Source of the DNA: Rufibacter glacialis | Lineage (GTDB): Bacteria > Bacteroidota > Bacteroidia > Cytophagales > Hymenobacteraceae | Direction: 5' to 3' | DNA length: 64,000 nt | Assembly (NCBI RefSeq): GCF_008271745.1 | Contig: NZ_VKKZ01000022.1 | Location: 1-64,000 of the forward strand | Part shown: positions 1 to 64,000 of the stretch, piece after piece | Layout: every line of letters starts with the position of its first letter | How positions within the stretch are numbered: the stretch's first letter is position 1 | The notes under the pieces: model-generated | Told to the model about the DNA's origin: nothing | Databases searched by the model: none | What the model saw: the letters and a program-made list of their open reading frames with translations, nothing else | Program-made: the position numbers and the translations under genes

Positions 1-9
1 GCGAAAGAT

Positions 10-120
<111 letters not shown>

Positions 121-132
121 CCCCTTATACCA

Positions 133-167
133 GACACCCCACCCCCCGGAAGGAGGCGTGGGGTGTC
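133..167 (+). terminator. rRNA operon terminator hairpin
   Basis: GACACCCCAC (133-142) pairs with GTGGGGTGTC (158-167) round a C/G-rich loop, about 13 bp after the 5S rRNA. No long T run follows, but position and strength fit the end of an rRNA operon. Confidence 0.7.
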
Positions 168-189
168 CTGCGTCTATACCCTAGGAGAA

Positions 190-210
190 GGGGGGGGAGG
201 GAAGGGAGGG
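190..210 (+). other. G-quadruplex-type G-run
   Basis: Eight G in a row are followed by three further GGG tracts separated by 1, 2 and 1 bases (GGG at 199-201, 204-206 and 208-210). This meets the usual four-tract rule for an intramolecular G-quadruplex. It lies between the rRNA terminator and the 3' end of purB, in otherwise unremarkable non-coding DNA. Confidence 0.5.
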
Positions 211-520
211 ATTCTTACGCTCTTTTAGTGCTTATTCCTATAGCCTATCCCAGACCCAACCGCTGAAATTTCCTCAACTGCTGAGGGCAGCTCCTCTTTA
301 CTGGCTTCTTCATGCTCCCGTAGTTTACTCTCTTTAAGGTTCCTAGAAAGACCCTTGTTTACTGTTGCTGGAAGGTTCTTTATTGATTTAATATAGTATA
401 AGTGAGAAATCAAGAGAGGTATTCAGTGGGATTAAGTTATTCAGAAGGTTTAGGAGTAAAGGGAAGTAAGAAAGTTGGTTTATCTTGAATGGAAATTCCT
501 CTTTATCTTCATCACACGAT

Positions 521-578
521 AAAAGCGAAAGCCGGTGAAGCAGGAATGATCATTCCTGCTTCACCGGCTTTCGCTTTT
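521..578. terminator. 58-bp perfect palindrome, probable terminator of purB
   Basis: Bases 521-549 and 550-578 are exact reverse complements (29 bp arms, no loop). The palindrome starts AAAAGCGAAAGCC and ends GGCTTTCGCTTTT, so a transcript from either strand would form a hairpin followed by U residues. It lies 34 bp beyond the purB stop and would end purB transcription on the minus strand. Confidence 0.65.
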
Positions 579-611
579 AATTCCTTTGCTGTTCTTGAAT
601 TGGTTTCTGCC

Positions 612-1964
612 CTAGAACAGATTTACACCTGTGTAGGTGAAGGGGGTGATGGTATGCAATTCTTTTTTAAGAGCTTCAGAGATTGCTAGACCTTCAATGA
701 AATTCCTGATGGATACCTCCGTTATTTTCTCATTCGTTCTGGTTAAGCCTTTCAATGCTTCATAAGGAGCTGGGTACCCTTCTCTTCTCAAAACTGTCTG
801 AACTGCTTCTGCTACCACTGCCCAATTTTCTTCTAGATCCTGGTTGAGGGCTTCCTGGTTTAGCTGGAGCTTGCCTATTCCTTTCTGCAGTGATTTCAAC
901 GCTAATAAAGAATGAGAGATAGGTACGCCAATGTTCCTTAACACTGTAGAATCAGTCAAATCCCTTTGTAATCTTGAAATGGGTAGCTTTTCTGATAAAT
1001 AGGCGAAAATCGCATTCGCTAATCCTAGGTTGCCCTCCGCATTTTCAAAATCAATAGGGTTCACTTTGTGGGGCATGGCGGAGGAACCAATTTCGCCTTC
1101 CTTGATTTTTTGTTTGAAGTAGCCCATGGAAATGTACTGCCAGATATCCCGGGCAAAATCCACCAGAATGGTATTGATCCTTTTTATGGTGTCAAAGAGA
1201 GCCGCTAAATGATCATAATGCTCAATTTGGGTAGTAACCTGGCTTCTCTGTAACTGAAGCTTTTCCTTTAGGAACGTGTTGCCGAAGGCCACCCAATCTA
1301 TAGAGGGATATGCCACAAAGTGGGCATTGAAGTTACCAGTGGCTCCACCGAATTTCCCAGCAAAAGGGATTTGCTCTAGTAAAAAGAGTTGTTGTTCCAG
1401 ACGCTCCACGAAGACCTGCACCTCCTTACCCAATTTGGTAGGGGAAGCAGGTTGTCCATGGGTGTGGGCTAGCATGGGGATATCCTTCCATTCACTTGCC
1501 AGCGTAGCTAACGTTTCTTTCAATTGAGACAAAACAGGGAAATACTCTTCCTGCAATGCCCTCTGCAAGGACATAGGTATGGCGGTGTTATTGATATCCT
1601 GCGAAGTAAGACCAAAGTGCACGAATTCTTTCTGATCACCTATTCCTAATTGCTGGAACTTCTCCTTTATAAAGTACTCCACCGCCTTCACATCATGGTT
1701 GGTGACTTTCTCGGTTTCCTTGATGGTTTGAGCATCTTCAGGAGAAAAGTCTTCATAGATCTTCCGCATGGAGGAGAACAGCGAGGCGTCAATGCCCTGC
1801 AACTGGGGGAGCGGAAGTTCACAAAGGGAGATAAAGTATTCTACCTCCACCAGCACCCGGTAGCGGATAAGGGCGTATTCAGAAAAATAAGCAGCCAGGG
1901 AAGCTACCTGACCCCGGTACCTACCGTCAATGGGTGAAATAGCCGTAAGCGCAGTTAAATTCAT
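612..1964 (-). CDS. purB: Adenylosuccinate lyase
   Basis: The enzyme cleaves SAICAR to AICAR and adenylosuccinate to AMP, with release of fumarate, in purine synthesis in the cytosol. The N-terminus LTALTAISPIDGRY and the length of about 450 residues match the E. coli PurB type. The fumarase/lyase superfamily signature GSSAMPHKVNPIDFEN is near residue 290, and THGQPASPTKLGKE near 170 holds a conserved His. The ATG at 1964 is preferred; a GTG two codons upstream (1970) is also open. A Bacteroidota -7 box lies just upstream (1982-1989) and a perfect palindrome downstream. It is a single-gene unit. Confidence 0.97.
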   Translation of the reverse strand: MNLTALTAISPIDGRYRGQVASLAAYFSEYALIRYRVLVEVEYFISLCELPLPQLQGIDASLFSSMRKIYEDFSPEDAQTIKETEKVTNHDVKAVEYFIKEKFQQLGIGDQKEFVHFGLTSQDINNTAIPMSLQRALQEEYFPVLSQLKETLATLASEWKDIPMLAHTHGQPASPTKLGKEVQVFVERLEQQLFLLEQIPFAGKFGGATGNFNAHFVAYPSIDWVAFGNTFLKEKLQLQRSQVTTQIEHYDHLAALFDTIKRINTILVDFARDIWQYISMGYFKQKIKEGEIGSSAMPHKVNPIDFENAEGNLGLANAIFAYLSEKLPISRLQRDLTDSTVLRNIGVPISHSLLALKSLQKGIGKLQLNQEALNQDLEENWAVVAEAVQTVLRREGYPAPYEALKGLTRTNEKITEVSIRNFIEGLAISEALKKELHTITPFTYTGVNLF

Positions 1965-1981
1965 ATTCACTAGATTTTACC

Positions 1982-1989
1982 CAAAGATA
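1982..1989 (-). promoter_or_regulatory. Putative -7 box for purB
   Basis: The minus strand reads TATCTTTG here, an exact match to the Bacteroidota TAnnTTTG -7 element. It lies 17 bases before the purB ATG, which implies a 5' leader of only about ten bases. A clear -33 TTTG was not identified. Confidence 0.45.
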
Positions 1990-2124
1990 GGAAGGAAGAT
2001 CAGAACCTCTAGTACCTAGAACTTATACCTACTGCTTTCGTGTTCCTTTAGATAAACCTTGTAAATAAGTCTTCGTATTTATCCAGTTGCCTTGCTAGCC
2101 GCGTTATTGTGTCAAGTATTGCAT

Positions 2125-2132
2125 TAGTTTTG
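2125..2132 (+). promoter_or_regulatory. Putative -7 box for the GT51 gene
   Basis: TAGTTTTG matches TAnnTTTG. Transcription would begin near 2139, so the leader before the TTG at 2149 would be about ten bases, or about fifty if the TTG at 2191 is the true start. Confidence 0.4.
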
Positions 2133-2148
2133 CAGTTTGGAGTAAAAT

Positions 2149-4191
2149 TTGCGATGGCTCTCCGCAGTATCATTAACCATAGAAACCACCTTGTCAAAGT
2201 TCAGAGATTTTTTTGTCAGGAATAAAAAGAAGCTATTGATTGGAGCGGGCGTGTTCCTCTCCTTATTGATCATATCCTTTGTAGCCTTCCTGCTAAACCG
2301 CGAGAGGATCTTACAGTTCGCGGTAGCCAAAGTGATCAAGAAGGTAGAGAGCAAATACCCCGCTGATCTACAGATAGGAAAAGCAGAATTCAAGGACTTC
2401 AACACTGTTTTGGTCACCAACATTGCGTTACTGCCCCAAAACCAACCAAAGCTCCTTCAAATAGATACCGTAGAAGCTACCGTAAGTTTCCGGTCTCTCT
2501 TTCTAGGAAGAATGGTTTTCAAGCAATTTGACGTGGCCAATGGGATGGTAACAGCCTTCAAGCAAGACAGTACCGATAACTTTTCCTTCCTATTCAAGAA
2601 GAAAGGCAAGGGCGAACCGGCAGACACTACCGCAAAAAGCTCTAATTACGGCACCTTATTGAATAAATTGATTGAAACTGCTTTTGAGAATGTGCCAGAT
2701 GGCGTGAATTTCCGGAACATGGGAGTTCTGTTCAAGAACGAGGGCCGCACCATCAGCATGAACTTGCCCACCCTTTTGGTGGAAGACGGAGGTATTGATG
2801 CCAGAATGACCATCACCACAGATTCTGTGACCAATACCATGTATGTGAAAGGGCTTATTGACCCTGCTAAATACCTTCTTTCGGCTAAGTTCTACGGAGA
2901 CAGCCAATCAGGAAGTATTGAGGTACCCTACATTGAGCAGAAATTTGGGGCCACCATGCGTTTTGATACCCTCAGTCTTAGCATCACAGATAAGGTGTAC
3001 AAAAACAACCAGCTGACCATCAGAGGGGAGTCTAGCGCATACGGCCTTGTCTTGAACCACCCCAAGATAGCCGATGAGAACGTAACCGTGCAGAATGGGG
3101 CTCTGAAGTATGTGATTACCCTGGGAGACCATTATTACGCCCTGGAGCCGGAGTCTGAGGTCCGGATCAACAAGGCCATCTTCTATCCGCAGCTCACTTA
3201 TGAGACCAAGCCAAGCCGTAAAATCGGCATCAAGGTAGATTCTCCGGAGATACCAGCCAATGACTTGTTCTCCTCGTTGCCTCCAGGGCTTTTTGATACG
3301 TTCCAGGGCATCAAAGCCACGGGAACGTTCAAATACAAAATGAATTTCTTCGTAGACATGGCCCAGGTGGATAGTCTGAAGTTTGACTCAGACCTGGATG
3401 CCAAGAACTTCCAGATCACAGATTTCGGGCCAAACGACCTACGGAAGTTGAACACCGAATTTGTCCATACGGTGTATGAAAAGGGTAAGCCAGTGCGGTC
3501 TTTTGCCGTGGGACCGTCTAACCCTAATTTCACCCCATTCAACCAGATTCCCCGGTACCTGAAATACGCGATCTTAACGGCCGAGGACCCCCGGTTCTTT
3601 ACCCATAAGGGCTTCCATGAAGGCGCCTTCCGCCATTCGCTTATCACCAATATCAAAGAAGGTTCTTTTGTGCGGGGCGGCAGTACCGTATCTATGCAGC
3701 TGGTGAAGAACGCTTTCCTGACCAGAAAGAAAACCATCACCAGAAAGGTGGAGGAATCCTTGATCGTCTGGATAATTGAAAACCTGCGCTTAACGCCTAA
3801 AGAGAGAATGTATGAGGTATACCTCAACATTATTGAGTGGGGCCCCAACGTGTACGGCGTAAAGGAGGCGGCGAATTTCTACTTCTCTAAATCGCCTAGC
3901 CAGCTTAACCTGGAGGAAAGCCTGTTCCTGGCCAGTATCGTGCCCAAGCCTAAACAATACCGTACCTATTTTGATGTCTACGGAGGGCTACGGGCGTACC
4001 CAAGGTATTTCTTCAAGCTGATTACCGGTAACATGTTGAAAAGGGGTTTGATCTCCTCCTCAGAGCACGCCAGCGTGTCGCCGTATGTGAACCTCAACGG
4101 CCGGGCCGGAAGCTTTATCATTGCCAAACCAGACACTACCCAGATCATGGATACCCTGCAATTGGCACCCATTGATCTGCTTGATTTTTAA
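2149..4191 (+). CDS. AsmA-like/GT51 transglycosylase-domain protein
   Basis: This is a 680-residue envelope protein. One transmembrane helix (about residues 28-50, LLIGAGVFLSLLIISFVAF) is followed by about 400 residues resembling the AsmA/DUF748 fold. A C-terminal GT51 peptidoglycan transglycosylase domain begins near 460: AEDPRFFTHKGF carries the catalytic Glu, and RGGSTVSMQLVKN and the NIIEWG segment are family motifs. There is no transpeptidase domain. The normal monofunctional enzyme (MtgA) is about 240 residues, so the long middle domain is unusual. No ATG exists near the 5' end: TTG at 2149 or TTG at 2191 are the candidate starts. A strong terminator follows. Confidence 0.85.
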   Translation: MRWLSAVSLTIETTLSKFRDFFVRNKKKLLIGAGVFLSLLIISFVAFLLNRERILQFAVAKVIKKVESKYPADLQIGKAEFKDFNTVLVTNIALLPQNQPKLLQIDTVEATVSFRSLFLGRMVFKQFDVANGMVTAFKQDSTDNFSFLFKKKGKGEPADTTAKSSNYGTLLNKLIETAFENVPDGVNFRNMGVLFKNEGRTISMNLPTLLVEDGGIDARMTITTDSVTNTMYVKGLIDPAKYLLSAKFYGDSQSGSIEVPYIEQKFGATMRFDTLSLSITDKVYKNNQLTIRGESSAYGLVLNHPKIADENVTVQNGALKYVITLGDHYYALEPESEVRINKAIFYPQLTYETKPSRKIGIKVDSPEIPANDLFSSLPPGLFDTFQGIKATGTFKYKMNFFVDMAQVDSLKFDSDLDAKNFQITDFGPNDLRKLNTEFVHTVYEKGKPVRSFAVGPSNPNFTPFNQIPRYLKYAILTAEDPRFFTHKGFHEGAFRHSLITNIKEGSFVRGGSTVSMQLVKNAFLTRKKTITRKVEESLIVWIIENLRLTPKERMYEVYLNIIEWGPNVYGVKEAANFYFSKSPSQLNLEESLFLASIVPKPKQYRTYFDVYGGLRAYPRYFFKLITGNMLKRGLISSSEHASVSPYVNLNGRAGSFIIAKPDTTQIMDTLQLAPIDLLDF

Positions 4192-4210
4192 TTGTTCATT
4201 TCCCCCAACA

Positions 4211-4247
4211 GAAAAGGCTACGTTGCATAAACGTAGCCTTTTCTTTT
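4211..4247 (+). terminator. Rho-independent terminator
   Basis: GAAAAGGCTACGTT (4211-4224) pairs with AACGTAGCCTTTTC (4230-4243) over a 5-base loop and runs into TTTT. It is 20 bp after the GT51 gene. Confidence 0.85.
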
Positions 4248-4410
4248 AGGAGGATGTGTAGTAAGGAACGGGGTTACTAGTTTTACTGCTGTTTTTAAGA
4301 AACCAGCCTAGAAACAAGAAGAACCTTTCCAGCCTCCTTCACTTGCATAGCGAAGTATACTCAGCAATAAAGTAGGATAGGTAGACGAGGCGGGAGATGC
4401 CCTGAAAAAG

Positions 4411-4466
4411 CACTGCCCCCGTTTAGAGGCTGTTTTGCAGAAAACAATCTCTAAACGGGGGCAGTG
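4411..4466 (-). terminator. 18-bp-arm hairpin ending terC; TTTTCTGAAAA-type palindrome
   Basis: CACTGCCCCCGTTTAGAG (4411-4428) and its exact reverse complement (4449-4466) enclose the inner palindrome GTTTTGCAGAAAAC. The hairpin is 20 bp beyond the terC stop. The inner part belongs to an intergenic palindrome family found at least nine times in the window. Confidence 0.7.
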
Positions 4467-4485
4467 AAATTAGAAAGGCAACGTG

Positions 4486-5445
4486 TTATGCCTGGTCTTC
4501 TTCCTGGCCGGTGAAAGGTACTGGCGGCTTCTCCTTCTTCGGGAAAATGAGGGACAGTACCACAGAGGTGGTAAGAATAAACGCGACTACCCCCAGCGCC
4601 ACCAACATGTTAATGTGGTAGAAATCCTGCAGGATGAGCTTGGCGCCAATGAAGATCAAGATGACAGAAAGGCCGTAGTGCAGGTAATGGAACAACTGCA
4701 TGATTCCCGCCAAAGCAAAGTACAGCGCTCTTAGACCTAGCAAAGCAAACACGTTGGAGGTGTACACAATGAAGGGGTCTTTGGAGATAGCCAGAATAGC
4801 TGGGATAGAGTCTGCTGCGAAGACGATGTCAGTGGTCTCCACCATGATCAGGACCAGGAACAGCGGCGTGGCAAAAAGGGTTTTATCAAGGCGTACAAAG
4901 AAATTGCCTTCATAGTGGCGCTTGGTGATGGGCATGTAACGGCCCACGAATTTCACCACCGGGTTCGCACTGGGGTCAAGGTCCTCGTCGCCGGAGGAGG
5001 TAGCCATCTTGATACCCGTGAAAATCAGGAACCCACCCAGGATGTAGACAATGAAGTGGAACTTAGCCAATAACGCAACGCCCACCAAGATGAAGACGGC
5101 CCTGAAAAACAAGGCCCCTAACACGCCCCAGAACAGGATTTTGTGCTGGTACTTGGCAGGTACCTGAAAGTAATTGAAGATCAAAATGAACACGAAGAGG
5201 TTGTCTACGCTCAGGGACTTCTCAATCAGGTAAGCCGTCAGGAATTCAAGGGCAGGGCCGCTTCCTTTCCAGTAATAGACAAGAACGTTGAAGGCCATGG
5301 AAAGGGCAATCCAGAAAGCACTCCACCACAGGGCCTCTTTGATTTTCACCTCGTGGGTTTTCCGGTGGAAGACGAACAGGTCCAGGGCCAGCAATAGGAG
5401 GACAAAGGCGTTGAATCCTACCCAAAATAAGATGTCTGTATTCAC
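4486..5445 (-). CDS. TerC family integral membrane protein
   Basis: The protein of about 319 residues has some nine hydrophobic helices and the TerC-family signatures EKSLSVDNLFVFILIF and VETTDIVFAADSIPAI. The acidic residues inside the membrane are those proposed to bind metal. TerC/Alx proteins are linked to tellurite resistance and to Mn2+ export; the E. coli homologue alx sits behind a pH-sensing leader. The GTG at 5445 (giving MNTDILFWVGF) is preferred to a TTG at 5508 that adds a non-conserved segment. It stands alone, with a strong terminator on its 3' side. Confidence 0.9.
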   Translation of the reverse strand: MNTDILFWVGFNAFVLLLLALDLFVFHRKTHEVKIKEALWWSAFWIALSMAFNVLVYYWKGSGPALEFLTAYLIEKSLSVDNLFVFILIFNYFQVPAKYQHKILFWGVLGALFFRAVFILVGVALLAKFHFIVYILGGFLIFTGIKMATSSGDEDLDPSANPVVKFVGRYMPITKRHYEGNFFVRLDKTLFATPLFLVLIMVETTDIVFAADSIPAILAISKDPFIVYTSNVFALLGLRALYFALAGIMQLFHYLHYGLSVILIFIGAKLILQDFYHINMLVALGVVAFILTTSVVLSLIFPKKEKPPVPFTGQEEDQA

Positions 5446-5607
5446 TGCTATAGGGTTGGGGTTAGAGACAAAGATATAGGTCGCCGGCAGGGTCTGAACC
5501 GCAGGCAAAGCATACCATCATAAAAAAGAAAGGGAAAGATACGCCTAAACAACCGCAAAACCATGATGACGGACCAAGGCAATTTTTTTGAACAGGCCTT
5601 GATTCTC

Positions 5608-6369
5608 TTACAAAAGAGCGGCCACAGAGGCAATCTTCCGGCGGTCAAACTTCCGGAAGTAGCTGGCTACCTTCATCTGGATAACGCCCAGGAACGCCTC
5701 TTTGATAATCCCTTTGCTCATCTTTGACTGGCCTTTGGTGCGGTCTGTGAAAATGATGGGCACCTCCTTTATCTTGAAGCCATACATGTAGGTTAGAAAC
5801 TTCATCTCAATCTGGAAGGCGTAGCCAATGAATTTGACTCTGTCTAGGTTGATGGTTTCCAGCACCCGGTGGTGGTAGCATTTGAAACCTGCGGTGGCGT
5901 CATGAATGGGCATGCCCGTGATAAAGCGTACGTACCGGCTGGCAAAGTAGGAGAGCAGCACCCGGCTCATGGGCCAATTCACTACGTTCACGCCGTTGCT
6001 GTACCGGCTACCGATGGCCAGGTCATAGCCGTCTTCATTACACGCCTTGTACAGCTTGATCAGGTCTTTAGGATTGTGAGAGAAATCAGCGTCCATCTCA
6101 AAGATGTACTCATACCCGGCACGCAGTGCATATTTGAATCCATGGATGTAGGCGGTGCCCAAACCCAGCTTGCCTTTGCGCTGCTCCAGGAACAGGCGGT
6201 CTGGGTATTCGGTCTGGAGGCGCAAAACTGCCTCAGCGGTGCCGTCAGGGGAATTGTCGTCTACAATAAGAATATGGAAAAGGTGTGGGAGCGAGAAAAT
6301 TTTCCTGATTATCGCTTCAATGTTTTCTATTTCATTGTAGGTCGGGATGACCACCACAGACTCTTTCAT
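5608..6369 (-). CDS. Polyprenol monophosphomannose synthase-like glycosyltransferase (GT2)
   Basis: The 253-residue GT-A enzyme starts MKESVVVIPTYNEIENIE. It carries the DDNSPDGT nucleotide-sugar motif (about 38-45) and the metal-binding EMDADFSHNP (about 92-101). The family moves mannose or another sugar from a nucleotide donor to a polyprenyl phosphate, feeding membrane glycosylation. It ends in a basic segment with no C-terminal membrane domain, so it is the DPM1/Ppm1-like short form. It lies 24 bp downstream of hemG on the same strand, and the two may share a transcript. The exact sugar is not readable. Confidence 0.88.
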   Translation of the reverse strand: MKESVVVIPTYNEIENIEAIIRKIFSLPHLFHILIVDDNSPDGTAEAVLRLQTEYPDRLFLEQRKGKLGLGTAYIHGFKYALRAGYEYIFEMDADFSHNPKDLIKLYKACNEDGYDLAIGSRYSNGVNVVNWPMSRVLLSYFASRYVRFITGMPIHDATAGFKCYHHRVLETINLDRVKFIGYAFQIEMKFLTYMYGFKIKEVPIIFTDRTKGQSKMSKGIIKEAFLGVIQMKVASYFRKFDRRKIASVAALL

Positions 6370-6393
6370 CCCCCAAATATAATCTATAAGGGT

Positions 6394-7734
6394 TTATGGA
6401 AAAGAGGGCCGTTGGGAATATATTTTTTGGGCCAGTTGTTTCGCGTGCCGCACGCAGTCGGGCACGGCGGGGCCGGTAAGCCAGTTGGCACAGGCATAGA
6501 GCTGCTCTGGCTCCAGAAGTTCCAGGAGCTGGTGCACATCATTGATGAACATGTCAGCCTGCGGGAAGCCAGTGGGCCACCGGTAGCAGTGCTGAAACAC
6601 GGGAAGCTTGGACGAGATGGAATAGTTTTCCCGCAGTTCCTCGTGTACCTGCAGCAGAATCTCCGCCTCGGGCAATTGGGCAGCCTCCGGGGCCTGGCTG
6701 CCGCCTATGAAGGAAGTGAACAAGACTTCATCTGGTGGACAGGTGCCCGGAAAAAGGGAACTGCTCCAGACCGCCCCCAAACTGAAGGGGTTCTCTTTCT
6801 GCGGATGCAGCGCCCCAAACCCAGCCAGCGGATATCCAACGGCATGCTTCCGGTAGGCGGTATGCACCACTGTGAGGGGTACGTACGTCACATTATATAG
6901 GGCGGCCGCCAAACCAGGCGAGGTGAAGTCAAGCAGTTCAGCGGCGGCGTGGGCAGGCAAGGCGATGACCACGGCATCAAACTCCTCATCGCCTAGCCCT
7001 TCCACGTCATGCTGGATGCTGAGCAGGTATTTCCCCTTGGCCCGGTGGATCATCTCCACCTTGTGGTCCAGGTGCAGCGACACCAACTTGGAGGCAATGG
7101 CCTGGGGAAGGGACTGCAGGCCGTTCACCAGGGAAACCACCGGTTTAGATGGCAAGTCTTGCTGTAGGTCCAGCCCTTTCAGTACCGAGCCATGTTCCCT
7201 TTCCAGTTCCTTCAAACCCGGAAAGGTTCTCTCCAACAGGAGCTTGTCTGGGTCGCCGGCGTACAGGCCCGCCACCATAGGGTTGATCAGGTAGTCCACC
7301 ACTTCCTGCCCAAACCGGCGCTGGAAAAACTGACTTACCGTTTCCTCCGGGATTTCCTGGGGGGGTAGTTGCGTCTCCTGGGAGATCTGGAGCTTGGTGC
7401 GCCAATGGAAGAAGGAATCCTGCAACAGGAGCTTCGGCGTAGACGGCAGACAATAGAATTCCCCGTCTTTCCTGATGTACCGGTGGGTGCTTTGGGGAGT
7501 AGGGCGGAGGACATCCTCTTCCAGTTTCAGCTCTTGGAGAAGCTCTTCCAGTTCCTGGTTCATTTGCAGGGAATGTGGCCCCAACTCAAGCTGATACGGC
7601 CCGTGTTGCATGCTTTTGATCACGCCGCCCACTTCAGGTTCACTCTCAAACAGGTCATAACGCACCCCTAGCTTCTGAAGGTAGTAAGCTAAGGCCAATC
7701 CTGAAATACCTGCTCCTATGATGGCTACGCGCAT
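6394..7734 (-). CDS. hemG: Protoporphyrinogen oxidase
   Basis: This FAD-dependent amine-oxidase-fold protein of 446 residues oxidises protoporphyrinogen IX to protoporphyrin IX, the penultimate step of haem synthesis. The dinucleotide-binding motif AIIGAGISGLALAYYLQ is at the N-terminus, followed by the FESEPEVGGVIKS segment. GLYAGDPDKLLLERTFPGL and the C-terminal NWLTGPAVPDCV are typical of the HemY (oxygen-dependent) class. The ATG at 7734 puts the Rossmann motif at residue 3; the open frame runs 36 codons further upstream but that part is not conserved. It is divergent from gmhB. Confidence 0.93.
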   Translation of the reverse strand: MRVAIIGAGISGLALAYYLQKLGVRYDLFESEPEVGGVIKSMQHGPYQLELGPHSLQMNQELEELLQELKLEEDVLRPTPQSTHRYIRKDGEFYCLPSTPKLLLQDSFFHWRTKLQISQETQLPPQEIPEETVSQFFQRRFGQEVVDYLINPMVAGLYAGDPDKLLLERTFPGLKELEREHGSVLKGLDLQQDLPSKPVVSLVNGLQSLPQAIASKLVSLHLDHKVEMIHRAKGKYLLSIQHDVEGLGDEEFDAVVIALPAHAAAELLDFTSPGLAAALYNVTYVPLTVVHTAYRKHAVGYPLAGFGALHPQKENPFSLGAVWSSSLFPGTCPPDEVLFTSFIGGSQAPEAAQLPEAEILLQVHEELRENYSISSKLPVFQHCYRWPTGFPQADMFINDVHQLLELLEPEQLYACANWLTGPAVPDCVRHAKQLAQKIYSQRPSFP

Positions 7735-7855
7735 GAAGGGGGACGTTGGTGGTAGGTAGTTAACGTACGTAAGCGGGATTAACACGTTCTTCACCCATTT
7801 TAGAGAATATAGGGCAAAAACGGTATGCCCTGAAAAAAGCATGCTGCATTCTCTT

Positions 7856-7863
7856 TACTTTTG
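7856..7863 (+). promoter_or_regulatory. Putative -7 box, nearly leaderless gmhB promoter
   Basis: TACTTTTG matches TAnnTTTG and ends five bases before the ATG at 7869. If it is the real element, transcription would start at or next to the start codon. Confidence 0.45.
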
Positions 7864-7868
7864 AGGCC

Positions 7869-8408
7869 ATGGAGAAACAGCAACAACCGGTTCCTTTGGC
7901 CAAGGCGGTGTTTTTAGATCGTGATGGGGTCCTGAATGTGGAAAGGGGTGAATACACCTGGCGGCTACAGGATTTTGAAGTATGCCCAGGTGTGCCGGAA
8001 GCTTTGGCCCTCTTGAAACAGCACGGCTACCTGTTGGTAGTAGTCACGAACCAAGCCGGAATCACCAAAGGCCTTTATACCAAAGAAGATGTATTAGCCT
8101 GCCACGTCAAACTTCAGGCCGCCTGCGGCCACCTGATAGATGCGCTCTACATGGCGCCGGGCCATCCGTCTAAGTCAGAGTCCCTTTCCAGGAAGCCCAA
8201 CAGCCTGATGCTGGAGAAAGCCATTGCCAGGTTCCACCTGTACCCGGCGGCCTGCTGGCTTGTAGGTGACCAACCGCGTGACCTGCAAGCGGCTCAATCT
8301 TGCGGCATCTCAGGCATATTAGTAGGGCCACACCCACCAGGTACCCATCCCCAGCAGAAAAGCAATCTACTGGAAGCCGCCCAATTCATTGTGGCCAAAA
8401 CCGCCTGA
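7869..8408 (+). CDS. gmhB: D-glycero-D-manno-heptose-1,7-bisphosphate 7-phosphatase-like HAD phosphatase
   Basis: The 179-residue HAD-IIIA phosphatase has the nucleophile motif FLDRDGVLNVE (about 15-25), the VVVTNQAGI motif II (about 57-65) and the WLVGDQPRDLQAA motif IV (about 118-130). GmhB removes the 7-phosphate from heptose bisphosphate on the way to ADP-heptose for LPS; related HisB-type phosphatases share the motifs. The usual GmhB zinc loop is partly visible, with C100 in the QAACGHL segment and H113 in the APGHPS segment, but not all four ligands, so the zinc site may be degenerate. No other heptose genes are nearby. Confidence 0.85.
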   Translation: MEKQQQPVPLAKAVFLDRDGVLNVERGEYTWRLQDFEVCPGVPEALALLKQHGYLLVVVTNQAGITKGLYTKEDVLACHVKLQAACGHLIDALYMAPGHPSKSESLSRKPNSLMLEKAIARFHLYPAACWLVGDQPRDLQAAQSCGISGILVGPHPPGTHPQQKSNLLEAAQFIVAKTA

Positions 8409-8561
8409 GGAACCATACCAAAGCAGGCGCTAGAGAGCCTGCCAAGTGTAAGGTGTTCTAATAGTTGGTTGTAGGAGGAAGTGGCTAGCTGAAGGAACTG
8501 GTTTTGTACCCTCTTTAAGGCTCCTCTGGATTTTTGATTGCATAGCTTCTTCAAAGGAAAA

Positions 8562-8601
8562 CTGTTTTCCAAGGCTTTTCTCAAAAAGAGTCTCAAAACA
8601 G
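8562..8601. repeat. TTTTCTGAAAA-type intergenic palindrome
   Basis: CTGTTTT (8562-8568) and AAAACAG (8595-8601) enclose a GGCTTTTCTCAAAAAGAGTC core. It is a diverged member of the palindrome family seen also near 13293, 24208, 38296 and elsewhere. Confidence 0.5.
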
Positions 8602-8663
8602 CCGTTTCTCCCAAAAAGACAACAGGTAGGGAAGTTGTTTCTTCTGGGGCATTACATAAGAAA

Positions 8664-8689
8664 ACCCCGGAAGAAAACTCCCGGGGCTT
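8664..8689 (-). terminator. Terminator of the small lipoprotein gene
   Basis: AACCCCGG and CCGGGGCTT form a short GC stem, about 30 bp beyond the stop of the small lipoprotein gene on the minus strand. The A-rich plus strand at 8659-8663 gives a U run in the minus-strand transcript. Confidence 0.6.
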
Positions 8690-8718
8690 CAATAAGGTCG
8701 AGTATCGTCAGAAGAACG

Positions 8719-8883
8719 TTATCCGTTCACTTTGCTGGTAACCGGAGCCTTGGCAACGGCTTTCACCATTGCTTTCTGCTCTACAGAGCGATCAGATTTT
8801 TGTGAGTACGCAGGGCAGGTAGATGATTTGCAAGAGGCAAAGCCCAGTACGCAGATGGAAGCTAACAGAAACAGGTTCTTCAT
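8719..8883 (-). CDS. Small lipoprotein, 54 residues
   Basis: A short frame on the minus strand starts MKNLFLLASICVLGFASCK and ends TSKVNG. The positively charged start, hydrophobic core and FASC lipobox make it a lipoprotein with its lipid-bearing Cys near residue 18. A second Cys (STCPAYS) follows. The mature part is only about 36 residues and ends in a Lys/Ala/Val-rich tail. A terminator lies just downstream, which supports an independent small gene. Function is not recognised; similar tiny lipoproteins are common in Bacteroidota. Confidence 0.75.
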   Translation of the reverse strand: MKNLFLLASICVLGFASCKSSTCPAYSQKSDRSVEQKAMVKAVAKAPVTSKVNG

Positions 8884-8969
8884 ATTATTCAGTATACAAA
8901 CATATAAGGTATTCTACTTCAAATCTAAGGTTTTTGTTTAGGATTAAAACCCTTTTCAAAAAATATTTC

Positions 8970-10370
8970 TTAGTCCTTATATCCTAGAATCTGAAGCATA
9001 GAATCCACGTTCTGCTCCTCAGCGAAAACCCATGATTTGAGGCTGCCGTCGGCTTCGCGGTCAATGATCACGTGCTTGGGCGAGGGGATTAGGCAGTGCT
9101 TGATGCCGCCGTAGCCACTAAGGCTTTCCTGGTAGGCGCCCGTGTGGAAGAACCCAATGTACTGCGGCTCTGCCTGCTCTTTCTGAACCTTGGGCAAAAA
9201 CACCTGGAACGAGTGCATCTCAGAGTTGTAGTAATCCTGGCTGTCACAGGTTAAGCCGCCAATGTTCAGGCGCTGGTAGTCTTTGTCCCAGTTGTTGAGG
9301 GCAAACAAGATATAACGTTGGTTCAGGGCCCAGGTGTCTGGCAGGTTGGTGATGAAAGACCCGTCAATCATGTACCACAGCTCTTTGTCGTTCTGCAGCT
9401 TGGTATCCAGAATAGAATACACGTGCGCGCCGCTTTCCCCTACGGTGTAAATCCCGAACTCCGTGAAGATGTTGGGCTCCGGCACGCCTTCCTCACGACA
9501 GATGCGTTGGATGGTGCGTAGGATCTCCTCAATCATGTACCGGTAGTTGTAGTCAAACTGGATAGAGGTCTTGATGGGGAAACCGCCGCCAATGTCAATG
9601 GTGTCCAGGTCTGGGCACAGCTTCTTCATCTCGCAGTATTTGTGCACAAAACGGCTCAACTCAGACCAGTAGTAAGACGTGTCTTTGATACCGGTGTTGA
9701 TGAAATAGTGAAGCATCTTAAGCTTGAACTTAGGATTGTTCTCTATCTTGGTCTTGTACAGGCCCACCACATCATTATAGTTGATGCCCAGGCGGGAGGT
9801 GTAGAACTGGAACTTAGGCTCCTCGTCAGAGGCCAGCCTGATGCCCACCTGGCACTCGCCGTTCACAAACTCCTCGTAGTGGTCAATCTCGCCCAAATGA
9901 TCCAGTACCGGCGTCACGTTCTTGAAGCCATCGTTGATCATGGAGGTGATATGGTCGCGGTACAGCTCGCGCTTGAAGCCGTTGCACACCACAAACACAT
10001 CTTTGTTTACCTTGCCTTTTTCAAATAATGCCCTGATAATAGGCATGTCAAAGGAAGAGGAGGTTTCAATGTGGATGTCGTTTTTCAGGGCTTCCTCCAA
10101 AACAAAGGAGAAATGCGAGGACTTGGTGCAATAGCAGTACGTGTAGGTGCCCTGGTAATTCAGTTTCTCCATGGATTCCTTGAACAGGATCTTGGCTTTC
10201 TGAATCTGGGAACTGATTTTTGGCAGGTAGGTAAGGCGCAACGGCGTGCCGTATTGCTTTACCAGTTCCATCATGGGAATGCCGTTGAAAGAGAGTTCGT
10301 TGTTATGGACAGTGAATTCCTCCGTAGGGAAATCAAAGGTTTGGTGTATGAGGTCTGTGTATTTATCCAT
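8970..10370 (-). CDS. speA: Biosynthetic arginine decarboxylase
   Basis: The 466-residue PLP enzyme of the alanine-racemase fold (fold III) decarboxylates arginine to agmatine, the first step of the arginine route to polyamines. The PLP-binding Lys is in TYCYCTKSSH (about K83) and the phosphate-binding glycine loop is DTIDIGGGFP (about 255). The family's C-terminal Asp/Cys loops are present. It is shorter than the E. coli SpeA of about 660 residues; this shorter form is usual in Bacteroidota. It is divergent from the arginase gene, with 85 bp between the starts. Substrate is inferred from the family and the neighbours. Confidence 0.88.
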   Translation of the reverse strand: MDKYTDLIHQTFDFPTEEFTVHNNELSFNGIPMMELVKQYGTPLRLTYLPKISSQIQKAKILFKESMEKLNYQGTYTYCYCTKSSHFSFVLEEALKNDIHIETSSSFDMPIIRALFEKGKVNKDVFVVCNGFKRELYRDHITSMINDGFKNVTPVLDHLGEIDHYEEFVNGECQVGIRLASDEEPKFQFYTSRLGINYNDVVGLYKTKIENNPKFKLKMLHYFINTGIKDTSYYWSELSRFVHKYCEMKKLCPDLDTIDIGGGFPIKTSIQFDYNYRYMIEEILRTIQRICREEGVPEPNIFTEFGIYTVGESGAHVYSILDTKLQNDKELWYMIDGSFITNLPDTWALNQRYILFALNNWDKDYQRLNIGGLTCDSQDYYNSEMHSFQVFLPKVQKEQAEPQYIGFFHTGAYQESLSGYGGIKHCLIPSPKHVIIDREADGSLKSWVFAEEQNVDSMLQILGYKD

Positions 10371-10455
10371 TATAATGTAAAGGGGTATCCAAAGCGGATA
10401 CCGTGCGAAATTGCTTGTATTTTACCATCTTTGCAAAAACTAGTTTCCGTTTTGC

Positions 10456-11436
10456 ATGAAAAAAATCAGACTGATAGAAGTGAAATCTGAGTTGGGGGCA
10501 GGAACACGCGGAGCTAGTTTGGGCGTAGACGCCCTTAAAATTGCGTGTCTGAACAAACATTCAGATTATTTCAAGCGGTTCAACACCATAGAGGTACCCA
10601 ACCTCAATGATGTCTTGTTTGAAAAGAACCTCTTCCCGCATGCCAAATACATTGACAGTGTGCTGCAGACGTACAAACGCATCAGTAACACTGTTGAACA
10701 AACATTAGGGCTGGGAATGTTCCCGTTGCTGCTGGCCGGTGACCATTCCAATGCCGGCGGCACCATTGCGGGCATCAAGGCCGCGTATCCAGACAAAACG
10801 CTGGGGGTGATATGGGTAGACGCCCACGCTGACATCCACTCGCCTTATACCACCCCCTCTGGCAACATGCACGGCATGCCCTTGGCCGCCTCATTAGCCG
10901 AGGACAACAAAGACTGCAAAGTCAATGACGTTGACTCAGAGACCCTGTTTTTCTGGGAAGCCCTGAAGAAAGTAGGTACTGACAAGCCGAAGATCAGACA
11001 CGAGCACATTGTCTACATTGTGACCCGTAGCTATGAGAAGCCCGAGGTGTACCTCTTTGACAAGCACAACATCAAGAACTTCACCTACCCAGAAGTCATC
11101 GCCAAAGGCATAGAGCAGGTGGCCGAAGAAGCCTTGCACCGCCTTCGGGAGTGTGACATCATCTACGTCTCTTTTGACGTGGACAGTCTGGACTCCAAGT
11201 TCTCCAAAGGCACTGGTACCCCGGTAGAAGTGGGCCTGAACGTGGACCAAGCCAAGCAACTGTGCTACCACCTGGTCAGCGACCCCAAAGTGGTGTGCTT
11301 TGAGATGGTGGAAATCAACCCCACGCTAGACGCGGAGAACACCATGGCCCAAAACGCCTTTGACATATTAGAATATACCACTGAAGCCATTCAGAACCGT
11401 TTGGCCCAAGAAGCCCAAACGGCGCCTACTGCTTAA
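10456..11436 (+). CDS. Arginase family protein (arginase-like)
   Basis: The 326-residue ureohydrolase has the three manganese-binding motifs: AGDHSNAGG (about 95), VDAHADIHSP (about 121) and SFDVDSLDSKF (about 238). TTPSGNMHGMP and GTGTPVEVGL follow arginase (arginine to ornithine and urea) rather than agmatinase, where the first loop differs. Because speA lies next to it, agmatinase (agmatine to putrescine and urea) is the alternative. The ATG at 10456 is clear. argS begins 7 bp after the stop, so the two are very likely co-transcribed. Confidence 0.85.
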   Translation: MKKIRLIEVKSELGAGTRGASLGVDALKIACLNKHSDYFKRFNTIEVPNLNDVLFEKNLFPHAKYIDSVLQTYKRISNTVEQTLGLGMFPLLLAGDHSNAGGTIAGIKAAYPDKTLGVIWVDAHADIHSPYTTPSGNMHGMPLAASLAEDNKDCKVNDVDSETLFFWEALKKVGTDKPKIRHEHIVYIVTRSYEKPEVYLFDKHNIKNFTYPEVIAKGIEQVAEEALHRLRECDIIYVSFDVDSLDSKFSKGTGTPVEVGLNVDQAKQLCYHLVSDPKVVCFEMVEINPTLDAENTMAQNAFDILEYTTEAIQNRLAQEAQTAPTA

Positions 11437-11442
11437 CCACAG

Positions 11443-13239
11443 ATGAAACAACTTGAAAACCAGATTGCCCAGGCCTTGAGCCAGGCCTTACAAGATACTT
11501 TCCAGCACGCCCTGCCCGCCCAGCAGATCAACCTGCAGCCTACCCGCAAAGAGTTTGCCGGTACGTTCACCTTTGTCACCTTCCCGCTCACCAAAGCCTT
11601 AGGCAAAGGCCCGGAGCAGATTGGCCAGGCGCTGGGAGAAGCCTTGACCCAACAAGCCCCGCAGGTAGCCGGCTACAACGTGGTGAAAGGGTTCCTCAAC
11701 ATTGAGATCAAAGACAGCGTGTGGCTGCAGCAATTCTCAGAACAGGTGGCAGGTTTAGGTGCTAATTCTGAGGAAACAGGTCAAAAACAGCGGGTGGTGG
11801 TAGAGTATTCTTCGCCCAACACCAACAAGCCCCTGCACCTGGGGCACCTGCGCAACAACTTCCTGGGCTATTCCGTGGCCGAGATCCTGAAAGCCGCCGG
11901 ATATGACGTGATCAAAGCCAACCTGGTGAACGACCGCGGCATCCACATCTGCAAGTCCATGATCGCCTATGAGAAATTTGGGCAGGGAGAGACCCCAGAG
12001 AGTGCCGGCATCAAAGGCGACCACCTGGTGGGCAAATACTACGTGGAATTTGACAAAGCCTATAAAAAGGAGATAGATGCACTGGTAGCCCAGGGCATGG
12101 ACAAGGAGCAGGCCAAGAAGCAGGCGCCCCTGATGCTGGAAACCCAGGAGATGCTCCAGAAATGGGAGCAGCATGACCCCGCCACCATTGCCCTTTGGGA
12201 AAAGATGAACGGCTGGGTGTACCAGGGCTTCAACGCCACCTACCAGAACATTGGGGTGGATTTTGACAAGTTCTACTATGAGTCAGGCACGTACCTGCTG
12301 GGCAAAGACCGCGTAGAGGAAGGCCTGGAAAAAGGCGTGTTTTTCAAAAAAGCCGATGGATCTGTCTGGATTGACCTCACCGAGGAAGGACTGGATGAGA
12401 AACTGGTGCTCCGCGCCGACGGAACTTCGGTGTACATCACGCAAGACCTCGGCACCGCCGAACTCAAATACCAGGACTTCCGCTATGACCAGTCTGTCTA
12501 CGTGGTGGCTGATGAGCAGAACTACCATTTCCAGGTGCTCAAAGCCATCCTGAAGAAACTGGGCAAACCCTATGCTGATGGCATCTTCCACCTGTCTTAC
12601 GGTATGGTAGACCTACCCAGCGGCAAGATGAAGTCGCGGGAGGGCACGGTGGTAGACGCCGATGAACTGGTGCAGGAGATGATTGACACGGCCCGCCAGA
12701 AAACCGATGAGCTAGGCAAGATTGACGGGTTCTCTTCTGAGGAGGCCCAACAGCTGTACCATACCCTGGCCATGGGTGCGCTCAAGTACTTTCTTCTGAA
12801 AGTGGACCCCAAGAAGCGCATGCTGTTCAACCCAGAGGAGTCCATTGACTTCAAGGGCAACACCGGGCCGTTCATCCAGTACACCCACGCCCGTATTGCT
12901 GCTATCCAACGCAAAGCCCAGGAATTGGGGATCGTTGCCGAGGCCGGTTCTTTCTCTGAGGTGGAGGTGCTGCATGAAACGGAGCGCGAGGTGCTGGTTT
13001 TGCTCAATTACGCAGACTCCATCATTGCCGAGGCCGCCCGCAACTACGCGCCTTCCATTATTGCCCAATATGCCTTTGACGTGGCCAAGAGCTACAACCG
13101 GTTCTACACCGAGGTACCTATCTTCCAGGAGGCGAACGCGCAGGTGTTGAGTTTCCGGATTGCTTTGTCTGCCCAGGTAGCCAAGACCCTGAAGCGGGTG
13201 ATGGGCTTGCTGGGGATTTCCGTGCCGGAGAGAATGTAA
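11443..13239 (+). CDS. argS: Arginyl-tRNA synthetase
   Basis: This 598-residue class I synthetase charges tRNA-Arg. An N-terminal Add-1 tRNA-recognition domain (about 1-95) precedes the catalytic core, where the HIGH motif is PLHLGHLRNNF (about 130). The KMSKS position reads GKMKSREGT (about 393), the degenerate form normal in ArgRS. The DALR anticodon-binding domain occupies the last 130 residues and ends in VMGLLGISVPERM, a standard ArgS C-terminus. It follows the arginase-like gene after six bases. Three consecutive genes therefore handle arginine. Confidence 0.98.
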   Translation: MKQLENQIAQALSQALQDTFQHALPAQQINLQPTRKEFAGTFTFVTFPLTKALGKGPEQIGQALGEALTQQAPQVAGYNVVKGFLNIEIKDSVWLQQFSEQVAGLGANSEETGQKQRVVVEYSSPNTNKPLHLGHLRNNFLGYSVAEILKAAGYDVIKANLVNDRGIHICKSMIAYEKFGQGETPESAGIKGDHLVGKYYVEFDKAYKKEIDALVAQGMDKEQAKKQAPLMLETQEMLQKWEQHDPATIALWEKMNGWVYQGFNATYQNIGVDFDKFYYESGTYLLGKDRVEEGLEKGVFFKKADGSVWIDLTEEGLDEKLVLRADGTSVYITQDLGTAELKYQDFRYDQSVYVVADEQNYHFQVLKAILKKLGKPYADGIFHLSYGMVDLPSGKMKSREGTVVDADELVQEMIDTARQKTDELGKIDGFSSEEAQQLYHTLAMGALKYFLLKVDPKKRMLFNPEESIDFKGNTGPFIQYTHARIAAIQRKAQELGIVAEAGSFSEVEVLHETEREVLVLLNYADSIIAEAARNYAPSIIAQYAFDVAKSYNRFYTEVPIFQEANAQVLSFRIALSAQVAKTLKRVMGLLGISVPERM

Positions 13240-13292
13240 GTAGACGGATGCTGAAACGCCGGTCCCGGTTTCTGGTCTAAGAGACGGCGGCC

Positions 13293-13334
13293 GGCGTTTC
13301 AGGCTGCTTTTCTGAAAAAGGGCTTCAAAACGCC
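13293..13334. repeat. TTTTCTGAAAA-type intergenic palindrome
   Basis: GGCGTTT and AAAACGCC flank an AGGCTGCTTTTCTGAAAA core, in the 169 bp between argS and the peroxidase gene. It may act as the argS terminator. Confidence 0.6.
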
Positions 13335-13408
13335 CAGGGGTATCGCCTGGAGCGAAGAAAACCAAAGTGCCCCAAACCGGGTTAAAGAATAATAACGCAT
13401 TGATTGTC

Positions 13409-13993
13409 ATGCAAAAACTGATCACCCTTTTCTCGCTCACCCTGTTGACTGCTTGTTCCAGTCCGGGAGTTACCTCTAAAGAGAAATCTACTTCTACCAC
13501 TATGAATACCGCCCAGGAATCTTCTATCTACAGCATTCCGTTGCACACCATAGACGGAAAAGAAACCACCCTTAAGAACTACAAGGGAAAGAAAGTCTTG
13601 ATCGTGAATGTGGCCTCTGAGTGCGGCTACACCCCGCAGTACGCAGACCTGGAGAAACTACACAAACTGCACGGTGACAAGGTAGTGGTGCTGGGTTTCC
13701 CGGCCAACGATTTCGGCGCCCAGGAAAAAGGGAGCAACGAGGAGATTGCCCAATTCTGCCAGAAGAACTTCGGAGTAACGTTCCCGCTTTTCCAGAAGGC
13801 CTCTGTGGTGGGCGCAGAACAGCAGCCTTTGTACAAATGGCTCACCAGCCAACAGGTGAACGGCAGTAACGCCGCGGCGCCTTCCTGGAACTTCTGCAAG
13901 TACCTGATCAGTGAAAACGGCAAGGTGCTTAAATTCTATCCGTCTAAGGTTTCTCCGCTGAGCGAGGAGTTGCTGCGGGACATCAATAGCTAA
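13409..13993 (+). CDS. Glutathione peroxidase family lipoprotein
   Basis: The 194-residue thiol peroxidase reduces hydroperoxides; bacterial Cys forms usually use thioredoxin rather than glutathione. The start MQKLITLFSLTLLTACSS is a lipoprotein signal, which places the enzyme in the envelope. The active-site motif is VASECGYTPQY (about residue 71) with Cys instead of selenocysteine, followed by LGFPANDFG and the Trp/Asn signature APSWNFCKYL. The ATG at 13409 is preferred over an upstream in-frame start because it begins the signal peptide. Confidence 0.93.
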   Translation: MQKLITLFSLTLLTACSSPGVTSKEKSTSTTMNTAQESSIYSIPLHTIDGKETTLKNYKGKKVLIVNVASECGYTPQYADLEKLHKLHGDKVVVLGFPANDFGAQEKGSNEEIAQFCQKNFGVTFPLFQKASVVGAEQQPLYKWLTSQQVNGSNAAAPSWNFCKYLISENGKVLKFYPSKVSPLSEELLRDINS

Positions 13994-14003
13994 GCGTTTT
14001 TAG

Positions 14004-14942
14004 GTGGAGGTACAAAAAACGGCCCTGAAACGGCCATCCGCCGGCACCTGGGTGTCGGCGTTCAGGTTACGTACGTTGCCTTTGGCCTTGTCCTGTATAG
14101 GCATGGGCGGTTTTCTGGCGGCCGCCGACCATCTTTCCAGGTGGCCGGTGTTGCTGTTGTGCGTGCTCACCACCCTGTTTCTGCAGATCCTCTCCAACCT
14201 GGCCAACGACTACGGCGATACCAAGCACGGCGCTGACAGCCAGCACCGAGAAGGGCCGCAGCGGGCGGTGCAGGCCGGGCAGATTTCGCCGGCGCAGATG
14301 CGCGGCGCCATTATCGTGTTCAGCCTGCTGTCATTGGTGTCTGGGGTGGCTTTGTTGTGGGTGGCTTTGGGTGCTTCGGGGTTGTACCTGTTTTTGTTTT
14401 TCCTGCTGCTGGGCTTGGGGGCCATCTGGGCCGCCATTGGGTATACCAACGGTGCCAAGCCGTATGGCTATGCCGGATTAGGCGACATCTCAGTGTTTTT
14501 CTTCTTTGGCTGGGTAGGGGTGGTAGGCACCTATTTTCTGCAAACAGAACGTTTTTTCTCTGAGATGCTGCTACCGGCCTCCAGTCTGGGCTTTTTCTCG
14601 GCGGCGGTGCTCAACGTGAACAACATCAGAGACCTGAAATCAGATGCGCTGGCCGGCAAACGGTCAGTGCCGGTACGGTTAGGGGCTTTGCAGGCCCGCC
14701 GGTACCACTGGTTCCTGCTGTTGGCTGGCCTGCTCTGCACCGTGGTTTTTGTGTGGGTGCGGGAGAACAGCACGTATTGGCCCTGGCTTTTCCTGGGTTC
14801 CCTTCCCTTGCTGGTTTATAACGGGCGGGAAGTGAAACGCCGGCAGACAGCCGCCGATTTGGACCCTCTTCTGAAGCAAATGGCCCTGGCTACCCTCTGC
14901 TACGTGCTTTTGCTGGGCATTGGGTTGCTGTTGGACCGGTAG
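14004..14942 (+). CDS. menA: 1,4-dihydroxy-2-naphthoate polyprenyltransferase
   Basis: The 312-residue UbiA-family membrane enzyme attaches the polyprenyl chain to dihydroxynaphthoate in menaquinone synthesis. It has about eight or nine helices and the two Asp-rich loops: NLANDYGDTKHGAD (about 66-79) and NNIRDLKSDALAGK (about 204-217). The start MEVQK is GTG at 14004, ten bases after the peroxidase stop. No other men genes are in the window. Menaquinone is the standard respiratory quinone of aerobic Bacteroidota. Confidence 0.93.
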   Translation: MEVQKTALKRPSAGTWVSAFRLRTLPLALSCIGMGGFLAAADHLSRWPVLLLCVLTTLFLQILSNLANDYGDTKHGADSQHREGPQRAVQAGQISPAQMRGAIIVFSLLSLVSGVALLWVALGASGLYLFLFFLLLGLGAIWAAIGYTNGAKPYGYAGLGDISVFFFFGWVGVVGTYFLQTERFFSEMLLPASSLGFFSAAVLNVNNIRDLKSDALAGKRSVPVRLGALQARRYHWFLLLAGLLCTVVFVWVRENSTYWPWLFLGSLPLLVYNGREVKRRQTAADLDPLLKQMALATLCYVLLLGIGLLLDR

Positions 14943-14966
14943 TACAAGCATAAGGGGTAATCCACG

Positions 14967-15003
14967 AAAAAGGGCTGTTTTCTGCAAAACAGCCCTTTTT
15001 TGT
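14967..15003 (+). terminator. Rho-independent terminator
   Basis: AAAAAGGGCTGTTTT (14967-14981) pairs with AAAACAGCCCTTTTT over the loop CTGC and ends in T6. It separates menA from the convergent helicase gene and can work in both directions. Confidence 0.88.
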
Positions 15004-15022
15004 GGAAGGAATAATCTAAGCG

Positions 15023-16528
15023 CTATTCAGCGGAAGCAGTTGGGGTGCTGGCAGCTGATTGTCCGCCCTCCGTAGGTTTTGGTCCCACTGGTTTCTTACG
15101 CCGTTTCTTCTTTCTTTTCACCTCTTCCCCTTCGGCTCTGGGAGCCTGGGGCTGGCCCTCGGTACGGGGTGGGCGAGGGGCGGCGCCTTCCGGGGTAGTG
15201 CCGGCTGGTCTATCTGTCCGGGGTTTCCCTTCCCGGCGACGGTTGTTGTCGCGGGAACCGCCGCTGCTGCCTTCTCTGCGCGTACCTTCGGAGCGCCCGC
15301 CGCCTGAGGGGCGTCCGCCACGGCCAGCGGGCGCGCCGCTTCTGCCACCGCGGCCTCCTCTTTTGCTGTTGCCTACCGGGTCAAAGGCCGGGCCTTCGCC
15401 TACGCCTTCTGGAAGGGGTAGTTTAGGAAGCTCGCGCTCAATCAGTTTCTCTATTTTCACCAGTCTTTCCTGGTCTTGTTCGTTCACGAAGGTGATGGCC
15501 ACGCCGGAAGTCTCTGCCCGGGCGGTACGGCCAATGCGGTGCACGTAGTCCTCGGCATCCTGGGGTACGTCAAAGTTCACCACGTGGCTGATTCCCTCCA
15601 CGTCAATCCCTCTGGACATCACATCTGTGGCTACCAACACCTGCAGTTGCTTGTTCCTGAAGCGCTGCAGGGTGGCTTCGCGCTCATCCTGGGTGCGGTC
15701 AGAACTGATGCCTTCGGCCTCAAAGCCCATTTTCTGCAGAGAGCGCACAATGTCATTCACCGCGTTCTTGCGCGAGGTGAAAAGAATCATGGTCTGGATC
15801 TGGGCGTCTTTGAGAATGTGTTGCAGCACCCGTAGCTTCTGGTTGTCATACACCAGGTAAATGCGCTGGTCAATGTTAGCGGCCGGCTTGGAGATGGAGA
15901 GGCTTATTTCCTCCGGTTCCTGTAGAATCTGCTTGGCGAACCCTCTGATCTTAGGCGGCATGGTAGCCGAGAACATGAGGGTCTGGCGCTGTTTGGGCAA
16001 CTGGGAGATGATCTTCATCAGGTCTTCCATGAACCCCATGTCCAGCATCTTGTCGGCCTCGTCCAGGATCAGGTATTTCACCTGGTCCAGCTTCACGTAC
16101 CCCATCTGCATGTGGGCGATCAACCGGCCGGGCGTGGCAATGATAATGTCAGCCCCGCTGGTGAGGGCTTTTTTCTGCTGGTCCCAGTTCTGGGCGTTGT
16201 TGCCGCCATAGATGGCAATGGAAGTGGCTCCCGTGAAATAACTCAGGCCTTCCACCTGGTCGTCTATCTGCTTGGCGAGTTCACGGGTGGGTACCAGCAC
16301 CAGGGTGCTGGTGAAGTCATACTTGGCCTCTGTGATCTTGCTGAGGGTGGGTACCAGAAAGGCCGCTGTTTTACCTGTGCCGGTCTGGGCGCAGGCGATC
16401 AAATCCTTTGACTCTAATATATAGGGTATGGCCTGGGCCTGGATAGGGGTAGCCTGTTTATAACCCATTGACCGAATACCATCTAGTAAATCGGGCTGCA
16501 GGTTGAAATCATCAAATGTTACGCTCAT
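15023..16528 (-). CDS. DEAD-box ATP-dependent RNA helicase
   Basis: The 501-residue helicase unwinds RNA duplexes, as RhlE/CsdA proteins do in ribosome assembly, mRNA decay and cold adaptation. The motifs are in order: Q motif (about 20), ACAQTGTGKTAAF (about 43), PTRELAKQ, LDEADKMLDMGF (about 153), SATMPP, and YVHRIGRTARAE near 330. Residues from about 385 form a low-complexity basic tail with many RGG/GRGG and PRAEG units, then a Lys-rich cluster, typical of RNA-binding tails. The family is large, so the exact subfamily is uncertain. Confidence 0.93.
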   Translation of the reverse strand: MSVTFDDFNLQPDLLDGIRSMGYKQATPIQAQAIPYILESKDLIACAQTGTGKTAAFLVPTLSKITEAKYDFTSTLVLVPTRELAKQIDDQVEGLSYFTGATSIAIYGGNNAQNWDQQKKALTSGADIIIATPGRLIAHMQMGYVKLDQVKYLILDEADKMLDMGFMEDLMKIISQLPKQRQTLMFSATMPPKIRGFAKQILQEPEEISLSISKPAANIDQRIYLVYDNQKLRVLQHILKDAQIQTMILFTSRKNAVNDIVRSLQKMGFEAEGISSDRTQDEREATLQRFRNKQLQVLVATDVMSRGIDVEGISHVVNFDVPQDAEDYVHRIGRTARAETSGVAITFVNEQDQERLVKIEKLIERELPKLPLPEGVGEGPAFDPVGNSKRGGRGGRSGAPAGRGGRPSGGGRSEGTRREGSSGGSRDNNRRREGKPRTDRPAGTTPEGAAPRPPRTEGQPQAPRAEGEEVKRKKKRRKKPVGPKPTEGGQSAASTPTASAE

Positions 16529-17127
16529 TGTTCTGTGTCATCTTGTTGGCCAGTGCATTGGTTATACTGGCTCTTGTATAATGGGATTGTAAAGATAACC
16601 TTTTCTTACAATTAGACTGATCTAGTTTGACTGGGAGCGTGGTGAAAAGAGACCGGAACCGGAAATCAATATATGTTGTACAATGTATAGAAATTGCACT
16701 ATATAGAAATTTGGGTTTTGCTTGAGCATCCAAATTCATGGTAAGAATACAATAAACAAAAGTGTGGTTTTTTAGTAAAAAGGACAAAATATGCTTGTTT
16801 CGCCTGTAAACAAACAAAGTATTATAATATTTCAAAGAAGTTGTTTGGAACATTTTGCTAAAATACAATTGCGTGAAACCGCAAGTAAGTTGGTTCGTTA
16901 AAGCAGGTATAGAAAGAAATTGAAGATAACCAAGTTGTTGAACTAAAGTAAAATTAAAGAATATGAATCTAACTATACTTCCCTTCTTCTTAGATACAGA
17001 TTAAATTTTCCTTGCTTTTTTAATTGCTATCCTAGCTTTCAAAAATTACATATAGCCTTGCGGTTTGCAAGGTGACCAGGACAACTACGTCTAAAAACTA
17101 TCCAATTCACGTTTAAAATCTCCTATC
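16529..17127. other. 599-bp intergenic region, divergent leaders
   Basis: This is an AT-rich region between the divergent helicase and the first type IX secreted protein. Short frames here are not convincing. It probably holds both promoters and a long helicase 5' leader, a common arrangement for cold-induced helicases. No -7 box matching TAnnTTTG was placed with confidence. Confidence 0.4.
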
Positions 17128-18699
17128 ATGAAAAGAACTGTACTTTCATGGGTTAGCACCCTTATGCTTATCCTTTTTGCCTTCATTGGCCAAGCCCAGG
17201 CCCAATGCAACACCTCTCAGCCAAGACCCATCAGCGGAAACCAGCATCCCTGCCCAGGTGATATTGAGGTTTACTGCATTGAGAATGACCGTGGTTATAC
17301 TTCTTTTGAGTGGGATGTTCCAAGAGCACACGCCGGCGAGCCGCCTGTAGGCTGGGAGATTATCTCTGGCCAGGGCACCAACTGTGTGACCGTGAGAGTA
17401 GGTCAGAAAAGCGGCACCATGAAGGTGAAAGTGACCGATCCGGTTTGTGGTACCAAAGTTGCCACCCTTCCAGTGAAGCCGGGCAAAGATTTTGAGGTGA
17501 CCATCGCTGGGCCAGATTCTATTTGCGTGAAAGAGCCTCAGACGTATACCGCTTCAGTGAAAAAGGTCAACGGGAACGGTAATGGAAAAGCTCCCGCGAA
17601 AGGCGAGTTTATCTTCAACTGGACCGTGCCGGCTGACTGGACAATCCAAAGCGGACAAGGAACAGACAAAATCGTAGTGATTCCAGGTTCAACTGACGGC
17701 GAGGTTAACCTGTACGTGAGTGACAATACCAAAGTAAGCGGCAACGGCAACAACGGAAACGGAGTAGGCGGTTACAAAAAAGGCTATTGCGGAACTGCCT
17801 CAGACGGAATCTACGTGAAGACCAATGACAACTGCGGTGGCGGTGTTTGCCCGGCCCCAAATGTAGCCCTGATAGCCCCAGATACTATCTGTAACTTAGC
17901 TGACGAGCCTACTACCATCAGAGTAGCTGAAATGCAAGCAGGTGTTACCTATACCTTCAATGTGCCAGACGGCTTCCTGGTGTTAGAAGAAGGAGAAGGT
18001 TTTGTAACAGTAGTGGCCGTGTTTGAAGAAGAGCAACTGGGTCAACCACAAACCATCACCGTTACCGCCACAAATGACTGCGGTACTGAAACGGCAGAAG
18101 TGAAAATGGTAGTAGCTGATTGTGGCCTTGGTAACCCACTTCCTGTCACCTTGACCAGCTTTACCGGAGTGTCTCGTGGTGGTGCCATTGTACTGAACTG
18201 GACTACTGCCTCTGAGAAAGACAATGACCGGTTTGAGATTGAGCGCAGCACCAACGGCAAAGACTTTGTGAAAGTTGGCCAGGTGAAAGGTAACGGAACA
18301 TCTTCTGCCACAGTAGACTACACTTACACAGACCGCAGCAGCGCCTCTGGAACCGTGTACTACCGCTTGAGACAAGTAGATTTCAACAATGCCTTTGAGT
18401 ATTCCAAAGTGATCTCTGTGAGCCATGTAGCCGCAGCCGGTAGCGCAGCCACCGTGAGTGTGTACCCTAACCCAGTGACCGATGGAAGAGTGACCCTCCG
18501 CTTCAATGAGGCAGTGAAAGGGTCAGCCACCATCCAGTTGGTAGACATGAGCGGAAGAGTACTGCACGCCCAGCAGCTAAGCAACGTAGCGTCAGAAGTA
18601 GCCTTGAACCTGGCTAACCTGAACCTGAAGCCTGGGGTGTACCTGATCAACATCACCACCAACGGCCGCAGCACTACCCAGCGGGTAATGGTGAGATAA
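17128..18699 (+). CDS. Secreted protein with type IX sorting domain (paralogue 1)
   Basis: The 523-residue exported protein has a signal peptide (residues 1-25, ending GQAQA), then three or four Ig/PKD-like beta domains with paired Cys and repeats of 'GWEIISGQGTN' and 'DWTIQSGQGTD' type. The type IX C-terminal sorting domain starts at VYPNPVTDG (about 444) and ends GRSTTQRVMVR. The domain directs export through the Por/Spr machinery and surface attachment or release. There are no catalytic residues, so an adhesin or structural role is likely. It closely resembles the next gene, including the start, the sorting domain and the 3' terminator. Confidence 0.88.
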   Translation: MKRTVLSWVSTLMLILFAFIGQAQAQCNTSQPRPISGNQHPCPGDIEVYCIENDRGYTSFEWDVPRAHAGEPPVGWEIISGQGTNCVTVRVGQKSGTMKVKVTDPVCGTKVATLPVKPGKDFEVTIAGPDSICVKEPQTYTASVKKVNGNGNGKAPAKGEFIFNWTVPADWTIQSGQGTDKIVVIPGSTDGEVNLYVSDNTKVSGNGNNGNGVGGYKKGYCGTASDGIYVKTNDNCGGGVCPAPNVALIAPDTICNLADEPTTIRVAEMQAGVTYTFNVPDGFLVLEEGEGFVTVVAVFEEEQLGQPQTITVTATNDCGTETAEVKMVVADCGLGNPLPVTLTSFTGVSRGGAIVLNWTTASEKDNDRFEIERSTNGKDFVKVGQVKGNGTSSATVDYTYTDRSSASGTVYYRLRQVDFNNAFEYSKVISVSHVAAAGSAATVSVYPNPVTDGRVTLRFNEAVKGSATIQLVDMSGRVLHAQQLSNVASEVALNLANLNLKPGVYLINITTNGRSTTQRVMVR

Positions 18700-18728
18700 G
18701 GCAAAGATTTTAATTGATAGGATGCTTA

Positions 18729-18765
18729 GCAGGCAGTAACCTTTGGTTGCTGCCTGCTTCCTTTT
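18729..18765 (+). terminator. Terminator
   Basis: GCAGGCAGTAACC and GGTTGCTGCCTGC pair over TTT and lead to CTTTTT. The hairpin and the TTGATAGGATG before it recur after the next paralogue, so the duplication covers the 3' flank. Confidence 0.85.
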
Positions 18766-19426
18766 TATAGGGTTCCCATTGCTCAGATTCAACAGTCGGT
18801 CATAGGCCGTCTCATTCAGGTTATGCCCCAGGATGTCCAATTGAAGTGGGCCGAATAATGCCGAGGTGGGATCACCGTATCTGCATCGGTTCCAGCTTGT
18901 GTGGCTGGTGCTGGTGCCGGACTTACGCCAAAGGAACAGAGTGTCGGGGAAAGTAGAGGTTGGGAAAGGGGTGGCTAGGTAAAGAAATCAGAGAGCTGAA
19001 GGTATAGGAGAAGGAGTAGGTAAAGGCTTTCTATTTATTGGTTATTTAATATATAAGGTAATTCTAATACTTTTCGAAAACCCGGTTTGGTGGTGGTAGG
19101 AGACGACAAAGTGAAGGATGGCTTGTGTTTAAATAAGATAAATTTAAAATATAATGCATGAAAGTGCAAAATAGGTGAAACCGCCCTTGTTCGGGGCCGT
19201 TAAAGAGGTAGATACTGAAAATATAAACTAAATAAGGTATATACATAAGATAAACAAGTTATGACTCCACCTATACGTCCCCCGTTTCTTACGTTAGATT
19301 CATAAAGTCCCTGTAAATTAATTGTTTACAGCCTTTATTGGCTTGCCCCTCTGCATTGTCCCTGTTCGCCAGGGGAACTGAGTTACTACCTCTGCATCTA
19401 TCCTATTAATTCCAAAAAATCTCGTC
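18766..19426. other. 661-bp intergenic region between the paralogues
   Basis: No convincing gene is seen on either strand. The first half has ordinary base composition and may be decayed coding sequence. The second half, from about 19020, is AT-rich and should hold the promoter of the second paralogue. Confidence 0.4.
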
Positions 19427-21640
19427 ATGAAAAGAACTCTACTTTCATGGGTAGGCACCCTCATGCTTCTACTTTTAGGGCTAACCCATCACGCGCAGGC
19501 CCAATGTTCTGGTACCAAATTAGATGAATGCTTTGATTTCAACTTCAAGGGAGCTGCGCTGAACAGTAGCAATGGCACCGTGACCATTTCCTTTGGGGTG
19601 CGGGTTACCTGTAGCCATGATTTGAGCCATGCCTCCTTTGAGCTTCCCAGCGGAGCAAAGGCTTTGTCGGCTACCGGGCCCTCCGGCTATGAGAACGGGA
19701 CCAACAATCCTTTCTACTCTATCAAATTCAATCTTGGTTCAGGGTATAAGAACGGCAGAACCGCTGATTTCTCCTATACCGTTGCCGCGGCAGATTACAA
19801 CCGGATGACTTCCCTGCGGGCTGAGGCAAAAGCCTCCACTACGGTAGGGGAGGTTTCATTTGATCTGAGCGGATGCAAGACTTCTGGCGGCGGCGGCGGC
19901 GGTGGAAATGACGGCGGCGGTACGGGAGGTGGTGATTGCAGTTCCTCTCATCCCCGGCCTATGGAAGGCCCTTCCAAGCCCTGTCCCGGCGAGATAGTGG
20001 AATACTCCGTTGCCAATGAATATACTTCTTATGATTGGGAGGTGCCCAGAGCCAAGGCCGGAGAACCGCCCCTTGGCTGGGAAATTGTAAGTGGCCAAAA
20101 CTCCAACAAGGTAAAAGTACGGGTAGGCATGAAGAGCGGAACCATGAAGGTGACGGTAAACCATGCTGAATGTGGTACCAAAGTGGCAACCATGCCGGTG
20201 AATCCCGGCAAAGGAATCGCGGTTTCTATTTCCGGGGGAGCGGCCTTCTGCCCCGGAGACATCATGGTGTTCAAAGCTTCTGGCAACAAGGTGAACGGCA
20301 GGAACAATTCCCATGACATGGTCTGGGGGGTACCCGCCGGGTGGACTATTGTCTCTGGCCAGGGAACCGGCACCTTGATTGTGAGAGCGGGGGCCACCGC
20401 CGGAAATGTCTCTCTGATGCTGGCCAGTAACCCCACTAAAAACAAGGAGCTCTGTGAGGCTGGTGAGGCTGTGCTAGCCCTTACCCTCAAGCCAAGCTGT
20501 AGCCCATGTGCCAAGCCTCCGCTCAACGTAGATGCGCCAGAAGTGGTATGCGCCTCCGGCAGCAAGATCTATACTTTCTCCGTGGACAACAGAGACCCTA
20601 AAGGCAAGGTGAAATACCAGTTCTTCCTGCCAGATGAGTTTATAAAGGTCTCTGAGGGATATGGCTATGTGAACATAAGAGTAAACAACGCCAAGCCAGA
20701 CTCCACGCTCTTTGTGACGGTGGTGGCAGTGAACGGAAATAATTGCGGGGCAGAAGCGGTTTGCCTGCCGGTACGGGTGGAGAATTGCCCCACTGGGCCG
20801 TGTACCCCACCTGTAGTTGCCCTGGTGGTGCCAGAGCGCATCTGTAACATAGGGGACCCGGTAACCTTCAGCGTCCAGAATCCGCAGGCCGGAGTAACCT
20901 ATGAGTTCAACGTACCGGAAGGCTTTATCATTCTAGAGGAAGGGGCAGATTATGTGACGGTGTTGGCTGCTTTGGAAGAAGGGCAAGTAGGGCCAGCGCA
21001 GGTTTTCCGGGTAATTGCCACCAACAACTGTACCAGTGCCATAGCCGAGAGAACGGTGACCGTGATTGAGTGTGAACCTGGCAATCCGCTGCCGGTTACC
21101 TTGACCAGGTTTGTGGGTGTCTCCCGCAACGGGGCCGTGGAACTGGCCTGGAATACCGCCTCTGAGAAAGACAATGACCGCTTTGAGGTGGAGCGCAGCA
21201 CCAACGGCAAAGACTTCGTGAAAGTGGGGCAGGTGAAAGGAAACGGCAATTCAACTGCCCTTGTCGCCTACGCTTATACAGACCGCACCGCTGCTTCAGG
21301 AACCGTGTATTATCGCTTGAGACAGGTAGATTTCAACAATGCCTTTGAGTACTCTAAAGTGATCTCGGTGAACCATACCGCAACCGGTAAAGCAGGGGCC
21401 ATGAGTGTGTTCCCTAACCCGGTAACAGACGGTAGCCTGAGTATTCGTCTGCCGGAGGTTGCCAACGGGAACGCCATCATCCGGCTGGTAGACATGAACG
21501 GGAAAGTGGTGCATAGCCGCGAAGTGAGCAACGCAGGCGCTGAGATGGGAATGGAACTCAAGAACGTGAGAGCCGGCATGTACCTACTGTCAGTGACGGT
21601 GAACGGCCGCAGCACCACCCAACGGATCATGGTGCGGTAA
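19427..21640 (+). CDS. Secreted protein with type IX sorting domain (paralogue 2)
   Basis: The 737-residue paralogue of the gene before it starts MKRTLLSWVGTLMLLLLG with a signal peptide to about residue 26. It has an extra N-terminal beta domain (about 27-145), then a glycine-rich linker (about 148-165), then the same Ig/PKD-like repeats with 'GWEIVSGQNSN'-type segments. The sorting domain begins at VFPNPVTDG (about 661). The region NRFEVERSTNGKDFVKVGQ, counted from its first D as DRFEVERS, is almost identical to paralogue 1 at protein and DNA level, which suggests recent duplication or gene conversion. Function is unknown beyond surface display. Confidence 0.88.
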   Translation: MKRTLLSWVGTLMLLLLGLTHHAQAQCSGTKLDECFDFNFKGAALNSSNGTVTISFGVRVTCSHDLSHASFELPSGAKALSATGPSGYENGTNNPFYSIKFNLGSGYKNGRTADFSYTVAAADYNRMTSLRAEAKASTTVGEVSFDLSGCKTSGGGGGGGNDGGGTGGGDCSSSHPRPMEGPSKPCPGEIVEYSVANEYTSYDWEVPRAKAGEPPLGWEIVSGQNSNKVKVRVGMKSGTMKVTVNHAECGTKVATMPVNPGKGIAVSISGGAAFCPGDIMVFKASGNKVNGRNNSHDMVWGVPAGWTIVSGQGTGTLIVRAGATAGNVSLMLASNPTKNKELCEAGEAVLALTLKPSCSPCAKPPLNVDAPEVVCASGSKIYTFSVDNRDPKGKVKYQFFLPDEFIKVSEGYGYVNIRVNNAKPDSTLFVTVVAVNGNNCGAEAVCLPVRVENCPTGPCTPPVVALVVPERICNIGDPVTFSVQNPQAGVTYEFNVPEGFIILEEGADYVTVLAALEEGQVGPAQVFRVIATNNCTSAIAERTVTVIECEPGNPLPVTLTRFVGVSRNGAVELAWNTASEKDNDRFEVERSTNGKDFVKVGQVKGNGNSTALVAYAYTDRTAASGTVYYRLRQVDFNNAFEYSKVISVNHTATGKAGAMSVFPNPVTDGSLSIRLPEVANGNAIIRLVDMNGKVVHSREVSNAGAEMGMELKNVRAGMYLLSVTVNGRSTTQRIMVR

Positions 21641-21674
21641 AAAGAATTTACTTGAATTGGATTGATAGGATGAC

Positions 21675-21715
21675 AAGCAGGCAGCGACCTTTGGGCGCTG
21701 CCTGCTTTCTTTTTG
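21675..21715 (+). terminator. Terminator (copy of the one at 18729)
   Basis: AAGCAGGCAGCG and CGCTGCCTGCTT form the stem and CTTTTT follows. It shares the GCAGGCAG core and the TTGATAGGATG lead-in with the terminator of paralogue 1. Confidence 0.85.
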
Positions 21716-21785
21716 GCGGCTGGCGGGCTGTCAGATTTCCGTTTCCCCTTTTTTTGCCCATTTTTGGGAAAACACCTGAAAAACA

Positions 21786-22988
21786 ATGGGAGAAACCAAA
21801 GGCCTTTTTCATGATCTGCTGGTAGTGGAGTTTGCCAGTGTGCTGGCCGGGCCCAGCGTGGGGCAGTTCTTTGCTGAAATGGGGGCCGAGGTATATAAAA
21901 TAGAGAACCTCAAAACCCGCGGCGACGTGACCCGGCGCTGGAAACTTCCCACAGAGCCCGTTGACTCCTCCTTGTCGGCTTACTTCGCCTCCGCGAACTG
22001 GGGCAAGAAGTCAGTGGCGGTAGACCTTTCAGTTGAAGAAGTAAAAGACCTGGTATATGCGCTGGTGAAAAAGGCGGACATCGTTCTTTCCAGCTTCAAG
22101 CCCGGTGACGCCGAGAAGCTGGGCATGGATTATAGCACGCTATCTGGCCTCAACCCTGGGCTGCTGTACGGGCAGGTCACGGGGTATGGCCGTCAGGTGC
22201 CACGGGCAGGGTATGATGCCGTGCTCCAGGCCGAGGCGGGTTTCATGTTCCTGAACGGCGAAAAGGGAGGGCCGCCGGTGAAAATGCCCGTTGCCCTGAT
22301 AGACCTCATGGCGGCGCACCAATTGAAAGAAGGTTTGTTGGCTGCCCTCTACCGGCGCCTGAAAACGGGTTTGGGGCAGTACGTAGAGGTGTCGTTGCTG
22401 CATGCCGCTATCTCCTCGCTAGCCAATCAAGCCACCAACTATCTGGTGGCGGGCCAGGCACCGGTGCGCATGGGTTCTGAGCATCCCAACATTGTTCCGT
22501 ATGGCACCATCTTCCGGACCCTTGATGAAAAAGAGATCGTGCTGGCCGTGGGGGATGACCGGCAGTTCCAGGCGCTTTGCCGCGTATTAGGGGCGGAAGA
22601 GCTGGGTTCGGTGGCACTCTTTAAAACGAACAAAGACCGGGTGATGCACCGCCAAGACCTGCTCCCCCGGCTCCAGCAACTGGTGGCCCGGCATCACCAG
22701 CAGGAACTGTTGCAGGCATTAATCCAAAATCACGTGCCGGCCGGGGCAGTCCACTCTATTCCTGAAGCACTGGCCCAGCCCCTGGTGCAGCCCCAGTTGA
22801 TCCAGGCTGAAGGGCAGGGGCCGCAAGGGGTACGGCAGGTGGCTTTTTCGGCCCCTGAAGGCCATTTGCCACTTTCTCCCCCTCCCCAGTTAGGGCAGCA
22901 CACCTGGCAGGTCTTGCGGCAGCAGGCAGAAATTTCTGAGGAAGATTTGCGGGAACTCGTCCGGAAAGGCTGTATTTTGGTGCCCTGA
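21786..22988 (+). CDS. CaiB/BaiF family CoA transferase
   Basis: The 400-residue class III CoA transferase moves CoA between carboxylic acids. The N-terminal VVEFASVLAGPSVGQFFAEM and the KTRGDVTR segment match the family. The catalytic Asp is in PVALIDLMAAHQ (about 174). SSFKPG and GYGRQVPRAGYDAVLQA are further conserved parts. Acids handled by family members include carnitine, formate/oxalate and 2-methylacyl groups; the substrate here cannot be read. It stands alone between the secreted paralogues and a hypothetical gene. Confidence 0.9.
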   Translation: MGETKGLFHDLLVVEFASVLAGPSVGQFFAEMGAEVYKIENLKTRGDVTRRWKLPTEPVDSSLSAYFASANWGKKSVAVDLSVEEVKDLVYALVKKADIVLSSFKPGDAEKLGMDYSTLSGLNPGLLYGQVTGYGRQVPRAGYDAVLQAEAGFMFLNGEKGGPPVKMPVALIDLMAAHQLKEGLLAALYRRLKTGLGQYVEVSLLHAAISSLANQATNYLVAGQAPVRMGSEHPNIVPYGTIFRTLDEKEIVLAVGDDRQFQALCRVLGAEELGSVALFKTNKDRVMHRQDLLPRLQQLVARHHQQELLQALIQNHVPAGAVHSIPEALAQPLVQPQLIQAEGQGPQGVRQVAFSAPEGHLPLSPPPQLGQHTWQVLRQQAEISEEDLRELVRKGCILVP

Positions 22989-23033
22989 AAGAAAATTGAT
23001 AACTAAAAGGTGCTGCGGAAAGTACAAGAAAGG

Positions 23034-23041
23034 TACTTTTG
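23034..23041 (+). promoter_or_regulatory. Putative -7 box
   Basis: TACTTTTG matches TAnnTTTG and lies 41 bases before the ATG at 23083. It falls inside the upstream extension of that frame, which supports the shorter start. Confidence 0.5.
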
Positions 23042-23082
23042 TGGCCTTTTGTCCACACTTAGGTTTTACCAAACGGCGTACT

Positions 23083-23763
23083 ATGGAAGATAGAATAGAG
23101 ACCATTTTTGAAGGATTGCGGCAAAAATCCTCCACCAAGCAGACTATTTTCAGAAATACCCGGGATATTTTTGAGCAACTCAGGAGCTGTTCCATTGAAT
23201 TGGTGGACAACCTGAAAAAGCGGATCGCGGAAGTAGACGCAACTGTAGTGATAGAGTACCGGAGCATCAATGACTTTGAGTTCCATATCAAATTCTCCGG
23301 AGATCTGCTGGTGTTCGTCATGCACTCCAACGTGATCACCCTGCCAGACGAGCATGAGCTCATGAAAAGCCGCTACGTGGACGAAGACTTCCGCCGGCGG
23401 TTCTTTGGGCACATCATGGCCTACAATTTCATGGCCGACTCCATCAAATATAACCGCCTCAATGACCCTGGCTACCTGCTGGGGCGCGTGCTGATCAATA
23501 TAGAGAACCACTTCTACCTGGAAGGCGTGAAGCAGCTGGACCTGACGTACAACGACATGGCCAAGAATGTGATCACCGAGGAAACTTTGAGGCTGTTCAT
23601 TGAAAGCGCCATGGTGGCCTCCGTGAACAATGACCTGGTAGCCCCAGACGTGGAAGAGATCAGGAAGATCACCGTCAAGCAGAAGTTAGAGGAGCAACAG
23701 GTGAGCACCCCGCAGAAAGTAGGTTTCTCCTTCAGTTACCAGCGCAAACCTAACGTTTATTAG
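23083..23763 (+). CDS. Conserved hypothetical protein
   Basis: The 226-residue soluble protein is not assigned to a family. It starts MEDRIETIFEGLRQKS. It has an alpha/beta look, with EYRSINDFEFHIKFSGDLLVF in the centre, given here only as a landmark from about residue 60 to 80. An Arg/Phe-rich segment YVDEDFRRRFFGHIMAYNFM follows, and a Lys-rich C-terminus ends in YQRKPNVY. There is no signal peptide or membrane helix. Proteins of this size without known function are common in Cytophagales. A -7 box upstream suggests its own promoter. Confidence 0.8.
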   Translation: MEDRIETIFEGLRQKSSTKQTIFRNTRDIFEQLRSCSIELVDNLKKRIAEVDATVVIEYRSINDFEFHIKFSGDLLVFVMHSNVITLPDEHELMKSRYVDEDFRRRFFGHIMAYNFMADSIKYNRLNDPGYLLGRVLINIENHFYLEGVKQLDLTYNDMAKNVITEETLRLFIESAMVASVNNDLVAPDVEEIRKITVKQKLEEQQVSTPQKVGFSFSYQRKPNVY

Positions 23764-23787
23764 TAGCAGGTATCAAGTAAGTATATT

Positions 23788-24030
23788 AACCTGTTTAGTG
23801 AAGCAGAAAAGTAGAACGCTTGGTCCAGCCGCCTTACCTCGTTACAGTGTAACGAGGCTACATGATCGGGTATCCTGTAGCGACGTTACACTGTAACGTC
23901 GTACGCATTGTCGCTTGGCCTAAGGGTAATGGTGAGAACACCGGCAATTCAAGCCGGAGCCTTATGGCTTACTGGTGAGAATCCACAGCGAGGGCAAATT
24001 CTTTTTGTCCCTTTCTTTACTAAACAGGTT
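23788..24030. mobile_element. MITE-like element with 16-bp terminal inverted repeats (copy 1)
   Basis: AACCTGTTTAGTGAAG (23788-23803) and CTTTACTAAACAGGTT (24015-24030) are inverted repeats with one mismatch. A second, 152-bp copy with the same ends lies at 33174-33325. The last 63-64 bases of the two copies align with at most one gap, from GCTT(A/G)CTGGTGA to the end, and both have AGCCGCC near the left end. This copy carries a 75-bp double hairpin directly after AGCCGCC. It has no coding capacity, so any movement would depend on a transposase elsewhere. Confidence 0.6.
23835..23909 (+). repeat. 75-bp double-hairpin repeat (copy 1)
   Basis: Two hairpins (CCTCGTTACA...TAACGAGG and CGACGTTACA...TGTAACGTCG) are joined by GCTACATGATCGGGTATCCTG. 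The sequence recurs on the other strand at 60795-60869 with 66 of 75 identical bases and no gaps. Most differences are in the hairpin loops. This two-hairpin form resembles REP/BIME elements that are mobilised by RAYT transposases. Confidence 0.7.
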
Positions 24031-24040
24031 TTATAATAAA

Positions 24041-24098
24041 GCATATAGCAATCAGGCCCGGGAGGACTTTGTTCCTCCCGGGCCTGATTGCTATATGC
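24041..24098. repeat. 26-bp-arm perfect inverted repeat
   Basis: Bases 24041-24066 and 24073-24098 are exact reverse complements round CTTTGT, with a CCCGGGAGGA core. No T run follows, so a simple terminator role is not certain. It sits 10 bp after the MITE-like element. Confidence 0.7.
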
Positions 24099-24207
24099 CC
24101 AACCCCATGCTTCGCTTTTGTTCCCCTTTGGTGGGATAAAGAAGTTGCCGGGCGTTTCACGGCCGGTTTGCTTAAATCAGCCTTAAAACAACCTGTTAGC
24201 AAAAAGT

Positions 24208-24262
24208 AAAGGCTCCTGTTTAAGGCTCGTTTTTCTAAAACGAGCTTTAAACAGGAGCCTTT
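24208..24262 (-). terminator. TTTTCTGAAAA-type palindrome, probable terminator of the ABC-F gene
   Basis: AAAGGCTCCTGTTTA and TAAACAGGAGCCTTT enclose a second palindrome of the form GGCTCGTTTT...AAAACGAGC. It lies 37 bp beyond the ABC-F stop, with T/A runs at both ends. Confidence 0.7.
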
Positions 24263-24298
24263 ATCCTGCTACTTGATTCGTGCTACCTGGTCCTACAA

Positions 24299-26197
24299 TC
24301 AAACGAATTCAGCTAATTCCAGCCAACGTTCAGTCTTGGTTTCCACGGCTGAGTCAATCTCCTGGATGCGCTGGGCCAGTTCGGCTAACCGGAAGTGGGT
24401 GGCATCACCGGCGTTCATTTCCAGGACCAGGGTTTCTTTCTCCGTCTCCAGATCGGCTATCTCTTTTTCCAGTTTGTCATATTCCTGTTTCTCCTTGAAA
24501 GAAGCCTTTCGTTTAGGGGCTGTTTCTGGCAAAGGGGCCACGGGGGCGGCAACCGGTGCGGCTTTGGCGGGTTGAGAGGCAATTCGGGCCGCTTCCTCCG
24601 CCTTCAGGCTTTCGCGCTCCTTGGCCCACTCGCGGTAATCTGTGTAGTTGCCTGGGAAGTCACGCAGGTGGCCGTTCTCCTCAAACACGAAGAGGTGGTC
24701 TACCAGGCGGTCCATGAAATAACGGTCGTGGGAGACAATGAGCAGGGAGCCCCCGAAGTTCAGCAGGAAGTCTTCCAGGATGTTGAGCGTGGGGATGTCC
24801 AAGTCATTGGTAGGCTCATCCAAAATCAGGAAGTTGGGGTTCTTGATGAGCACGCGCAGCAATTGCAGGCGGCGTTTCTCGCCGCCGCTCAGCTTGCTCA
24901 CAAAGGTGTACTGCTGGGCCGGCGGAAACTGGAAGTGCTGCAGGAACTGGCTGGCGGTGATGACTTCGCCGTTACCGGTCTCCACTACCTCGGCCACCTC
25001 CTTCACCACGTCAATGACCCGTTGGTTTTCATTGAAGGTGAGTTCACTTTGGGTGTAGTAACCGAACACGGTGGTCTGGCCGGCGATGATCTCGCCGCTG
25101 TCTGGGGCCAAGCGCCCGGTGAGCATGTTCAGGAAGGTGGTCTTGCCCGCTCCGTTAGGGCCTACAATGCCCACCCGGTCCTTTTTCTTGAAGATGTAGC
25201 TGAAATCGTCCAGCACCACTTTCTCCCCGAACCGTTTGCTCAGGTGGTCAATCTCCAGGATCTGGTTTCCTTGCCGCGTGCTCTTAACGGATAATTCCAG
25301 CTGGGTGCGGGTATCTTTCTGCGATGTTTTGTCTTTTAAGTCATAGAAAGCGTCAACCCTTGATTTGGATTTGGTGCCCCGGGCGCGGGGCTGCTTGCGC
25401 ATCCAATCCAGTTCTTTCTTCAGGAGCTGCTTCGCCTTGCCCATCTCCGCGGAGTTGGCTTCTTCCTGCTCGGCTTTTTTCTCAACGTAATAGCTGTAGT
25501 TGCCCTTGTAGGAATAGAGCTGGCCCCGGTCCAGTTCCGCGATCTCGTTGGCTACCTGATCCAGGAAATAACGGTCGTGGGTAACCATGAGCAGGGTGGT
25601 CTGTTCCGTGGTGAGCAGGTTCTCAAACCACTCAATGGTCTCCAGGTCCAGGTGGTTGGTAGGCTCATCTAAGATCAGCAGGTCTGGTTCCTCAATCAGC
25701 ACCCGGGCCATGGCCACGCGTTTTTTCTGTCCGCCGGAAAGGTGCTCTACCTGCACCTCCAGGTTCTGGATGCCCAATTTGCCCAGGATCTGCTTTGTGC
25801 GCACCTCGTATTCCCAGGCGTGCAGGGTTTCCATGCGCTCCATGACCTGTTGCATGCGGGCGTCAGTTGTGTTGGGGTCCTCCAGGCAGGCTTCGTAATC
25901 CCTGATGGCATCTAACACTTCGGTTTGGCCAGAGAAGATGGCTTCCTGTACGGTGGCTCCGGCCGGGAATTCTGGTTGCTGCCACAGGTAGCCTACTTTC
26001 ACGCCGCGGCGAACGCTCACGGTGCCGTTGTCAGTGGGCAGGGTGCCGGCCAATATCTGCAGCAAAGTGGTTTTGCCGGCTCCGTTGGCGCCGATGAGGG
26101 CCACCCGCTGTCCGCGGTTAATGCCAAAGTTAAGGTTCTGGAAAAGCCAGCGGTCGCCGAAGCTTTTGGAGATAGAGTCTGCTGAAAGGTAATTCAT
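24299..26197 (-). CDS. ABC-F family ATP-binding protein (Uup-like)
   Basis: The 632-residue soluble protein has two ATPase domains and no membrane segment. Domain 1 has LIGANGAGKTTLLQ and LSGGQKKRVAMA; domain 2 has IVGPNGAGKTTFLN and LSGGEKRRLQLL; LILDEPTN occurs in both. An 80-residue linker with Lys/Arg-rich RGTKSKSR joins them. A C-terminal coiled coil from about 530 to 632 (KEIADLETEKETLVLEM) is the Uup feature. ABC-F proteins act on the ribosome or, for Uup, in genome stability. The ATG at 26197 gives MNYLSADSISKSFG; the longer frame start is not conserved. Confidence 0.93.
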   Translation of the reverse strand: MNYLSADSISKSFGDRWLFQNLNFGINRGQRVALIGANGAGKTTLLQILAGTLPTDNGTVSVRRGVKVGYLWQQPEFPAGATVQEAIFSGQTEVLDAIRDYEACLEDPNTTDARMQQVMERMETLHAWEYEVRTKQILGKLGIQNLEVQVEHLSGGQKKRVAMARVLIEEPDLLILDEPTNHLDLETIEWFENLLTTEQTTLLMVTHDRYFLDQVANEIAELDRGQLYSYKGNYSYYVEKKAEQEEANSAEMGKAKQLLKKELDWMRKQPRARGTKSKSRVDAFYDLKDKTSQKDTRTQLELSVKSTRQGNQILEIDHLSKRFGEKVVLDDFSYIFKKKDRVGIVGPNGAGKTTFLNMLTGRLAPDSGEIIAGQTTVFGYYTQSELTFNENQRVIDVVKEVAEVVETGNGEVITASQFLQHFQFPPAQQYTFVSKLSGGEKRRLQLLRVLIKNPNFLILDEPTNDLDIPTLNILEDFLLNFGGSLLIVSHDRYFMDRLVDHLFVFEENGHLRDFPGNYTDYREWAKERESLKAEEAARIASQPAKAAPVAAPVAPLPETAPKRKASFKEKQEYDKLEKEIADLETEKETLVLEMNAGDATHFRLAELAQRIQEIDSAVETKTERWLELAEFV

Positions 26198-26201
26198 GGG
26201 G

Positions 26202-26209
26202 CAAAGGTA
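26202..26209 (-). promoter_or_regulatory. Putative -7 box, nearly leaderless ABC-F promoter
   Basis: The minus strand reads TACCTTTG, an exact TAnnTTTG match, only four bases before the ATG. This would give a transcript that starts at the AUG. Confidence 0.45.
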
Positions 26210-26263
26210 CGCAAACGGAAAAGGGTAAACCAGCCAGAGGTTTAGCAAAAATAAGGGCGCACA

Positions 26264-26291
26264 AAAAAAGCCAGGCTATGCCGGCTTTTTT
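26264..26291. terminator. Bidirectional terminator
   Basis: AAAAAAGCCAGGC pairs with GCCGGCTTTTTT, with one internal mismatch. It is 30 bp beyond the SPW protein gene, whose transcript would end in U6. Confidence 0.8.
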
Positions 26292-26321
26292 ACACTGTAT
26301 TTAAGGTAATTGGCTTATCCC

Positions 26322-26714
26322 TTAGTGGGAGTGGCCGTGGTGGATGGTGCGGTTAGAGATAGCCCCGTGGGTAGGAACTACCCGAGTTATGGCGGCTTCT
26401 ATCAAAATCATGATCCCCACAACCAAGTGAGGCAAGTACACATACTCATGGAAATTGAAGATCCAGGGAGAGATAGCCAGGAAAATACCGATCAGGTAAT
26501 CCATGGTCAAGTGCATGTTCATGGGGATGGTCTTGAACAAGCCCACCTCAAAGTTGGTCATGAGCGCCTGCAATATAATAACAGCACCTACTATGATAGG
26601 CACCCACGTTTCGGCGCCGCCACGGTCAAAGTCCAGGATAAAAGGAGCGGCAATCAAAAGTAAGCCCACCAGGTAATCCATGATTCCGTGGGTACGGGTT
26701 GATAATACTTTCAT
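26322..26714 (-). CDS. SPW repeat membrane protein
   Basis: The 130-residue protein has four hydrophobic helices in two similar halves: HGIMDYLVGLLLIAAPFILDF and HLTMDYLIGIFLAISPWIFNF each carry the Ser/Ala-Pro-Trp/Phe motif of the SPW family, here in the variant APF in the first half and SPW in the second. The C-terminus is rich in His (IHHGHSH). The ATG at 26714 follows a strong GGAGG ribosome-binding site eight bases upstream, which decides the start. The function of the family is unknown. Confidence 0.85.
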   Translation of the reverse strand: MKVLSTRTHGIMDYLVGLLLIAAPFILDFDRGGAETWVPIIVGAVIILQALMTNFEVGLFKTIPMNMHLTMDYLIGIFLAISPWIFNFHEYVYLPHLVVGIMILIEAAITRVVPTHGAISNRTIHHGHSH

Positions 26715-26773
26715 TTTTATTCCTCCTATTTTAGTTCCAACTTGTATGGTCTTTCTACGCTTCTGTTTTTGTC

Positions 26774-26802
26774 TTGTTGCGGGAAAGTGCATCTTAATTT
26801 TG
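26774..26802 (+). promoter_or_regulatory. Putative murI promoter
   Basis: TTG at 26774-26776 and TAATTTTG at 26795-26802 are 18 bases apart, close to the Bacteroidota -33/-7 pattern. Transcription would start near 26809, giving a 60-base leader. Confidence 0.45.
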
Positions 26803-26870
26803 TATTTTAGAAATATAGGTATTTCTACTGAGGGCGAATTTATTCCCCTGGGTAGGACCTTGATAAAGGC

Positions 26871-27689
26871 ATGAACAGTACTGAGAACAAAGCCCGCCCC
26901 ATTGGGGTGTTTGATAGTGGAATAGGGGGCTTAACCGTGGCTAAAGCCATAAAAGCGCATCTTCCGGAGGAACAACTGGTGTATTTTGGTGATACCGCGC
27001 ACCTGCCGTACGGCGATAAATCTACGGCCGCTATTCAGGCCTACTCCGTTAAAATCTGTGATCTCCTCATTAAGCAGAATTGTAAGATTATTCTGATTGC
27101 GTGCAATTCCGCCTCGGCGGCAGCCTATGAGTTGGTGCGGGAATACGTGGGCAGCAAGGCGCTTGTCCTGAATGTGATTGACCCGGTGGTGGCCTATGTG
27201 GGGCAGCAATTCGCCCAAAAAACCGTGGGTCTAATTGGCACCAAACAGACGGTGCTTTCCAACGTCTATAAAAAGAAGATTGACAACCTGGACCAGGGCA
27301 TCATGCTCAAGTCATTGGCCACGCCTTTGCTGGCGCCCATGATTGAGGAGGGATTCTTCAACAACACCATCTCTGAGAGTGTGATCCAGACCTATTTGTC
27401 AGACCCGGCCCTGAACGGCATTGAGGCCTTGATCCTGGGCTGTACCCATTACCCGCTCATCAAAGAGCAGATCACGCAGTTCTACGGGGGTAAGGTAGAG
27501 GTGCTGGATGCCTCTGAGCTGGTGGCCCGCCACCTGGGCCAGGTACTAACACAATCAGGCATCGCGTCTGATCGTTTACCTGGTGAACCCCACTTTTACG
27601 TATCAGATTATACGGTTTCCTTTGAGGCCTCTACCCAGCTGTTTTTCCAGCAGAAGGTACACCTGGAGCACTATCCCCTTTGGGAGTAA
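26871..27689 (+). CDS. murI: Glutamate racemase
   Basis: The 272-residue enzyme interconverts L- and D-glutamate to supply D-Glu for peptidoglycan. IGVFDSGIGGLTVAKAI (about 11-27), the first catalytic Cys in IACNSASAAA (about 78) and the second in LGCTHYPLI (about 190) are the family marks. FGDTAHLPYGDK is the conserved substrate loop. The start is ATG at 26871. It stands as a single gene. Confidence 0.97.
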   Translation: MNSTENKARPIGVFDSGIGGLTVAKAIKAHLPEEQLVYFGDTAHLPYGDKSTAAIQAYSVKICDLLIKQNCKIILIACNSASAAAYELVREYVGSKALVLNVIDPVVAYVGQQFAQKTVGLIGTKQTVLSNVYKKKIDNLDQGIMLKSLATPLLAPMIEEGFFNNTISESVIQTYLSDPALNGIEALILGCTHYPLIKEQITQFYGGKVEVLDASELVARHLGQVLTQSGIASDRLPGEPHFYVSDYTVSFEASTQLFFQQKVHLEHYPLWE

Positions 27690-27781
27690 AGTAGCCGCCA
27701 AAACCGCGTGGTGGGTAAAAACCACCTTTTTAAGGTATATTTACAAAAACAAGCCAGAAATGGCCTTCGTACCCTTACTAT

Positions 27782-28414
27782 ATGAAAAAGCGTTATTTCC
27801 TTATAGGTGATTTCTCGCGCAACGTACTGTTGGTGAGCGCCGCCGCGTGCCTGGGCCTGGCTTCCTGTTCAGACAACCGTTCTGCCCAGAATGAGACCTC
27901 CACGGAGTGGAATGCCGGCGAGGCCGCGCCGCAATACAGCCAGGGCGTGATCACGGAGATGACCGAGACCAGCCCAGACAACTGGAAAATCACCGACGAG
28001 CGTCCGGCCGAGGCGGGTAAGGTGATGGCCATCCTGAAACACAACGACGGCAAGGTAGATACCTTGCAGGGCCTGGAGCTGGAGCGCCGCATGCAGGAGT
28101 ATTCGCAGGCGAACCCCACCAACGGTTCTGGGTTCAATATGATGAACGTGCTCATGTGGAGCGGGATCGGTTACATGGCGGGCCGTATGCTTTCGCCTAA
28201 CCGGGCTTACTATGCCAACCCCAACACCGTGCAGCGCAATGAGGCCTGGCGCCAACAGACGGCTGCTGAACGGTCACGCGGCGCCCAGGCTTTCAAAGGA
28301 ACCACCGGTGCCTACAGCAAGCCAACCACTTCCTCCGGTAATGTGCGGGCCACCCGCCCTACCAATAGCCGGTCCGGTACCTTTGGCGGAAGATCAGGCG
28401 GTTTCGGAAGCTGA
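27782..28414 (+). CDS. Lipoprotein, possible YgiB-like partner
   Basis: The 210-residue lipoprotein has a signal up to GLASC (Cys about 29). A mid-part has predicted mixed structure. A small hydrophobic Gly/Met segment MMNVLMWSGIGYMAGRML (about 119-136) leads to a Ser/Thr/Gly/Arg-rich tail ending GRSGGFGS. The layout (lipobox, MxGYMxGR-like segment, RGGFG-type tail) resembles E. coli YgiB (DUF1190), and the next gene is a glutathionylspermidine-synthase-like protein, as YgiC is next to YgiB. The family link rests on layout and context only. Confidence 0.8.
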   Translation: MKKRYFLIGDFSRNVLLVSAAACLGLASCSDNRSAQNETSTEWNAGEAAPQYSQGVITEMTETSPDNWKITDERPAEAGKVMAILKHNDGKVDTLQGLELERRMQEYSQANPTNGSGFNMMNVLMWSGIGYMAGRMLSPNRAYYANPNTVQRNEAWRQQTAAERSRGAQAFKGTTGAYSKPTTSSGNVRATRPTNSRSGTFGGRSGGFGS

Positions 28415-28548
28415 TTTTTTTCCTTCTTTTGTGTAACGGGAGCCAGCGGCCCAGCCTCTGGTTTCCGGCCTATTTTCAGAAATCAGCCCCTAAACGAGGT
28501 TGACAGAGTCTTTGTAACATAATTTTTTCACGCAAACCTTCTTACCTC

Positions 28549-29730
28549 ATGGCAGATATGTCACTTCCCGTAAAGTTAATGCCGCACCACGGCGATGTCA
28601 CCACCATGGTGAGGCAGATGGGCTGGGAATGGGTAGTGGAGGAGGAATGCCAGACCTACCTTTCCGGGGAAGCCGTGGTCTTAACCCAAGCCGCCGCTGA
28701 TGACCTGTTGGAAGGCGCCACCACCCTATACCAGATGATGGTGGAAGCCGTGCCGGAAGGCGTGCCAGATGATTTCCTCCGCAAGATCGGGATTCCTGAG
28801 CGCCTCTGGAAAGCGGTGCGCCACTCCTGGGAAGACGACCGCCACTGGCATATCTACGGCCGCTTTGACTTCGCCCAAACCCCGGAGGGCGTGAAACTGC
28901 TGGAATTCAACGCTGATACCGCTACCTCAGTCCCAGAGACTGCCGTGGTGCAATGGGCCAGCCTGGCCGCCGCCGGTAAGAATGAGGCGCAACAGGCCAA
29001 CGGTCTGTATGAGGCCTTGGTAGAGCAATTCAGAACCTGGCAAGGGCTGAACCCCGAATTGGAGCCTGCCCTGCTGTTGGTTTATTTAGGAGGCAGTAAA
29101 GAAGACAGCACCAACTGTGAGGTTTTGGCTGAGGCGGCCCGCGAAGCAGGTTTTGATACCCATGTCTGCCCCGTAGACGAGATGGAGGTGTCTACATTAG
29201 GGGCAGAGCGTGGCATCTGGGCCCAGGTGGGCGCAGAGCAATGGCGCCGCTTCCCGTTCCTGTTCAAGCTGGTGCCCTGGGAGCTGTTTGTGCAGCTGGA
29301 ACCGGAACTGTGCGCCGACCTGGTGGACCTGCAATTCAGCCGCAGCGTGATGGTGGCCAACCCGGCCTATTCCCTGATCTTCCAGAGCAAAGGGTTTCTG
29401 GCCTGGCTGTGGCAGCAATTTCCATATCACCCTTTGCTTTTGCGTACCGAGTTTACCCCCTTTACCGGAAAAGCGGTGGAGAAACCCTACTTCGGCCGCG
29501 AAGGCCAGAACATTTTGGTGCGCGAGAACACAGATGTCTCTTCCACCACCGGGGAGTACGGAAACCAGCCCCACATTTACCAGGCCTGGGCCGAATTGCC
29601 CCAAGACCCCCAAGGGTACCGCTACCAGGCAGGCGTCTTCTGGGCCGGTGAGGGCAGTGCCATCGGCTTCCGCCGCGAGCGGGGCATCATCACCAACTTG
29701 TCTCAGTTTGTAGCCCACGTGGTGGAATAA
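28549..29730 (+). CDS. Glutathionylspermidine synthase-like ATP-grasp protein
   Basis: The 393-residue protein matches the C-terminal synthetase domain of glutathionylspermidine synthase. KLLEFNADTATSVPET (about 111-126) is the family's acidic loop, and NQPHIYQAWAELP and GVFWAGEGSAIGFRRE near the C-terminus are ATP-grasp parts. There is no amidase domain. Stand-alone proteins of this type (YgiC/YjfC) ligate an amine or peptide at ATP cost, but in E. coli they do not appear to make glutathionylspermidine. The real product here is unknown. It lies 135 bp after the lipoprotein gene and probably forms a functional pair with it. Confidence 0.9.
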   Translation: MADMSLPVKLMPHHGDVTTMVRQMGWEWVVEEECQTYLSGEAVVLTQAAADDLLEGATTLYQMMVEAVPEGVPDDFLRKIGIPERLWKAVRHSWEDDRHWHIYGRFDFAQTPEGVKLLEFNADTATSVPETAVVQWASLAAAGKNEAQQANGLYEALVEQFRTWQGLNPELEPALLLVYLGGSKEDSTNCEVLAEAAREAGFDTHVCPVDEMEVSTLGAERGIWAQVGAEQWRRFPFLFKLVPWELFVQLEPELCADLVDLQFSRSVMVANPAYSLIFQSKGFLAWLWQQFPYHPLLLRTEFTPFTGKAVEKPYFGREGQNILVRENTDVSSTTGEYGNQPHIYQAWAELPQDPQGYRYQAGVFWAGEGSAIGFRRERGIITNLSQFVAHVVE

Positions 29731-30087
29731 CAGCTGGTTTTACCTGCCTTGGCAATAGAAGGAGGGATAGAGTTAAAGAATAAGCTGGAATAAAGGCGCA
29801 AAGCATTATCCTGCGCCATTCCAGTTCTGAGAATAGTCTGATGCTTGGTCCAAATCCTGGAGCGAGTCTTCAGACTCGTGCCTACTGATAAAGGATATTC
29901 TCCAGACTACCTTCGTGCCCGCCGCGATGCCAAGCGTGGCTTGAATAGAAGGTTCATGTGTTATCTTAAGGGTAAAAAGGCCAAAAGTTTGCGCATGGTT
30001 CCCAGCTAGCCTTGAAACTCGCCTCATCCCAAGGCCCTAATCTTTAGACGCGCGCCAATAGTTGAATGCTTTTCCGTTTCTTAAGCT
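29731..30087. other. 357-bp intergenic region with a short palindrome
   Basis: No gene is seen. CGAGTCTTCAGACTCG at 29863-29878 is a 16-bp near-perfect palindrome inside what looks like a small non-coding repeat. The region should also hold the promoter of the FMN reductase gene. Confidence 0.4.
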
Positions 30088-30618
30088 ATGCAGGAAGTTC
30101 CGCTCATCGTATTGGCCAGCGCCCGCAAAGACAGCGATACCAAGCGGTTTCTGCAAAAGGTGTTTCAGGAGACCCCGCACCAGGTAGTGGATTTGCTGGA
30201 GTACCGCGTTTCGCCGTACCGCTATGAGCAGGATTATCCGCCGGAAGATGATTTCCAGGAATTGGCTCAAAAGCTGGTGCAACACCAAGTCATTGTGTTC
30301 GCCACGCCCGTGTACTGGTATGCCATGAGCGGGTGGCTGAAAATGTTCTTTGACCGCCTCACAGATCTGGTCACCGGGCAAAAGCACCTGGGCCGGAAGC
30401 TGAAAGGCAAAACCATTTTCCTGCTGGCCGTGGGCGCTGACCCTGTCCTGCCCGACGGATTTGAGGTCCCGTTCCGGTTAACCGCCAAATACCTGGACAT
30501 GAAGTACGGGGGCAGCCTGTACGCCTCCACCGAGGAGGTGGAAACCGATATTTACCACGTGGGCGACCATCGGGAATTCCTGCGCGACCTGGCAGAGGCT
30601 CTCAAAGACCTTAGCTGA
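30088..30618 (+). CDS. NAD(P)H-dependent FMN reductase/oxidoreductase
   Basis: The 176-residue flavodoxin-fold protein has VLASARKDSDTKRFLQK at the N-terminus as the FMN-phosphate loop. It has the family motif FATPVYWYAMSGWLKMFFDR (about 72-91), typical of the NADPH-dependent FMN reductase/iron-sulfur flavoprotein group. Such proteins reduce flavins or quinone-like compounds. Its last eight bases overlap the end of the convergent YdeI-like gene. Confidence 0.88.
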   Translation: MQEVPLIVLASARKDSDTKRFLQKVFQETPHQVVDLLEYRVSPYRYEQDYPPEDDFQELAQKLVQHQVIVFATPVYWYAMSGWLKMFFDRLTDLVTGQKHLGRKLKGKTIFLLAVGADPVLPDGFEVPFRLTAKYLDMKYGGSLYASTEEVETDIYHVGDHREFLRDLAEALKDLS

Positions 30619-31210
30619 ATTTCTTTCCCTCGGTAATCCTTTCCACCGTTTTCAGGATGCGGTTTTCTCTGGTCTCAGGGCGTTTCGCTTCCAGCACCCA
30701 GCGCACGTATTCTTTGCGGTGCGTGTAAGCCAACTGCTCAAATCTCTCCAGTTGCTGGGCCTGCGCCAGGGCTTGTTTCAGATCTTCTGGTATTTCAATC
30801 ACGGTTCGTTCCGCAGACTTGGCGGCCGCCCCGGGGGCCAACTGGGTAGCGGCCCGTATGTACTCTACCAATACCTCTTCCTGCACCTGGTCTACCTGGG
30901 TGAATTTGATGCTGCGCATGCCTTTGGCGTCCTGGCCGGTGAACAAGCCGTGGCTATCCTCTAGCAAAGCGCCCTGGAAGAACGACAAACTCACATGCTG
31001 CTTGAACACCCCAATGGCGCAGACCAGCCCGGGGCCTTTCTTTTCGTATACCGGTACACTCCATTTCCAGGTAGAAGTAAGGGCCGGATCAGCGGTGGCA
31101 ATGACTTGCCGCAGCTTTTCACAAATGGGTTGCGCAAACGCCGGGGCTTGGGCAAAATACGTCTCTATTTTCTGATCGCTTGATTCTGAGGGGAGCTTGG
31201 GCATTGCCAT
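30611..31210 (-). CDS. YdeI/OmpD-associated family protein
   Basis: The 199-residue protein has an N-terminal DUF1801 part (KIETYFAQAPAFAQPICEKL; WKWSVPVYEKKGPGLVCAIG) and a C-terminal OmdA-like part with the signature FEQLAYTHRKEYVRWVLEAK (about 155-174) and KRPETRENRI. Family members are small cytosolic proteins of uncertain role. Tandem ATGs occur at codons 1 and 3. The 3' end overlaps the convergent FMN reductase gene by eight bases. Confidence 0.87.
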   Translation of the reverse strand: MAMPKLPSESSDQKIETYFAQAPAFAQPICEKLRQVIATADPALTSTWKWSVPVYEKKGPGLVCAIGVFKQHVSLSFFQGALLEDSHGLFTGQDAKGMRSIKFTQVDQVQEEVLVEYIRAATQLAPGAAAKSAERTVIEIPEDLKQALAQAQQLERFEQLAYTHRKEYVRWVLEAKRPETRENRILKTVERITEGKKFS

Positions 31211-31552
31211 AGGGTTGGGTAGGAGGTGAAAAGATCGTTTCTTTTAGGGTTGTTTCTGCCAAAAGAGGCCAAAAGCGGTGCCATCAGGCCGCAGGAAAAC
31301 CCGACCCGGCTGGCAGGACCCTCGGTAAGGTGGCAAGGAAAAACAGCTTATAAATTGCTTCGTGCATCACTTTGCAGGACCAAAGCATGAAACAGCTGCC
31401 TAAAGTAAGGAGATATTCTGAATCAAGAAAAAAGCGGTGGTGGCAGGTGCTATGGCAAAGATGAATAAGGTACCTGGTAGAAAGACTCTTCCGCCTTCGG
31501 GAGTAAAAGCGTCAGGCGGTTTCTGGTTCCTTTTTTGAGAAAGGGTCAAAAA
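31211..31552. other. 342-bp intergenic region with palindrome remnants
   Basis: No gene is seen. Two diverged members of the TTTTCTGAAAA palindrome family lie near 31231-31280 and 31513-31552. The second is next to the stop of the possible small gene on the minus strand. Confidence 0.4.
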
Positions 31553-31696
31553 CTAGCTGGCTTTGGTTGCTTCCTCCTCTGGCATCAATCCACAGGAAAA
31601 TTTTATCTTTAGGCCCCATTTGCCTTGGTAGATGTTTCTTCTAAAGCGGGAAAGGTACCCCAGCCAGAAGAGACCTAGCCTGCAGTGGGTGACCAA
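31553..31696 (-). CDS. Possible small protein, 47 residues
   Basis: A short minus-strand frame ends in FRRNIYQGKWGLKIKFSCG and LMPEEEATKAS. It uses codons like those of its neighbours. A TTG at 31696 is the likely start; the open frame extends to 31765, where it would overlap the start codon of the next gene. It has a Trp/Leu-rich first half and a basic middle. It is not recognised and the call is weak. Confidence 0.3.
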   Translation of the reverse strand: MVTHCRLGLFWLGYLSRFRRNIYQGKWGLKIKFSCGLMPEEEATKAS

Positions 31697-31763
31697 CGTC
31701 ACTTTACACCCGGGTTTTTCTTCTGAGATTTGCGGGCAGATGCTACATACAACATAGGAAGAC

Positions 31764-33173
31764 ATGAAAGTTGAACAGATATATACCGGCTGCCTGGCAC
31801 AGGGCGCCTACTACATTGAAAGCCAAGGGGAAGCCGTCATCATTGATCCCCTTCGGGAGATAAAGCCTTACCTGCTCAAAGCAGAGAAAAACGGCGCTAA
31901 GATCAAATACGTGCTGGAAACCCACTTCCATGCTGATTTCGTGAGCGGCCACGTGGATTTGGCCCAGGCCGCCGGGGCAGAGATCGTGTTCGGGGCAGCG
32001 GCAGCGCCTTCCTTTCCGGCGCATCTGGCCCAGGACGGGGAAGTATTGAAAGTAGGCGAGGTGACCTTCCAGGTGTTGCATACCCCGGGCCATACCCCTG
32101 AGTCTGTGACCTACCTACTAAAAGACGAAACTGGGAAAGATTACGCCCTCTTCACCGGTGATACCCTGTTTATAGGGGATGTGGGCCGCCCAGACCTGGC
32201 TGCCAAATCTGACCTGACCCAGGAAGAACTGGCGGGCATGCTGTATGATTCCCTCCGGAACAAGATCATGCCGCTGGACGATGACGTGTTGGTATACCCG
32301 GCCCACGGGGCGGGCAGCGCCTGCGGCAAGAACATGAGCAAAGAAACCTTTGACACGCTGGGCCACCAGAAGCAAACGAACTATGCCCTGCGCGCCGATA
32401 TGACCAAAGCGGAGTTTGTGCAGGAAGTGACTGATGGCCTGCTGCCGCCCCCTGGCTATTTCCCGCTAAACGTGCAGCTGAACAAGCAAGGGTACGCCAA
32501 CATTGAGCAGGTCTTGACCAATGGGTTACAGCCCCTGTCGGCGCAGGCGTTTGAGGCGATGGTGAAGGAGACCGGCGCTTTGGTGCTGGATACCCGCAAA
32601 CCCACTGTTTTTGCCGCTCAGCATATCCCCAATTCCATCAACATTGGCATAGACGGCAGCTTCGCCCCTTGGGTGGGTGAACTGATACCTGATATCCAGC
32701 AACCCATTGTGTTTGTTTCTGACGAGGGTAGGGAAGAGGAAGTGGTCACCCGCCTGGCCCGGGTAGGCTATGACAACACCCTGGGGTACCTGCAAGGCGG
32801 CCTGCCCGCCTGGACCGCAGCCGGCAAGGAAACCGCCAGCCAATCCTCTATCTCGGCGCAGGAGTTCGCCCAGCGCCTACAGGAAAGCCCGGCTTTGGTG
32901 GTGGATGTCCGGAAACCCGGTGAGTTTGACGCGGAGCACATAGAAGGTGCCCTCAACGTTCCGTTGAGCAACCTGAACGAGCACCTGCCGCAAATCCCGA
33001 AGGAAAGGACCGTCTACCTCCATTGTGCCGGCGGTTACCGTTCCATGATTGCAGCCTCCATTTTGAAAGCCAGGGGCTTTTCTAACCTGGTAGATGTGGC
33101 TGGCGGCTACAAAGCCATCTCTGAGACCCAGATTCCCCGTACCGCCTTTGTGTGCCCATCTTCCCTGAAATAG
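31764..33173 (+). CDS. MBL-fold hydrolase with two rhodanese domains (persulfide dioxygenase type)
   Basis: The 469-residue fusion has an N-terminal metallo-beta-lactamase domain like ETHE1/persulfide dioxygenase: THFHADFVSGH (about 53-63), the LHTPGHTPES metal ligand (about 110) and FTGDTLFIGDVGRPDL (about 130). Two rhodanese domains follow, at about 260-360 and 365-460. The second has an active Cys in LHCAGGYRS; in the first the same place reads FVSDEGREE, with no Cys, so it is probably catalytically dead. The protein should oxidise or transfer sulfane sulfur during sulfide detoxification. Confidence 0.92.
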   Translation: MKVEQIYTGCLAQGAYYIESQGEAVIIDPLREIKPYLLKAEKNGAKIKYVLETHFHADFVSGHVDLAQAAGAEIVFGAAAAPSFPAHLAQDGEVLKVGEVTFQVLHTPGHTPESVTYLLKDETGKDYALFTGDTLFIGDVGRPDLAAKSDLTQEELAGMLYDSLRNKIMPLDDDVLVYPAHGAGSACGKNMSKETFDTLGHQKQTNYALRADMTKAEFVQEVTDGLLPPPGYFPLNVQLNKQGYANIEQVLTNGLQPLSAQAFEAMVKETGALVLDTRKPTVFAAQHIPNSINIGIDGSFAPWVGELIPDIQQPIVFVSDEGREEEVVTRLARVGYDNTLGYLQGGLPAWTAAGKETASQSSISAQEFAQRLQESPALVVDVRKPGEFDAEHIEGALNVPLSNLNEHLPQIPKERTVYLHCAGGYRSMIAASILKARGFSNLVDVAGGYKAISETQIPRTAFVCPSSLK

Positions 33174-33325
33174 AACCTGTTTAGTACAGAACAAAAATAG
33201 ACAACCCAGCCGCCATTGTTGGTGTTCCCAGAGGCCAACAATCCAGATCCAGGAGCATTTTCGCTTGCTGGTGAAAACACGCAGCAAGGGCAAGAGGTAG
33301 TGGCGGTTTCTTTACTAAACAGGTT
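33174..33325. mobile_element. MITE-like element with terminal inverted repeats (copy 2)
   Basis: AACCTGTTTAGTACAG (33174-33189) and CTTTACTAAACAGGTT (33310-33325) form the ends. It is the shorter copy of the element at 23788-24030 and lacks the double hairpin after AGCCGCC. It begins directly after the stop codon of the MBL/rhodanese gene. Confidence 0.6.
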
Positions 33326-33343
33326 CATAGTAAAAGAGGCATG

Positions 33344-33390
33344 CTTCAAACACCAAAGGGTGCCTTACCGGCGCCCTTTGGTGTTTGAAG
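33344..33390. terminator. Hairpin, probable terminator of the membrane protein gene
   Basis: CTTCAAACACCAAAGGG and CCCTTTGGTGTTTGAAG form a 21-bp stem with one G-U pair. It ends six bases before the stop of the minus-strand gene at 33396. No T run is clear. Confidence 0.6.
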
Positions 33391-33395
33391 GCAGT

Positions 33396-33824
33396 TTAGG
33401 AGTTGCCTTTCCGGGCCAGCAGATAACCGGCGCTAATAGCCGCCAGCATGACCAGTGAGAACGGCCCTTCGTTCAGCCGGAGCCGACCAACGGAAGGAAT
33501 CTTCTCCGGGAACTCGGCGTCCATGCCCTCGGCGCCGGGAAATCCGAAGCTCCCAACTTGGGCCAGGTAGAAGAATGCCGGAAGCAGTGCCGCGGCCTTG
33601 AGGTTCTGCGCCGCCTGGTTTCCGTCTTTTTTCTGGAGCAGATACAGGCTGCTTCCGCCCAGCAGGGTGCCCAGCAAAATGGTCATGGAGTCATGGAGTT
33701 TGGCGTGGGGCGGCCAGTTGGCGTTGAACAGGTGGGTTTTGTTCCAGTCCATCAAAAAGCCTCCTACGGTGGTGAAGGCCGCTACTGCGGTCAATAGGGT
33801 GCGGCCGGCTACTGCAGTTTTCAT
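33396..33824 (-). CDS. Conserved membrane protein
   Basis: The 142-residue protein has four hydrophobic helices. The first ends at WNKTHLFNANWPPHAKLHD (about 27-45), a segment with a conserved-looking Asn/His/Trp cluster. NEGPFSLVMLAAISAGYLL forms the last helix. Short integral membrane proteins of this type, carrying the 'NPxHLFNPxWPPHAKFHxA'-like loop, are usually annotated as acetyltransferase-like or DUF6640 without known activity. It stands alone, between the MITE-like element and rarA. Confidence 0.78.
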   Translation of the reverse strand: MKTAVAGRTLLTAVAAFTTVGGFLMDWNKTHLFNANWPPHAKLHDSMTILLGTLLGGSSLYLLQKKDGNQAAQNLKAAALLPAFFYLAQVGSFGFPGAEGMDAEFPEKIPSVGRLRLNEGPFSLVMLAAISAGYLLARKGNS

Positions 33825-34071
33825 CTTATTTTTGATTAACGGGGCAGAAACCCTCTGCCCTTCTGCATACGCAAGAGGAATAAGCCGGTTTAGGAATCAG
33901 GCAGGAGGGAACCGGCAGGACACTACCCCAAAAGTATCTTCATCCTTCAGAACCGTTTGCGGTGTATTTAAGTAAAGCAGGCAGGAAACAGTGGCAGAAA
34001 GAAAGTAATTTAGCCTTTTGTTTCCGCGCTTCCCTGCAAGGGAAAGCCACTGTACCAGACACCTGCTTTCT

Positions 34072-35346
34072 ATGTTCCAAACCACAAAAGCCCCTTTGCC
34101 GGAGCGCATGCGCCCCCACAACCTGGATCAATATGCCGGTCAGAAACACCTGGTAGGCCCCAAGGGCGTGCTGCGGCGGTACATTGAGGCAGGCATGGTA
34201 CCGTCCATGATTTTCTGGGGACCGCCAGGCGTAGGCAAAACCACCCTGGCTGGAATCATAGCGGGCCAACTGAAGGTGCCGTTCGTAGCCATGAGCGCCA
34301 TCAATGCGGGCGTGAAAGATATCCGAGACGTGATCGATCAGGCCCGTAAACGGCAGGGAACGGTGCTGTTCATTGATGAGATCCATCGGTTCAACAAATC
34401 GCAGCAAGATGCTTTGCTAGGGGCGGTGGAGAAAGGAACGGTCACCTTGATTGGCGCCACCACAGAGAACCCCTCGTTTGAGGTAATCCCTGCTTTGCTG
34501 TCGCGGTGCCAGGTGTACATCCTCAAGTCACTGGAGAAAGCGGAACTGGTAGAGCTGGTGCAGAAAGCCCTGACGGAAGACGAGATCCTGAAGAAGCAGA
34601 ACATTGAGGTGCAGGAATACGAGGCACTGCTCACCATCTCGGGTGGTGATGCCCGTAAACTGCTCAACCTGCTGGAGATTGTGATTGACGGCAGCGGCCA
34701 GACGGAAAAACTGGAGATCACCAATGAGCTGGTCAAGCAGATCGCGCAGCAGAACCTGGCCCTGTATGACAAAGGCGGCGAGGCCCACTATGACATCATC
34801 TCGGCGTTCATCAAGTCCATGCGGGGCTCAGACCCCAACGCGACCATCTACTGGCTGGCGCGCATGATAGAAGGCGGCGAAGATCCTAAATTCATTGCCC
34901 GCCGCATGCTCATCATGGCCTCTGAGGATATCGGCAATGCCAACCCTACGGCCATTATCATGGCCAACGAGTGTTTCCAGGCGGTGAACGTGATCGGGTA
35001 CCCAGAGTGCGACATCATCCTGTCGCAATGCGCTATTTACCTGGCTACCTCTCCCAAGAGCAACGCTGCCTACAAAGCGATCCGGAGCGCCCGGGCCCTG
35101 GTGCGGGAGCAGGGCAGCCCGCCGGTGCCGCTGCATCTTCGCAACGCGCCCACCAAGCTCATGAAGGAAATTGGCTATGGCGACGAGTACAAATATGCCC
35201 ATGACTATGAAGGCAACTTCGTGCCCCAGGATTTCCTTCCTACTGACCTGAAAGGCACCATCTTCTTCAACCCCGGCAACAACGCCCGCGAAAACGAGAT
35301 GCGCAAGAACCTGCGCAACCAATGGGGAGACTGGTATAGGTACTAG
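34072..35346 (+). CDS. rarA: Replication-associated recombination protein A
   Basis: The 424-residue AAA+ ATPase (MgsA/RarA) acts at stalled forks and DNA ends. LPERMRPHNLDQYAGQKHL starts the domain. The Walker A is IFWGPPGVGKTTLAG (about 46-60), Walker B LFIDEIHRFNKSQQDALL (about 99) and sensor 1 IGATTENPSFEV. The C-terminal tetramerisation part includes SEDIGNANP and IGYGDEYKYAHDY. The ATG at 34072 is preferred to an upstream TTG at 34018, since the 18 extra residues are not conserved. Confidence 0.96.
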   Translation: MFQTTKAPLPERMRPHNLDQYAGQKHLVGPKGVLRRYIEAGMVPSMIFWGPPGVGKTTLAGIIAGQLKVPFVAMSAINAGVKDIRDVIDQARKRQGTVLFIDEIHRFNKSQQDALLGAVEKGTVTLIGATTENPSFEVIPALLSRCQVYILKSLEKAELVELVQKALTEDEILKKQNIEVQEYEALLTISGGDARKLLNLLEIVIDGSGQTEKLEITNELVKQIAQQNLALYDKGGEAHYDIISAFIKSMRGSDPNATIYWLARMIEGGEDPKFIARRMLIMASEDIGNANPTAIIMANECFQAVNVIGYPECDIILSQCAIYLATSPKSNAAYKAIRSARALVREQGSPPVPLHLRNAPTKLMKEIGYGDEYKYAHDYEGNFVPQDFLPTDLKGTIFFNPGNNARENEMRKNLRNQWGDWYRY

Positions 35347-35510
35347 TGATTGATTGAGAGATTGAATGATTGAGAGAATGGGTTTTATTGGAGGATTTGG
35401 AAATTTGAATATTTGGAAATAATTCCTTGTGACGGATTGTTGCTAAATTCATTCAATCTCCCTATCACCCATTCTCTCAATCTATCAATCATTCAATCTC
35501 TCAATTAATC
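35347..35510. repeat. ATTGA-rich octamer repeats in inverted orientation
   Basis: TGATTGATTGAGAGATTG and following bases at 35347-35382 are built of ATTGAGAG/ATTGAATG units. The reverse complement of the same array, with one more unit, lies at 35468-35510, about 85 bp away. The right arm reaches the stop of the next gene. It could be a terminator-like structure for the two convergent genes. Confidence 0.6.
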
Positions 35511-36086
35511 CTTCAACCAGTATCGCAGCCCAAACGAGAGGCTCATGATGTCTGGGTAGCCTGGCACGAAGGAGGTGGAGAAATCAACGCGGTCAGAGAG
35601 GCGGTAGTTGTATTCGAATTCGCCGGCGTACCAGATCATTCTTGATTGCCACTTGTCATTAGGGTTGCCCCCGAAGAAGGAGGTAGCCTTGTTATAGCCG
35701 TCTAATTCAGACCAGTTGCGGCGGTAGACCAGGGTAGGGCCCAGGCCTCCGTTCAGTGAATGCCTGCCCGCCTGGAAAATCACGGCCCGCAAGCCCAAAT
35801 GGGTAAACCCGGCAAAACGCATGGCGCAGTCGGCGTACAGGGCCTGGATGGCTTTCACGGAGAATTTACCGGGCACCAGGAAATGCTCATACCCCACGCT
35901 GGCGCCCACGTTCAGCACCAGGTACCCTTTGCCGTCTGGGTTCAGGGGCATCAGGTCGGCATTGTCGTCGCCTTTGGGGTGAACGGTGAGCCCAAAGTAC
36001 TTGACGTTCAGGTTCCGCTTGTATTGCGCCTGCCCTCTACTTACCCCAAGTAAAAGCAGCAGCGTGAGTAATACCCATTTCTTCAT
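35505..36086 (-). CDS. Secreted/outer-membrane hypothetical protein
   Basis: The 193-residue protein has a signal peptide (residues 1-21, ending RGQAQ). The rest alternates polar and aromatic residues as in small outer-membrane beta-barrels, for example MRFAGFTHLGLRAVIFQAG and YAGEFEYNYRLSDRVDFSTS. The C-terminus LSFGLRYWLKD has the aromatic pattern of a last beta strand. No family is recognised. Confidence 0.78.
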   Translation of the reverse strand: MKKWVLLTLLLLLGVSRGQAQYKRNLNVKYFGLTVHPKGDDNADLMPLNPDGKGYLVLNVGASVGYEHFLVPGKFSVKAIQALYADCAMRFAGFTHLGLRAVIFQAGRHSLNGGLGPTLVYRRNWSELDGYNKATSFFGGNPNDKWQSRMIWYAGEFEYNYRLSDRVDFSTSFVPGYPDIMSLSFGLRYWLKD

Positions 36087-36409
36087 GCCCTTCTCTATAC
36101 GAAGCAGGTCTTATTTAGCTTATGTGGTGGTGATTCAGATACATGGTGGCGCCAGCCTTCCTTCACAGTATAAATCTTTGCTTGGTACCCACCCAGGGAA
36201 GGGTAGGACCCGTAGAAACCAGAGAAGGCGCCCCTGAACTCCTGTTATCCATTCCCCCGGCGTTTAAGCCGCCACTTGCTTTTAGGTACTTTTCCTGATT
36301 TAGGCAAAGAAACAGAAGAAAGCGAAAACTTTGTAAGGATTCTAGTTACTTTTCGACAAATGTAGGAACATGACCGGGTGCTGCCTGGCCGCTTGATTTG
36401 ATTTAAAAT
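36087..36409. other. 323-bp intergenic region
   Basis: It is the divergent space between the beta-barrel gene and sppA and should hold both promoters. No gene or repeat of note is seen. Confidence 0.35.
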
Positions 36410-38179
36410 ATGCGACAATTTTTGAAGTTTGTGCTGGCCACCATGGTGGGGCTGGTTTTATTCATGATCCTGGGCTTCGTGATCTTGCTGGGCATTGCGG
36501 CAGCGGCCTCGTCCAGTGACACCGTGACCATTGCCGAAGGCTCTGTGCTGGAGATCAAACTGAACCAGCCAGTGGTGGAGCGTTCGCCCCGCAGTCCGTT
36601 CGCCGAGCTGGGTTTGGAGGATATGTTCGGGCAGCAGGGAATTGGCCTGGATGATATCAAAGCCTCTATCAAGAAAGCCGCGGCTGATGAGAACATCAAA
36701 GGCATTTTCCTGAACCTGGATATGCTGCAGGCCGGCATGGCCTCCGTGGAGGAAATCAGGAACGCCTTGCTGGAGTTCAAGAAGTCCAAGAAGTTCCTGG
36801 TAGCCTACAGCGAGTTCTCTTCTGAGAAAGCCTATTACCTGGCTTCGGTGGCCGACCGCTTTTACCTTAACCCGCAGGGAACCATGGAACTGAACGGTCT
36901 TAGCTCTGAGGTGATGTTCTTCAAGGGTACTTTGGAGAAACTGGAGCTGCAACCGTACATCTTCAAGGTAGGCGAATACAAGAGCGCTGTGGAGCCTTTC
37001 CTGCTGGAAAAGATGAGTGATCCCAGCCGCGAGCAGACCCAGTCTTTCCTGAACTCCCTCAATGATTTCATGCTGAAGAACCTGGCCCTGGCCCGCAAAA
37101 AGGATTTCGGTCAACTGAAGAACATCTCTGATTCCATGCTGGTACACAATGCCCAGGATGCGTTGCGCTACGGTCTGGTGACCCACCTGGGGTACTATGA
37201 CCAGGCCACCAGCTACATGAAAGGCAAAGCCGGCGTGAAGAAAGACAAAGAACTGAAACTGGTGAACCTGGGCACCTACAAGAAAGCCGCTGATCCTACC
37301 AAGAAGTCGGGTTCCTCGTCTAACAAGATCGCCGTGATTTATGCCACCGGGGAGATTGTGGGCGGCAAAGGCGATGATGAAACCATTGGGGGCCAGGGCA
37401 TGTCTGAAGCCATCAGAAAGGCGCGTCTGGACAAGAACGTGAAGGCGGTGGTGCTGCGCATCAATTCGCCGGGCGGAAGTTCACTGGCCTCAGATGTCAT
37501 CTGGCGGGAGGTGATGTTGACCAAGAAAGTGAAGCCTATCATTGCGTCTATGTCAGATATGGCGGCCTCAGGCGGTTATTACATTGCCATGGCCTGTGAT
37601 ACCATTGTGGCGCACCCCACTACCATTACCGGCAGCATTGGTGTGTTTGGCATGATGGTGAATTCAGAGAACTTCCTCAGGAACAAGCTGGGCATCACCA
37701 CAGATCGGGTGAAGACAGGTAAATTCTCAGACGTGCCTTCGGTGACAAGGGCCATGACGCCTTATGAGAAAATGCACATTCAGCGGGAAGTAGAGCGCAT
37801 TTATGAGGATTTCACCTCTAAAGCCGCCCAATCACGGAACATGCCTCTGGCCGAGCTGAAGAAAATAGCCTCGGGCCGCGTTTGGTCAGGGATTGAGGCC
37901 AAGGAAAGAGGTTTGGTTGACGTGTTAGGGGGGCTGGACAAAGCCATTGCCATTGCCGCCCAAAAAGCCGACCTGAAAGAAGGCGAATACCGCTTACGGA
38001 CCTTGCCTGCCCAAAAGTCTTTCATGGACAATCTTTTCTCTGACACAGAAAGTCAGATCAAGGCCTACACGCTGCAAAAGGAGTTGGGCCCGCTTTTGCC
38101 CTACTACCGGCAGTACCAGCGCGTGATGCAGATGCAAGGCATTCAGGCCCGGCTGCCCTACGAGATTGAGATCCAGTAA
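36410..38179 (+). CDS. sppA: Signal peptide peptidase SppA, 67-kDa type
   Basis: The 589-residue membrane protease degrades cleaved signal peptides. One N-terminal helix (about 8-32) anchors it to the membrane. Two tandem S49 peptidase halves follow. The catalytic Lys is in FKVGEYKSAVEPF (about 191) and the nucleophile Ser in SMSDMAASGGYYIAMA (about 384). LRINSPGGSSLASD and TGSIGVFG are conserved. Length agrees with the E. coli long form (618). A strong terminator follows. Confidence 0.95.
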   Translation: MRQFLKFVLATMVGLVLFMILGFVILLGIAAAASSSDTVTIAEGSVLEIKLNQPVVERSPRSPFAELGLEDMFGQQGIGLDDIKASIKKAAADENIKGIFLNLDMLQAGMASVEEIRNALLEFKKSKKFLVAYSEFSSEKAYYLASVADRFYLNPQGTMELNGLSSEVMFFKGTLEKLELQPYIFKVGEYKSAVEPFLLEKMSDPSREQTQSFLNSLNDFMLKNLALARKKDFGQLKNISDSMLVHNAQDALRYGLVTHLGYYDQATSYMKGKAGVKKDKELKLVNLGTYKKAADPTKKSGSSSNKIAVIYATGEIVGGKGDDETIGGQGMSEAIRKARLDKNVKAVVLRINSPGGSSLASDVIWREVMLTKKVKPIIASMSDMAASGGYYIAMACDTIVAHPTTITGSIGVFGMMVNSENFLRNKLGITTDRVKTGKFSDVPSVTRAMTPYEKMHIQREVERIYEDFTSKAAQSRNMPLAELKKIASGRVWSGIEAKERGLVDVLGGLDKAIAIAAQKADLKEGEYRLRTLPAQKSFMDNLFSDTESQIKAYTLQKELGPLLPYYRQYQRVMQMQGIQARLPYEIEIQ

Positions 38180-38193
38180 AGGTTCTTCCTAAC

Positions 38194-38241
38194 CTCTACA
38201 ACAAAAAAGACTGCTCCCGTGCAGTCTTTTTTGTTGTAGAG
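38194..38241. terminator. 21-bp-stem terminator
   Basis: CTCTACAACAAAAAAGACTGC and its exact reverse complement lie round TCCCGT, with A6 and T6 runs inside the stem. It is 15 bp after sppA. Confidence 0.85.
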
Positions 38242-38295
38242 CCGGGCCTCCGGTTCTCCTCTTTTTTTCCGACCTTGCGGCTTTGTAGAACCACC

Positions 38296-38336
38296 CTGGT
38301 TTTGGGTCTTTTTTCTGAAAATCGCCCTTAAACCAG
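38296..38336. repeat. TTTTCTGAAAA-type intergenic palindrome
   Basis: CTGGTTT and AAACCAG enclose GGGTCTTTTTTCTGAAAATCGCCC, of which the middle TTTTCTGAAAA is shared by the family. It lies 14 bp before the punA start, in the leader. Confidence 0.6.
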
Positions 38337-38350
38337 TTAACCTTACCACC

Positions 38351-39175
38351 ATGACCATGATGACCACCTTGCAAGAAGCCGCTCGTTTCATTCAGGAGCA
38401 GACAAACCAGTACCAGCCTGACTTTGGGATCGTGCTGGGAACCGGCCTGGGCGCTTTGGTGCAAGACCTTCAGGTAGCCTTCAGCCTGAACTATGCCGAT
38501 ATCCCGCATTTCCCGGTATCTACCGTGGAGAGCCATTCCGGAAAACTGATCTTCGGGGAACTGGGCGGGCGTAAGGTGGTGGTCATGCAGGGCCGCTTCC
38601 ATTTCTATGAAGGCTACAGCATGGAGCAAGTAGTGTTCCCTATCCGGGTGATGAAACTGCTGGGCATCCAGAAGCTGTTTGTGAGCAACGCCGCGGGTGG
38701 GTTAGACCCCGCATTCAACACCTCTGACCTCATGGTCATCACTGATCACATCAACCTGTTGCCTTCCAACCCGCTCATCGGGAAGAACCTGGACGAGTTA
38801 GGGCCCCGCTTCCCAGACATGAGCGAGCCCTACAGCGAGCACCTGGTACAGCAGGCCCTGGAAATCTCGCAACTACACGGTCTGAATGTAAAAACCGGCG
38901 TCTACGTCAGCGTGCCAGGCCCCATGCTGGAAACCAAAGCTGAATACAACTACCTCAGAACCATTGGCGCCGATGCCGTGGGCATGAGTACCGTACCGGA
39001 AGTGATTGCCGCCGTGCACCTGGGATTGCCTGTTTTTGCGGTCTCCGTGATCACCGACCTCTGCGTGCCTGGTAAGATCAAGAAAGTAGTACTGATGGAT
39101 ATTTTGGAATCTGCCGCCAAAGCAGAGCCGAACATGACGCTGCTTATCAAGGAACTGATCAAACGGCAGGAGTAA
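38351..39175 (+). CDS. punA: Purine-nucleoside phosphorylase I
   Basis: The 274-residue enzyme cleaves inosine and guanosine with phosphate to base and ribose-1-phosphate in purine salvage. The phosphate-binding loop is IVLGTGLGALV (about 26-36); MQGRFHFYEGYS and SNAAGGLDPAFN are family signatures. The base-binding Glu is in PGPMLETKAEY (about 194-204) and VGMSTVPEVIAA follows. Tandem ATGs are present at codons 1, 3 and 4. It is the trimeric type. Confidence 0.95.
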   Translation: MTMMTTLQEAARFIQEQTNQYQPDFGIVLGTGLGALVQDLQVAFSLNYADIPHFPVSTVESHSGKLIFGELGGRKVVVMQGRFHFYEGYSMEQVVFPIRVMKLLGIQKLFVSNAAGGLDPAFNTSDLMVITDHINLLPSNPLIGKNLDELGPRFPDMSEPYSEHLVQQALEISQLHGLNVKTGVYVSVPGPMLETKAEYNYLRTIGADAVGMSTVPEVIAAVHLGLPVFAVSVITDLCVPGKIKKVVLMDILESAAKAEPNMTLLIKELIKRQE

Positions 39176-39180
39176 AAGAA

Positions 39181-39210
39181 GTCCTGAGTCCTGAGTCTAG
39201 AGTCCTGAGT
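39181..39210. repeat. Heptamer tandem repeat (GTCCTGA)4
   Basis: Four units of GTCCTGA follow each other directly (the third is GTCTAGA), six bases after the punA stop. This type of short heptamer run is a simple-sequence repeat. Confidence 0.65.
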
Positions 39211-39519
39211 TTTGTATAGAGTCATTATTGCTTTTTGCATCAGCCTCACCCTCTCATCCGCTCTCCATCTCTAACTCCATCTCCTTCTTTGTCATCCTGA
39301 AAGGATCTTGTGGGCGAAATAGACAGGCTTCTGCTATTACTTCCAGCACCTAATGTTGTCCCAGAGAAACCGAATCCCGTTTCAAGGCACCTTTTCAGAA
39401 AACGCCTTCTAAACAGAAGTACCCTTTGAAAGCAGAAGCAGCGCCGAGAATCTCCATTGCTGCTTCTGCTTTTAGGTCATTTTGTGAGCATGCAAAAGTA
39501 TGACTGTTTCTAAGTGCAC

Positions 39520-39575
39520 CTTCTCCCCTTGAGGATTGCTCAAACGGGAGTTTGAGCAATCCTCAAGGGGAGAAG
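39520..39575. repeat. 26-bp-arm perfect inverted repeat
   Basis: Bases 39520-39545 and 39550-39575 are exact reverse complements (CTTCTCCCCTTGAGG...) over a 4-base GGGA loop. Neither end has a T run. Confidence 0.7.
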
Positions 39576-39652
39576 CTTAGGGATGGTACTTCAAAGACTT
39601 TGTCTTTTCAGGCCCTTTTCTGAAAAATAGTCTCCAATCAGAACTAAACAAG

Positions 39653-39698
39653 AAAGCGGAACCGGCACTGGGAAATACCCTGGTGCCGGTTCCGCTTT
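39653..39698 (-). terminator. Terminator of the receptor operon
   Basis: AAAGCGGAACCGGCAC and GTGCCGGTTCCGCTTT form a 16-bp stem. It lies 72 bp after the DUF4249 stop on the minus strand, with flanking A/T runs. Confidence 0.7.
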
Positions 39699-39769
39699 TA
39701 CTTTTTAGTCGTTTCTGATTCTTCCCTGATTTCCCAAAGGAAGCTTCAAACAGGTTACCACCTGCGGTC

Positions 39770-40606
39770 TTACTTGATGATGACTTCCTTCGTCTGAAAA
39801 TTCAAATGCGTGAACACCCCAAAGCCTCCGGCCACAGTTGATTTGATGGTAACCGGCTGCGCGAAGGGGTTTCCGTTGGCCCGACGCGCATCTTCAATGC
39901 TGCTGATGAACTCGTAGTAGGACTCGTCTAAATGAAATAACTTGATGGTGAGGGTGTCGTTGCGTTGAAAGCGATAGGTGGTGGTGTATGTGATCTTTTT
40001 GCCGTTGCGCAATTGGTCGTCTACTTCAGCATCTAGCTGGCTGTCAATCCCGCTGGTATCGGCTTTGTGCACCAAGAGCCGGTAAAAGTTCTTGGAAGCG
40101 GCATCGTCCTGCCACCGCACCAGTAAGTACGCCTCCTGGCTCTGCTCAGGTTTGCTGTTGAATTTCCAGCCCACGCTGTCAATGGGCACGGGAGGCAACA
40201 CCGTGGTGGTGCCGGTGAGCCGCCGGCCCTGGGTGTCTGTGATGAGGAGTTTAAACACATCGCCGGGCGCGGTCCGCACGCGGCGGCGGTTGTAATGGGT
40301 GTACACCTTCTGGTTTTCCTGGTCTACCAATACCGTGTCTCTCAACACCACCGGCGCCTCGTTGTTTTTGGTGATGGTCACGGTGGCGCCTTTGACAATA
40401 ATGGCCTCAGGTGCGTCAAAATAGCCTGCCGACTCAGACAAGGCCAACTTCATGGGTTCATTGTTCACCAGGTAGCACTCCACCACCAACTGGGGCGGAA
40501 GCTTGGGCAGTTTCACCTCAATCTCCTGCTCCATGTCACAGGAAGCCAGCGCACCGCCCAGGGCCAGGCACAAAAGCATTGAACGGAAAGAAAAGGCCAC
40601 GTCCAT
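39770..40606 (-). CDS. DUF4249 lipoprotein
   Basis: The 278-residue lipoprotein has its lipobox at GGALASC (Cys about 23). The family mark is the early EIEVKLPKLPPQLVVECYL and the two Ig/transthyretin-like beta domains. DUF4249 proteins sit next to TonB receptors in Bacteroidota and are thought to act as surface partners, in the way SusD does for SusC. Its ATG overlaps the stop of the receptor gene (TAATG), so translation is probably coupled. Confidence 0.9.
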   Translation of the reverse strand: MDVAFSFRSMLLCLALGGALASCDMEQEIEVKLPKLPPQLVVECYLVNNEPMKLALSESAGYFDAPEAIIVKGATVTITKNNEAPVVLRDTVLVDQENQKVYTHYNRRRVRTAPGDVFKLLITDTQGRRLTGTTTVLPPVPIDSVGWKFNSKPEQSQEAYLLVRWQDDAASKNFYRLLVHKADTSGIDSQLDAEVDDQLRNGKKITYTTTYRFQRNDTLTIKLFHLDESYYEFISSIEDARRANGNPFAQPVTIKSTVAGGFGVFTHLNFQTKEVIIK

Positions 40607-42972
40607 TAGAATTTAAAGTTATAGGTAACCGAAGGAATGACCGGGAACAAGGAGACCTGTTTGGCCACAAACCCGGTGATCTGGTCAGAGTCGTCTTCTT
40701 TCAACGTCTCAAAGTAAACGAAGTACGGGTTACGCCGATTGTAGACGTTGTAGACACTGAAGGTAAGGTCAGCCGCGCCGCGCTTAGGCCGAAGCTTGTA
40801 CACCAGCCCAAAATCCAGCCGGTGATAAGCCGCCAACCGGAACGAGTTGCGCTCCGGATACACCGGAATCACGGTATAGTCTTCGCCCGGTACGTCCTGG
40901 AACACGAACCGCTGCACCGGCAGCGAGTAGGCATTTCCTGTGCCGTACACGAAGGTGGCCGTGGCGCTTATGCGTTTGCTCACTTCCTGCAGGGCTACAA
41001 CGGAGAGATCATGCCGCCGGTCAAACCGCGTGGGAAAGGTTTTGCCGTTATTCAAGTCTGGGAACGTGCGGGTAGACCAGGAAAGGGTATAGCCAATCCA
41101 GCCGGTGGTCTTACCTTCTTTTTTCTCCACGTAGAACTCCTGCCCGTAGCTATCGCCGGTGCCAAAGACGAACTCCTCTTCCAGGGCGTTGTTGCCGAAG
41201 ATCTGCGCGCCGTCTTTCAGGTCTAGCTGGCGGTTCATCTTCTTGTAATAGGCCTCTGTGCTGAACAGGTACTTGTCTTTGTGCAGCTTGGTCAAACCCA
41301 CGGTAAACTGATCTGAGCGCTGGGGCCGCACCCCGGGGCTGGACGGGTACCAGATGTCGGTGGGGAGGGAGGCGCCGGTGTTGGAGACCAGGTGTACGTA
41401 CTGGAACATGCGGGTGAAGTTGGCCTTGAGGGTAAGGGTCTCGGTGAACCGGTAACTGGCCGCGGCCCGGGGCTCCAGGCCCAGAAAGTTCTTGCCGTCG
41501 TTGAGGAAACCGGAAAGGCGCAGGCCGTAGCTCAAGGTGAAGGCGGGGCTGAAGGTCCAGTCATCTGAGGCGTACAGACCGTACTCCTGCCCGCTGTACT
41601 CGTTGCCCGCGCCCACGTTCACAGAACCGTCCTGGCTATTAGCTTCCAGGCGGCCCACCACAAACCGGTGATCCGTAACAGCCAGGCCAAACCGCAGGTG
41701 GTGTTTCTCTGAGGTAATGTACTCAAAGTCCGATTTCAGGGTAAGGTCAGTGATGTTGGAGGTAAGGCTGAAGGAGTAGATGTCCAGCTGGTTTTTGATG
41801 GCGTATTCGTAATTAGACGATGAAAACGTGGTGTTTACGAAAAAACGGGGCGAAAACTGGTGCACCCACCGGGCAGAGGCCACCCGGTTCCCCCAGTTGA
41901 AGTTGAAATTGAAGTCTTCGTCTTTGAAGGTGAAGAAGTCACGGCCGTAGTAGCCGCTGATGAAAAGGCGGTCGTTGGGGCCCAATTCAAAACTGGCCTT
42001 GGCGTTGAAATCGTAGAAATAGTAGTCGGGGATGGGGCTGAAGTCCGGGTCACTTTCCTTCGCCTTGTTGATCATGCGGGTGAACACATCCACGTACGTA
42101 CGGCGGCCCGAGACCAGGAACGAGGACTTGTCTTTCTGGATGGGGCCCTCCACTGATAAACGGGAGGCAATCAAGCCCAGGCCGCCGGTCACGTCATATT
42201 CCTTCCGGTTGCCTTCGCGCAGTTTCACGTCCAGTACGCTGGAGAGGCGGCCGCCAAACTGGGCCGGGAACCCGCCTTTGTACAGTTCCACGCCCCGTAC
42301 CGCGTCTGGGTTGAACACGCTGAAAAACCCGAACAGGTGACTGGGGTTGTATACCAGGGCATCGTCTAAGAGCACCAGGTTCTGGTCTGAGCTTCCGCCC
42401 CGCACAAAAAGCCCGCTGCTACCCTCGCCACCGCTCTGGATGCCGGGCTTCAACTGCAGGGTCTTGATGATGTCTACCTCGCCAAACAGGGCAGGCAACA
42501 ACTTAGCCTCCCGGGAGGAGAGGGTTTCCATGCTCATCTGGGGCGTGGAGAGGCGCTCCTGAAAGGTATTGCGTTCGGCTTCCACCAGCACTTCGCTTAG
42601 TTGGCTCGTGTTTTCCTCCAGTTCCAGGTTCAGGCGCGTGTTGGTGGTAAGGGCAATTTCGCGGGTGAGGGTCTTGAACCCGATGTAGGAGAACTGGATC
42701 TGGTAGGTGCCCGGCGCCAAGGAAAGCGTGTATACCCCATTGGTGTTGGTTTCCACGCCCGTGGTGGTGCCAGCCACCGAGACACTGGCGCCTATAAGGG
42801 CTTCCCCCGTAGCCGCAGACCGCAGGGTACCATTGAGCGAAACCCGTTCCTGGGCCTGGGAAAAGGAAATCGGCAGCAAGAGGCAAAAAAGAAAAAACAC
42901 GGCTCGTTGCCCCAGCATTGGCCACTGGAACAGGAAATGTCTGGCAGAGTTATACACGCTGGAGAAGGTCAT
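40606..42972 (-). CDS. TonB-dependent receptor with carboxypeptidase-like domain
   Basis: The protein of about 788 residues is an outer-membrane receptor for energised uptake. The signal peptide (AVFFLFCLLLPISFSQAQ) is followed by a CarboxypepD_reg-like domain (VSLNGTLRSAATGEALIGAS...), a plug with LPALFGEVDIIKTLQLKPG and FVRGGSSDQNLVLLDDALVY (about 170-205), then a beta-barrel to the C-terminal NFKF. The motif TYNFKF ends as expected for a barrel. ATG at 42972 or at 42918 (directly before the signal) are possible starts. It is co-transcribed with the DUF4249 gene. The ligand is unknown. Confidence 0.92.
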   Translation of the reverse strand: MTFSSVYNSARHFLFQWPMLGQRAVFFLFCLLLPISFSQAQERVSLNGTLRSAATGEALIGASVSVAGTTTGVETNTNGVYTLSLAPGTYQIQFSYIGFKTLTREIALTTNTRLNLELEENTSQLSEVLVEAERNTFQERLSTPQMSMETLSSREAKLLPALFGEVDIIKTLQLKPGIQSGGEGSSGLFVRGGSSDQNLVLLDDALVYNPSHLFGFFSVFNPDAVRGVELYKGGFPAQFGGRLSSVLDVKLREGNRKEYDVTGGLGLIASRLSVEGPIQKDKSSFLVSGRRTYVDVFTRMINKAKESDPDFSPIPDYYFYDFNAKASFELGPNDRLFISGYYGRDFFTFKDEDFNFNFNWGNRVASARWVHQFSPRFFVNTTFSSSNYEYAIKNQLDIYSFSLTSNITDLTLKSDFEYITSEKHHLRFGLAVTDHRFVVGRLEANSQDGSVNVGAGNEYSGQEYGLYASDDWTFSPAFTLSYGLRLSGFLNDGKNFLGLEPRAAASYRFTETLTLKANFTRMFQYVHLVSNTGASLPTDIWYPSSPGVRPQRSDQFTVGLTKLHKDKYLFSTEAYYKKMNRQLDLKDGAQIFGNNALEEEFVFGTGDSYGQEFYVEKKEGKTTGWIGYTLSWSTRTFPDLNNGKTFPTRFDRRHDLSVVALQEVSKRISATATFVYGTGNAYSLPVQRFVFQDVPGEDYTVIPVYPERNSFRLAAYHRLDFGLVYKLRPKRGAADLTFSVYNVYNRRNPYFVYFETLKEDDSDQITGFVAKQVSLFPVIPSVTYNFKF

Positions 42973-43186
42973 ATACAAACACAGAACACCGCACCCGCTG
43001 CTTTGTTTCTTTACCTGAGAAAACGGACAAGGTGCGCAGAAATTCTGCGGAGATGGTAACAGTTTATCTGTTGTAAGATAAGAAATTTAGGCAAGGGAAT
43101 CATGCTCTCCTCCTATTTCTTAAAGCCCCGGTATTGGCCTGCGCCAAGACAACTCGCCTGACAAGCAAGGAATGCTTTTTAACCTA

Positions 43187-43234
43187 AGATCCGTTTAAAG
43201 ACTGTTTTAGATGAAACACCCCCTAAACGGATCT
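43187..43234 (-). terminator. Palindrome ending the M61 peptidase gene
   Basis: AGATCCGTTTA and TAAACGGATCT enclose a GTTTTAGATGAAAC centre of the TTTTCTGAAAA type. It lies 20 bp beyond the M61 stop and upstream of the receptor gene. Confidence 0.6.
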
Positions 43235-43254
43235 GGGAAAAAGAGAGGTTGCCC

Positions 43255-45120
43255 TTACAGGACTGAATAGAGCCAGGCTTGTCTCAGGGCTACCTGTTCT
43301 AGGGTGGCTTTGGGGTCTGCGGTGAGCAGGTGCGAAACGGTTTCATCAGTGGCGGTGAGGGGGGCCTTTAGCACCACGGGTTGCACGGTACCATTGGCGT
43401 CTTTCCGGCCTACCGTGATGGCCAACGGGCTGCCTTCTGAAGCATTGGTTACGTGTTTGTTGATTAGGTCGGTGGCGTTGCGCAGGTTCAGGTCTTCGCC
43501 GTTGATTTGCCATAGTTGGTCCCCGGCTTTGTAGCCCATCTGCTTCCCGAAGGCGTTCAGGTTCTCCACGCTGGCCACCATCAGGTGCCCTGAGGCCTGG
43601 TCATAGCCCAGCGTGGGCTTGCCCAACGAAATGCGTTTCTGGGTGCCGGTGGGTTGGTAGGTGATGCCCACTTTCTTGAACAGCTCGGTGTAGGGCAGGG
43701 CTTCGGTGCCTTCCACGTAGCGCCGGAAGAAATCCCGCACCTCAGGATAGGTGAGGGCCGTGATCTTGTCAAACAGTTCCTCGTCTTTGAACGACTTGTC
43801 TTTGCCGTAGGTCTGGCTCAGGTCTTTCATCAGGTTGATGAGGCCGTACTTGCCCCCCGAAAGCTCGCGCAACCTGATGTCCAGGGCCAGGCCAATGAGG
43901 GCGCCTTTCTGGTACACGTTGCCGTATTCCTTCTCGTGCTTGTCCAGGGCGCCCAGGCTCAGTTCAGTAAACGCGAGGGCGTCATTGTATTGTTGTTTAG
44001 AGGCGATGATCTTGTTGCGGGTCTCAGTCAGGAATTCAGGCAGTTCAATAAGGCGCTGGTTTACCTGAACATGGTGGGCAAAATATTCGGTCACGCCCTC
44101 ATACAGCCAAAGATGTTTTGACATTTTGGGGTTGCTGAAGTCAAAGTTGCCTATTTCCTCTGAGTGAATGTTCAGCGGCGTGACAATGTGGAAGAACTCG
44201 TGCGCCGAGATGTTCCGGACTTGTTCGGCCAGCATGGCCGGGGGCATCTCGGGGAAATAGTACACCGAAGAGTAGGAGTGCTCCAGGGCCCCGTATGAGC
44301 CGGTGCGGTTGGGTTTGTTGTCAATGTAGACCAGAAAAGCGTATTTGTCTACCGGCAAGGTGCCACCCAGGTACACCCGTTGGGCTTCCAGAATGGGCTT
44401 GATGCTTTGGGCGAGGTTCTTGGAACGCGCTCCGCCCCCGGCGGCATAGGTGGCCACCAGCACATCAGCGTTGCCTACCTTGAGCAGGGCGGTGTCAGGA
44501 CGGCTGTAGAGCATGGGAGCATCTACCAGGTCATTGTAGTTCTGCAGCAAATAGGTGTCTGAAGTGGGGGTAGAACTGGTGGCTCTCAAGGGGGTGGCCC
44601 CGTAGAATTCCTCTGGTTTGTTTACCGTGATCTGGTAAGGCTCTTTGGTTCTGTTGGCAAAGTAGCCGAAGAACCCGTGCGTGTTGATGAGGAACACCTT
44701 GCCGGCCTCAATGTCTGTGGCGGCGGGCTCAAACACAATGTCTTCTTTCTTGGGCGTGTCCCAGGTGTCGTCTACCAGGTAGGTGAGGCGGGCCAGTTTA
44801 TTCGCTTTCTTGATTTTCCAGGTGTTCTGGTCCAGGCGCTCCACGTTTAGTTTCTTGCCTTTCTTGTCAAAGGCATTGAACTCTGACACAAACTTCCCGA
44901 AATCATAGACGGCATAGGTACCCGGCACCATTTTAGGCATCTGGTACAGTACTTCGTCTTCTTTTATGTCTGGGGTGATAAGCGTTACCTGCAGTTTGTC
45001 GTCTTTCACCTGACCCAGGTCAATGGAGAAGCGATAGGTGGGAGTAGCGTTGTTCTGCGCCAGCAGGGGGAAGTGCAGGAGAGCGGCAAACGCCAGGGCC
45101 GCCAGAGATTTTTTAAACAT
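43255..45120 (-). CDS. M61 family peptidase (glycyl aminopeptidase type) with PDZ domain
   Basis: The 621-residue exported metalloprotease has a signal peptide (1-21, LHFPLLAQ). An N-terminal beta domain precedes the gluzincin motif SAHEFFHIVTPLN (about 303-315) and the third ligand in LWLYEGVTEYFAHH. A PDZ domain near 500-590 includes MGYKAGDQLWQINGEDL. Family members trim glycine- or alanine-leading peptides in the periplasm. The tail differs little from family length. It is a single gene. Confidence 0.92.
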   Translation of the reverse strand: MFKKSLAALAFAALLHFPLLAQNNATPTYRFSIDLGQVKDDKLQVTLITPDIKEDEVLYQMPKMVPGTYAVYDFGKFVSEFNAFDKKGKKLNVERLDQNTWKIKKANKLARLTYLVDDTWDTPKKEDIVFEPAATDIEAGKVFLINTHGFFGYFANRTKEPYQITVNKPEEFYGATPLRATSSTPTSDTYLLQNYNDLVDAPMLYSRPDTALLKVGNADVLVATYAAGGGARSKNLAQSIKPILEAQRVYLGGTLPVDKYAFLVYIDNKPNRTGSYGALEHSYSSVYYFPEMPPAMLAEQVRNISAHEFFHIVTPLNIHSEEIGNFDFSNPKMSKHLWLYEGVTEYFAHHVQVNQRLIELPEFLTETRNKIIASKQQYNDALAFTELSLGALDKHEKEYGNVYQKGALIGLALDIRLRELSGGKYGLINLMKDLSQTYGKDKSFKDEELFDKITALTYPEVRDFFRRYVEGTEALPYTELFKKVGITYQPTGTQKRISLGKPTLGYDQASGHLMVASVENLNAFGKQMGYKAGDQLWQINGEDLNLRNATDLINKHVTNASEGSPLAITVGRKDANGTVQPVVLKAPLTATDETVSHLLTADPKATLEQVALRQAWLYSVL

Positions 45121-45567
45121 AGGTTTTGGTTTCTGAGAATGCTAAGGAAACGAAAGTTATGGGGTTTAGGTGTCACTGCCGGAAGAATCCTCTGGTAACG
45201 GCCCCTAATTCATCGGTTTTCTCCACTGGATTTGTCGTGGTAAAGGCGCGAAACTTACAGATACCGGTATGTGGTGGTTAAGGCGAGACCGGATGGGGCA
45301 GAATAAAAATCCCTTTGGAAACTGTTTTGGCTCTGTTTTATTAAAAATGGCTCTAAAACAAGATGGGTTAGGCAGAAAGCCTTTGGATTTAACCGAGTCA
45401 TCTGGTCCTAGAAGCAGCATGCTTGGGAAGCAGATTGGCGGAAAAATTGGAAAGGGTCTGATAGTAGTTGTGAACATGGTTTACAGGCTGTTTTTTAGAA
45501 AAATGCCTTATTCCACGAAGCCTAAATCCTCCGGTGCTGGGGTAGGAGGGCAATGGTTTTCATCTTC
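45121..45567. other. 447-bp intergenic region
   Basis: No gene is seen. A TTTTCTGAAAA-type palindrome (TGTTTTGGCTCTG...GGCTCTAAAACA, 45323-45360) and a shorter remnant near 45484-45512 are present. Confidence 0.45.
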
Positions 45568-45801
45568 TCAGACGTGTTCTCCTCTTTCCGCGCCCCATCC
45601 TGTTTTCGCTCTGATTATTTTAAACAGGAAGTAAAGGATGGCATACACCGTTCCCCATATGGCCACATCCACCAAGAAGTTAACCGTCATTATTCCTTCC
45701 TTAAATGGGTTGTAATTAAATCCGATCACTTTCTTCACCACTTTAACCACCACATAGGTTAGCAGTATTAATACCAGGTCAATGACTTTCTTATTTCTCA
45801 T
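45568..45801 (-). CDS. Small membrane protein
   Basis: The 77-residue protein starts MRNKKVIDLVLILLTYVVVK and has two hydrophobic helices (about 7-20 and 41-64). It ends in a polar tail with GWGAERGEHV. It is not recognised. It opens an AT-rich run of small minus-strand genes. Confidence 0.6.
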   Translation of the reverse strand: MRNKKVIDLVLILLTYVVVKVVKKVIGFNYNPFKEGIMTVNFLVDVAIWGTVYAILYFLFKIIRAKTGWGAERGEHV

Positions 45802-45828
45802 CTTAGGGCAGAATTTGTTTTGGAGAAC

Positions 45829-45897
45829 TACTGGTTACTCACTTTGCTATCTACGTAGAAAAGGAGTGAGATGTAGAATAATCAGGAGCAACCAGTA
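45829..45897. repeat. Imperfect inverted repeat
   Basis: TACTGGTT (45829-45836) and AACCAGTA (45890-45897) enclose an inner CTCAC/GTGAG pair. It lies between two small minus-strand genes and might be a terminator or a remnant recombination site. It does not match the attC-like repeats. Confidence 0.4.
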
Positions 45898-46033
45898 AGG
45901 TAGGCTTTAAAATATGTGATTATGGAGAATTTTTTAGCAAGCTAGTTGCTGATTGATTTCATGCTAGGTAAATGGCATTTTAGGACGTTTTAGGTCGAAG
46001 TTTGTCTATGGCTCATTCAATTAATCACCAATC

Positions 46034-46369
46034 TTAATTTTTTGGTTTGGAAGTAAACTTCTTGAAGAAGTGGTAGGCAAATAAAATGGTTATTAAGCAG
46101 TAAGAATACTTATTGATATGGTGGTGCCAACCTGCATAATTACTAGTTTTTAGTTTTCCATCCATGTAGAAAAAATTTATATAGAACAAAAGGCAGAATA
46201 ATAGAATATTGCATAACAAAGAATAGATTAAAGTTTTTTTTATGAAGTTCAGTAAATCAAAATTGCGTTTTTTGTGATAAGCAGATACGTGCGACAAAAT
46301 CGATGAATACAAGACATATTTTAAAGTCTCTGTAATCGGATAAACTAGTAAACTCAGCAGGAGGATCAT
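46034..46369 (-). CDS. Small membrane protein, hypothetical
   Basis: The 111-residue protein has three hydrophobic helices (near 2-20, 45-70 and 88-104) and a Lys-rich C-terminus. The gene is much more AT-rich than the window average, as are its flanks, which suggests recent acquisition. No family is recognised. Confidence 0.55.
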   Translation of the reverse strand: MILLLSLLVYPITETLKYVLYSSILSHVSAYHKKRNFDLLNFIKKTLIYSLLCNILLFCLLFYINFFYMDGKLKTSNYAGWHHHINKYSYCLITILFAYHFFKKFTSKPKN

Positions 46370-46648
46370 AGAATAAAAAAATTATTTTTTTTATAGTGAT
46401 GTGTTTATAAAGTATGACTAGTTACGTAGTTGTATATGTAATTGAGACAGAGGGTGAATAAATTTCAATAATTCAATTATTTTTTAACTGTAAAAGCTAA
46501 GTTTGTATATTTATAATTTGGTTTTGGATCACTGCACCAGTATCTCCCTTGGTTCTCTATTTATTTATTTCTAATTGCTTGCCTATTGAACATATAGAGC
46601 AAAGTGCCATTGATGAAAATGAAATTGTAACCGGAGGTTTATTCTTCC

Positions 46649-47236
46649 TTATTGCTGCGGCTTGTGTTTGCTGGAGGTGGCCAGGAGAGCAAGCTTTGAA
46701 AAGATATACCTGATTACTGGCCGGATGTAGCGATACAACACCAAACTGACTAAAACCAGGAAAAGGCCGAATCCAGTAGGGAGGATTGCCCCAAAAGTAA
46801 CCGTCATGGCCATCACAAATCCTAATAAGCACTCAGCCCTATAAATTGGAAAGAAGAGGGCCAACGGAAGCAGCCCTAACACCAAGTAATCCGTTATCTC
46901 TGAATACCCCAATGAAAAACAGGTAGAAATTGCAATCCCGAACAGCAGGGCACCTGCAAATCTAACAAGGGTTGGTAGAAAGTATTTTTTAGGGTCTTGG
47001 CTTCCCTCTCGGTTGTCAAAAATTCTTCTTTGGATCCGATAGGTGAGGAACCAGGCTAACAGGGGAAGTACTAACGCACCCCATCCATTTGAAATGGCCG
47101 GCAAATCCTTATTAGCCGCAAGGTGGTGACTAGGGACCCCGCCGTGGTAATGGTTCCAGGCCAAAAGTGACCAAATAGATACCGCAATAATTGCTGTAAA
47201 ATAGAGCCTTATCTTAAAGAATTCCTTTTTGGTCAT
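46649..47236 (-). CDS. Membrane protein, hypothetical
   Basis: The 195-residue protein has five or six hydrophobic helices. WGALVLPLLAWFLTYRIQRR (about 53-72) and FGLFLVLVSLVLYRYIRPV (about 156-174) are the clearest. It begins MTKKEFFKIRLYFTAI and ends in a Lys/Ser-rich tail. No motif is recognised. It is part of the minus-strand accessory run. Confidence 0.65.
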   Translation of the reverse strand: MTKKEFFKIRLYFTAIIAVSIWSLLAWNHYHGGVPSHHLAANKDLPAISNGWGALVLPLLAWFLTYRIQRRIFDNREGSQDPKKYFLPTLVRFAGALLFGIAISTCFSLGYSEITDYLVLGLLPLALFFPIYRAECLLGFVMAMTVTFGAILPTGFGLFLVLVSLVLYRYIRPVIRYIFSKLALLATSSKHKPQQ

Positions 47237-47383
47237 GGTGAAGGTTTTCTGGTTTACGCTTTACTAGGCTATCGTTTCGCCTGAGTGGGATTTAAGGAAG
47301 CAATTTCTTTTACTGAGGAATTTACATACCTCTTCCATTCTCTTAGAGGATATCCGCTTTTAAACAAAGAGTAAAAGGTAAAA

Positions 47384-47596
47384 TTAAATCACCACGCGTT
47401 GGCTTCTTCCAAATAGCAAGTATAGCAAGACTCCTAGAAAGGGAAGTAGAATTATCACCAGAACCCACACGATCTTAGTAGCCCCATCTTTAAAATTGCT
47501 TTTTAAAACATCTAATAGTGCCCAAATCCATAATAGAAAGGGGATTGCTAAGAAAAGTAATTCTCCAGGGCCTAGATTTCCAATGAACAGCATCAT
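47384..47596 (-). CDS. PLDc_N-type short membrane protein
   Basis: The 70-residue protein has two helices. The second half, KIVWVLVIILLPFLGVLLYL followed by FGR, is the PLDc_N (phospholipase D N-terminal) pattern. Stand-alone proteins of this type are common small membrane proteins of unknown role. The second helix and the FGRSQR end make the family call fairly clear. Confidence 0.75.
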   Translation of the reverse strand: MMLFIGNLGPGELLFLAIPFLLWIWALLDVLKSNFKDGATKIVWVLVIILLPFLGVLLYLLFGRSQRVVI

Positions 47597-47696
47597 GTTT
47601 GTTGAAATATTTAATGAGATAAAGGTATAAATTAAAGCAACTTAATATTTAATAATTTGCTAAGCACCATTAGATCGTGAATTTCCTATATACATG

Positions 47697-47767
47697 TGAT
47701 GGTTTAGTGTATGAAGGTGCAAGGCCTTCGGCCGAGGCTGACGTATTTATAGTGTTCCCAGTTGTTA
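47697..47767 (-). repeat. Decayed attC-like site (E)
   Basis: The core AAGGCCTTCGGCCGAGGCTG and AGTGTATGAAG stem match the other sites, but the ends (TGATGG on one side; GTTGTTA on the other) have lost the GTTRRRY/RYYYAAC form. It overlaps the stop codon of the gene before it in the array. Confidence 0.55.
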
Positions 47768-48157
47768 TTTTATAAAATTCCAATAGACATAAATTATCAA
47801 AATCAGGAGTGAGATGATGGATAGTGTATATTTCCTTTGACGATGCTTTGTTATATACCCGTTTTTCTTCATATCCCAATCACAGAGCATTTCAAGAAGC
47901 ACATGGTGAAAGTCGAACATGAAATCATGCCATTCAAAAGCTTCCCTTGCTCTTCTCTTGGCAGCTATTTCCTTTCTCTTTTGGTCATAACGGTTTAATA
48001 CTGCCACTTTTTTATTCTCGTAATCTATTGGAACATTTCTTATCAACAGTTCTTTCTTTGCCTGTTCAACGGCCAAAGGGTTCCAATTATCAGGAAAGTT
48101 TGCTATCCTAATTAAATCGTCTGTCTCTCGGGCACTTATAGGAGGTTTGAATTCCAT
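47765..48157 (-). CDS. Cassette gene 5, hypothetical
   Basis: The 130-residue protein starts MEFKPPISARETDDLIRIAN. The middle is Lys/Arg-rich (KRKEIAAKRRAREAFEWHD), and a C-terminal helix, LSIISLLILIIYVYWN, would anchor it to the membrane. The first part (RETDDLIRIANFPDNWNPLA) resembles short N-terminal segments seen in many Bacteroidota small proteins where 'ELLIRN' follows. Function is unknown. Confidence 0.7.
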   Translation of the reverse strand: MEFKPPISARETDDLIRIANFPDNWNPLAVEQAKKELLIRNVPIDYENKKVAVLNRYDQKRKEIAAKRRAREAFEWHDFMFDFHHVLLEMLCDWDMKKNGYITKHRQRKYTLSIISLLILIIYVYWNFIK

Positions 48158-48170
48158 AAATATAAATTAC

Positions 48171-48240
48171 TGCCAACGGCTAGTATAAAAACGTGCAAGG
48201 CCGTCGGTTGTAGCATGGCTCATGCTCAATGTTGTTGGTA
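48171..48240 (-). repeat. attC-like site (D)
   Basis: The site runs from TGCCAAC (48171-48177) to GTTGGTA (48234-48240). Its core is CAAGGCCGTCGGTTGTAGCAT, of which the first 14 bases are shared with the other sites. It follows cassette gene 4 on the minus strand. Confidence 0.65.
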
Positions 48241-48301
48241 GCTTCTTTTTATTAATAAGTTCAAATCTCAGGAGTTTTCTATTTCCTTGGCTTCCCCTGT
48301 T

Positions 48302-49003
48302 CTAAAGCCGACTTTGTTGTATAAACTTCCAGTCGTCGTACCCATACCTCTCATCTCCCCGAACCTTTGAGTAATATAAATCCTCTGGTCGGAACAGGGC
48401 GCTGAATACGGTGTCTTGTTTAGGGTGACTCTGGTTTACCAATGAGATACCCTTTAATTCCCTCTTGCCGATGCGATAGGGAACAAACTTGAAATCGGGG
48501 AAGTAGTCCGATATCTTCTCCTGAAGGTTAAGAAATGCCACTCCGAACTCAAGGAAGGGAGAGACGGTCAAAGCCATATTCGCAGAGAAGGCCCCATCCA
48601 AACTTTCCATCTCAGCCCTGTCCACCCCAACGATGGTGTAGTAAGGGCCAAGGAGGCTGATGTAGATATGCACTTCCTTCCTGAGCGTGTATTCTTGGAA
48701 TTTCTCAGCCTTCAAGGTGACAACCCCTGAATAACAGGGGTAAAAAGCAATCATTGTCTCTCGGAAATGCTCCTTGATCCCCTTTTTTAGGAACTTCCTA
48801 AATCCGCCCCATCTTTCCCTGTAGTTTTTCTGGATATAGAAATTGTTATATACAATCTCTTCCATCCTCTCCACCCCTGTAAAGCCGCGGACGCTTTCCT
48901 CGTCAAATCCATCAGGATTCTCAATTGGGTAGTATTCTTTTATAGTCCTCAAGACAGACCTAAAGTCATGTTTGGTAACCACCCAATTTGCTTCCTCTAG
49001 CAT
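48302..49003 (-). CDS. Cassette gene 4, hypothetical
   Basis: The 233-residue soluble protein starts MLEEANWVVTKHDFRSVLRT. It has mixed alpha/beta character, with TLRKEVHIYISLLGPYYTIV as a clear strand region. It ends DDWKFIQQSRL. No motif is recognised. The ATG at 49003 is preferred, since the longer open frame begins inside the attC-like site. Confidence 0.75.
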   Translation of the reverse strand: MLEEANWVVTKHDFRSVLRTIKEYYPIENPDGFDEESVRGFTGVERMEEIVYNNFYIQKNYRERWGGFRKFLKKGIKEHFRETMIAFYPCYSGVVTLKAEKFQEYTLRKEVHIYISLLGPYYTIVGVDRAEMESLDGAFSANMALTVSPFLEFGVAFLNLQEKISDYFPDFKFVPYRIGKRELKGISLVNQSHPKQDTVFSALFRPEDLYYSKVRGDERYGYDDWKFIQQSRL

Positions 49004-49018
49004 ATTATTTGAAGTTGC

Positions 49019-49087
49019 CGCCAACGGACTTGTGTAAAAAGTGTGCGAGGCCGTCGGCCGTAGCATGACTTATGCACTTTGTTGGGC
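49019..49087 (-). repeat. attC-like site (C)
   Basis: The ends are CGCCAAC (49019-49025) and GTTGGGC (49081-49087); on the minus strand these read GCCCAAC first and GTTGGCG last. The core is GAGGCCGTCGGCCGTAGCAT. It follows cassette gene 3. Confidence 0.7.
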
Positions 49088-49097
49088 TACGTTATTT

Positions 49098-49535
49098 TTA
49101 TTCTCCTTCATTCAAATCAAGAGACCAATTTTTGTTCTTTCTTTTTTCCTTCCAGTCCCAGTAAGTCTCATAAAAGGAATCATGCAGAAACTCTTGATGG
49201 TCGTCAAAATCCTCGGGTTTGTCAATTAACAGAACTTCGCTCCACTTGCCTGTTTCAGGGTCGGCTGTCCCGTCAAGTATATTGAAGAAATCGAAAAAGA
49301 CGTCAGCAGTGTTGCTCGCAATCACTTTCCTGAATGCTGATTTCAATACTTCATTTTCTTTTATTTGGCCCAAGGCTACTTTCTCTTCTTCTGTTAGTCC
49401 GCCGTTTGATGGGTAATTTATGAACTTGTTAGTCCTGCTATGGAAAAGATGATTAGCTGTGTGTCCTGCATATTCTTCGATAGCTTTATGAACAGAGAGC
49501 AACAATGTCTTTTTATTTTCTTCTGACAATTCCAT
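49098..49535 (-). CDS. Cassette gene 3, hypothetical
   Basis: The 145-residue acidic protein starts MELSEENKKTLLLSVHKAIE and ends KNWSLDLNEGE. TADVFFDFFNILDGTADPET is a recognisable compact block (about 77-96). It is helix-rich and has no signal or membrane segment. Function unknown; small acidic cassette proteins of this type include immunity proteins and antitoxins, but nothing here proves it. Confidence 0.75.
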   Translation of the reverse strand: MELSEENKKTLLLSVHKAIEEYAGHTANHLFHSRTNKFINYPSNGGLTEEEKVALGQIKENEVLKSAFRKVIASNTADVFFDFFNILDGTADPETGKWSEVLLIDKPEDFDDHQEFLHDSFYETYWDWKEKRKNKNWSLDLNEGE

Positions 49536-49555
49536 TTTTTATTAATTATAATGAA

Positions 49556-49622
49556 GCCCAACGATCTCGTGTAAGCGGCGGGGAGGCCGTCGGCCGTGGC
49601 TGACGTTTAGGTGTTGTTAGGT
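49556..49622 (-). repeat. attC-like site (B)
   Basis: On the minus strand the site reads ACCTAAC first (plus 49616-49622) and GTTGGGC last (plus 49556-49562). Both fit the attC consensus exactly (RYYYAAC and GTTRRRY). The core is GGCCGTCGGCCGTGGCTGAC. Confidence 0.75.
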
Positions 49623-49633
49623 CAATTGATTTT

Positions 49634-50074
49634 TCATTCATGCAATTTTCCTTGAAGCCACTCCTCATTCGTCACGTGGTTATCCCAAGTGAATTCAAAG
49701 CTTTTAAATTCAAATTCCAAGTTAATCCAGCTGTAATCAGGTAACTTCGTGTAAACCCCGCTTATTCTTATATAGTTATCGCTGGTGCTTTTGTTTTCCC
49801 CTATCGTTTCAAAATAGGCTAAGAAATCGTCAGGGATGCTGATTTCAGAGATAATCCCTTCTGTTATTTCCTCAGTATATTTCTCCGATTTTACATTTTT
49901 TAACACGATTCGGGATGTTCCAAGGATAAGCGGGCCCAAGTTCATTTCAGCAAAGTCGGCTAGCTTGGCCCAATCAAAGTCAATGACAACATCAGTTCCA
50001 ACCCTTTCCAACTTTTCAATAGAAGAATCGTGAAGTTCTAGTCTACTAAGCCCAGTGTTAAAGCTATACTTCAT
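49634..50074 (-). CDS. Cassette gene 2, hypothetical
   Basis: The 146-residue acidic protein starts MKYSFNTGLSRLELHDSSIE. It is mostly beta strand: RVGTDVVIDFDWAKLADFAE and GTSRIVLKNVKSEKYTEEI. It resembles the small beta-rich proteins often found as immunity or accessory genes in Bacteroidota arrays. The ATG at 50074 is the start; an open frame continuing to 50161 only reads through the attC-like site. Confidence 0.75.
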   Translation of the reverse strand: MKYSFNTGLSRLELHDSSIEKLERVGTDVVIDFDWAKLADFAEMNLGPLILGTSRIVLKNVKSEKYTEEITEGIISEISIPDDFLAYFETIGENKSTSDNYIRISGVYTKLPDYSWINLEFEFKSFEFTWDNHVTNEEWLQGKLHE

Positions 50075-50091
50075 TGATTTTTTCTCATTTG

Positions 50092-50158
50092 ACCTAACGT
50101 ACTTGTGTAAACGGCGGCGAGGCCGTCGGACGAAGCTGGCGTTTACACGTTGTTGGCA
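50092..50158 (-). repeat. attC-like site (A)
   Basis: On the minus strand it reads TGCCAAC first (plus 50152-50158) and GTTAGGT last (plus 50092-50098). The inner stem GTGTAAACG/CGTTTACAC is perfect, with a GC-rich GGCCGTCGGACG apex. It is the first full site of the array. Confidence 0.75.
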
Positions 50159-50169
50159 CATCGTGCTTT

Positions 50170-50694
50170 TTAATGCTTGATAATAGATTCTATTCTAAAA
50201 AGCTTCTGTCCTCTATTAAGAAGCAAATGATGATATTCTCCATTAAAGAAGTCTCTTAAAAAATCCCAGTCGCTTGCGTTCATGCTCCCGTTTCCGTTTT
50301 TATCTAGATTGTTGACTATTTCTAGGTTTCCAATTATTTCGAAGTTCTCCTGGAAACGCATAAAGTCTTTTCTCCAAATAGTCAGTCCATAAGAACCAAT
50401 GTAGTATGGTTTGACTTCAGGATGAACAGACCACATCCGTTCTAGTTCTCTATCAGAGTATTTGAAGTAATCGTCCTTTCTGTTGCCAACACCGTAAAAT
50501 CCGCCTTCGATTACTCTATGTTTTGTAGGTTTTTCCTGCTCGTCAACTGTCAGAGCGGCAAAAGTATAATTTTGAGGACTTTTATCTTTATAGGTGCTTG
50601 TACATAGGAGTACTTTATACCGCCCGTCAGCAGCTCTAAATGTTAAAAGGTCACCTTGATTTATATCCTTAATTTTCTCTTTCATTTTTAGCAT
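50170..50694 (-). CDS. Cassette gene 1, possible Imm26-like immunity protein
   Basis: The protein of about 174 residues starts MLKMKEKIKDINQGDLLTFR. The segment NQGDLLTFRAADGRYKVLLC resembles the start of the Imm26 immunity family ('GDIFxIPxxDGRYxxGxV'). The rest has FRFQENF-like aromatic stretches and a C-terminus with GQKLFRIESIIKH. ATG at 50694 or 50685 are both possible starts; a TTG at 50703 lies inside the recombination site and is rejected. The immunity call is a guess from motif shape. Confidence 0.7.
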   Translation of the reverse strand: MLKMKEKIKDINQGDLLTFRAADGRYKVLLCTSTYKDKSPQNYTFAALTVDEQEKPTKHRVIEGGFYGVGNRKDDYFKYSDRELERMWSVHPEVKPYYIGSYGLTIWRKDFMRFQENFEIIGNLEIVNNLDKNGNGSMNASDWDFLRDFFNGEYHHLLLNRGQKLFRIESIIKH

Positions 50695-50696
50695 GT

Positions 50697-50733
50697 GTGC
50701 CAACTACTGGATAAGAGTAAACCTACGCTTATC
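50697..50733 (-). other. Array head: recombination junction and inverted repeat
   Basis: GTGCCAAC (50697-50704) is the complement of the GTTGGCAC that begins cassette 1. Directly upstream of the array lies the inverted repeat GATAAG (50710-50715) and CTTATC (50728-50733) with a 12-bp spacer. In position it corresponds to an attI or other head site. No integrase gene is nearby. Confidence 0.4.
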
Positions 50734-51163
50734 TGCACTATATGTGGAGATGTGATACTTATAGTCAAACTTTAATTTGGCACTAAGAACTGCACAGGCG
50801 TCTAATATAGTGGTATTTAACTATTAGTCAACTAAAGCTGTGTTTCATATGGTACAACTAAACGTAAAAAAGGAATAGGCACTATTTTTTGGCCTACTTT
50901 TAGAAAAGACCCTGAAAACAGGTGTCCGCTTAAAGAGAGAAGGTAGAATAAATAACAGGGAGTGTGGTAATAACAGAAAACCCTACAGTGTGATGGTGCC
51001 TGCGGGCATTATGTAGGTTTGAAGAAGCGCAAAAGAACCATAGAAGTAACAGGTAGGAATGTAGTCCTGCGCTTTTACATACTTCTTTAAAAAAGTAATC
51101 CCTAAACCATTAGGGTTTAGGGATAGAAGCAAAATAAGAATAACCTTCCTATTGAAGCAAAAC
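50734..51163. other. 430-bp non-coding stretch at the array head
   Basis: No gene is supported. A TTTTCTGAAAA-type remnant (GGCCTACTTTTAGAAAAG) lies near 50890-50907, and a short CCCTAAACC/GGTTTAGGG hairpin at 51104-51122. It separates the cassettes from trxA. Confidence 0.35.
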
Positions 51164-51203
51164 CTGTTTAGCACCCATTTCTGGCAAAACAGGTGCTAAA
51201 CAG
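51164..51203 (-). terminator. Hairpin ending trxA
   Basis: CTGTTTAGCACC and GGTGCTAAACAG form a 12-bp stem round a 16-base loop that is itself related to the TTTTCTGAAAA family. It begins seven bases past the trxA stop. Confidence 0.6.
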
Positions 51204-51209
51204 TCAAGG

Positions 51210-51518
51210 TTACGGCAGATGCTGTTGCACTACCTGGCTGAGTTGGTGGGCGGGTACCACGCCAGACTGCCGCCAGAGCTGCTTGCCCTGGTGGAACAAC
51301 AGGAGCGTTGGAATTCCCTGTACCCGGTACTGCTGGGCCACCGCTGGGTTCTTGTCCACGTCAATCTTGATCACCCTCAGTTTGCCCTCGTACTGCCGCG
51401 CCACCTGTTGCAGGATTGGCGACATGGTTTTGCAGGGGCCACACCAATCGGCGTAAAAGTCTACCAGCACTGGCATGCCCGGACTGTTGATGATTTCCTG
51501 GAAAGATTTCTTGGCCAT
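51210..51518 (-). CDS. trxA: Thioredoxin
   Basis: The 102-residue protein has the active site YADWCGPCKTMSPIL (about 22-36), the cis-Pro loop VQGIPTLLLF (about 68-77) and the C-terminal helix. It reduces protein disulfides in the cytosol, and may serve the Cys-type peroxidase. There is no signal peptide. It is a single gene. Confidence 0.96.
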   Translation of the reverse strand: MAKKSFQEIINSPGMPVLVDFYADWCGPCKTMSPILQQVARQYEGKLRVIKIDVDKNPAVAQQYRVQGIPTLLLFHQGKQLWRQSGVVPAHQLSQVVQQHLP

Positions 51519-51703
51519 GGTCGTTTCAAAGTGGTTCCTGCAAGTATACGCAAAAAGGCTGTTTTTGATGGGAAAAGCCAGTTTTAGGCAGAAAACACAA
51601 AAGTGGTCTTAGACTCAAAAATGGGCCTTTTGTAGCCAGATCCTTGGAACTTTACCTTACCGCTTATCCTTGTCAGATAGACAAACACAACTTTTTGATT
51701 CCT

Positions 51704-52912
51704 GTGAAAATAACCTTGTTTTCTATATTATTGGCTGGCTCCTGCTGGTTTGCCTCTTGCAAAGACACGGTGGTGTTAGAAGAGAAACCGGTGCAGGAAG
51801 TCCAGAAAGACCTGTTGGTCTCCGCTGAAAAACTTACCACCATTCCAGCCGCCGGATTGAAGGAGATCGCCGTCTCCAACGGCCGCCCGGAGTTGGCGGC
51901 TTTGATCAAGTACAACGTGGATGTGTACCGCCTGGTGTACCTCACCAACTACAATGGGAAAGAGATCCAGGCCTCAGGCTTGATGGTAGTGCCCTTGAAT
52001 CTGACGGCCCCGGCGGCTATCCTCAGTGCCCACCACGGCACTACCTTTGACCAAAAGTACGCACCCAGTAATTTCCAGATAAACTCCCTCACGGGTTTTG
52101 AACCCTTCGGCGCTGCCGGGTACCTAACCCTGGTGCCCGACTTTATAGGTTACGGGGTTTCCAAGCAGATCCTGCACCCATACTATGATGTAGAGCATTC
52201 TGGTACCGCCGTCGTGGACATGATCAAGGCCGGGAAATCTTTCTTCCAAAAGAACAAGCTGGCCTTGTCGGGTGAATTGTTCCTGGCTGGCTATTCAGAA
52301 GGAGGGTATGTGACGCTGGCGGCGCAGAAGGAGATTGAAGAGCATCCGGGCCATGGGTTAACCGTAACGGCTTCCGGCGCCGGCGCGGGAGGGTATGACC
52401 TGGAAGGAATGCTGACCCGGATCATAGGCGGGGAACCCTATGAATACCCGGCCAACCTGGCTTTTATCCTCCAGGCCTACAACAAGACCTACAACTGGAA
52501 CCGGCCTTTGACTGATTTCTTCCAGCAGCCGTACGCCACCCGCATCCAGGAACTGATTGACGGTACCCGCACCAGTTCTTCCATCAACAGTGCCTTGGCC
52601 AAAGACCCAGAAAAGCTGTTCAATACTACTTTCTTAGCGGCCTTGCGTGGCAACGGAGAACAGGCGTTGAAAGCGGCCTTGAAGAAAAACAGCCTGAAGA
52701 ACTGGGTGCCTAAAAGCCCTACCCGGTTGTACCACGGTACCGCAGACATCATGGTGCCTTTCTTCACGTCGCAAAGTACTTATGAGGCCATGAAAGCGGC
52801 CAATGCGCCCAACCTCAAATTTGTTTCCATTCCTGGCGGGGGCCACGGCAGCAGCCTGGAGCCCATGATCAAGGATCTGATCCCCTGGATGGAAGGCTTC
52901 CGCAGTAAGTAA
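51704..52912 (+). CDS. Alpha/beta-hydrolase lipoprotein (secretory lipase-like)
   Basis: The 402-residue exported hydrolase starts MKITLFSILLAGSCWFASCK, a lipoprotein signal with its Cys near residue 19. The nucleophile motif is FLAGYSEGGYVTLAAQ (about 190-205), the acid is probably in LYHGTADIMVPF (about 344), and the catalytic His is in PGGGHGSSLEP. The fold resembles lip-type secretory lipases. The GTG at 51704 is preferred to a TTG at 51644 because it starts the signal. Substrate unknown. Confidence 0.85.
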   Translation: MKITLFSILLAGSCWFASCKDTVVLEEKPVQEVQKDLLVSAEKLTTIPAAGLKEIAVSNGRPELAALIKYNVDVYRLVYLTNYNGKEIQASGLMVVPLNLTAPAAILSAHHGTTFDQKYAPSNFQINSLTGFEPFGAAGYLTLVPDFIGYGVSKQILHPYYDVEHSGTAVVDMIKAGKSFFQKNKLALSGELFLAGYSEGGYVTLAAQKEIEEHPGHGLTVTASGAGAGGYDLEGMLTRIIGGEPYEYPANLAFILQAYNKTYNWNRPLTDFFQQPYATRIQELIDGTRTSSSINSALAKDPEKLFNTTFLAALRGNGEQALKAALKKNSLKNWVPKSPTRLYHGTADIMVPFFTSQSTYEAMKAANAPNLKFVSIPGGGHGSSLEPMIKDLIPWMEGFRSK

Positions 52913-52931
52913 CCAGGAAAAATACGACAGT

Positions 52932-52965
52932 AAAGCCCGGCCCCGTAGAGAGTCCCGGCTTTTTT
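52932..52965 (+). terminator. Terminator after the hydrolase gene
   Basis: TAAAGCCCGG and CCCGGCTTTTTT form an imperfect stem with a T-run. It is 20 bp after the hydrolase stop. Confidence 0.5.
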
Positions 52966-53023
52966 GCGGGGTAGGCGGTATAAAATTTTCCTACCTTTCA
53001 CGGGCGGTTTCGTAAAAAGAGGC

Positions 53024-53836
53024 ATGGAACATACGTCTACGCCATCCGCAGAAACCCTTTTGCTTACCTACATCAGCTACCACTGTCAAGACCGGGTAGG
53101 CTACATCACCTTGAACCGGCCCGAGAAACGCAATGCCCTCAGTGATGTGGTGGTAAAGGAGCTGAACCAAGCCTTTGACTATGCTGAAGACGATGAGAAC
53201 TGCAAAGTCATTGTGCTCAGGGCCACCGGCCCGGTGTTCTGCGCGGGCGCCGACCTTAGATATCTGCAGCAGATGCAGCACAACAACTACCAGGAGAACC
53301 TGGAAGATTCTACCCTGTTCCTGCACCTCCTCTACCAGATATATACCCTTAAAAAAGTAGTGATTGCCCAGGTGCAGGGCCACGCCATTGCCGGTGGCTG
53401 CGCTTTGGCCACGGTCTGTGACTTCACCTTCACCGTGGAGGCGGCCCGGTTTGGCTACACCGAAGTGAAGTTCGGCTTCCTGCCCGCCATTGTCAAGGTA
53501 TTCCTGCTTAAAAGGATAGGGGAGGCCAGGGCGAAGGAATTGCTTCTGACCGGTGACCTTATCTCCGCGGAGAAAGCCAAAGCCTATGGGCTGGTGAATG
53601 AGGTGGTGGCAGAAAACCAGCTGGAGGCGCGGGTGCAGGAGTTGGCGCAGCGGCTCTGCGTACAGAATTCGGCCCAGGCCATGGAAGGCACCAAAGAACT
53701 GTTCGCCCTTCTGCAGGAACTCCCCCTGAAAGAGGCCTTGGATTACGCTGCCGAGCGCAACGCCCTGGCCCGGGCCACCGATGATAGCCAGACGGGCATT
53801 GAGGCATTCTTGAAGAATGAACCCATTCTGTGGTAG
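53024..53836 (+). CDS. Enoyl-CoA hydratase/isomerase family protein
   Basis: The 270-residue crotonase-fold enzyme has VGYITLNRPEKRNALSD (about 27-43), the oxyanion hole ATGPVFCAGADLRYL (about 71-85) and HAIAGGCALATVCDF (about 121-135). A Glu in the TEVKFGFLPAIVKVFL segment is in the place of one of the two catalytic acids of hydratases. The family includes hydratases and methylglutaconyl-CoA hydratase. The ATG at 53024 is preferred to a start 20 codons earlier. Confidence 0.9.
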   Translation: MEHTSTPSAETLLLTYISYHCQDRVGYITLNRPEKRNALSDVVVKELNQAFDYAEDDENCKVIVLRATGPVFCAGADLRYLQQMQHNNYQENLEDSTLFLHLLYQIYTLKKVVIAQVQGHAIAGGCALATVCDFTFTVEAARFGYTEVKFGFLPAIVKVFLLKRIGEARAKELLLTGDLISAEKAKAYGLVNEVVAENQLEARVQELAQRLCVQNSAQAMEGTKELFALLQELPLKEALDYAAERNALARATDDSQTGIEAFLKNEPILW

Positions 53837-54032
53837 AAAGAGCCGCCAGTCTCCCTTAGTCAAGCTCCATGGAAAGAGCGGTTTTGCCTTGGTTTAAAAA
53901 AAGCAGGCCTGAAAAGTAGCCAGGGCAGCGGCAGTTTTCTACATTTAAGGTGTCTTTTCAGGTAATTATATGCTCCTTCGTTCCTAAAGACAGATATTTT
54001 AAACAAAAGACCCACCTGCTGGTTGAGAGAAT

Positions 54033-54482
54033 ATGCTGACGAATGCGGCGATAGTATTAGGAACCTTTGTTTCCATGGAGTTGGTGGCATGGGCCGTCCA
54101 TAAGTATGTGTTGCATGGGGTCTTGTGGAACATCCACAAGTCGCACCATACCAGGCACAACCATCTCTTTGAGCTCAATGATGTCTCGTTTGTCTTTTAT
54201 GGGGTTATTGCCGCCTTGTGCTTCATTTATGGCACAGAGACGCTGGACTACCGGTTCTGGATAGGGGTAGGCATCTCTCTGTATGGGGCGGCGTATTTCC
54301 TGGTGCATGATCTGTTTATCCACAGGCGGGTGAAACTGTTTGGGAAAACCAGAAGCACTTACCTCAAGGCCTTAGACATTGCGCACAAAGTACACCATAA
54401 AACCAAGGGAAAAGACGGCTCAGAGTCATTTGGTATGCTTTGGGTCCATCCTAAATTCTTTCGTGTCGCCCGGAAGCGTTAA
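54033..54482 (+). CDS. crtZ: Beta-carotene hydroxylase
   Basis: The 149-residue membrane di-iron enzyme adds hydroxyl groups at C3 of the beta-rings (beta-carotene to zeaxanthin, canthaxanthin to astaxanthin). The His clusters WAVHKYVLHG (about 21-30), NIHKSHHTRHNHLFELND (about 34-51), VHDLFIHRR and DIAHKVHHK are those of CrtZ. Four hydrophobic segments are present. The start is ATG at 54033. It opens the carotenoid locus, 30 bp before the regulator. Confidence 0.93.
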   Translation: MLTNAAIVLGTFVSMELVAWAVHKYVLHGVLWNIHKSHHTRHNHLFELNDVSFVFYGVIAALCFIYGTETLDYRFWIGVGISLYGAAYFLVHDLFIHRRVKLFGKTRSTYLKALDIAHKVHHKTKGKDGSESFGMLWVHPKFFRVARKR

Positions 54483-54511
54483 CTTTATGTTTCGTTTCTA
54501 ATCTCTCTGCC

Positions 54512-55408
54512 GTGGCGCATTACTCTATTAAAGAGTTAGAGCATTTGTCTGGAATAAAAGCCCATACACTTCGTATCTGGGAGCAGCGGTATCAACTGCT
54601 GGTTCCCAAGCGGACCTCTACCAACATCAGGTACTATGATGACAGTGACCTGAAGTGCCTGCTCAACGTGGCCCTGCTGTACCAGGAGGGCTACAAGATC
54701 TCCAAGATAGCCCTACTCACTCCCGCCCAGATAGCCCAGGAGGTGCTGAAGGTCACGGAGAAAGAACTGGGGCAGGAGCAGCTGATCAGCCAACTGGTGG
54801 CCGCCATGGTGGGGTTAGACGAGATCCTGTTTGAGCGGGTTTTGGGCAGGGCCGTGCTGCAGTTGGGCTTTCCGGGTTCTGTGCAGCAGGTGGTGTATCC
54901 TTTCCTGGACAAGATTGGGCTCTTGTGGCAGACAGACAACATCACCCCGGCCCATGAGCACTTCATCAGTCAATTGATCAGGCAGAAGATGCTGGTGGCC
55001 ATAGATGGCCAGCGCCTCAACCGTTTGCCAGAAGCCCCCAAAGTACTCTTGTACCTGCCAGAAGGCGAGTTGCATGAACTGTCCCTGCTCTACAGCCATT
55101 TCCAGTTCAGGGCCATGGGTTTTCATACCTTGTACCTGGGCCAGCATCTGCCCCTGGAAGACCTGATCAAGGCGGCCCATCAGTTCCGCCCAGAGTATCT
55201 TTGTTCGGTCTTTACCACTTCCCCGCCCCGTGACCAGATAGAGGCCTACCTTGATCAATTGCTGCAGGAGGTTCCTTTCACCCAGCTGCTGGTAAGCGGG
55301 TATATTTTACAGCCCTTTTTGGCGGAACTTCCCGCCAGGGTCACCTATTTCAAAACCCTGGAAAGTTTTGAGCAATGGTTAGCTTCCGCGGCCCTGACGC
55401 CTGCGTGA
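54512..55408 (+). CDS. MerR/B12-type regulator, CarH-like photoreceptor
   Basis: The 298-residue regulator has an N-terminal MerR-type HTH (YSIKELEHLSGIKAHTLRIW, about 4-23). A helical domain follows with the W-x9-EH signature (WQTDNITPAHEH, about 139-150), then a cobalamin-binding-type domain (EGELHELSLL, about 187-196, and LYLGQHLPLEDL). In CarH/LitR the B12 domain binds adenosylcobalamin and light releases the repressor from carotenoid promoters. GTG at 54512 starts it, and the position within crt genes fits the role. The His of the B12 site is present. Confidence 0.88.
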   Translation: MAHYSIKELEHLSGIKAHTLRIWEQRYQLLVPKRTSTNIRYYDDSDLKCLLNVALLYQEGYKISKIALLTPAQIAQEVLKVTEKELGQEQLISQLVAAMVGLDEILFERVLGRAVLQLGFPGSVQQVVYPFLDKIGLLWQTDNITPAHEHFISQLIRQKMLVAIDGQRLNRLPEAPKVLLYLPEGELHELSLLYSHFQFRAMGFHTLYLGQHLPLEDLIKAAHQFRPEYLCSVFTTSPPRDQIEAYLDQLLQEVPFTQLLVSGYILQPFLAELPARVTYFKTLESFEQWLASAALTPA

Positions 55409-55827
55409 GGTAAGGCTCCGGTTTCTTTTCCGTCATTTATAGCTCGCTGCCCACCTAAGGGACGCCTTGGCCTGCCATTTCAACTTTTTTCTCAGAGATG
55501 GTTTTCTGTCTGTTTTTAGAAAAAGAAAGCCAAAAGGAAGGTGTTGTTCCTGCCCTCACTCCCGTGTGCCCTTCCCTTTCCTCCCTTTTGCTTTCCTACA
55601 GGATGCATGCGAGGGAGGTAGACTTTCTTGCTTTGGCCAGCGGGAGAGGCCTGCACCTTTTTGCCTTTGTTTGCTATCTTAAACCTGAGGAATTTTAGGG
55701 TAGAAGCGAAGGAAGGCGTTTGTTAGGTATTTTGTTTAAATAAAATAAAAAATACTTAAACATACATTAGCCATTCTTCCTTTTGATTCGTAATATTGTT
55801 TAGCGTTTGATATTTAACATTAAACAA
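55409..55827. other. 419-bp intergenic region
   Basis: No gene is supported. It separates the regulator from the sigma factor. Short frames near 55467-55698 are not conserved-looking. The last 90 bp are AT-rich and should hold the sigma-factor promoter, a likely target of the regulator. Confidence 0.4.
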
Positions 55828-56343
55828 ATGACAGCACTAGATTTTACTTCCGTTGTAGAGCGCATGGCGCCCACCCTCCGTCCAGCTGCGTACAACCTGA
55901 CCCGTGATAGTGATGATGCGAAGGATTTAGTGCAGGAAACCCTCCTCAAAGCCTTCGTGAACCGGGACAAGTTCAAGCCTGGCACCAACCTGAAGGCTTG
56001 GTTGTATACCATCATGCGCAACACGTTTATCAACCATTACAATAAAATCACCAAACGGTCCAGCTCCGTAGATACCACTGACTACATCCAGAGCCATCCG
56101 GCAGATGCCCGTATGGTTTCGGCGAACGGAGCCTCCGGTGAATTTGCCCTCAATGACATCTATGCCGCCATTGACAAACTGCCTGATGACCTGCGCACCC
56201 CTTTCATGATGTACTATGTAGGCTACAAGTACCTGGAGATCTCTGACAAACTGCAGCTGCCCATTGGTACCGTCAAAAACCGGATCCACCTGGCCCGCAA
56301 AGAACTCAAGCAAGACCTGAAAGGGTACGCATACGCCGACTGA
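55828..56343 (+). CDS. RNA polymerase sigma factor, ECF-type
   Basis: The 171-residue sigma-70-family factor has region 2 (RDSDDAKDLVQETLLKAFVN, about 27-46; LKAWLYTIMRNTFINHY) and region 4 (IGTVKNRIHLARKELKQDL, about 148-166). No anti-sigma gene is next to it. Since it lies between a CarH-like regulator and crtI, it probably drives the carotenoid genes, as such factors do in several light-induced systems. ATG at 55828 is preferred to a start seven codons upstream. Confidence 0.9.
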   Translation: MTALDFTSVVERMAPTLRPAAYNLTRDSDDAKDLVQETLLKAFVNRDKFKPGTNLKAWLYTIMRNTFINHYNKITKRSSSVDTTDYIQSHPADARMVSANGASGEFALNDIYAAIDKLPDDLRTPFMMYYVGYKYLEISDKLQLPIGTVKNRIHLARKELKQDLKGYAYAD

Positions 56344-56491
56344 CAAAGGGCCTGTTTTCCTTTTGCAGGCATCTTTAAGAAGGCTTTAGTGGTATACTGC
56401 CCTAGAAATAATGTATCTTGTTACTGTAAAAGGTAAATTTATCTTTCACAGGTTTCCTAATCAGACGCCATCGTACTACTCCATCCTATAT

Positions 56492-57997
56492 ATGCACGAC
56501 CTTGCCAAGAAGAAAGTAATTGTCATAGGGGCCGGCTTTGCCGGATTGGCGGCCGCGGCTAATCTAGCCCAGGCCGGGTATGCAGTTACGCTCTTGGAGA
56601 AAAATGAAGGGGCCGGCGGACGCGCCCGCGTGTTCCATGCCTTGGGCTTCACGTTTGACATGGGCCCCAGCTGGTATTGGATGCCCGACGTTTTTGAGCA
56701 GTTTTTCAAGAAGTTCGGGAAAACCACCGCTGACTATTACCAGTTGGTGCGGCTAGACCCCTCGTACCAGGTGCTGTACGGGCCGGGTGATGTGATGGAA
56801 CTACCCGCGGCCATGCCGGCCCTGGAGGCGCTTTTTGAATCGCTTGAGCCTGGCTCGGCCGTTAAATTGCGCACCTTCCTCAAGCAGGCCGCTTATAAGT
56901 ACGAGGTAGGCATCAATAATCTGGTGTACAAGCCCAGCCGGTCGCTCACGGAGTTTTTTGATGTGAAGTTGCTGCTGGACGTGCTACGGCTAGATGTGTT
57001 TCAATCCATGCACAAGCACGTGCGCAAATTCTTCCAGCACCCCCGGCTTATCCAGCTCATGGAGTTTCCTATCCTTTTTTTAGGTGCCTTGCCCCAGAAC
57101 ACGCCCGCCTTGTACAGCCTCATGAACTACGCAGACATGGCCCTGGGGACCTGGTACCCCATGGGCGGCATGCACAAAATAGTGGAGGCCATGGTGGCGC
57201 TGGCGAAAGAACAAGGGGTAGAGTTGCGGTTAGGCGAGGAAGTGGAGCGCCTGGAGGTCCTTAACGGGCGCATCACCCGGGTGATCACCGCCAAAGGCCA
57301 GTATGAGGCAGAAGTGGTTATTGGCGGTTCAGACTACCACCATTTGGAAACGAATCTGCTGCCCCAGGAGGCTCGCAGTTACTCAGACAAATATTGGGAT
57401 TCCCGGGTCATGGCGCCCTCGTCGCTTATTTTTTACCTGGGCGTAGACAAGAAGCTGGATGGCCTGCGCCACCACAATCTGTTCTTTGACGAAGACTTCG
57501 GGCCCCATGCCCATGAGATCTACACGCACCCGGCCTGGCCCAAGAATCCGTTGTTTTACGTGTCGGTGCCCTCCAAGACAGATCCCTCTGTGGCCCCCGA
57601 AGGGAAGGAGAACCTGTTCATCCTGATTCCGGTAGCCCCGGATTTACAGGACACTCCGGAAGTGCGGGAAAAATACTACCAGATGGTCATGACGCGCCTG
57701 GAGAAGATCACAGGGCAGGAAATCAGGAGCCACGTGCTTTATAAACGCACCTACGCCCATCAGGACTTTATCAAAGATTACCACGCCTTCAAAGGCAACG
57801 CCTACGGCTTGGCCAATACCCTGCTGCAGACGGCCGTGCTCAAGCCCAGCCTAAAGAGCAAGAAAGTACACAACCTGTTTTACACAGGCCAACTCACCGT
57901 GCCAGGCCCCGGGGTGCCACCGTCGCTCATCTCGGGGCAGGTGGTGGCCGCAGAGGTCATGAAGGAATTTGCCTTGCAGGAACCCACTTTAATCTGA
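56492..57997 (+). CDS. crtI: Phytoene desaturase
   Basis: The 501-residue FAD enzyme converts phytoene to lycopene through successive desaturations. The dinucleotide motif is VIVIGAGFAGLAAAANLAQ (about 9-27), followed by NEGAGGRARVFHALGFTFD (about 38-56) and DMGPSWYWMPD. The C-terminal signature FYTGQLTVPGPGVPPSLISG (about 466-485) is the carotene-desaturase mark. ATG at 56492 is the start; a longer frame to 56411 is not conserved. crtB follows after eight bases. Confidence 0.95.
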   Translation: MHDLAKKKVIVIGAGFAGLAAAANLAQAGYAVTLLEKNEGAGGRARVFHALGFTFDMGPSWYWMPDVFEQFFKKFGKTTADYYQLVRLDPSYQVLYGPGDVMELPAAMPALEALFESLEPGSAVKLRTFLKQAAYKYEVGINNLVYKPSRSLTEFFDVKLLLDVLRLDVFQSMHKHVRKFFQHPRLIQLMEFPILFLGALPQNTPALYSLMNYADMALGTWYPMGGMHKIVEAMVALAKEQGVELRLGEEVERLEVLNGRITRVITAKGQYEAEVVIGGSDYHHLETNLLPQEARSYSDKYWDSRVMAPSSLIFYLGVDKKLDGLRHHNLFFDEDFGPHAHEIYTHPAWPKNPLFYVSVPSKTDPSVAPEGKENLFILIPVAPDLQDTPEVREKYYQMVMTRLEKITGQEIRSHVLYKRTYAHQDFIKDYHAFKGNAYGLANTLLQTAVLKPSLKSKKVHNLFYTGQLTVPGPGVPPSLISGQVVAAEVMKEFALQEPTLI

Positions 57998-58004
57998 TGA
58001 CATT

Positions 58005-58853
58005 ATGATATCCTCGCCCAAGGCCCTTTTTGATGCCACCACCTTGGAATGCAGCAAGCTGATCACCCAGCGCTACAGCACGTCCTTCACCTTGGGGATC
58101 AGAACACTACACCCTCGGTTCCATGAGTCCATCTACGCCATTTATGGGTTTGTGCGGTTCGCGGATGAGATCGTGGACACCTTCCACGCCCATGACCGGG
58201 CGGGGCTGTTAGAAAGGTTCAAGCAGGAGACTTACCGGGCGCTTGAGGAAAAGATAAGCCTGAATCCGGTTTTGCACGCGTTCCAGATGGTAGTGCACCG
58301 GTACCAAATAGACGTGGCCTTTATTGATGCCTTTCTGCACAGCATGGAGATGGACCTGCTGGACCAGCGCTACAACTGTGACCTGTATGACGAGTATATC
58401 TATGGCTCTGCCGAGGTAGTGGGCCTCATGTGCCTGCGCGTTTTCTGCGAAGGGGACCAAGCCATGTTTGACCGTCTTCAACCGGCGGCCTGCGCCCTGG
58501 GAGCGGCTTTCCAGAAAGTGAATTTCCTGCGCGATATCCAGAGCGATTTCCAGGACCGGGGCCGGGTGTATTTCCCTGAGGTGGATTTTAGGTCGTTCTG
58601 CAACCAGGACAAAGAAGAGATAGAGGCCAATATCCAACAGGATTTTGACAAGGCCTACCAAGGAATCCTTGCTCTGCCCAGAGGTGCCAGAATGGGCGTT
58701 TATCTGGCGTATATCTATTATTTAAAGCTTTTTAAGAAAATTAAGCAACTTCCTGCTGCCCAAATTTTGGTAGAACGCGTAAGAGTGCCTGATAATACGA
58801 AGCTGGCTTTACTGCTAAGTTCGTATATTAGATACCAGTTTAATACGATCTAA
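58005..58853 (+). CDS. crtB: Phytoene synthase
   Basis: The 282-residue trans-isoprenyl diphosphate synthase joins two geranylgeranyl diphosphates to phytoene. The two Asp-rich motifs are VRFADEIVDTFHAHDR (about 48-63) and FLRDIQSDFQDRGRVYFP (about 174-191). SFTLGIRTLHPRFHESIYAI is the family N-terminus. Its stop overlaps the ATG of the next gene (TAATG), which implies translational coupling. Confidence 0.95.
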   Translation: MISSPKALFDATTLECSKLITQRYSTSFTLGIRTLHPRFHESIYAIYGFVRFADEIVDTFHAHDRAGLLERFKQETYRALEEKISLNPVLHAFQMVVHRYQIDVAFIDAFLHSMEMDLLDQRYNCDLYDEYIYGSAEVVGLMCLRVFCEGDQAMFDRLQPAACALGAAFQKVNFLRDIQSDFQDRGRVYFPEVDFRSFCNQDKEEIEANIQQDFDKAYQGILALPRGARMGVYLAYIYYLKLFKKIKQLPAAQILVERVRVPDNTKLALLLSSYIRYQFNTI

Positions 58854-59383
58854 TGCAGTCAATGGCCTCTCTTCTTTCTTTGTGTCTCTTTCTGGTGGCC
58901 CTTCAGCAGAAAGCCGACCCTTATGCCCATTCCTCTTTGCTTGCCTATTACCAGACGGCCACCAAAGATGAGGGCATTGCCAGGAAGTTCATCACCCTCA
59001 TGGACAATTACCAGGGCAGGGATCCTCTGAAGCTAGGTTATAAGGCGGTTTCGCACGCCATTATGGCCAAACATGTCTGGAGCCCCTACGCCAAGATGAA
59101 GTACCTGCGGCAATCATCGCAGATCTTTGAAGAAGCCGTGGCCCTTGATAAACATGACCCTGAGGTGCGATTCCTGCGTTTTTCCATTGAGAACTACATA
59201 CCGCGCTACCTGAACATGAGCAACAACCTGGCAGAGGACAAGAAGGTGTTCATGGCCGCCATCATGCGGCATCCCCGTTCTGGAATCTCTTCTGAAACCG
59301 TTAAGATCATGCGTGATTTCCTGGTACGCAAAGATCTGCTCACCAAGCAGGAACAACAACAAATGGAGAAAATCAACCTGTAA
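58853..59383 (+). CDS. Unknown secreted helical protein in the carotenoid operon
   Basis: The 176-residue protein has a signal peptide (MASLLSLCLFLVALQQKA). The remainder is helical and looks tetratricopeptide-like: YAKMKYLRQSSQIFEEAVAL and DPEVRFLRFSIENYIPRYL. It has no cofactor or membrane motif, and is not a lycopene cyclase of known type. It overlaps crtB by one base, so it is co-translated with crtB. Function is unknown; a role in the envelope connected with carotenoid location is only a guess. Confidence 0.8.
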   Translation: MQSMASLLSLCLFLVALQQKADPYAHSSLLAYYQTATKDEGIARKFITLMDNYQGRDPLKLGYKAVSHAIMAKHVWSPYAKMKYLRQSSQIFEEAVALDKHDPEVRFLRFSIENYIPRYLNMSNNLAEDKKVFMAAIMRHPRSGISSETVKIMRDFLVRKDLLTKQEQQQMEKINL

Positions 59384-59835
59384 GGGCTCAACGCATTAAC
59401 AGTTTCATTTACTACCTAGGCCCTTTGTGCTTGCCTCAATTTCTTAACCATGAAAATAGCATAGAGGGTTAGGAGGTGGCGCTTTTGTACTAAAGCAAAA
59501 AAACCATTCACTAAAAAGCTTTTCTACCTCTTGGCTTGATGCTTTTTGTTGCTTGACAAAGTTTCAAGTATGAATCCGCACTTGGACTTCTTCCATAAAG
59601 AATGAATTTTCGGGAGAAAGGTGCAAGGTGTTCTTTAATTTGTTTAATTTAAGGCAACCAAAGAAAAATGGGAGCGGCAGAGAAGCTGCTCCTTTTCGCG
59701 GTGTCCACCAATCCACAGGCTCTACACTACGGGCTCCAGTATCTGAGAAGAAAGGCAGCCACCCTGCAAAATGGGATTACCACCAAAAATTCAGGCAGGC
59801 ACAAACAATCTGGGAAGGGAATTGGTTAAACAGAT
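59384..59835. other. 452-bp intergenic region
   Basis: No gene is seen; a 77-residue frame here has no convincing features. The region ends the crtIB transcript and begins that of ispH. Confidence 0.35.
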
Positions 59836-60681
59836 ATGCGTCAGCTACAGGTACATATTGATTCAAATTCAGGCTTTTGCTTTGGGGTGATCTATGCCAT
59901 TCAGATGGCCGAAGACCTGCTGGAAGAACAGGGCTACCTGTACTGCCTGGGTGATATTGTGCACAATGATGTGGAGGTGGAGCGGTTGCAGAAAAAGGGG
60001 CTGCGGATCATCAACTATGAGACGTTACAAAGCCTTCGTGATGAATGCGTGCTCATACGGGCCCATGGCGAGCCACCCTCTACCTACCAGACGGCGCTGC
60101 AGAACAACCTCACCTTGGTAGATGCCTCCTGCCCCGTGGTGCTCAAACTCCAGAACCGCATCAAGACCTCCTTCGACAAAAAAGACCAGATTTTCATTTA
60201 CGGGAAACACGGCCATGCCGAAGTTCTGGGCTTGTTAGGCCAAACCAATAATGAGGCGATCGTGTTTGAGAACCTAGACGAGTTGTTGCGCCATGAGTTG
60301 CCCCAGAACATCACGCTCTACAGCCAAACCACCAAAAGCACCGACAATTTCTACCGCATCAAGAACGAGCTGGAAACGCGGGGGTATTCCGTGGCAGCCA
60401 ATGATACCATCTGCCGCCAGGTGTCTAACCGCGACAAGGAGTTGCGGCGCTTCGCCCAGCAGTATGATAAGATCGTGTTCGTCTCTGGTACCAAATCTTC
60501 CAACGGACGGGTGCTGTACCAGGTCTGCAAAGACACCAACCCCAATACCTTCTTTGTGTCTATGGTGGAGGAACTGAACCCTGCCTGGTTTGAAGAGGGA
60601 AACACCATTGGCATCTGCGGCGCCACCTCCACGCCCATGTGGCTCATGGAAGAGGTACGTGATGCTTTGTTGACGTTCTAA
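59836..60681 (+). CDS. ispH: 4-hydroxy-3-methylbut-2-enyl diphosphate reductase
   Basis: The 281-residue [4Fe-4S] enzyme makes IPP and DMAPP in the last step of the MEP pathway. The three cluster Cys are in NSGFCFGVIYAI (about C15), VDASCPVVLK (about C98) and NDTICRQVSNR (about C193). LIRAHGEPPSTY and GICGATSTPMWLMEEV are further conserved parts. Its place in the carotenoid locus links isoprenoid supply to pigment synthesis. Confidence 0.96.
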   Translation: MRQLQVHIDSNSGFCFGVIYAIQMAEDLLEEQGYLYCLGDIVHNDVEVERLQKKGLRIINYETLQSLRDECVLIRAHGEPPSTYQTALQNNLTLVDASCPVVLKLQNRIKTSFDKKDQIFIYGKHGHAEVLGLLGQTNNEAIVFENLDELLRHELPQNITLYSQTTKSTDNFYRIKNELETRGYSVAANDTICRQVSNRDKELRRFAQQYDKIVFVSGTKSSNGRVLYQVCKDTNPNTFFVSMVEELNPAWFEEGNTIGICGATSTPMWLMEEVRDALLTF

Positions 60682-60794
60682 TCATTGGAAGCAGCAGGTG
60701 TTTAAACAGCAATTGGAAAAGAGGCTTGCTTTTGGGCCAGTTTGTTAGCCTTTCGTCATAATAGTGAAATTTCAAAACTGTCTGGGGAGGAAGG

Positions 60795-60869
60795 AATGCG
60801 TACGACGTTTCCCTGTAACGTCGCTACAGAATACCCGGTCATGTAGCCTCGTTGCCTGGTAACGAGGTA
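60795..60869 (-). repeat. 75-bp double-hairpin repeat (copy 2)
   Basis: It is the reverse complement of 23835-23909 with nine differences and no gaps. The hairpins are GACGTTTCCCTGTAACGTC and CCTCGTTGCCTGGTAACGAGG, the second counted without its last base to fit. It lies between ispH and crtW, with no MITE-like ends beside it. Confidence 0.7.
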
Positions 60870-60956
60870 CTTGAGCAAGGCTAATGGAAACTGCCTCTCC
60901 TTAGCTTGACAGCAGTGGTTGTTGCCATTCACAAGCATTGTTAGCAGAAACAACAT

Positions 60957-60964
60957 TACCTTCG
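60957..60964 (+). promoter_or_regulatory. Possible -7 box for crtW
   Basis: TACCTTCG differs from TAnnTTTG by one base and lies 16 bases after a TTG (60938-60940). The implied leader is about 20 bases. Confidence 0.3.
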
Positions 60965-60989
60965 TAAAAGGAACAAAGTAAGATTCGTT

Positions 60990-61703
60990 TTGAAGCACCT
61001 TTTGCAAAAGCACACCGGAATCCTTATCGCCTGCGCCCTTCTTATGGCCTGGGGGAGCGTGCTGTGGTTTCTGTTGCATTGGCCAGTTTCCTGGAGTTCT
61101 CCAATTACTTACCTGGGCGTGTTGGTGATGATGCATCTGTACACAGGTTTGTTTATCACGGCCCATGATGCCATGCACGGCGTGGTGGCCCCCGGAAATA
61201 AAAAGCTGAATACGATCATTGGCACCCTTACCGCCGGGTTGTTTGCCTATAATTACTACGGGCGCCTTTACCCCAAGCACCACCAGCATCACCGCCACGT
61301 GGCCACGGACCAAGACCCCGACTACCACGGCGGAAACTTCTTCCTGTGGTTCTTCAGCTTTGCCAGGCAGTACATTACGGTGGTACAGCTGCTCTTGATG
61401 GGCGGCAGCTTTCACTTGCTGCAGCTCTGGTTCCCCCAAGAGAACATCATTCTCTTCTGGATGGCGCCAGCGGTGTTGGCCACGTTCCAGCTGTTCTATT
61501 TCGGGACCTATCTGCCGCATAAAGGGGAGCATGACCCAGACAACAAGCACAAATCCTCCACCCAAGGCCGCAACCACCTATGGGCATTCCTGAGCTGCTA
61601 TTTCTTTGGGTATCACTATGAGCACCATGACAAGCCTTACCTGCCCTGGTGGAAGCTCTACCAAGAGAAAGACCGGCTGGTGAAAGGGCGGCAAACCGTT
61701 TAA
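60990..61703 (+). CDS. crtW: Beta-carotene ketolase (fatty acid desaturase superfamily)
   Basis: The 237-residue di-iron membrane enzyme has the CrtW His motifs TAHDAMHGVV (about 56-65), PKHHQHHRHVATDQDPDYHG (about 93-112) and FGYHYEHHDKPYLPWW (about 206-221). CrtW adds 4-keto groups to beta-ionone rings, giving canthaxanthin or, with CrtZ, astaxanthin. Three or four hydrophobic segments are present. TTG at 60990 is the likely start. A plain fatty acid desaturase is the alternative, but the motif spacing fits CrtW. Confidence 0.88.
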   Translation: MKHLLQKHTGILIACALLMAWGSVLWFLLHWPVSWSSPITYLGVLVMMHLYTGLFITAHDAMHGVVAPGNKKLNTIIGTLTAGLFAYNYYGRLYPKHHQHHRHVATDQDPDYHGGNFFLWFFSFARQYITVVQLLLMGGSFHLLQLWFPQENIILFWMAPAVLATFQLFYFGTYLPHKGEHDPDNKHKSSTQGRNHLWAFLSCYFFGYHYEHHDKPYLPWWKLYQEKDRLVKGRQTV

Positions 61704-61733
61704 GGGCTACTTTCATGAAAAAAAACAAAAAAA

Positions 61734-61780
61734 GAAGGCCGGGCAGAAGAAATCATCTTTCTCTGCCCGGCCTTCCATTT
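61734..61780. terminator. Bidirectional terminator
   Basis: GAAGGCCGGGCAGA and TCTGCCCGGCCTTC form a 14-bp stem with A-rich and T-rich flanks. It separates crtW from the convergent M1 peptidase gene. Confidence 0.85.
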
Positions 61781-61791
61781 TTGTTGGTGCC

Positions 61792-63666
61792 TTACTTCAT
61801 CACATACACATTATCCTTGGGGTTGGTGTCTGGCACATAGGTTCCTTTCAGCTCCAGTTTCCTCACCGTTTTCTCTGATTTGAACTCCACTTGCAAGGTT
61901 GTGTTGCCGGCTTCCCAGACAGACACATCCCGAAATATTTTGGAGGTGGTGTTGTCAGCGTAGGTAACCACTAGTTCTATGGGTACGGGTTTGGTGCCTT
62001 TGGCTTCCACGGTGACCTGTAAGTTGCCGGCTTGTTGCTGTACGTGGGCAATGGCGAGGTCTGGGTGGCCAGGGTCAAAGAACCAGCGCTTCCAGAACCA
62101 GTTGAGGTCACGGCCCGCGCCGGCATTCATGGCGTTGAAGAAGTCCCAGGGCAAGGGGTGCTTGCCGTTCCACTGCCCAATGTAGTGGTGCAGGGCCTTG
62201 GTGAAGAGTTCGTCGCCCAGCATCTGTTTCACATAGAGATAGCCCAGGGCCGGCTTGGGGTAGGAGTTCAGGAAGAAAGGGGTGCCGGTTTGTTGGGTAG
62301 ACAAGGTCATGGTGGGCATGTCAGCCTCAGTGGAAGCCAGTTGAGCATAAGGCTGCACGCCGTAGTCATCTACCAGCTTGGGCTCTATGATAGAGGAGAT
62401 GATCCATTCACCCAGGGTAGCCCAGCCTTCGTCCATCCAGCCGTACTTGGTTTCATTGGTGCCCATGTAGAAGGGGAACATGGCGTGGAAGATCTCATGG
62501 TCTGTGAGCATGATGGCGTCTTCGCGGGTTGTCACGGGGTTGTCGTTCGCCATCATGGGGTATTCCATCTGGTCCAGGCCATCAAAAACGGTCTGGTGGG
62601 AGAAGGGGAAAGGCCATTTAGGGAAAGAGTAGCTCATGGCTTCCACCGTTTTGCGCGTGAAATGGATCACCTCCACAAAGTCATGGTGAACGGGGCTGAA
62701 AGCCACATCTACCCGGGTGCGGCGCTTGGTCTTGGGGTCCACTACCAGGCTGGTGGCGTTCCAGAGGTAATGGTCTGACGTGGCGAAGGCAAAGTCCACC
62801 ACGTTCTGGGCGGTGAATTTCCAGGTGTTGCGGTCGTTCTGGGCGGTGATGTCGCGGCGCTTCAGGTCTGTGCTGTCAATGATGGCGATGATGGCGTCTT
62901 TCTTCTCGGCGTTGGCCAGGCGCTTGGCGTATTTTTTGGTGAGCACCTCCTGGGCGTTGTTCAGGTCGCCGGTGGCCCACAACACAAAATTCTTGGGTAC
63001 CGTGATTTCCGTGGTAAACGAGCAGAAGTCATTGTAAAACTCCTGCGGACCCAAATAGGGCGTGCGGTTCCAGCCGTCCACGTCATCATACACGGCAATG
63101 CGCGGGAAAAAATACGCCACAAACGCCGAGCCGAGCGAGTCTACCTGCCCCGTCCGCATGTGCGACCCGGCATTCAAGAAGTAGTGGTAAGCAATAGAGA
63201 ACTGCGCTTTCTGCTTAGGCGGAAGAGGTTTGATGCGAAGCGTGAGGTTGGTAGCGTCTATGCGCAGTTTCTTTACGTCTTGCGGTTCCTGGTTCACGCT
63301 GAGGCGCTCAATCTGTACTCCTTCGCTCACGTCTTGCGGGGCAATGCGGCTGGCCCGCGGGGCTCCTTTCTGGTACAGGTTGGGGTAGAGTTTGAACACG
63401 ATCTGCTTGAGCGTGTCTGGGCTGTTGTTGGTGTAGTCAATATCTACGGTTCCGGACAGTTTTCTTGAAAATGGATCAAAATCGACTTTGATGGTGTAGG
63501 CGGCCGTGTTCTGCCAGTAGTTTTTGCCGGGCAGGCCGTCAGGGCTACGGGTGCCTTTCTGGTAAGCAGCCGCAATGTTACGGGGCATGGGCAGTTGGGG
63601 CTGGGCAACAGCAGGAACGGCGGCTGTCAGCCAGGCCAGGCATAGAAGCGTTGTTATTAATCTCAT
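61792..63666 (-). CDS. M1 family metallopeptidase
   Basis: The 624-residue exported gluzincin has a signal peptide (MRLITTLLCLAWLTAAVPAV). The N-terminal beta domain precedes the zinc site: LTDHEIFHAMFPFYMG (about 388-403) and the downstream Glu in GWMDEGWATLGEW. DGLDQMEYPMMAND stands where other M1 members have GAMEN, so the aminopeptidase exopeptidase motif is altered (MEYP), as in many Bacteroidota periplasmic M1 proteins. ATG at 63666 starts the signal. It is a single gene. Confidence 0.92.
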   Translation of the reverse strand: MRLITTLLCLAWLTAAVPAVAQPQLPMPRNIAAAYQKGTRSPDGLPGKNYWQNTAAYTIKVDFDPFSRKLSGTVDIDYTNNSPDTLKQIVFKLYPNLYQKGAPRASRIAPQDVSEGVQIERLSVNQEPQDVKKLRIDATNLTLRIKPLPPKQKAQFSIAYHYFLNAGSHMRTGQVDSLGSAFVAYFFPRIAVYDDVDGWNRTPYLGPQEFYNDFCSFTTEITVPKNFVLWATGDLNNAQEVLTKKYAKRLANAEKKDAIIAIIDSTDLKRRDITAQNDRNTWKFTAQNVVDFAFATSDHYLWNATSLVVDPKTKRRTRVDVAFSPVHHDFVEVIHFTRKTVEAMSYSFPKWPFPFSHQTVFDGLDQMEYPMMANDNPVTTREDAIMLTDHEIFHAMFPFYMGTNETKYGWMDEGWATLGEWIISSIIEPKLVDDYGVQPYAQLASTEADMPTMTLSTQQTGTPFFLNSYPKPALGYLYVKQMLGDELFTKALHHYIGQWNGKHPLPWDFFNAMNAGAGRDLNWFWKRWFFDPGHPDLAIAHVQQQAGNLQVTVEAKGTKPVPIELVVTYADNTTSKIFRDVSVWEAGNTTLQVEFKSEKTVRKLELKGTYVPDTNPKDNVYVMK

Positions 63667-63839
63667 GCAGCAAACGGAAAGTGGATAAGCCAACCTATGG
63701 ATGGTATACTTAAAGGTAAGGCGATTTTCCTTTTTGTGAAAAAGTGCCAGCCCAGGAAGCTATGAGGAAAACTGCTGCCAAGGTACCACGTTTTCAATAG
63801 GTTTTCGGGAAAACTAACCTTAAAAGGGTAAGACCTGAA

Positions 63840-63877
63840 AACAGGAAAGCCTGCTCATTTGAGCAGGCTTTCCTGTT
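63840..63877 (-). terminator. Terminator of the metal-binding protein gene
   Basis: AACAGGAAAGCCTGCTCA and its exact reverse complement lie round TT. It is 22 bp after the stop of the last, partial gene on the minus strand. Confidence 0.75.
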
Positions 63878-63899
63878 GAAACTTTAGGGAAAAGGAAGC

Positions 63900-64000
63900 T
63901 TAGTGGCTGCCGTTCTCCTTCTTGCAGCAGGCATCCAGGCGGTCATAGGCGCGGAGCGTGGCAGGAGAAGCATCAGCGTCATAGCCCAAGTCATTCACGG
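63900..64000 (-). CDS. Heavy-metal-associated (HMA) domain protein, C-terminal end
   Basis: Only the last 33 residues are in the window. They read VNDLGYDADASPATLRAYD followed by RLDACCKKENGSH. The VNDLGYDA end is that of an HMA (ferredoxin-like, copper/mercury-chaperone) domain, and the CC near the end adds a possible metal site. The gene is cut by the window edge, so its size and start are unknown. Confidence 0.6.
   Translation of the reverse strand, partial: VNDLGYDADASPATLRAYDRLDACCKKENGSH

Follow-up and report, generated by a model that had tools for sequence, protein, structure and literature searches.

Organization of the locus

The window, the whole stretch of DNA analyzed here, comprises 64,000 nucleotides of Rufibacter glacialis (contig NZ_VKKZ01000022.1, hereafter C21, positions 1 to 64,000). 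It contains five genes of one orientation bounded by palindromes, as described in the initial annotation; the palindromes are five attC-like sites, the last one decayed, all on the minus strand (Table 1). Directly before the first cassette lies an attI-like site, which that annotation had overlooked. The apex said to be shared by the palindromes is intact in attC B and C, is changed in A and D and has a variant form in E. The RYYYAAC/GTTRRRY-type ends are real, but attC E lacks the GTT end.

Table 1. Features of the cassette array and its surroundings in the window
Feature	Position	Strand	Remarks
attI-like site	50704..50749	-	crossover G at 50704; core also beside integrase and before C24 array
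Cassette 1 gene	50170..50685	-	171 aa from ATG 50685; listed TTG ORF extends to 50703
attC A	50092..50158	-	cassette 1 spans 50704 to 50099
Cassette 2 gene	49634..50074	-	146 aa
attC B	49556..49622	-	palindrome, covariance model match
Cassette 3 gene	49098..49535	-	145 aa
attC C	49019..49087	-	palindrome, covariance model match
Cassette 4 gene	48302..49003	-	254 aa as listed (to 49066); 233 aa with the internal ATG as start
attC D	48171..48240	-	palindrome, covariance model match
Cassette 5 gene	47765..48157	-	130 aa
attC E	47694..47760	-	decayed, GTT gone; last recognizable site of array
Candidate Pc	50802..50831	-	promoter-like TTG-N19-TATATTAG; 68 bp before attI core
Insertion relative to 6 congeners	about 45200..51160		peptidase and thioredoxin flanking genes adjacent in those 6

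The listed ORFs of cassettes 2 and 4 open within the neighboring attC, and internal ATGs are therefore likelier starts. On the gene strand, attC A to E scored 69.1, 59.4, 68.1, 49.8 and 20.3 bits with our covariance model R1 (filters off). R1 was built from 43 rows, three of them weak within-array fits, and attC A to D are among these rows, so that their scores follow by construction; attC E is not a row of R1 and had an E value of 2.8e-4 for 6.6 kb. A scan of positions 45-53 kb with Rfam gave no attC-type match.

The array represents a recent insertion specific to this lineage, and its distal site has decayed. The exact ends of this insertion of about 6 kb, and a target duplication, were sought and not found. 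Identical genes in identical order in all relatives, and a genome free of a recombinase and of other attC-like sites, had been named in the initial annotation as findings that would count against an integron; instead, the array is missing at this locus from all 15 congeners, 55 attC places occur outside the window at E <= 1e-5, and a candidate recombinase is present.

Structure and distribution of attC-like sites

The attC model found 59 places genome-wide. The fold is conserved and the ends are of the inverse core/core type. Covariation was 0.168 versus 0.079 and was matched by none of 500 shuffles. In 38 of the 43 sites the bottom strand gives the better fold, and the arms are asymmetric, with a left spacer of mostly 2 nt and a right spacer of 5-6 nt in the rows readable by pattern.

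Among 43 integrase loci, 16 had R1 matches at E <= 0.1, 44 in total, and 42 of these matches lay 3′ of the integrase on the same strand; many of the 27 R1-negative loci had contigs ending shortly past the gene. A hairpin finder detected attC-like sites 3′ of IntB-family genes (see below) in genomes across the phylum. Its spacing was set on the loci of the first search, which the main count used again; separate hold-out loci were also scored, yielding 36 sites in 85.7 kb of 3′ sequence versus 3 in 98.4 kb of 5′ sequence. With locus L275 omitted, which is probably the same contig as L090, 33 sites 3′ and 2 sites 5′ remained (16 of 19 loci). For distant IntB loci, the analysis covered attC-like sites.

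Cassettes as probable movable units

The two ends of a cassette were complementary at 6.11 of 7 bases on average in 38 cassettes, compared to 2.85 with shuffled partners; in 5000 shuffles, with positions re-chosen each time, the maximum was 3.66. The two ends of one attC site matched at only 2.93 of 7, and the ends are thus cassette-specific. Neighboring pairs that did not match were seen at 3/7 twice in one set and at 1/7 twice in the hold-out loci. In all 38 cassettes the longest ORF was in forward orientation.

A homolog of cassette 1 was detected in a congener (G057:C25), 88% identical over the whole cassette. Both limits of the homology lay precisely at G|TT, and the 40 nt outside on either side were 33% and 35% identical; the preceding element is attI in the window and attC in the congener. 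Within the genome, a cassette pair of 92.5% identity is located behind attI on C21 and behind attC on contig C6, with similar breakpoints. Homologs of cassette 5 were present in G057:C25 (87.6%) and G032:C27 (89.5%). Comparison of these sequences places each gene within a unit that starts at G|TT and closes in an attC-like hairpin site. Cassette-specific ends, covariation, G|TT breakpoints and forward ORFs all support the integron-like cassette array proposed initially.

The cassette 1 protein had no Pfam family, and a few other cassette proteins matched GNAT, PNPOx and DUF families. A search for defense genes with PADLOC, run on 22 cassette proteins (the five of the window and 17 of the 34 others of the 38-cassette set), gave one weak match, to Cmr5 (E 0.0094), and a defense role was rejected.

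attI-like sites and a candidate promoter

The attI core recurs in the window array, beside the integrase and before an array on contig C24, and formed a sharp motif across 32 distinct contexts. It carries an inverted pair of L-boxes with about 8 bp between them; the L-box, CGTTTAYMC, is common to attI and attC. Of the 17 Hymenobacteraceae loci read, 16 had the motif 3′ of the integrase. In addition, 8 of 120 genomes of the family contained 5 to 16 attI-like sites and no integrase match at E <= 1e-40, indicating that the link between attI and integrase is not strict.

Upstream of attI, candidate Pc boxes were read against the Bacteroidota promoter consensus. A -7 box, TA[TC]ATTNG, occurred in 20 of 42 distinct contexts (1.5 expected) and TTG-N18-22-TANNTTNG in 13 of 42 (0.8 expected); sequences with TTTG, as in the consensus, occurred in none of the 42 (0.3 expected). 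IS110 was rejected as an explanation of the repeated element at attI, the genome having no PF01548 match. A tblastn search of 24 targets for integrase relics at attI sites, run without a positive control, found nothing at E <= 0.01.

IntB, a candidate integrase

None of the genome's 11 TIGR02249 match pieces falls within C21:1-64000, in agreement with the reported absence of IntI from the window. The description of the array as being without an integrase holds only within the window. Elsewhere in the genome, at C21:551696-553153 and 501 kb from the array, lies the gene of a tyrosine recombinase of 485 aa, which we designate IntB; this attI and attC occur after that gene as well. We infer a link between IntB and the window from two observations only, these shared sites and their proximity to the gene at its own locus. 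The genome encodes further tyrosine recombinases, as the 11 TIGR02249 match pieces show; XerC and XerD were identified among them.

IntB scored 190.2 bits against TIGR02249 (cut-off 265), the match being in two stretches. The patch-to-box distance was 75-81 aa in 31 IntB rows and 80-82 in two Xer rows, versus 117 in all 29 IntI rows. IntB lacks the IntI-specific insertion and, by the tests run, is not an IntI. Its catalytic core resembles those of XerC/XerD, which act on dif, and of archaeal XerA: the best PDB sequence match was archaeal XerC-like 4a8e, and the best NCBIfam score, below its cut-off, was for recomb_XerA_Arch. However, IntB fell below the XerC and XerD cut-offs, orthology to either was not found, separate XerC and XerD proteins are encoded in the genome, and in a tree IntB and IntI together were split from 14 Xer rows (100/100). 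Since IntI formed one clade (100/100), IntB as an offshoot of IntI was rejected. The reverse, IntI nested inside IntB, is conceivable, as the second tree joins IntB at only 72/82; the first tree (two Xer rows) split IntB into several pieces. Of 292 Bacteroidota genomes sampled, 94 contained relatives of IntB. The proteins have two N-terminal modules in Hymenobacteraceae and one in the other members examined; for these modules, the HARP / XPB damage-recognition fold was considered as a candidate match in sequence or structure.

Proposed mechanism and alternatives

Taken from sequence comparisons, the locus is very probably a short array of cassettes belonging to an integron-like system. The integrase of this system would not be an IntI but IntB, and it would serve, in trans, several attI-like sites dispersed over the chromosome. 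By analogy with integrons, cassettes would be excised as circles, probably via one folded attC strand, and inserted at attI, where a nearby promoter could read the first genes. One may speculate that the N-terminal modules of IntB replace the insertion in hairpin recognition.

The most serious alternative, which we consider unlikely, retains the same cassettes and IntB but has double-stranded, Xer-like DNA as substrate rather than a folded single strand. IntB is without the insertion that, according to PMC4792948 and PMC8138268, is needed for single-strand work, and the spacing and inversion of the two L-boxes in attI are dif-like; on the other hand, attC structure is maintained by paired changes, and both the better folding of the bottom strand and the asymmetry of the arms speak for single-strand recognition. 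Much less probable is that the array is a classical integron remnant (CALIN) that a since-lost IntI left behind or seeded. The site ends obey the classical attC rule, RYYYAAC/GTTRRRY, as given in PMC12901181, and 84 of 296 genomes of the phylum have an IntI above the cut-off. This genome has none, however, and among rows from its own class or closer a single one (G156) exceeds that cut-off; moreover, attI recurs next to IntB, not IntI, and attC-like arrays trail IntB across genomes of the phylum. With no integrase nearby, the window array would be classed as CALIN, but it is headed by an attI-like site and the candidate integrase would act from elsewhere. That the palindromes are static terminators or repeats between ordinary, immobile genes has hardly any probability left: hairpins do lie 3′ of genes, as terminators would, but this reading is already contradicted by homologous cassettes that break exactly at G|TT, and the specific ends, the absence of the array in congeners and the occurrence of the same cassettes elsewhere in them also argue against it.

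Relation to known systems

The IntB-based system shares with classical integrons a single tyrosine recombinase, an adjoining attI, tandem single-ORF cassettes in one direction, the R''/L''/L'/R' layout of attC, the G|TT crossover and a promoter-like box before attI. It differs in that IntB has N-terminal modules but not the IntI insertion, that its gene is oriented the same way as the array, and that attI-like sites of full length are scattered, with no integrase adjoining five of the six in this genome as far as the contigs show. We somewhat favor the broader view that IntB, as a sister of IntI without the insertion, underlies a second integron branch in Bacteroidota and relatives, which in Hymenobacteraceae is distributed, one integrase serving many self-spreading attI sites. 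If so, the attI/attC mode would be older than, or independent of, the insertion.

IntI has served as the defining feature of integrons, and detection methods search for it. Should IntB prove to drive cassettes, these methods will have missed a large gene-capture system. The system also makes it testable whether single-strand attC recombination depends on the IntI insertion, and poses a new problem, the multiplication of a 47-bp attI. The IntegronFinder 2.0 paper (PMC9024848) reports integrons as rare in Bacteroidetes; apart from those of Chlorobi and Ignavibacteriae, it lists a single complete integron, that of Salinibacter ruber. No published description of an IntB-type system was found in the literature searched, which excluded preprints and covered subscription journals thinly. 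The Delta-attI cassettes and attG sites of mobile integrons (PMC12901181) are similar in having att sites off the canonical place; unlike these, the attI of about 47 bp found here occurs at many chromosomal places, and each copy examined, within one family, heads cassettes.

The window array and its surroundings

The initial annotation described five genes separated by palindromes and saw no gene for IntI, the classical integron integrase, in the window. Both observations hold: genes and intervening palindromes are present as described, and a profile search with the IntI profile TIGR02249 gave no match within the 64-kb window. Overlooked, however, was a 46-bp attI-like site directly 5′ of cassette 1, which is repeated after an integrase gene and before another array (see table). 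R1, a covariance model built from 43 attC-like sites, all of the source genome, detected four of the five window palindromes, those four being training rows, and the fifth, not a training row, weakly.

Coordinates of array features and of the integrase gene
Feature	Location	Strand	Length
Window cassette array	window:47.7-50.7 kb	minus	
attI-like site 5′ of cassette 1	window:50704-50749		46 bp
Small ORFs past decayed site E	window:45568-47596	minus	
IntB gene	C21:551696-553153	plus	485 aa
attI-like site after integrase gene	C21:553.26 kb		
attI-like site before an array	C24:161.3 kb		
Second long-hairpin type	L092:13867-17644		142-149 bp

Comparison of the locus among relatives, proposed in the initial annotation, points to insertion. 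The thioredoxin flank is kept in each of the other 15 genomes sampled from the genus, and on its array side (approximately 3 to 6 kb searched in each) none of the 15 has an R1 match (E ≤ 0.1) or an attI-like site. In six of them the peptidase gene from the other flank of the array is the direct neighbour of the thioredoxin gene, with 137 to 667 bp between the aligned parts, and therefore approximately 6 kb are an insertion in the source genome; the remaining nine have other neighbours there. Small ORFs without recognisable attC lie in the inserted stretch past site E and are perhaps old cassettes.

Cassettes recur elsewhere. One 11-site array in a relative (G057:C25) holds homologues of cassette 1 (88%) and cassette 5 (87.6%), and the latter also occurs in G032:C27 (89.5%). 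Homology between cassette 1 and its G057 counterpart starts and stops at G|TT, the crossover point; in the 40 nt on either side identity falls to 33% and 35%, and the site immediately upstream differs, being attI in the window but attC in the G057 array. A 92.5% cassette pair on C21 and C6 behaves in the same way. Beyond the genus, G023, grouped with Pontibacter virosus, carries attI and a cassette 1 homologue (77%).

Cassette arrays across the genome

Across 25 contigs (5.32 Mb), the apex pattern AGGCCGTCGG occurred 55 times compared with 29 for its reversed control, and the excess was clustered. With 150 of 1449 candidates scored, R1 gave at least 67 matches at E ≤ 0.1 and at least 59 distinct places at E ≤ 1e-5, 43 of which were training rows. 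Arrays have broken the assembly, because C5 and C6 are made up of cassettes and an array lies at the start or end of several contigs. The attC fold was supported by 47 double-changed cells (16.7 when shuffled) and also by slid controls, the bottom strand giving the better fold in 38 of 43 sites (DNA parameters).

The longest ORF was forward in all 38 cassettes analyzed. In these, the bases that follow GTT where a cassette begins are complementary to those that precede AAC where it ends at 6.11 of 7 positions, compared with 2.85 for shuffled partners (maximum 3.66 in 5000 shuffles, positions re-chosen every time). The two ends of a single site match at 2.93/7, and in the first form of the test two neighbours reached only 3/7. 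Such cassette-specific pairing is the trace that excision and insertion at G|TT would leave.

Dispersed attI-like sites

The attI pattern, with up to two mismatches, was found at 10 places in the source genome (reversed control, 0). Six extend into the attI right half, one of them adjoined by an integrase. At the same stringency ATAGTGCAGATAAGCGTA occurred in 65 of 120 family genomes, with a maximum of 16 per genome and 0 or 1 for reversed controls in each genome listed. Conservation runs from approximately 8 bases 5′ of the core to GTT (32 distinct contexts), and in all 20 stretches fetched (12 from G058) the site extends to GTT or near it. Same-strand R1 matches followed attI in 17 of the 20, weakly in L146 and L157; L144, L145, L147 and L155 had none within the 2 to 5 kb fetched. 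Genomes G058, G104, G082, G098, G009, G118, G043 and G029 have 5 to 16 attI-like sites each and no integrase match at E ≤ 1e-40.

Three of the six attI-like sites with a right half (L044, L045 and L046, at the ends of C23, C10 and C24) enter, at the crossover G, one common 95-bp sequence whose copies are 98-100% identical; a fourth copy (L051, C20 end) is preceded only by TTTATCCAGTAG. This is probably a repeated element for which the right half of attI is the landing place. A search of the genome for an IS110 transposase found none. At L065 and L094, 3′ of the integrase, a variant attI has a long near-perfect palindrome (AGTAGGAG...CTCCTACT) replacing the usual L-box pair.

The tyrosine recombinase IntB

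The IntB gene is followed by an array in its own direction. Its profile scores were under the cut-offs of IntI, XerC, XerD and archaeal XerA. Two conserved boxes are 75 to 81 residues apart in IntB and 30 relatives, and 117 in 29 of 29 IntI. In a tree with an outgroup of 14 Xer rows, IntI and IntB grouped together (100/100), IntI as one clade (100/100) and IntB held together at 72/82; an earlier tree with two Xer rows split IntB. IntB may be the sister of IntI, a provisional placement because tree sampling was from this phylum only. Recombinases L199 and L200, without a confirmed IntI insertion, branch beside IntI (82/63 and 92/97), and one candidate attC-like site lies 3′ of L200.

The predicted structure (pLDDT 82) has two N-terminal beta-beta-alpha-beta-beta-alpha-beta modules; more distant members have one (alignment A2). 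For a module modelled alone (pLDDT 86), XPB and the SMARCAL1 HARP domain were among the first Foldseek matches (E 0.08 to 0.13), a likeness that tied with translation factors in VIA-align and would serve as a lead only.

Bacteroidota figure in the literature among integron-bearing phyla, and Salinibacter ruber is named as the bearer of one complete integron (PMC9024848). Within the literature searched (including portions of PMC9024848, PMC8618304, PMC9668308, PMC8138268, PMC4792948, PMC3478194, PMC8352920 and PMC12901181; preprints and most subscription journals lay outside) no description of IntB or of dispersed attI was found, and publication elsewhere is possible.

Range of IntB and its downstream sites

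IntB matches were present in 66 of 120 family genomes (E ≤ 1e-40) and in at least 94 of 292 phylum genomes (E ≤ 1e-60, at most six candidates scored per genome). IntI exceeded its cut-off in 84 of 296 genomes of the phylum; among those of the same class or closer it did so in G156 only, which had no IntB match in the phylum search. Broken or partial IntB genes beside or in place of intact ones (G074, G061, G055, G088, G045 and others) suggest that IntB was gained and decayed repeatedly.

A hairpin finder, applied to 26 distant IntB loci with settings derived from an earlier hairpin search of those same loci, detected 34 sites in 121.8 kb 3′ of the gene compared with 3 in 224.2 kb 5′; neighbouring ends matched at 5.57/7 compared with 2.68 (maximum 4.05; 21 pairs). 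Twenty further loci, one of which (L275) is probably the already used L090 contig, gave 36 sites in 85.7 kb 3′, at 17 of the 20, compared with 3 in 98.4 kb 5′ and 4 on the opposite strand of the 3′ side. Here the ends matched at 5.79/7 compared with 2.63 (maximum 4.11; 19 pairs, two of them at 1/7). The distant sites resemble repeats long known from Bacteroidota genomes. At L092, a second long-hairpin type lies between cassettes, after attC-like sites.
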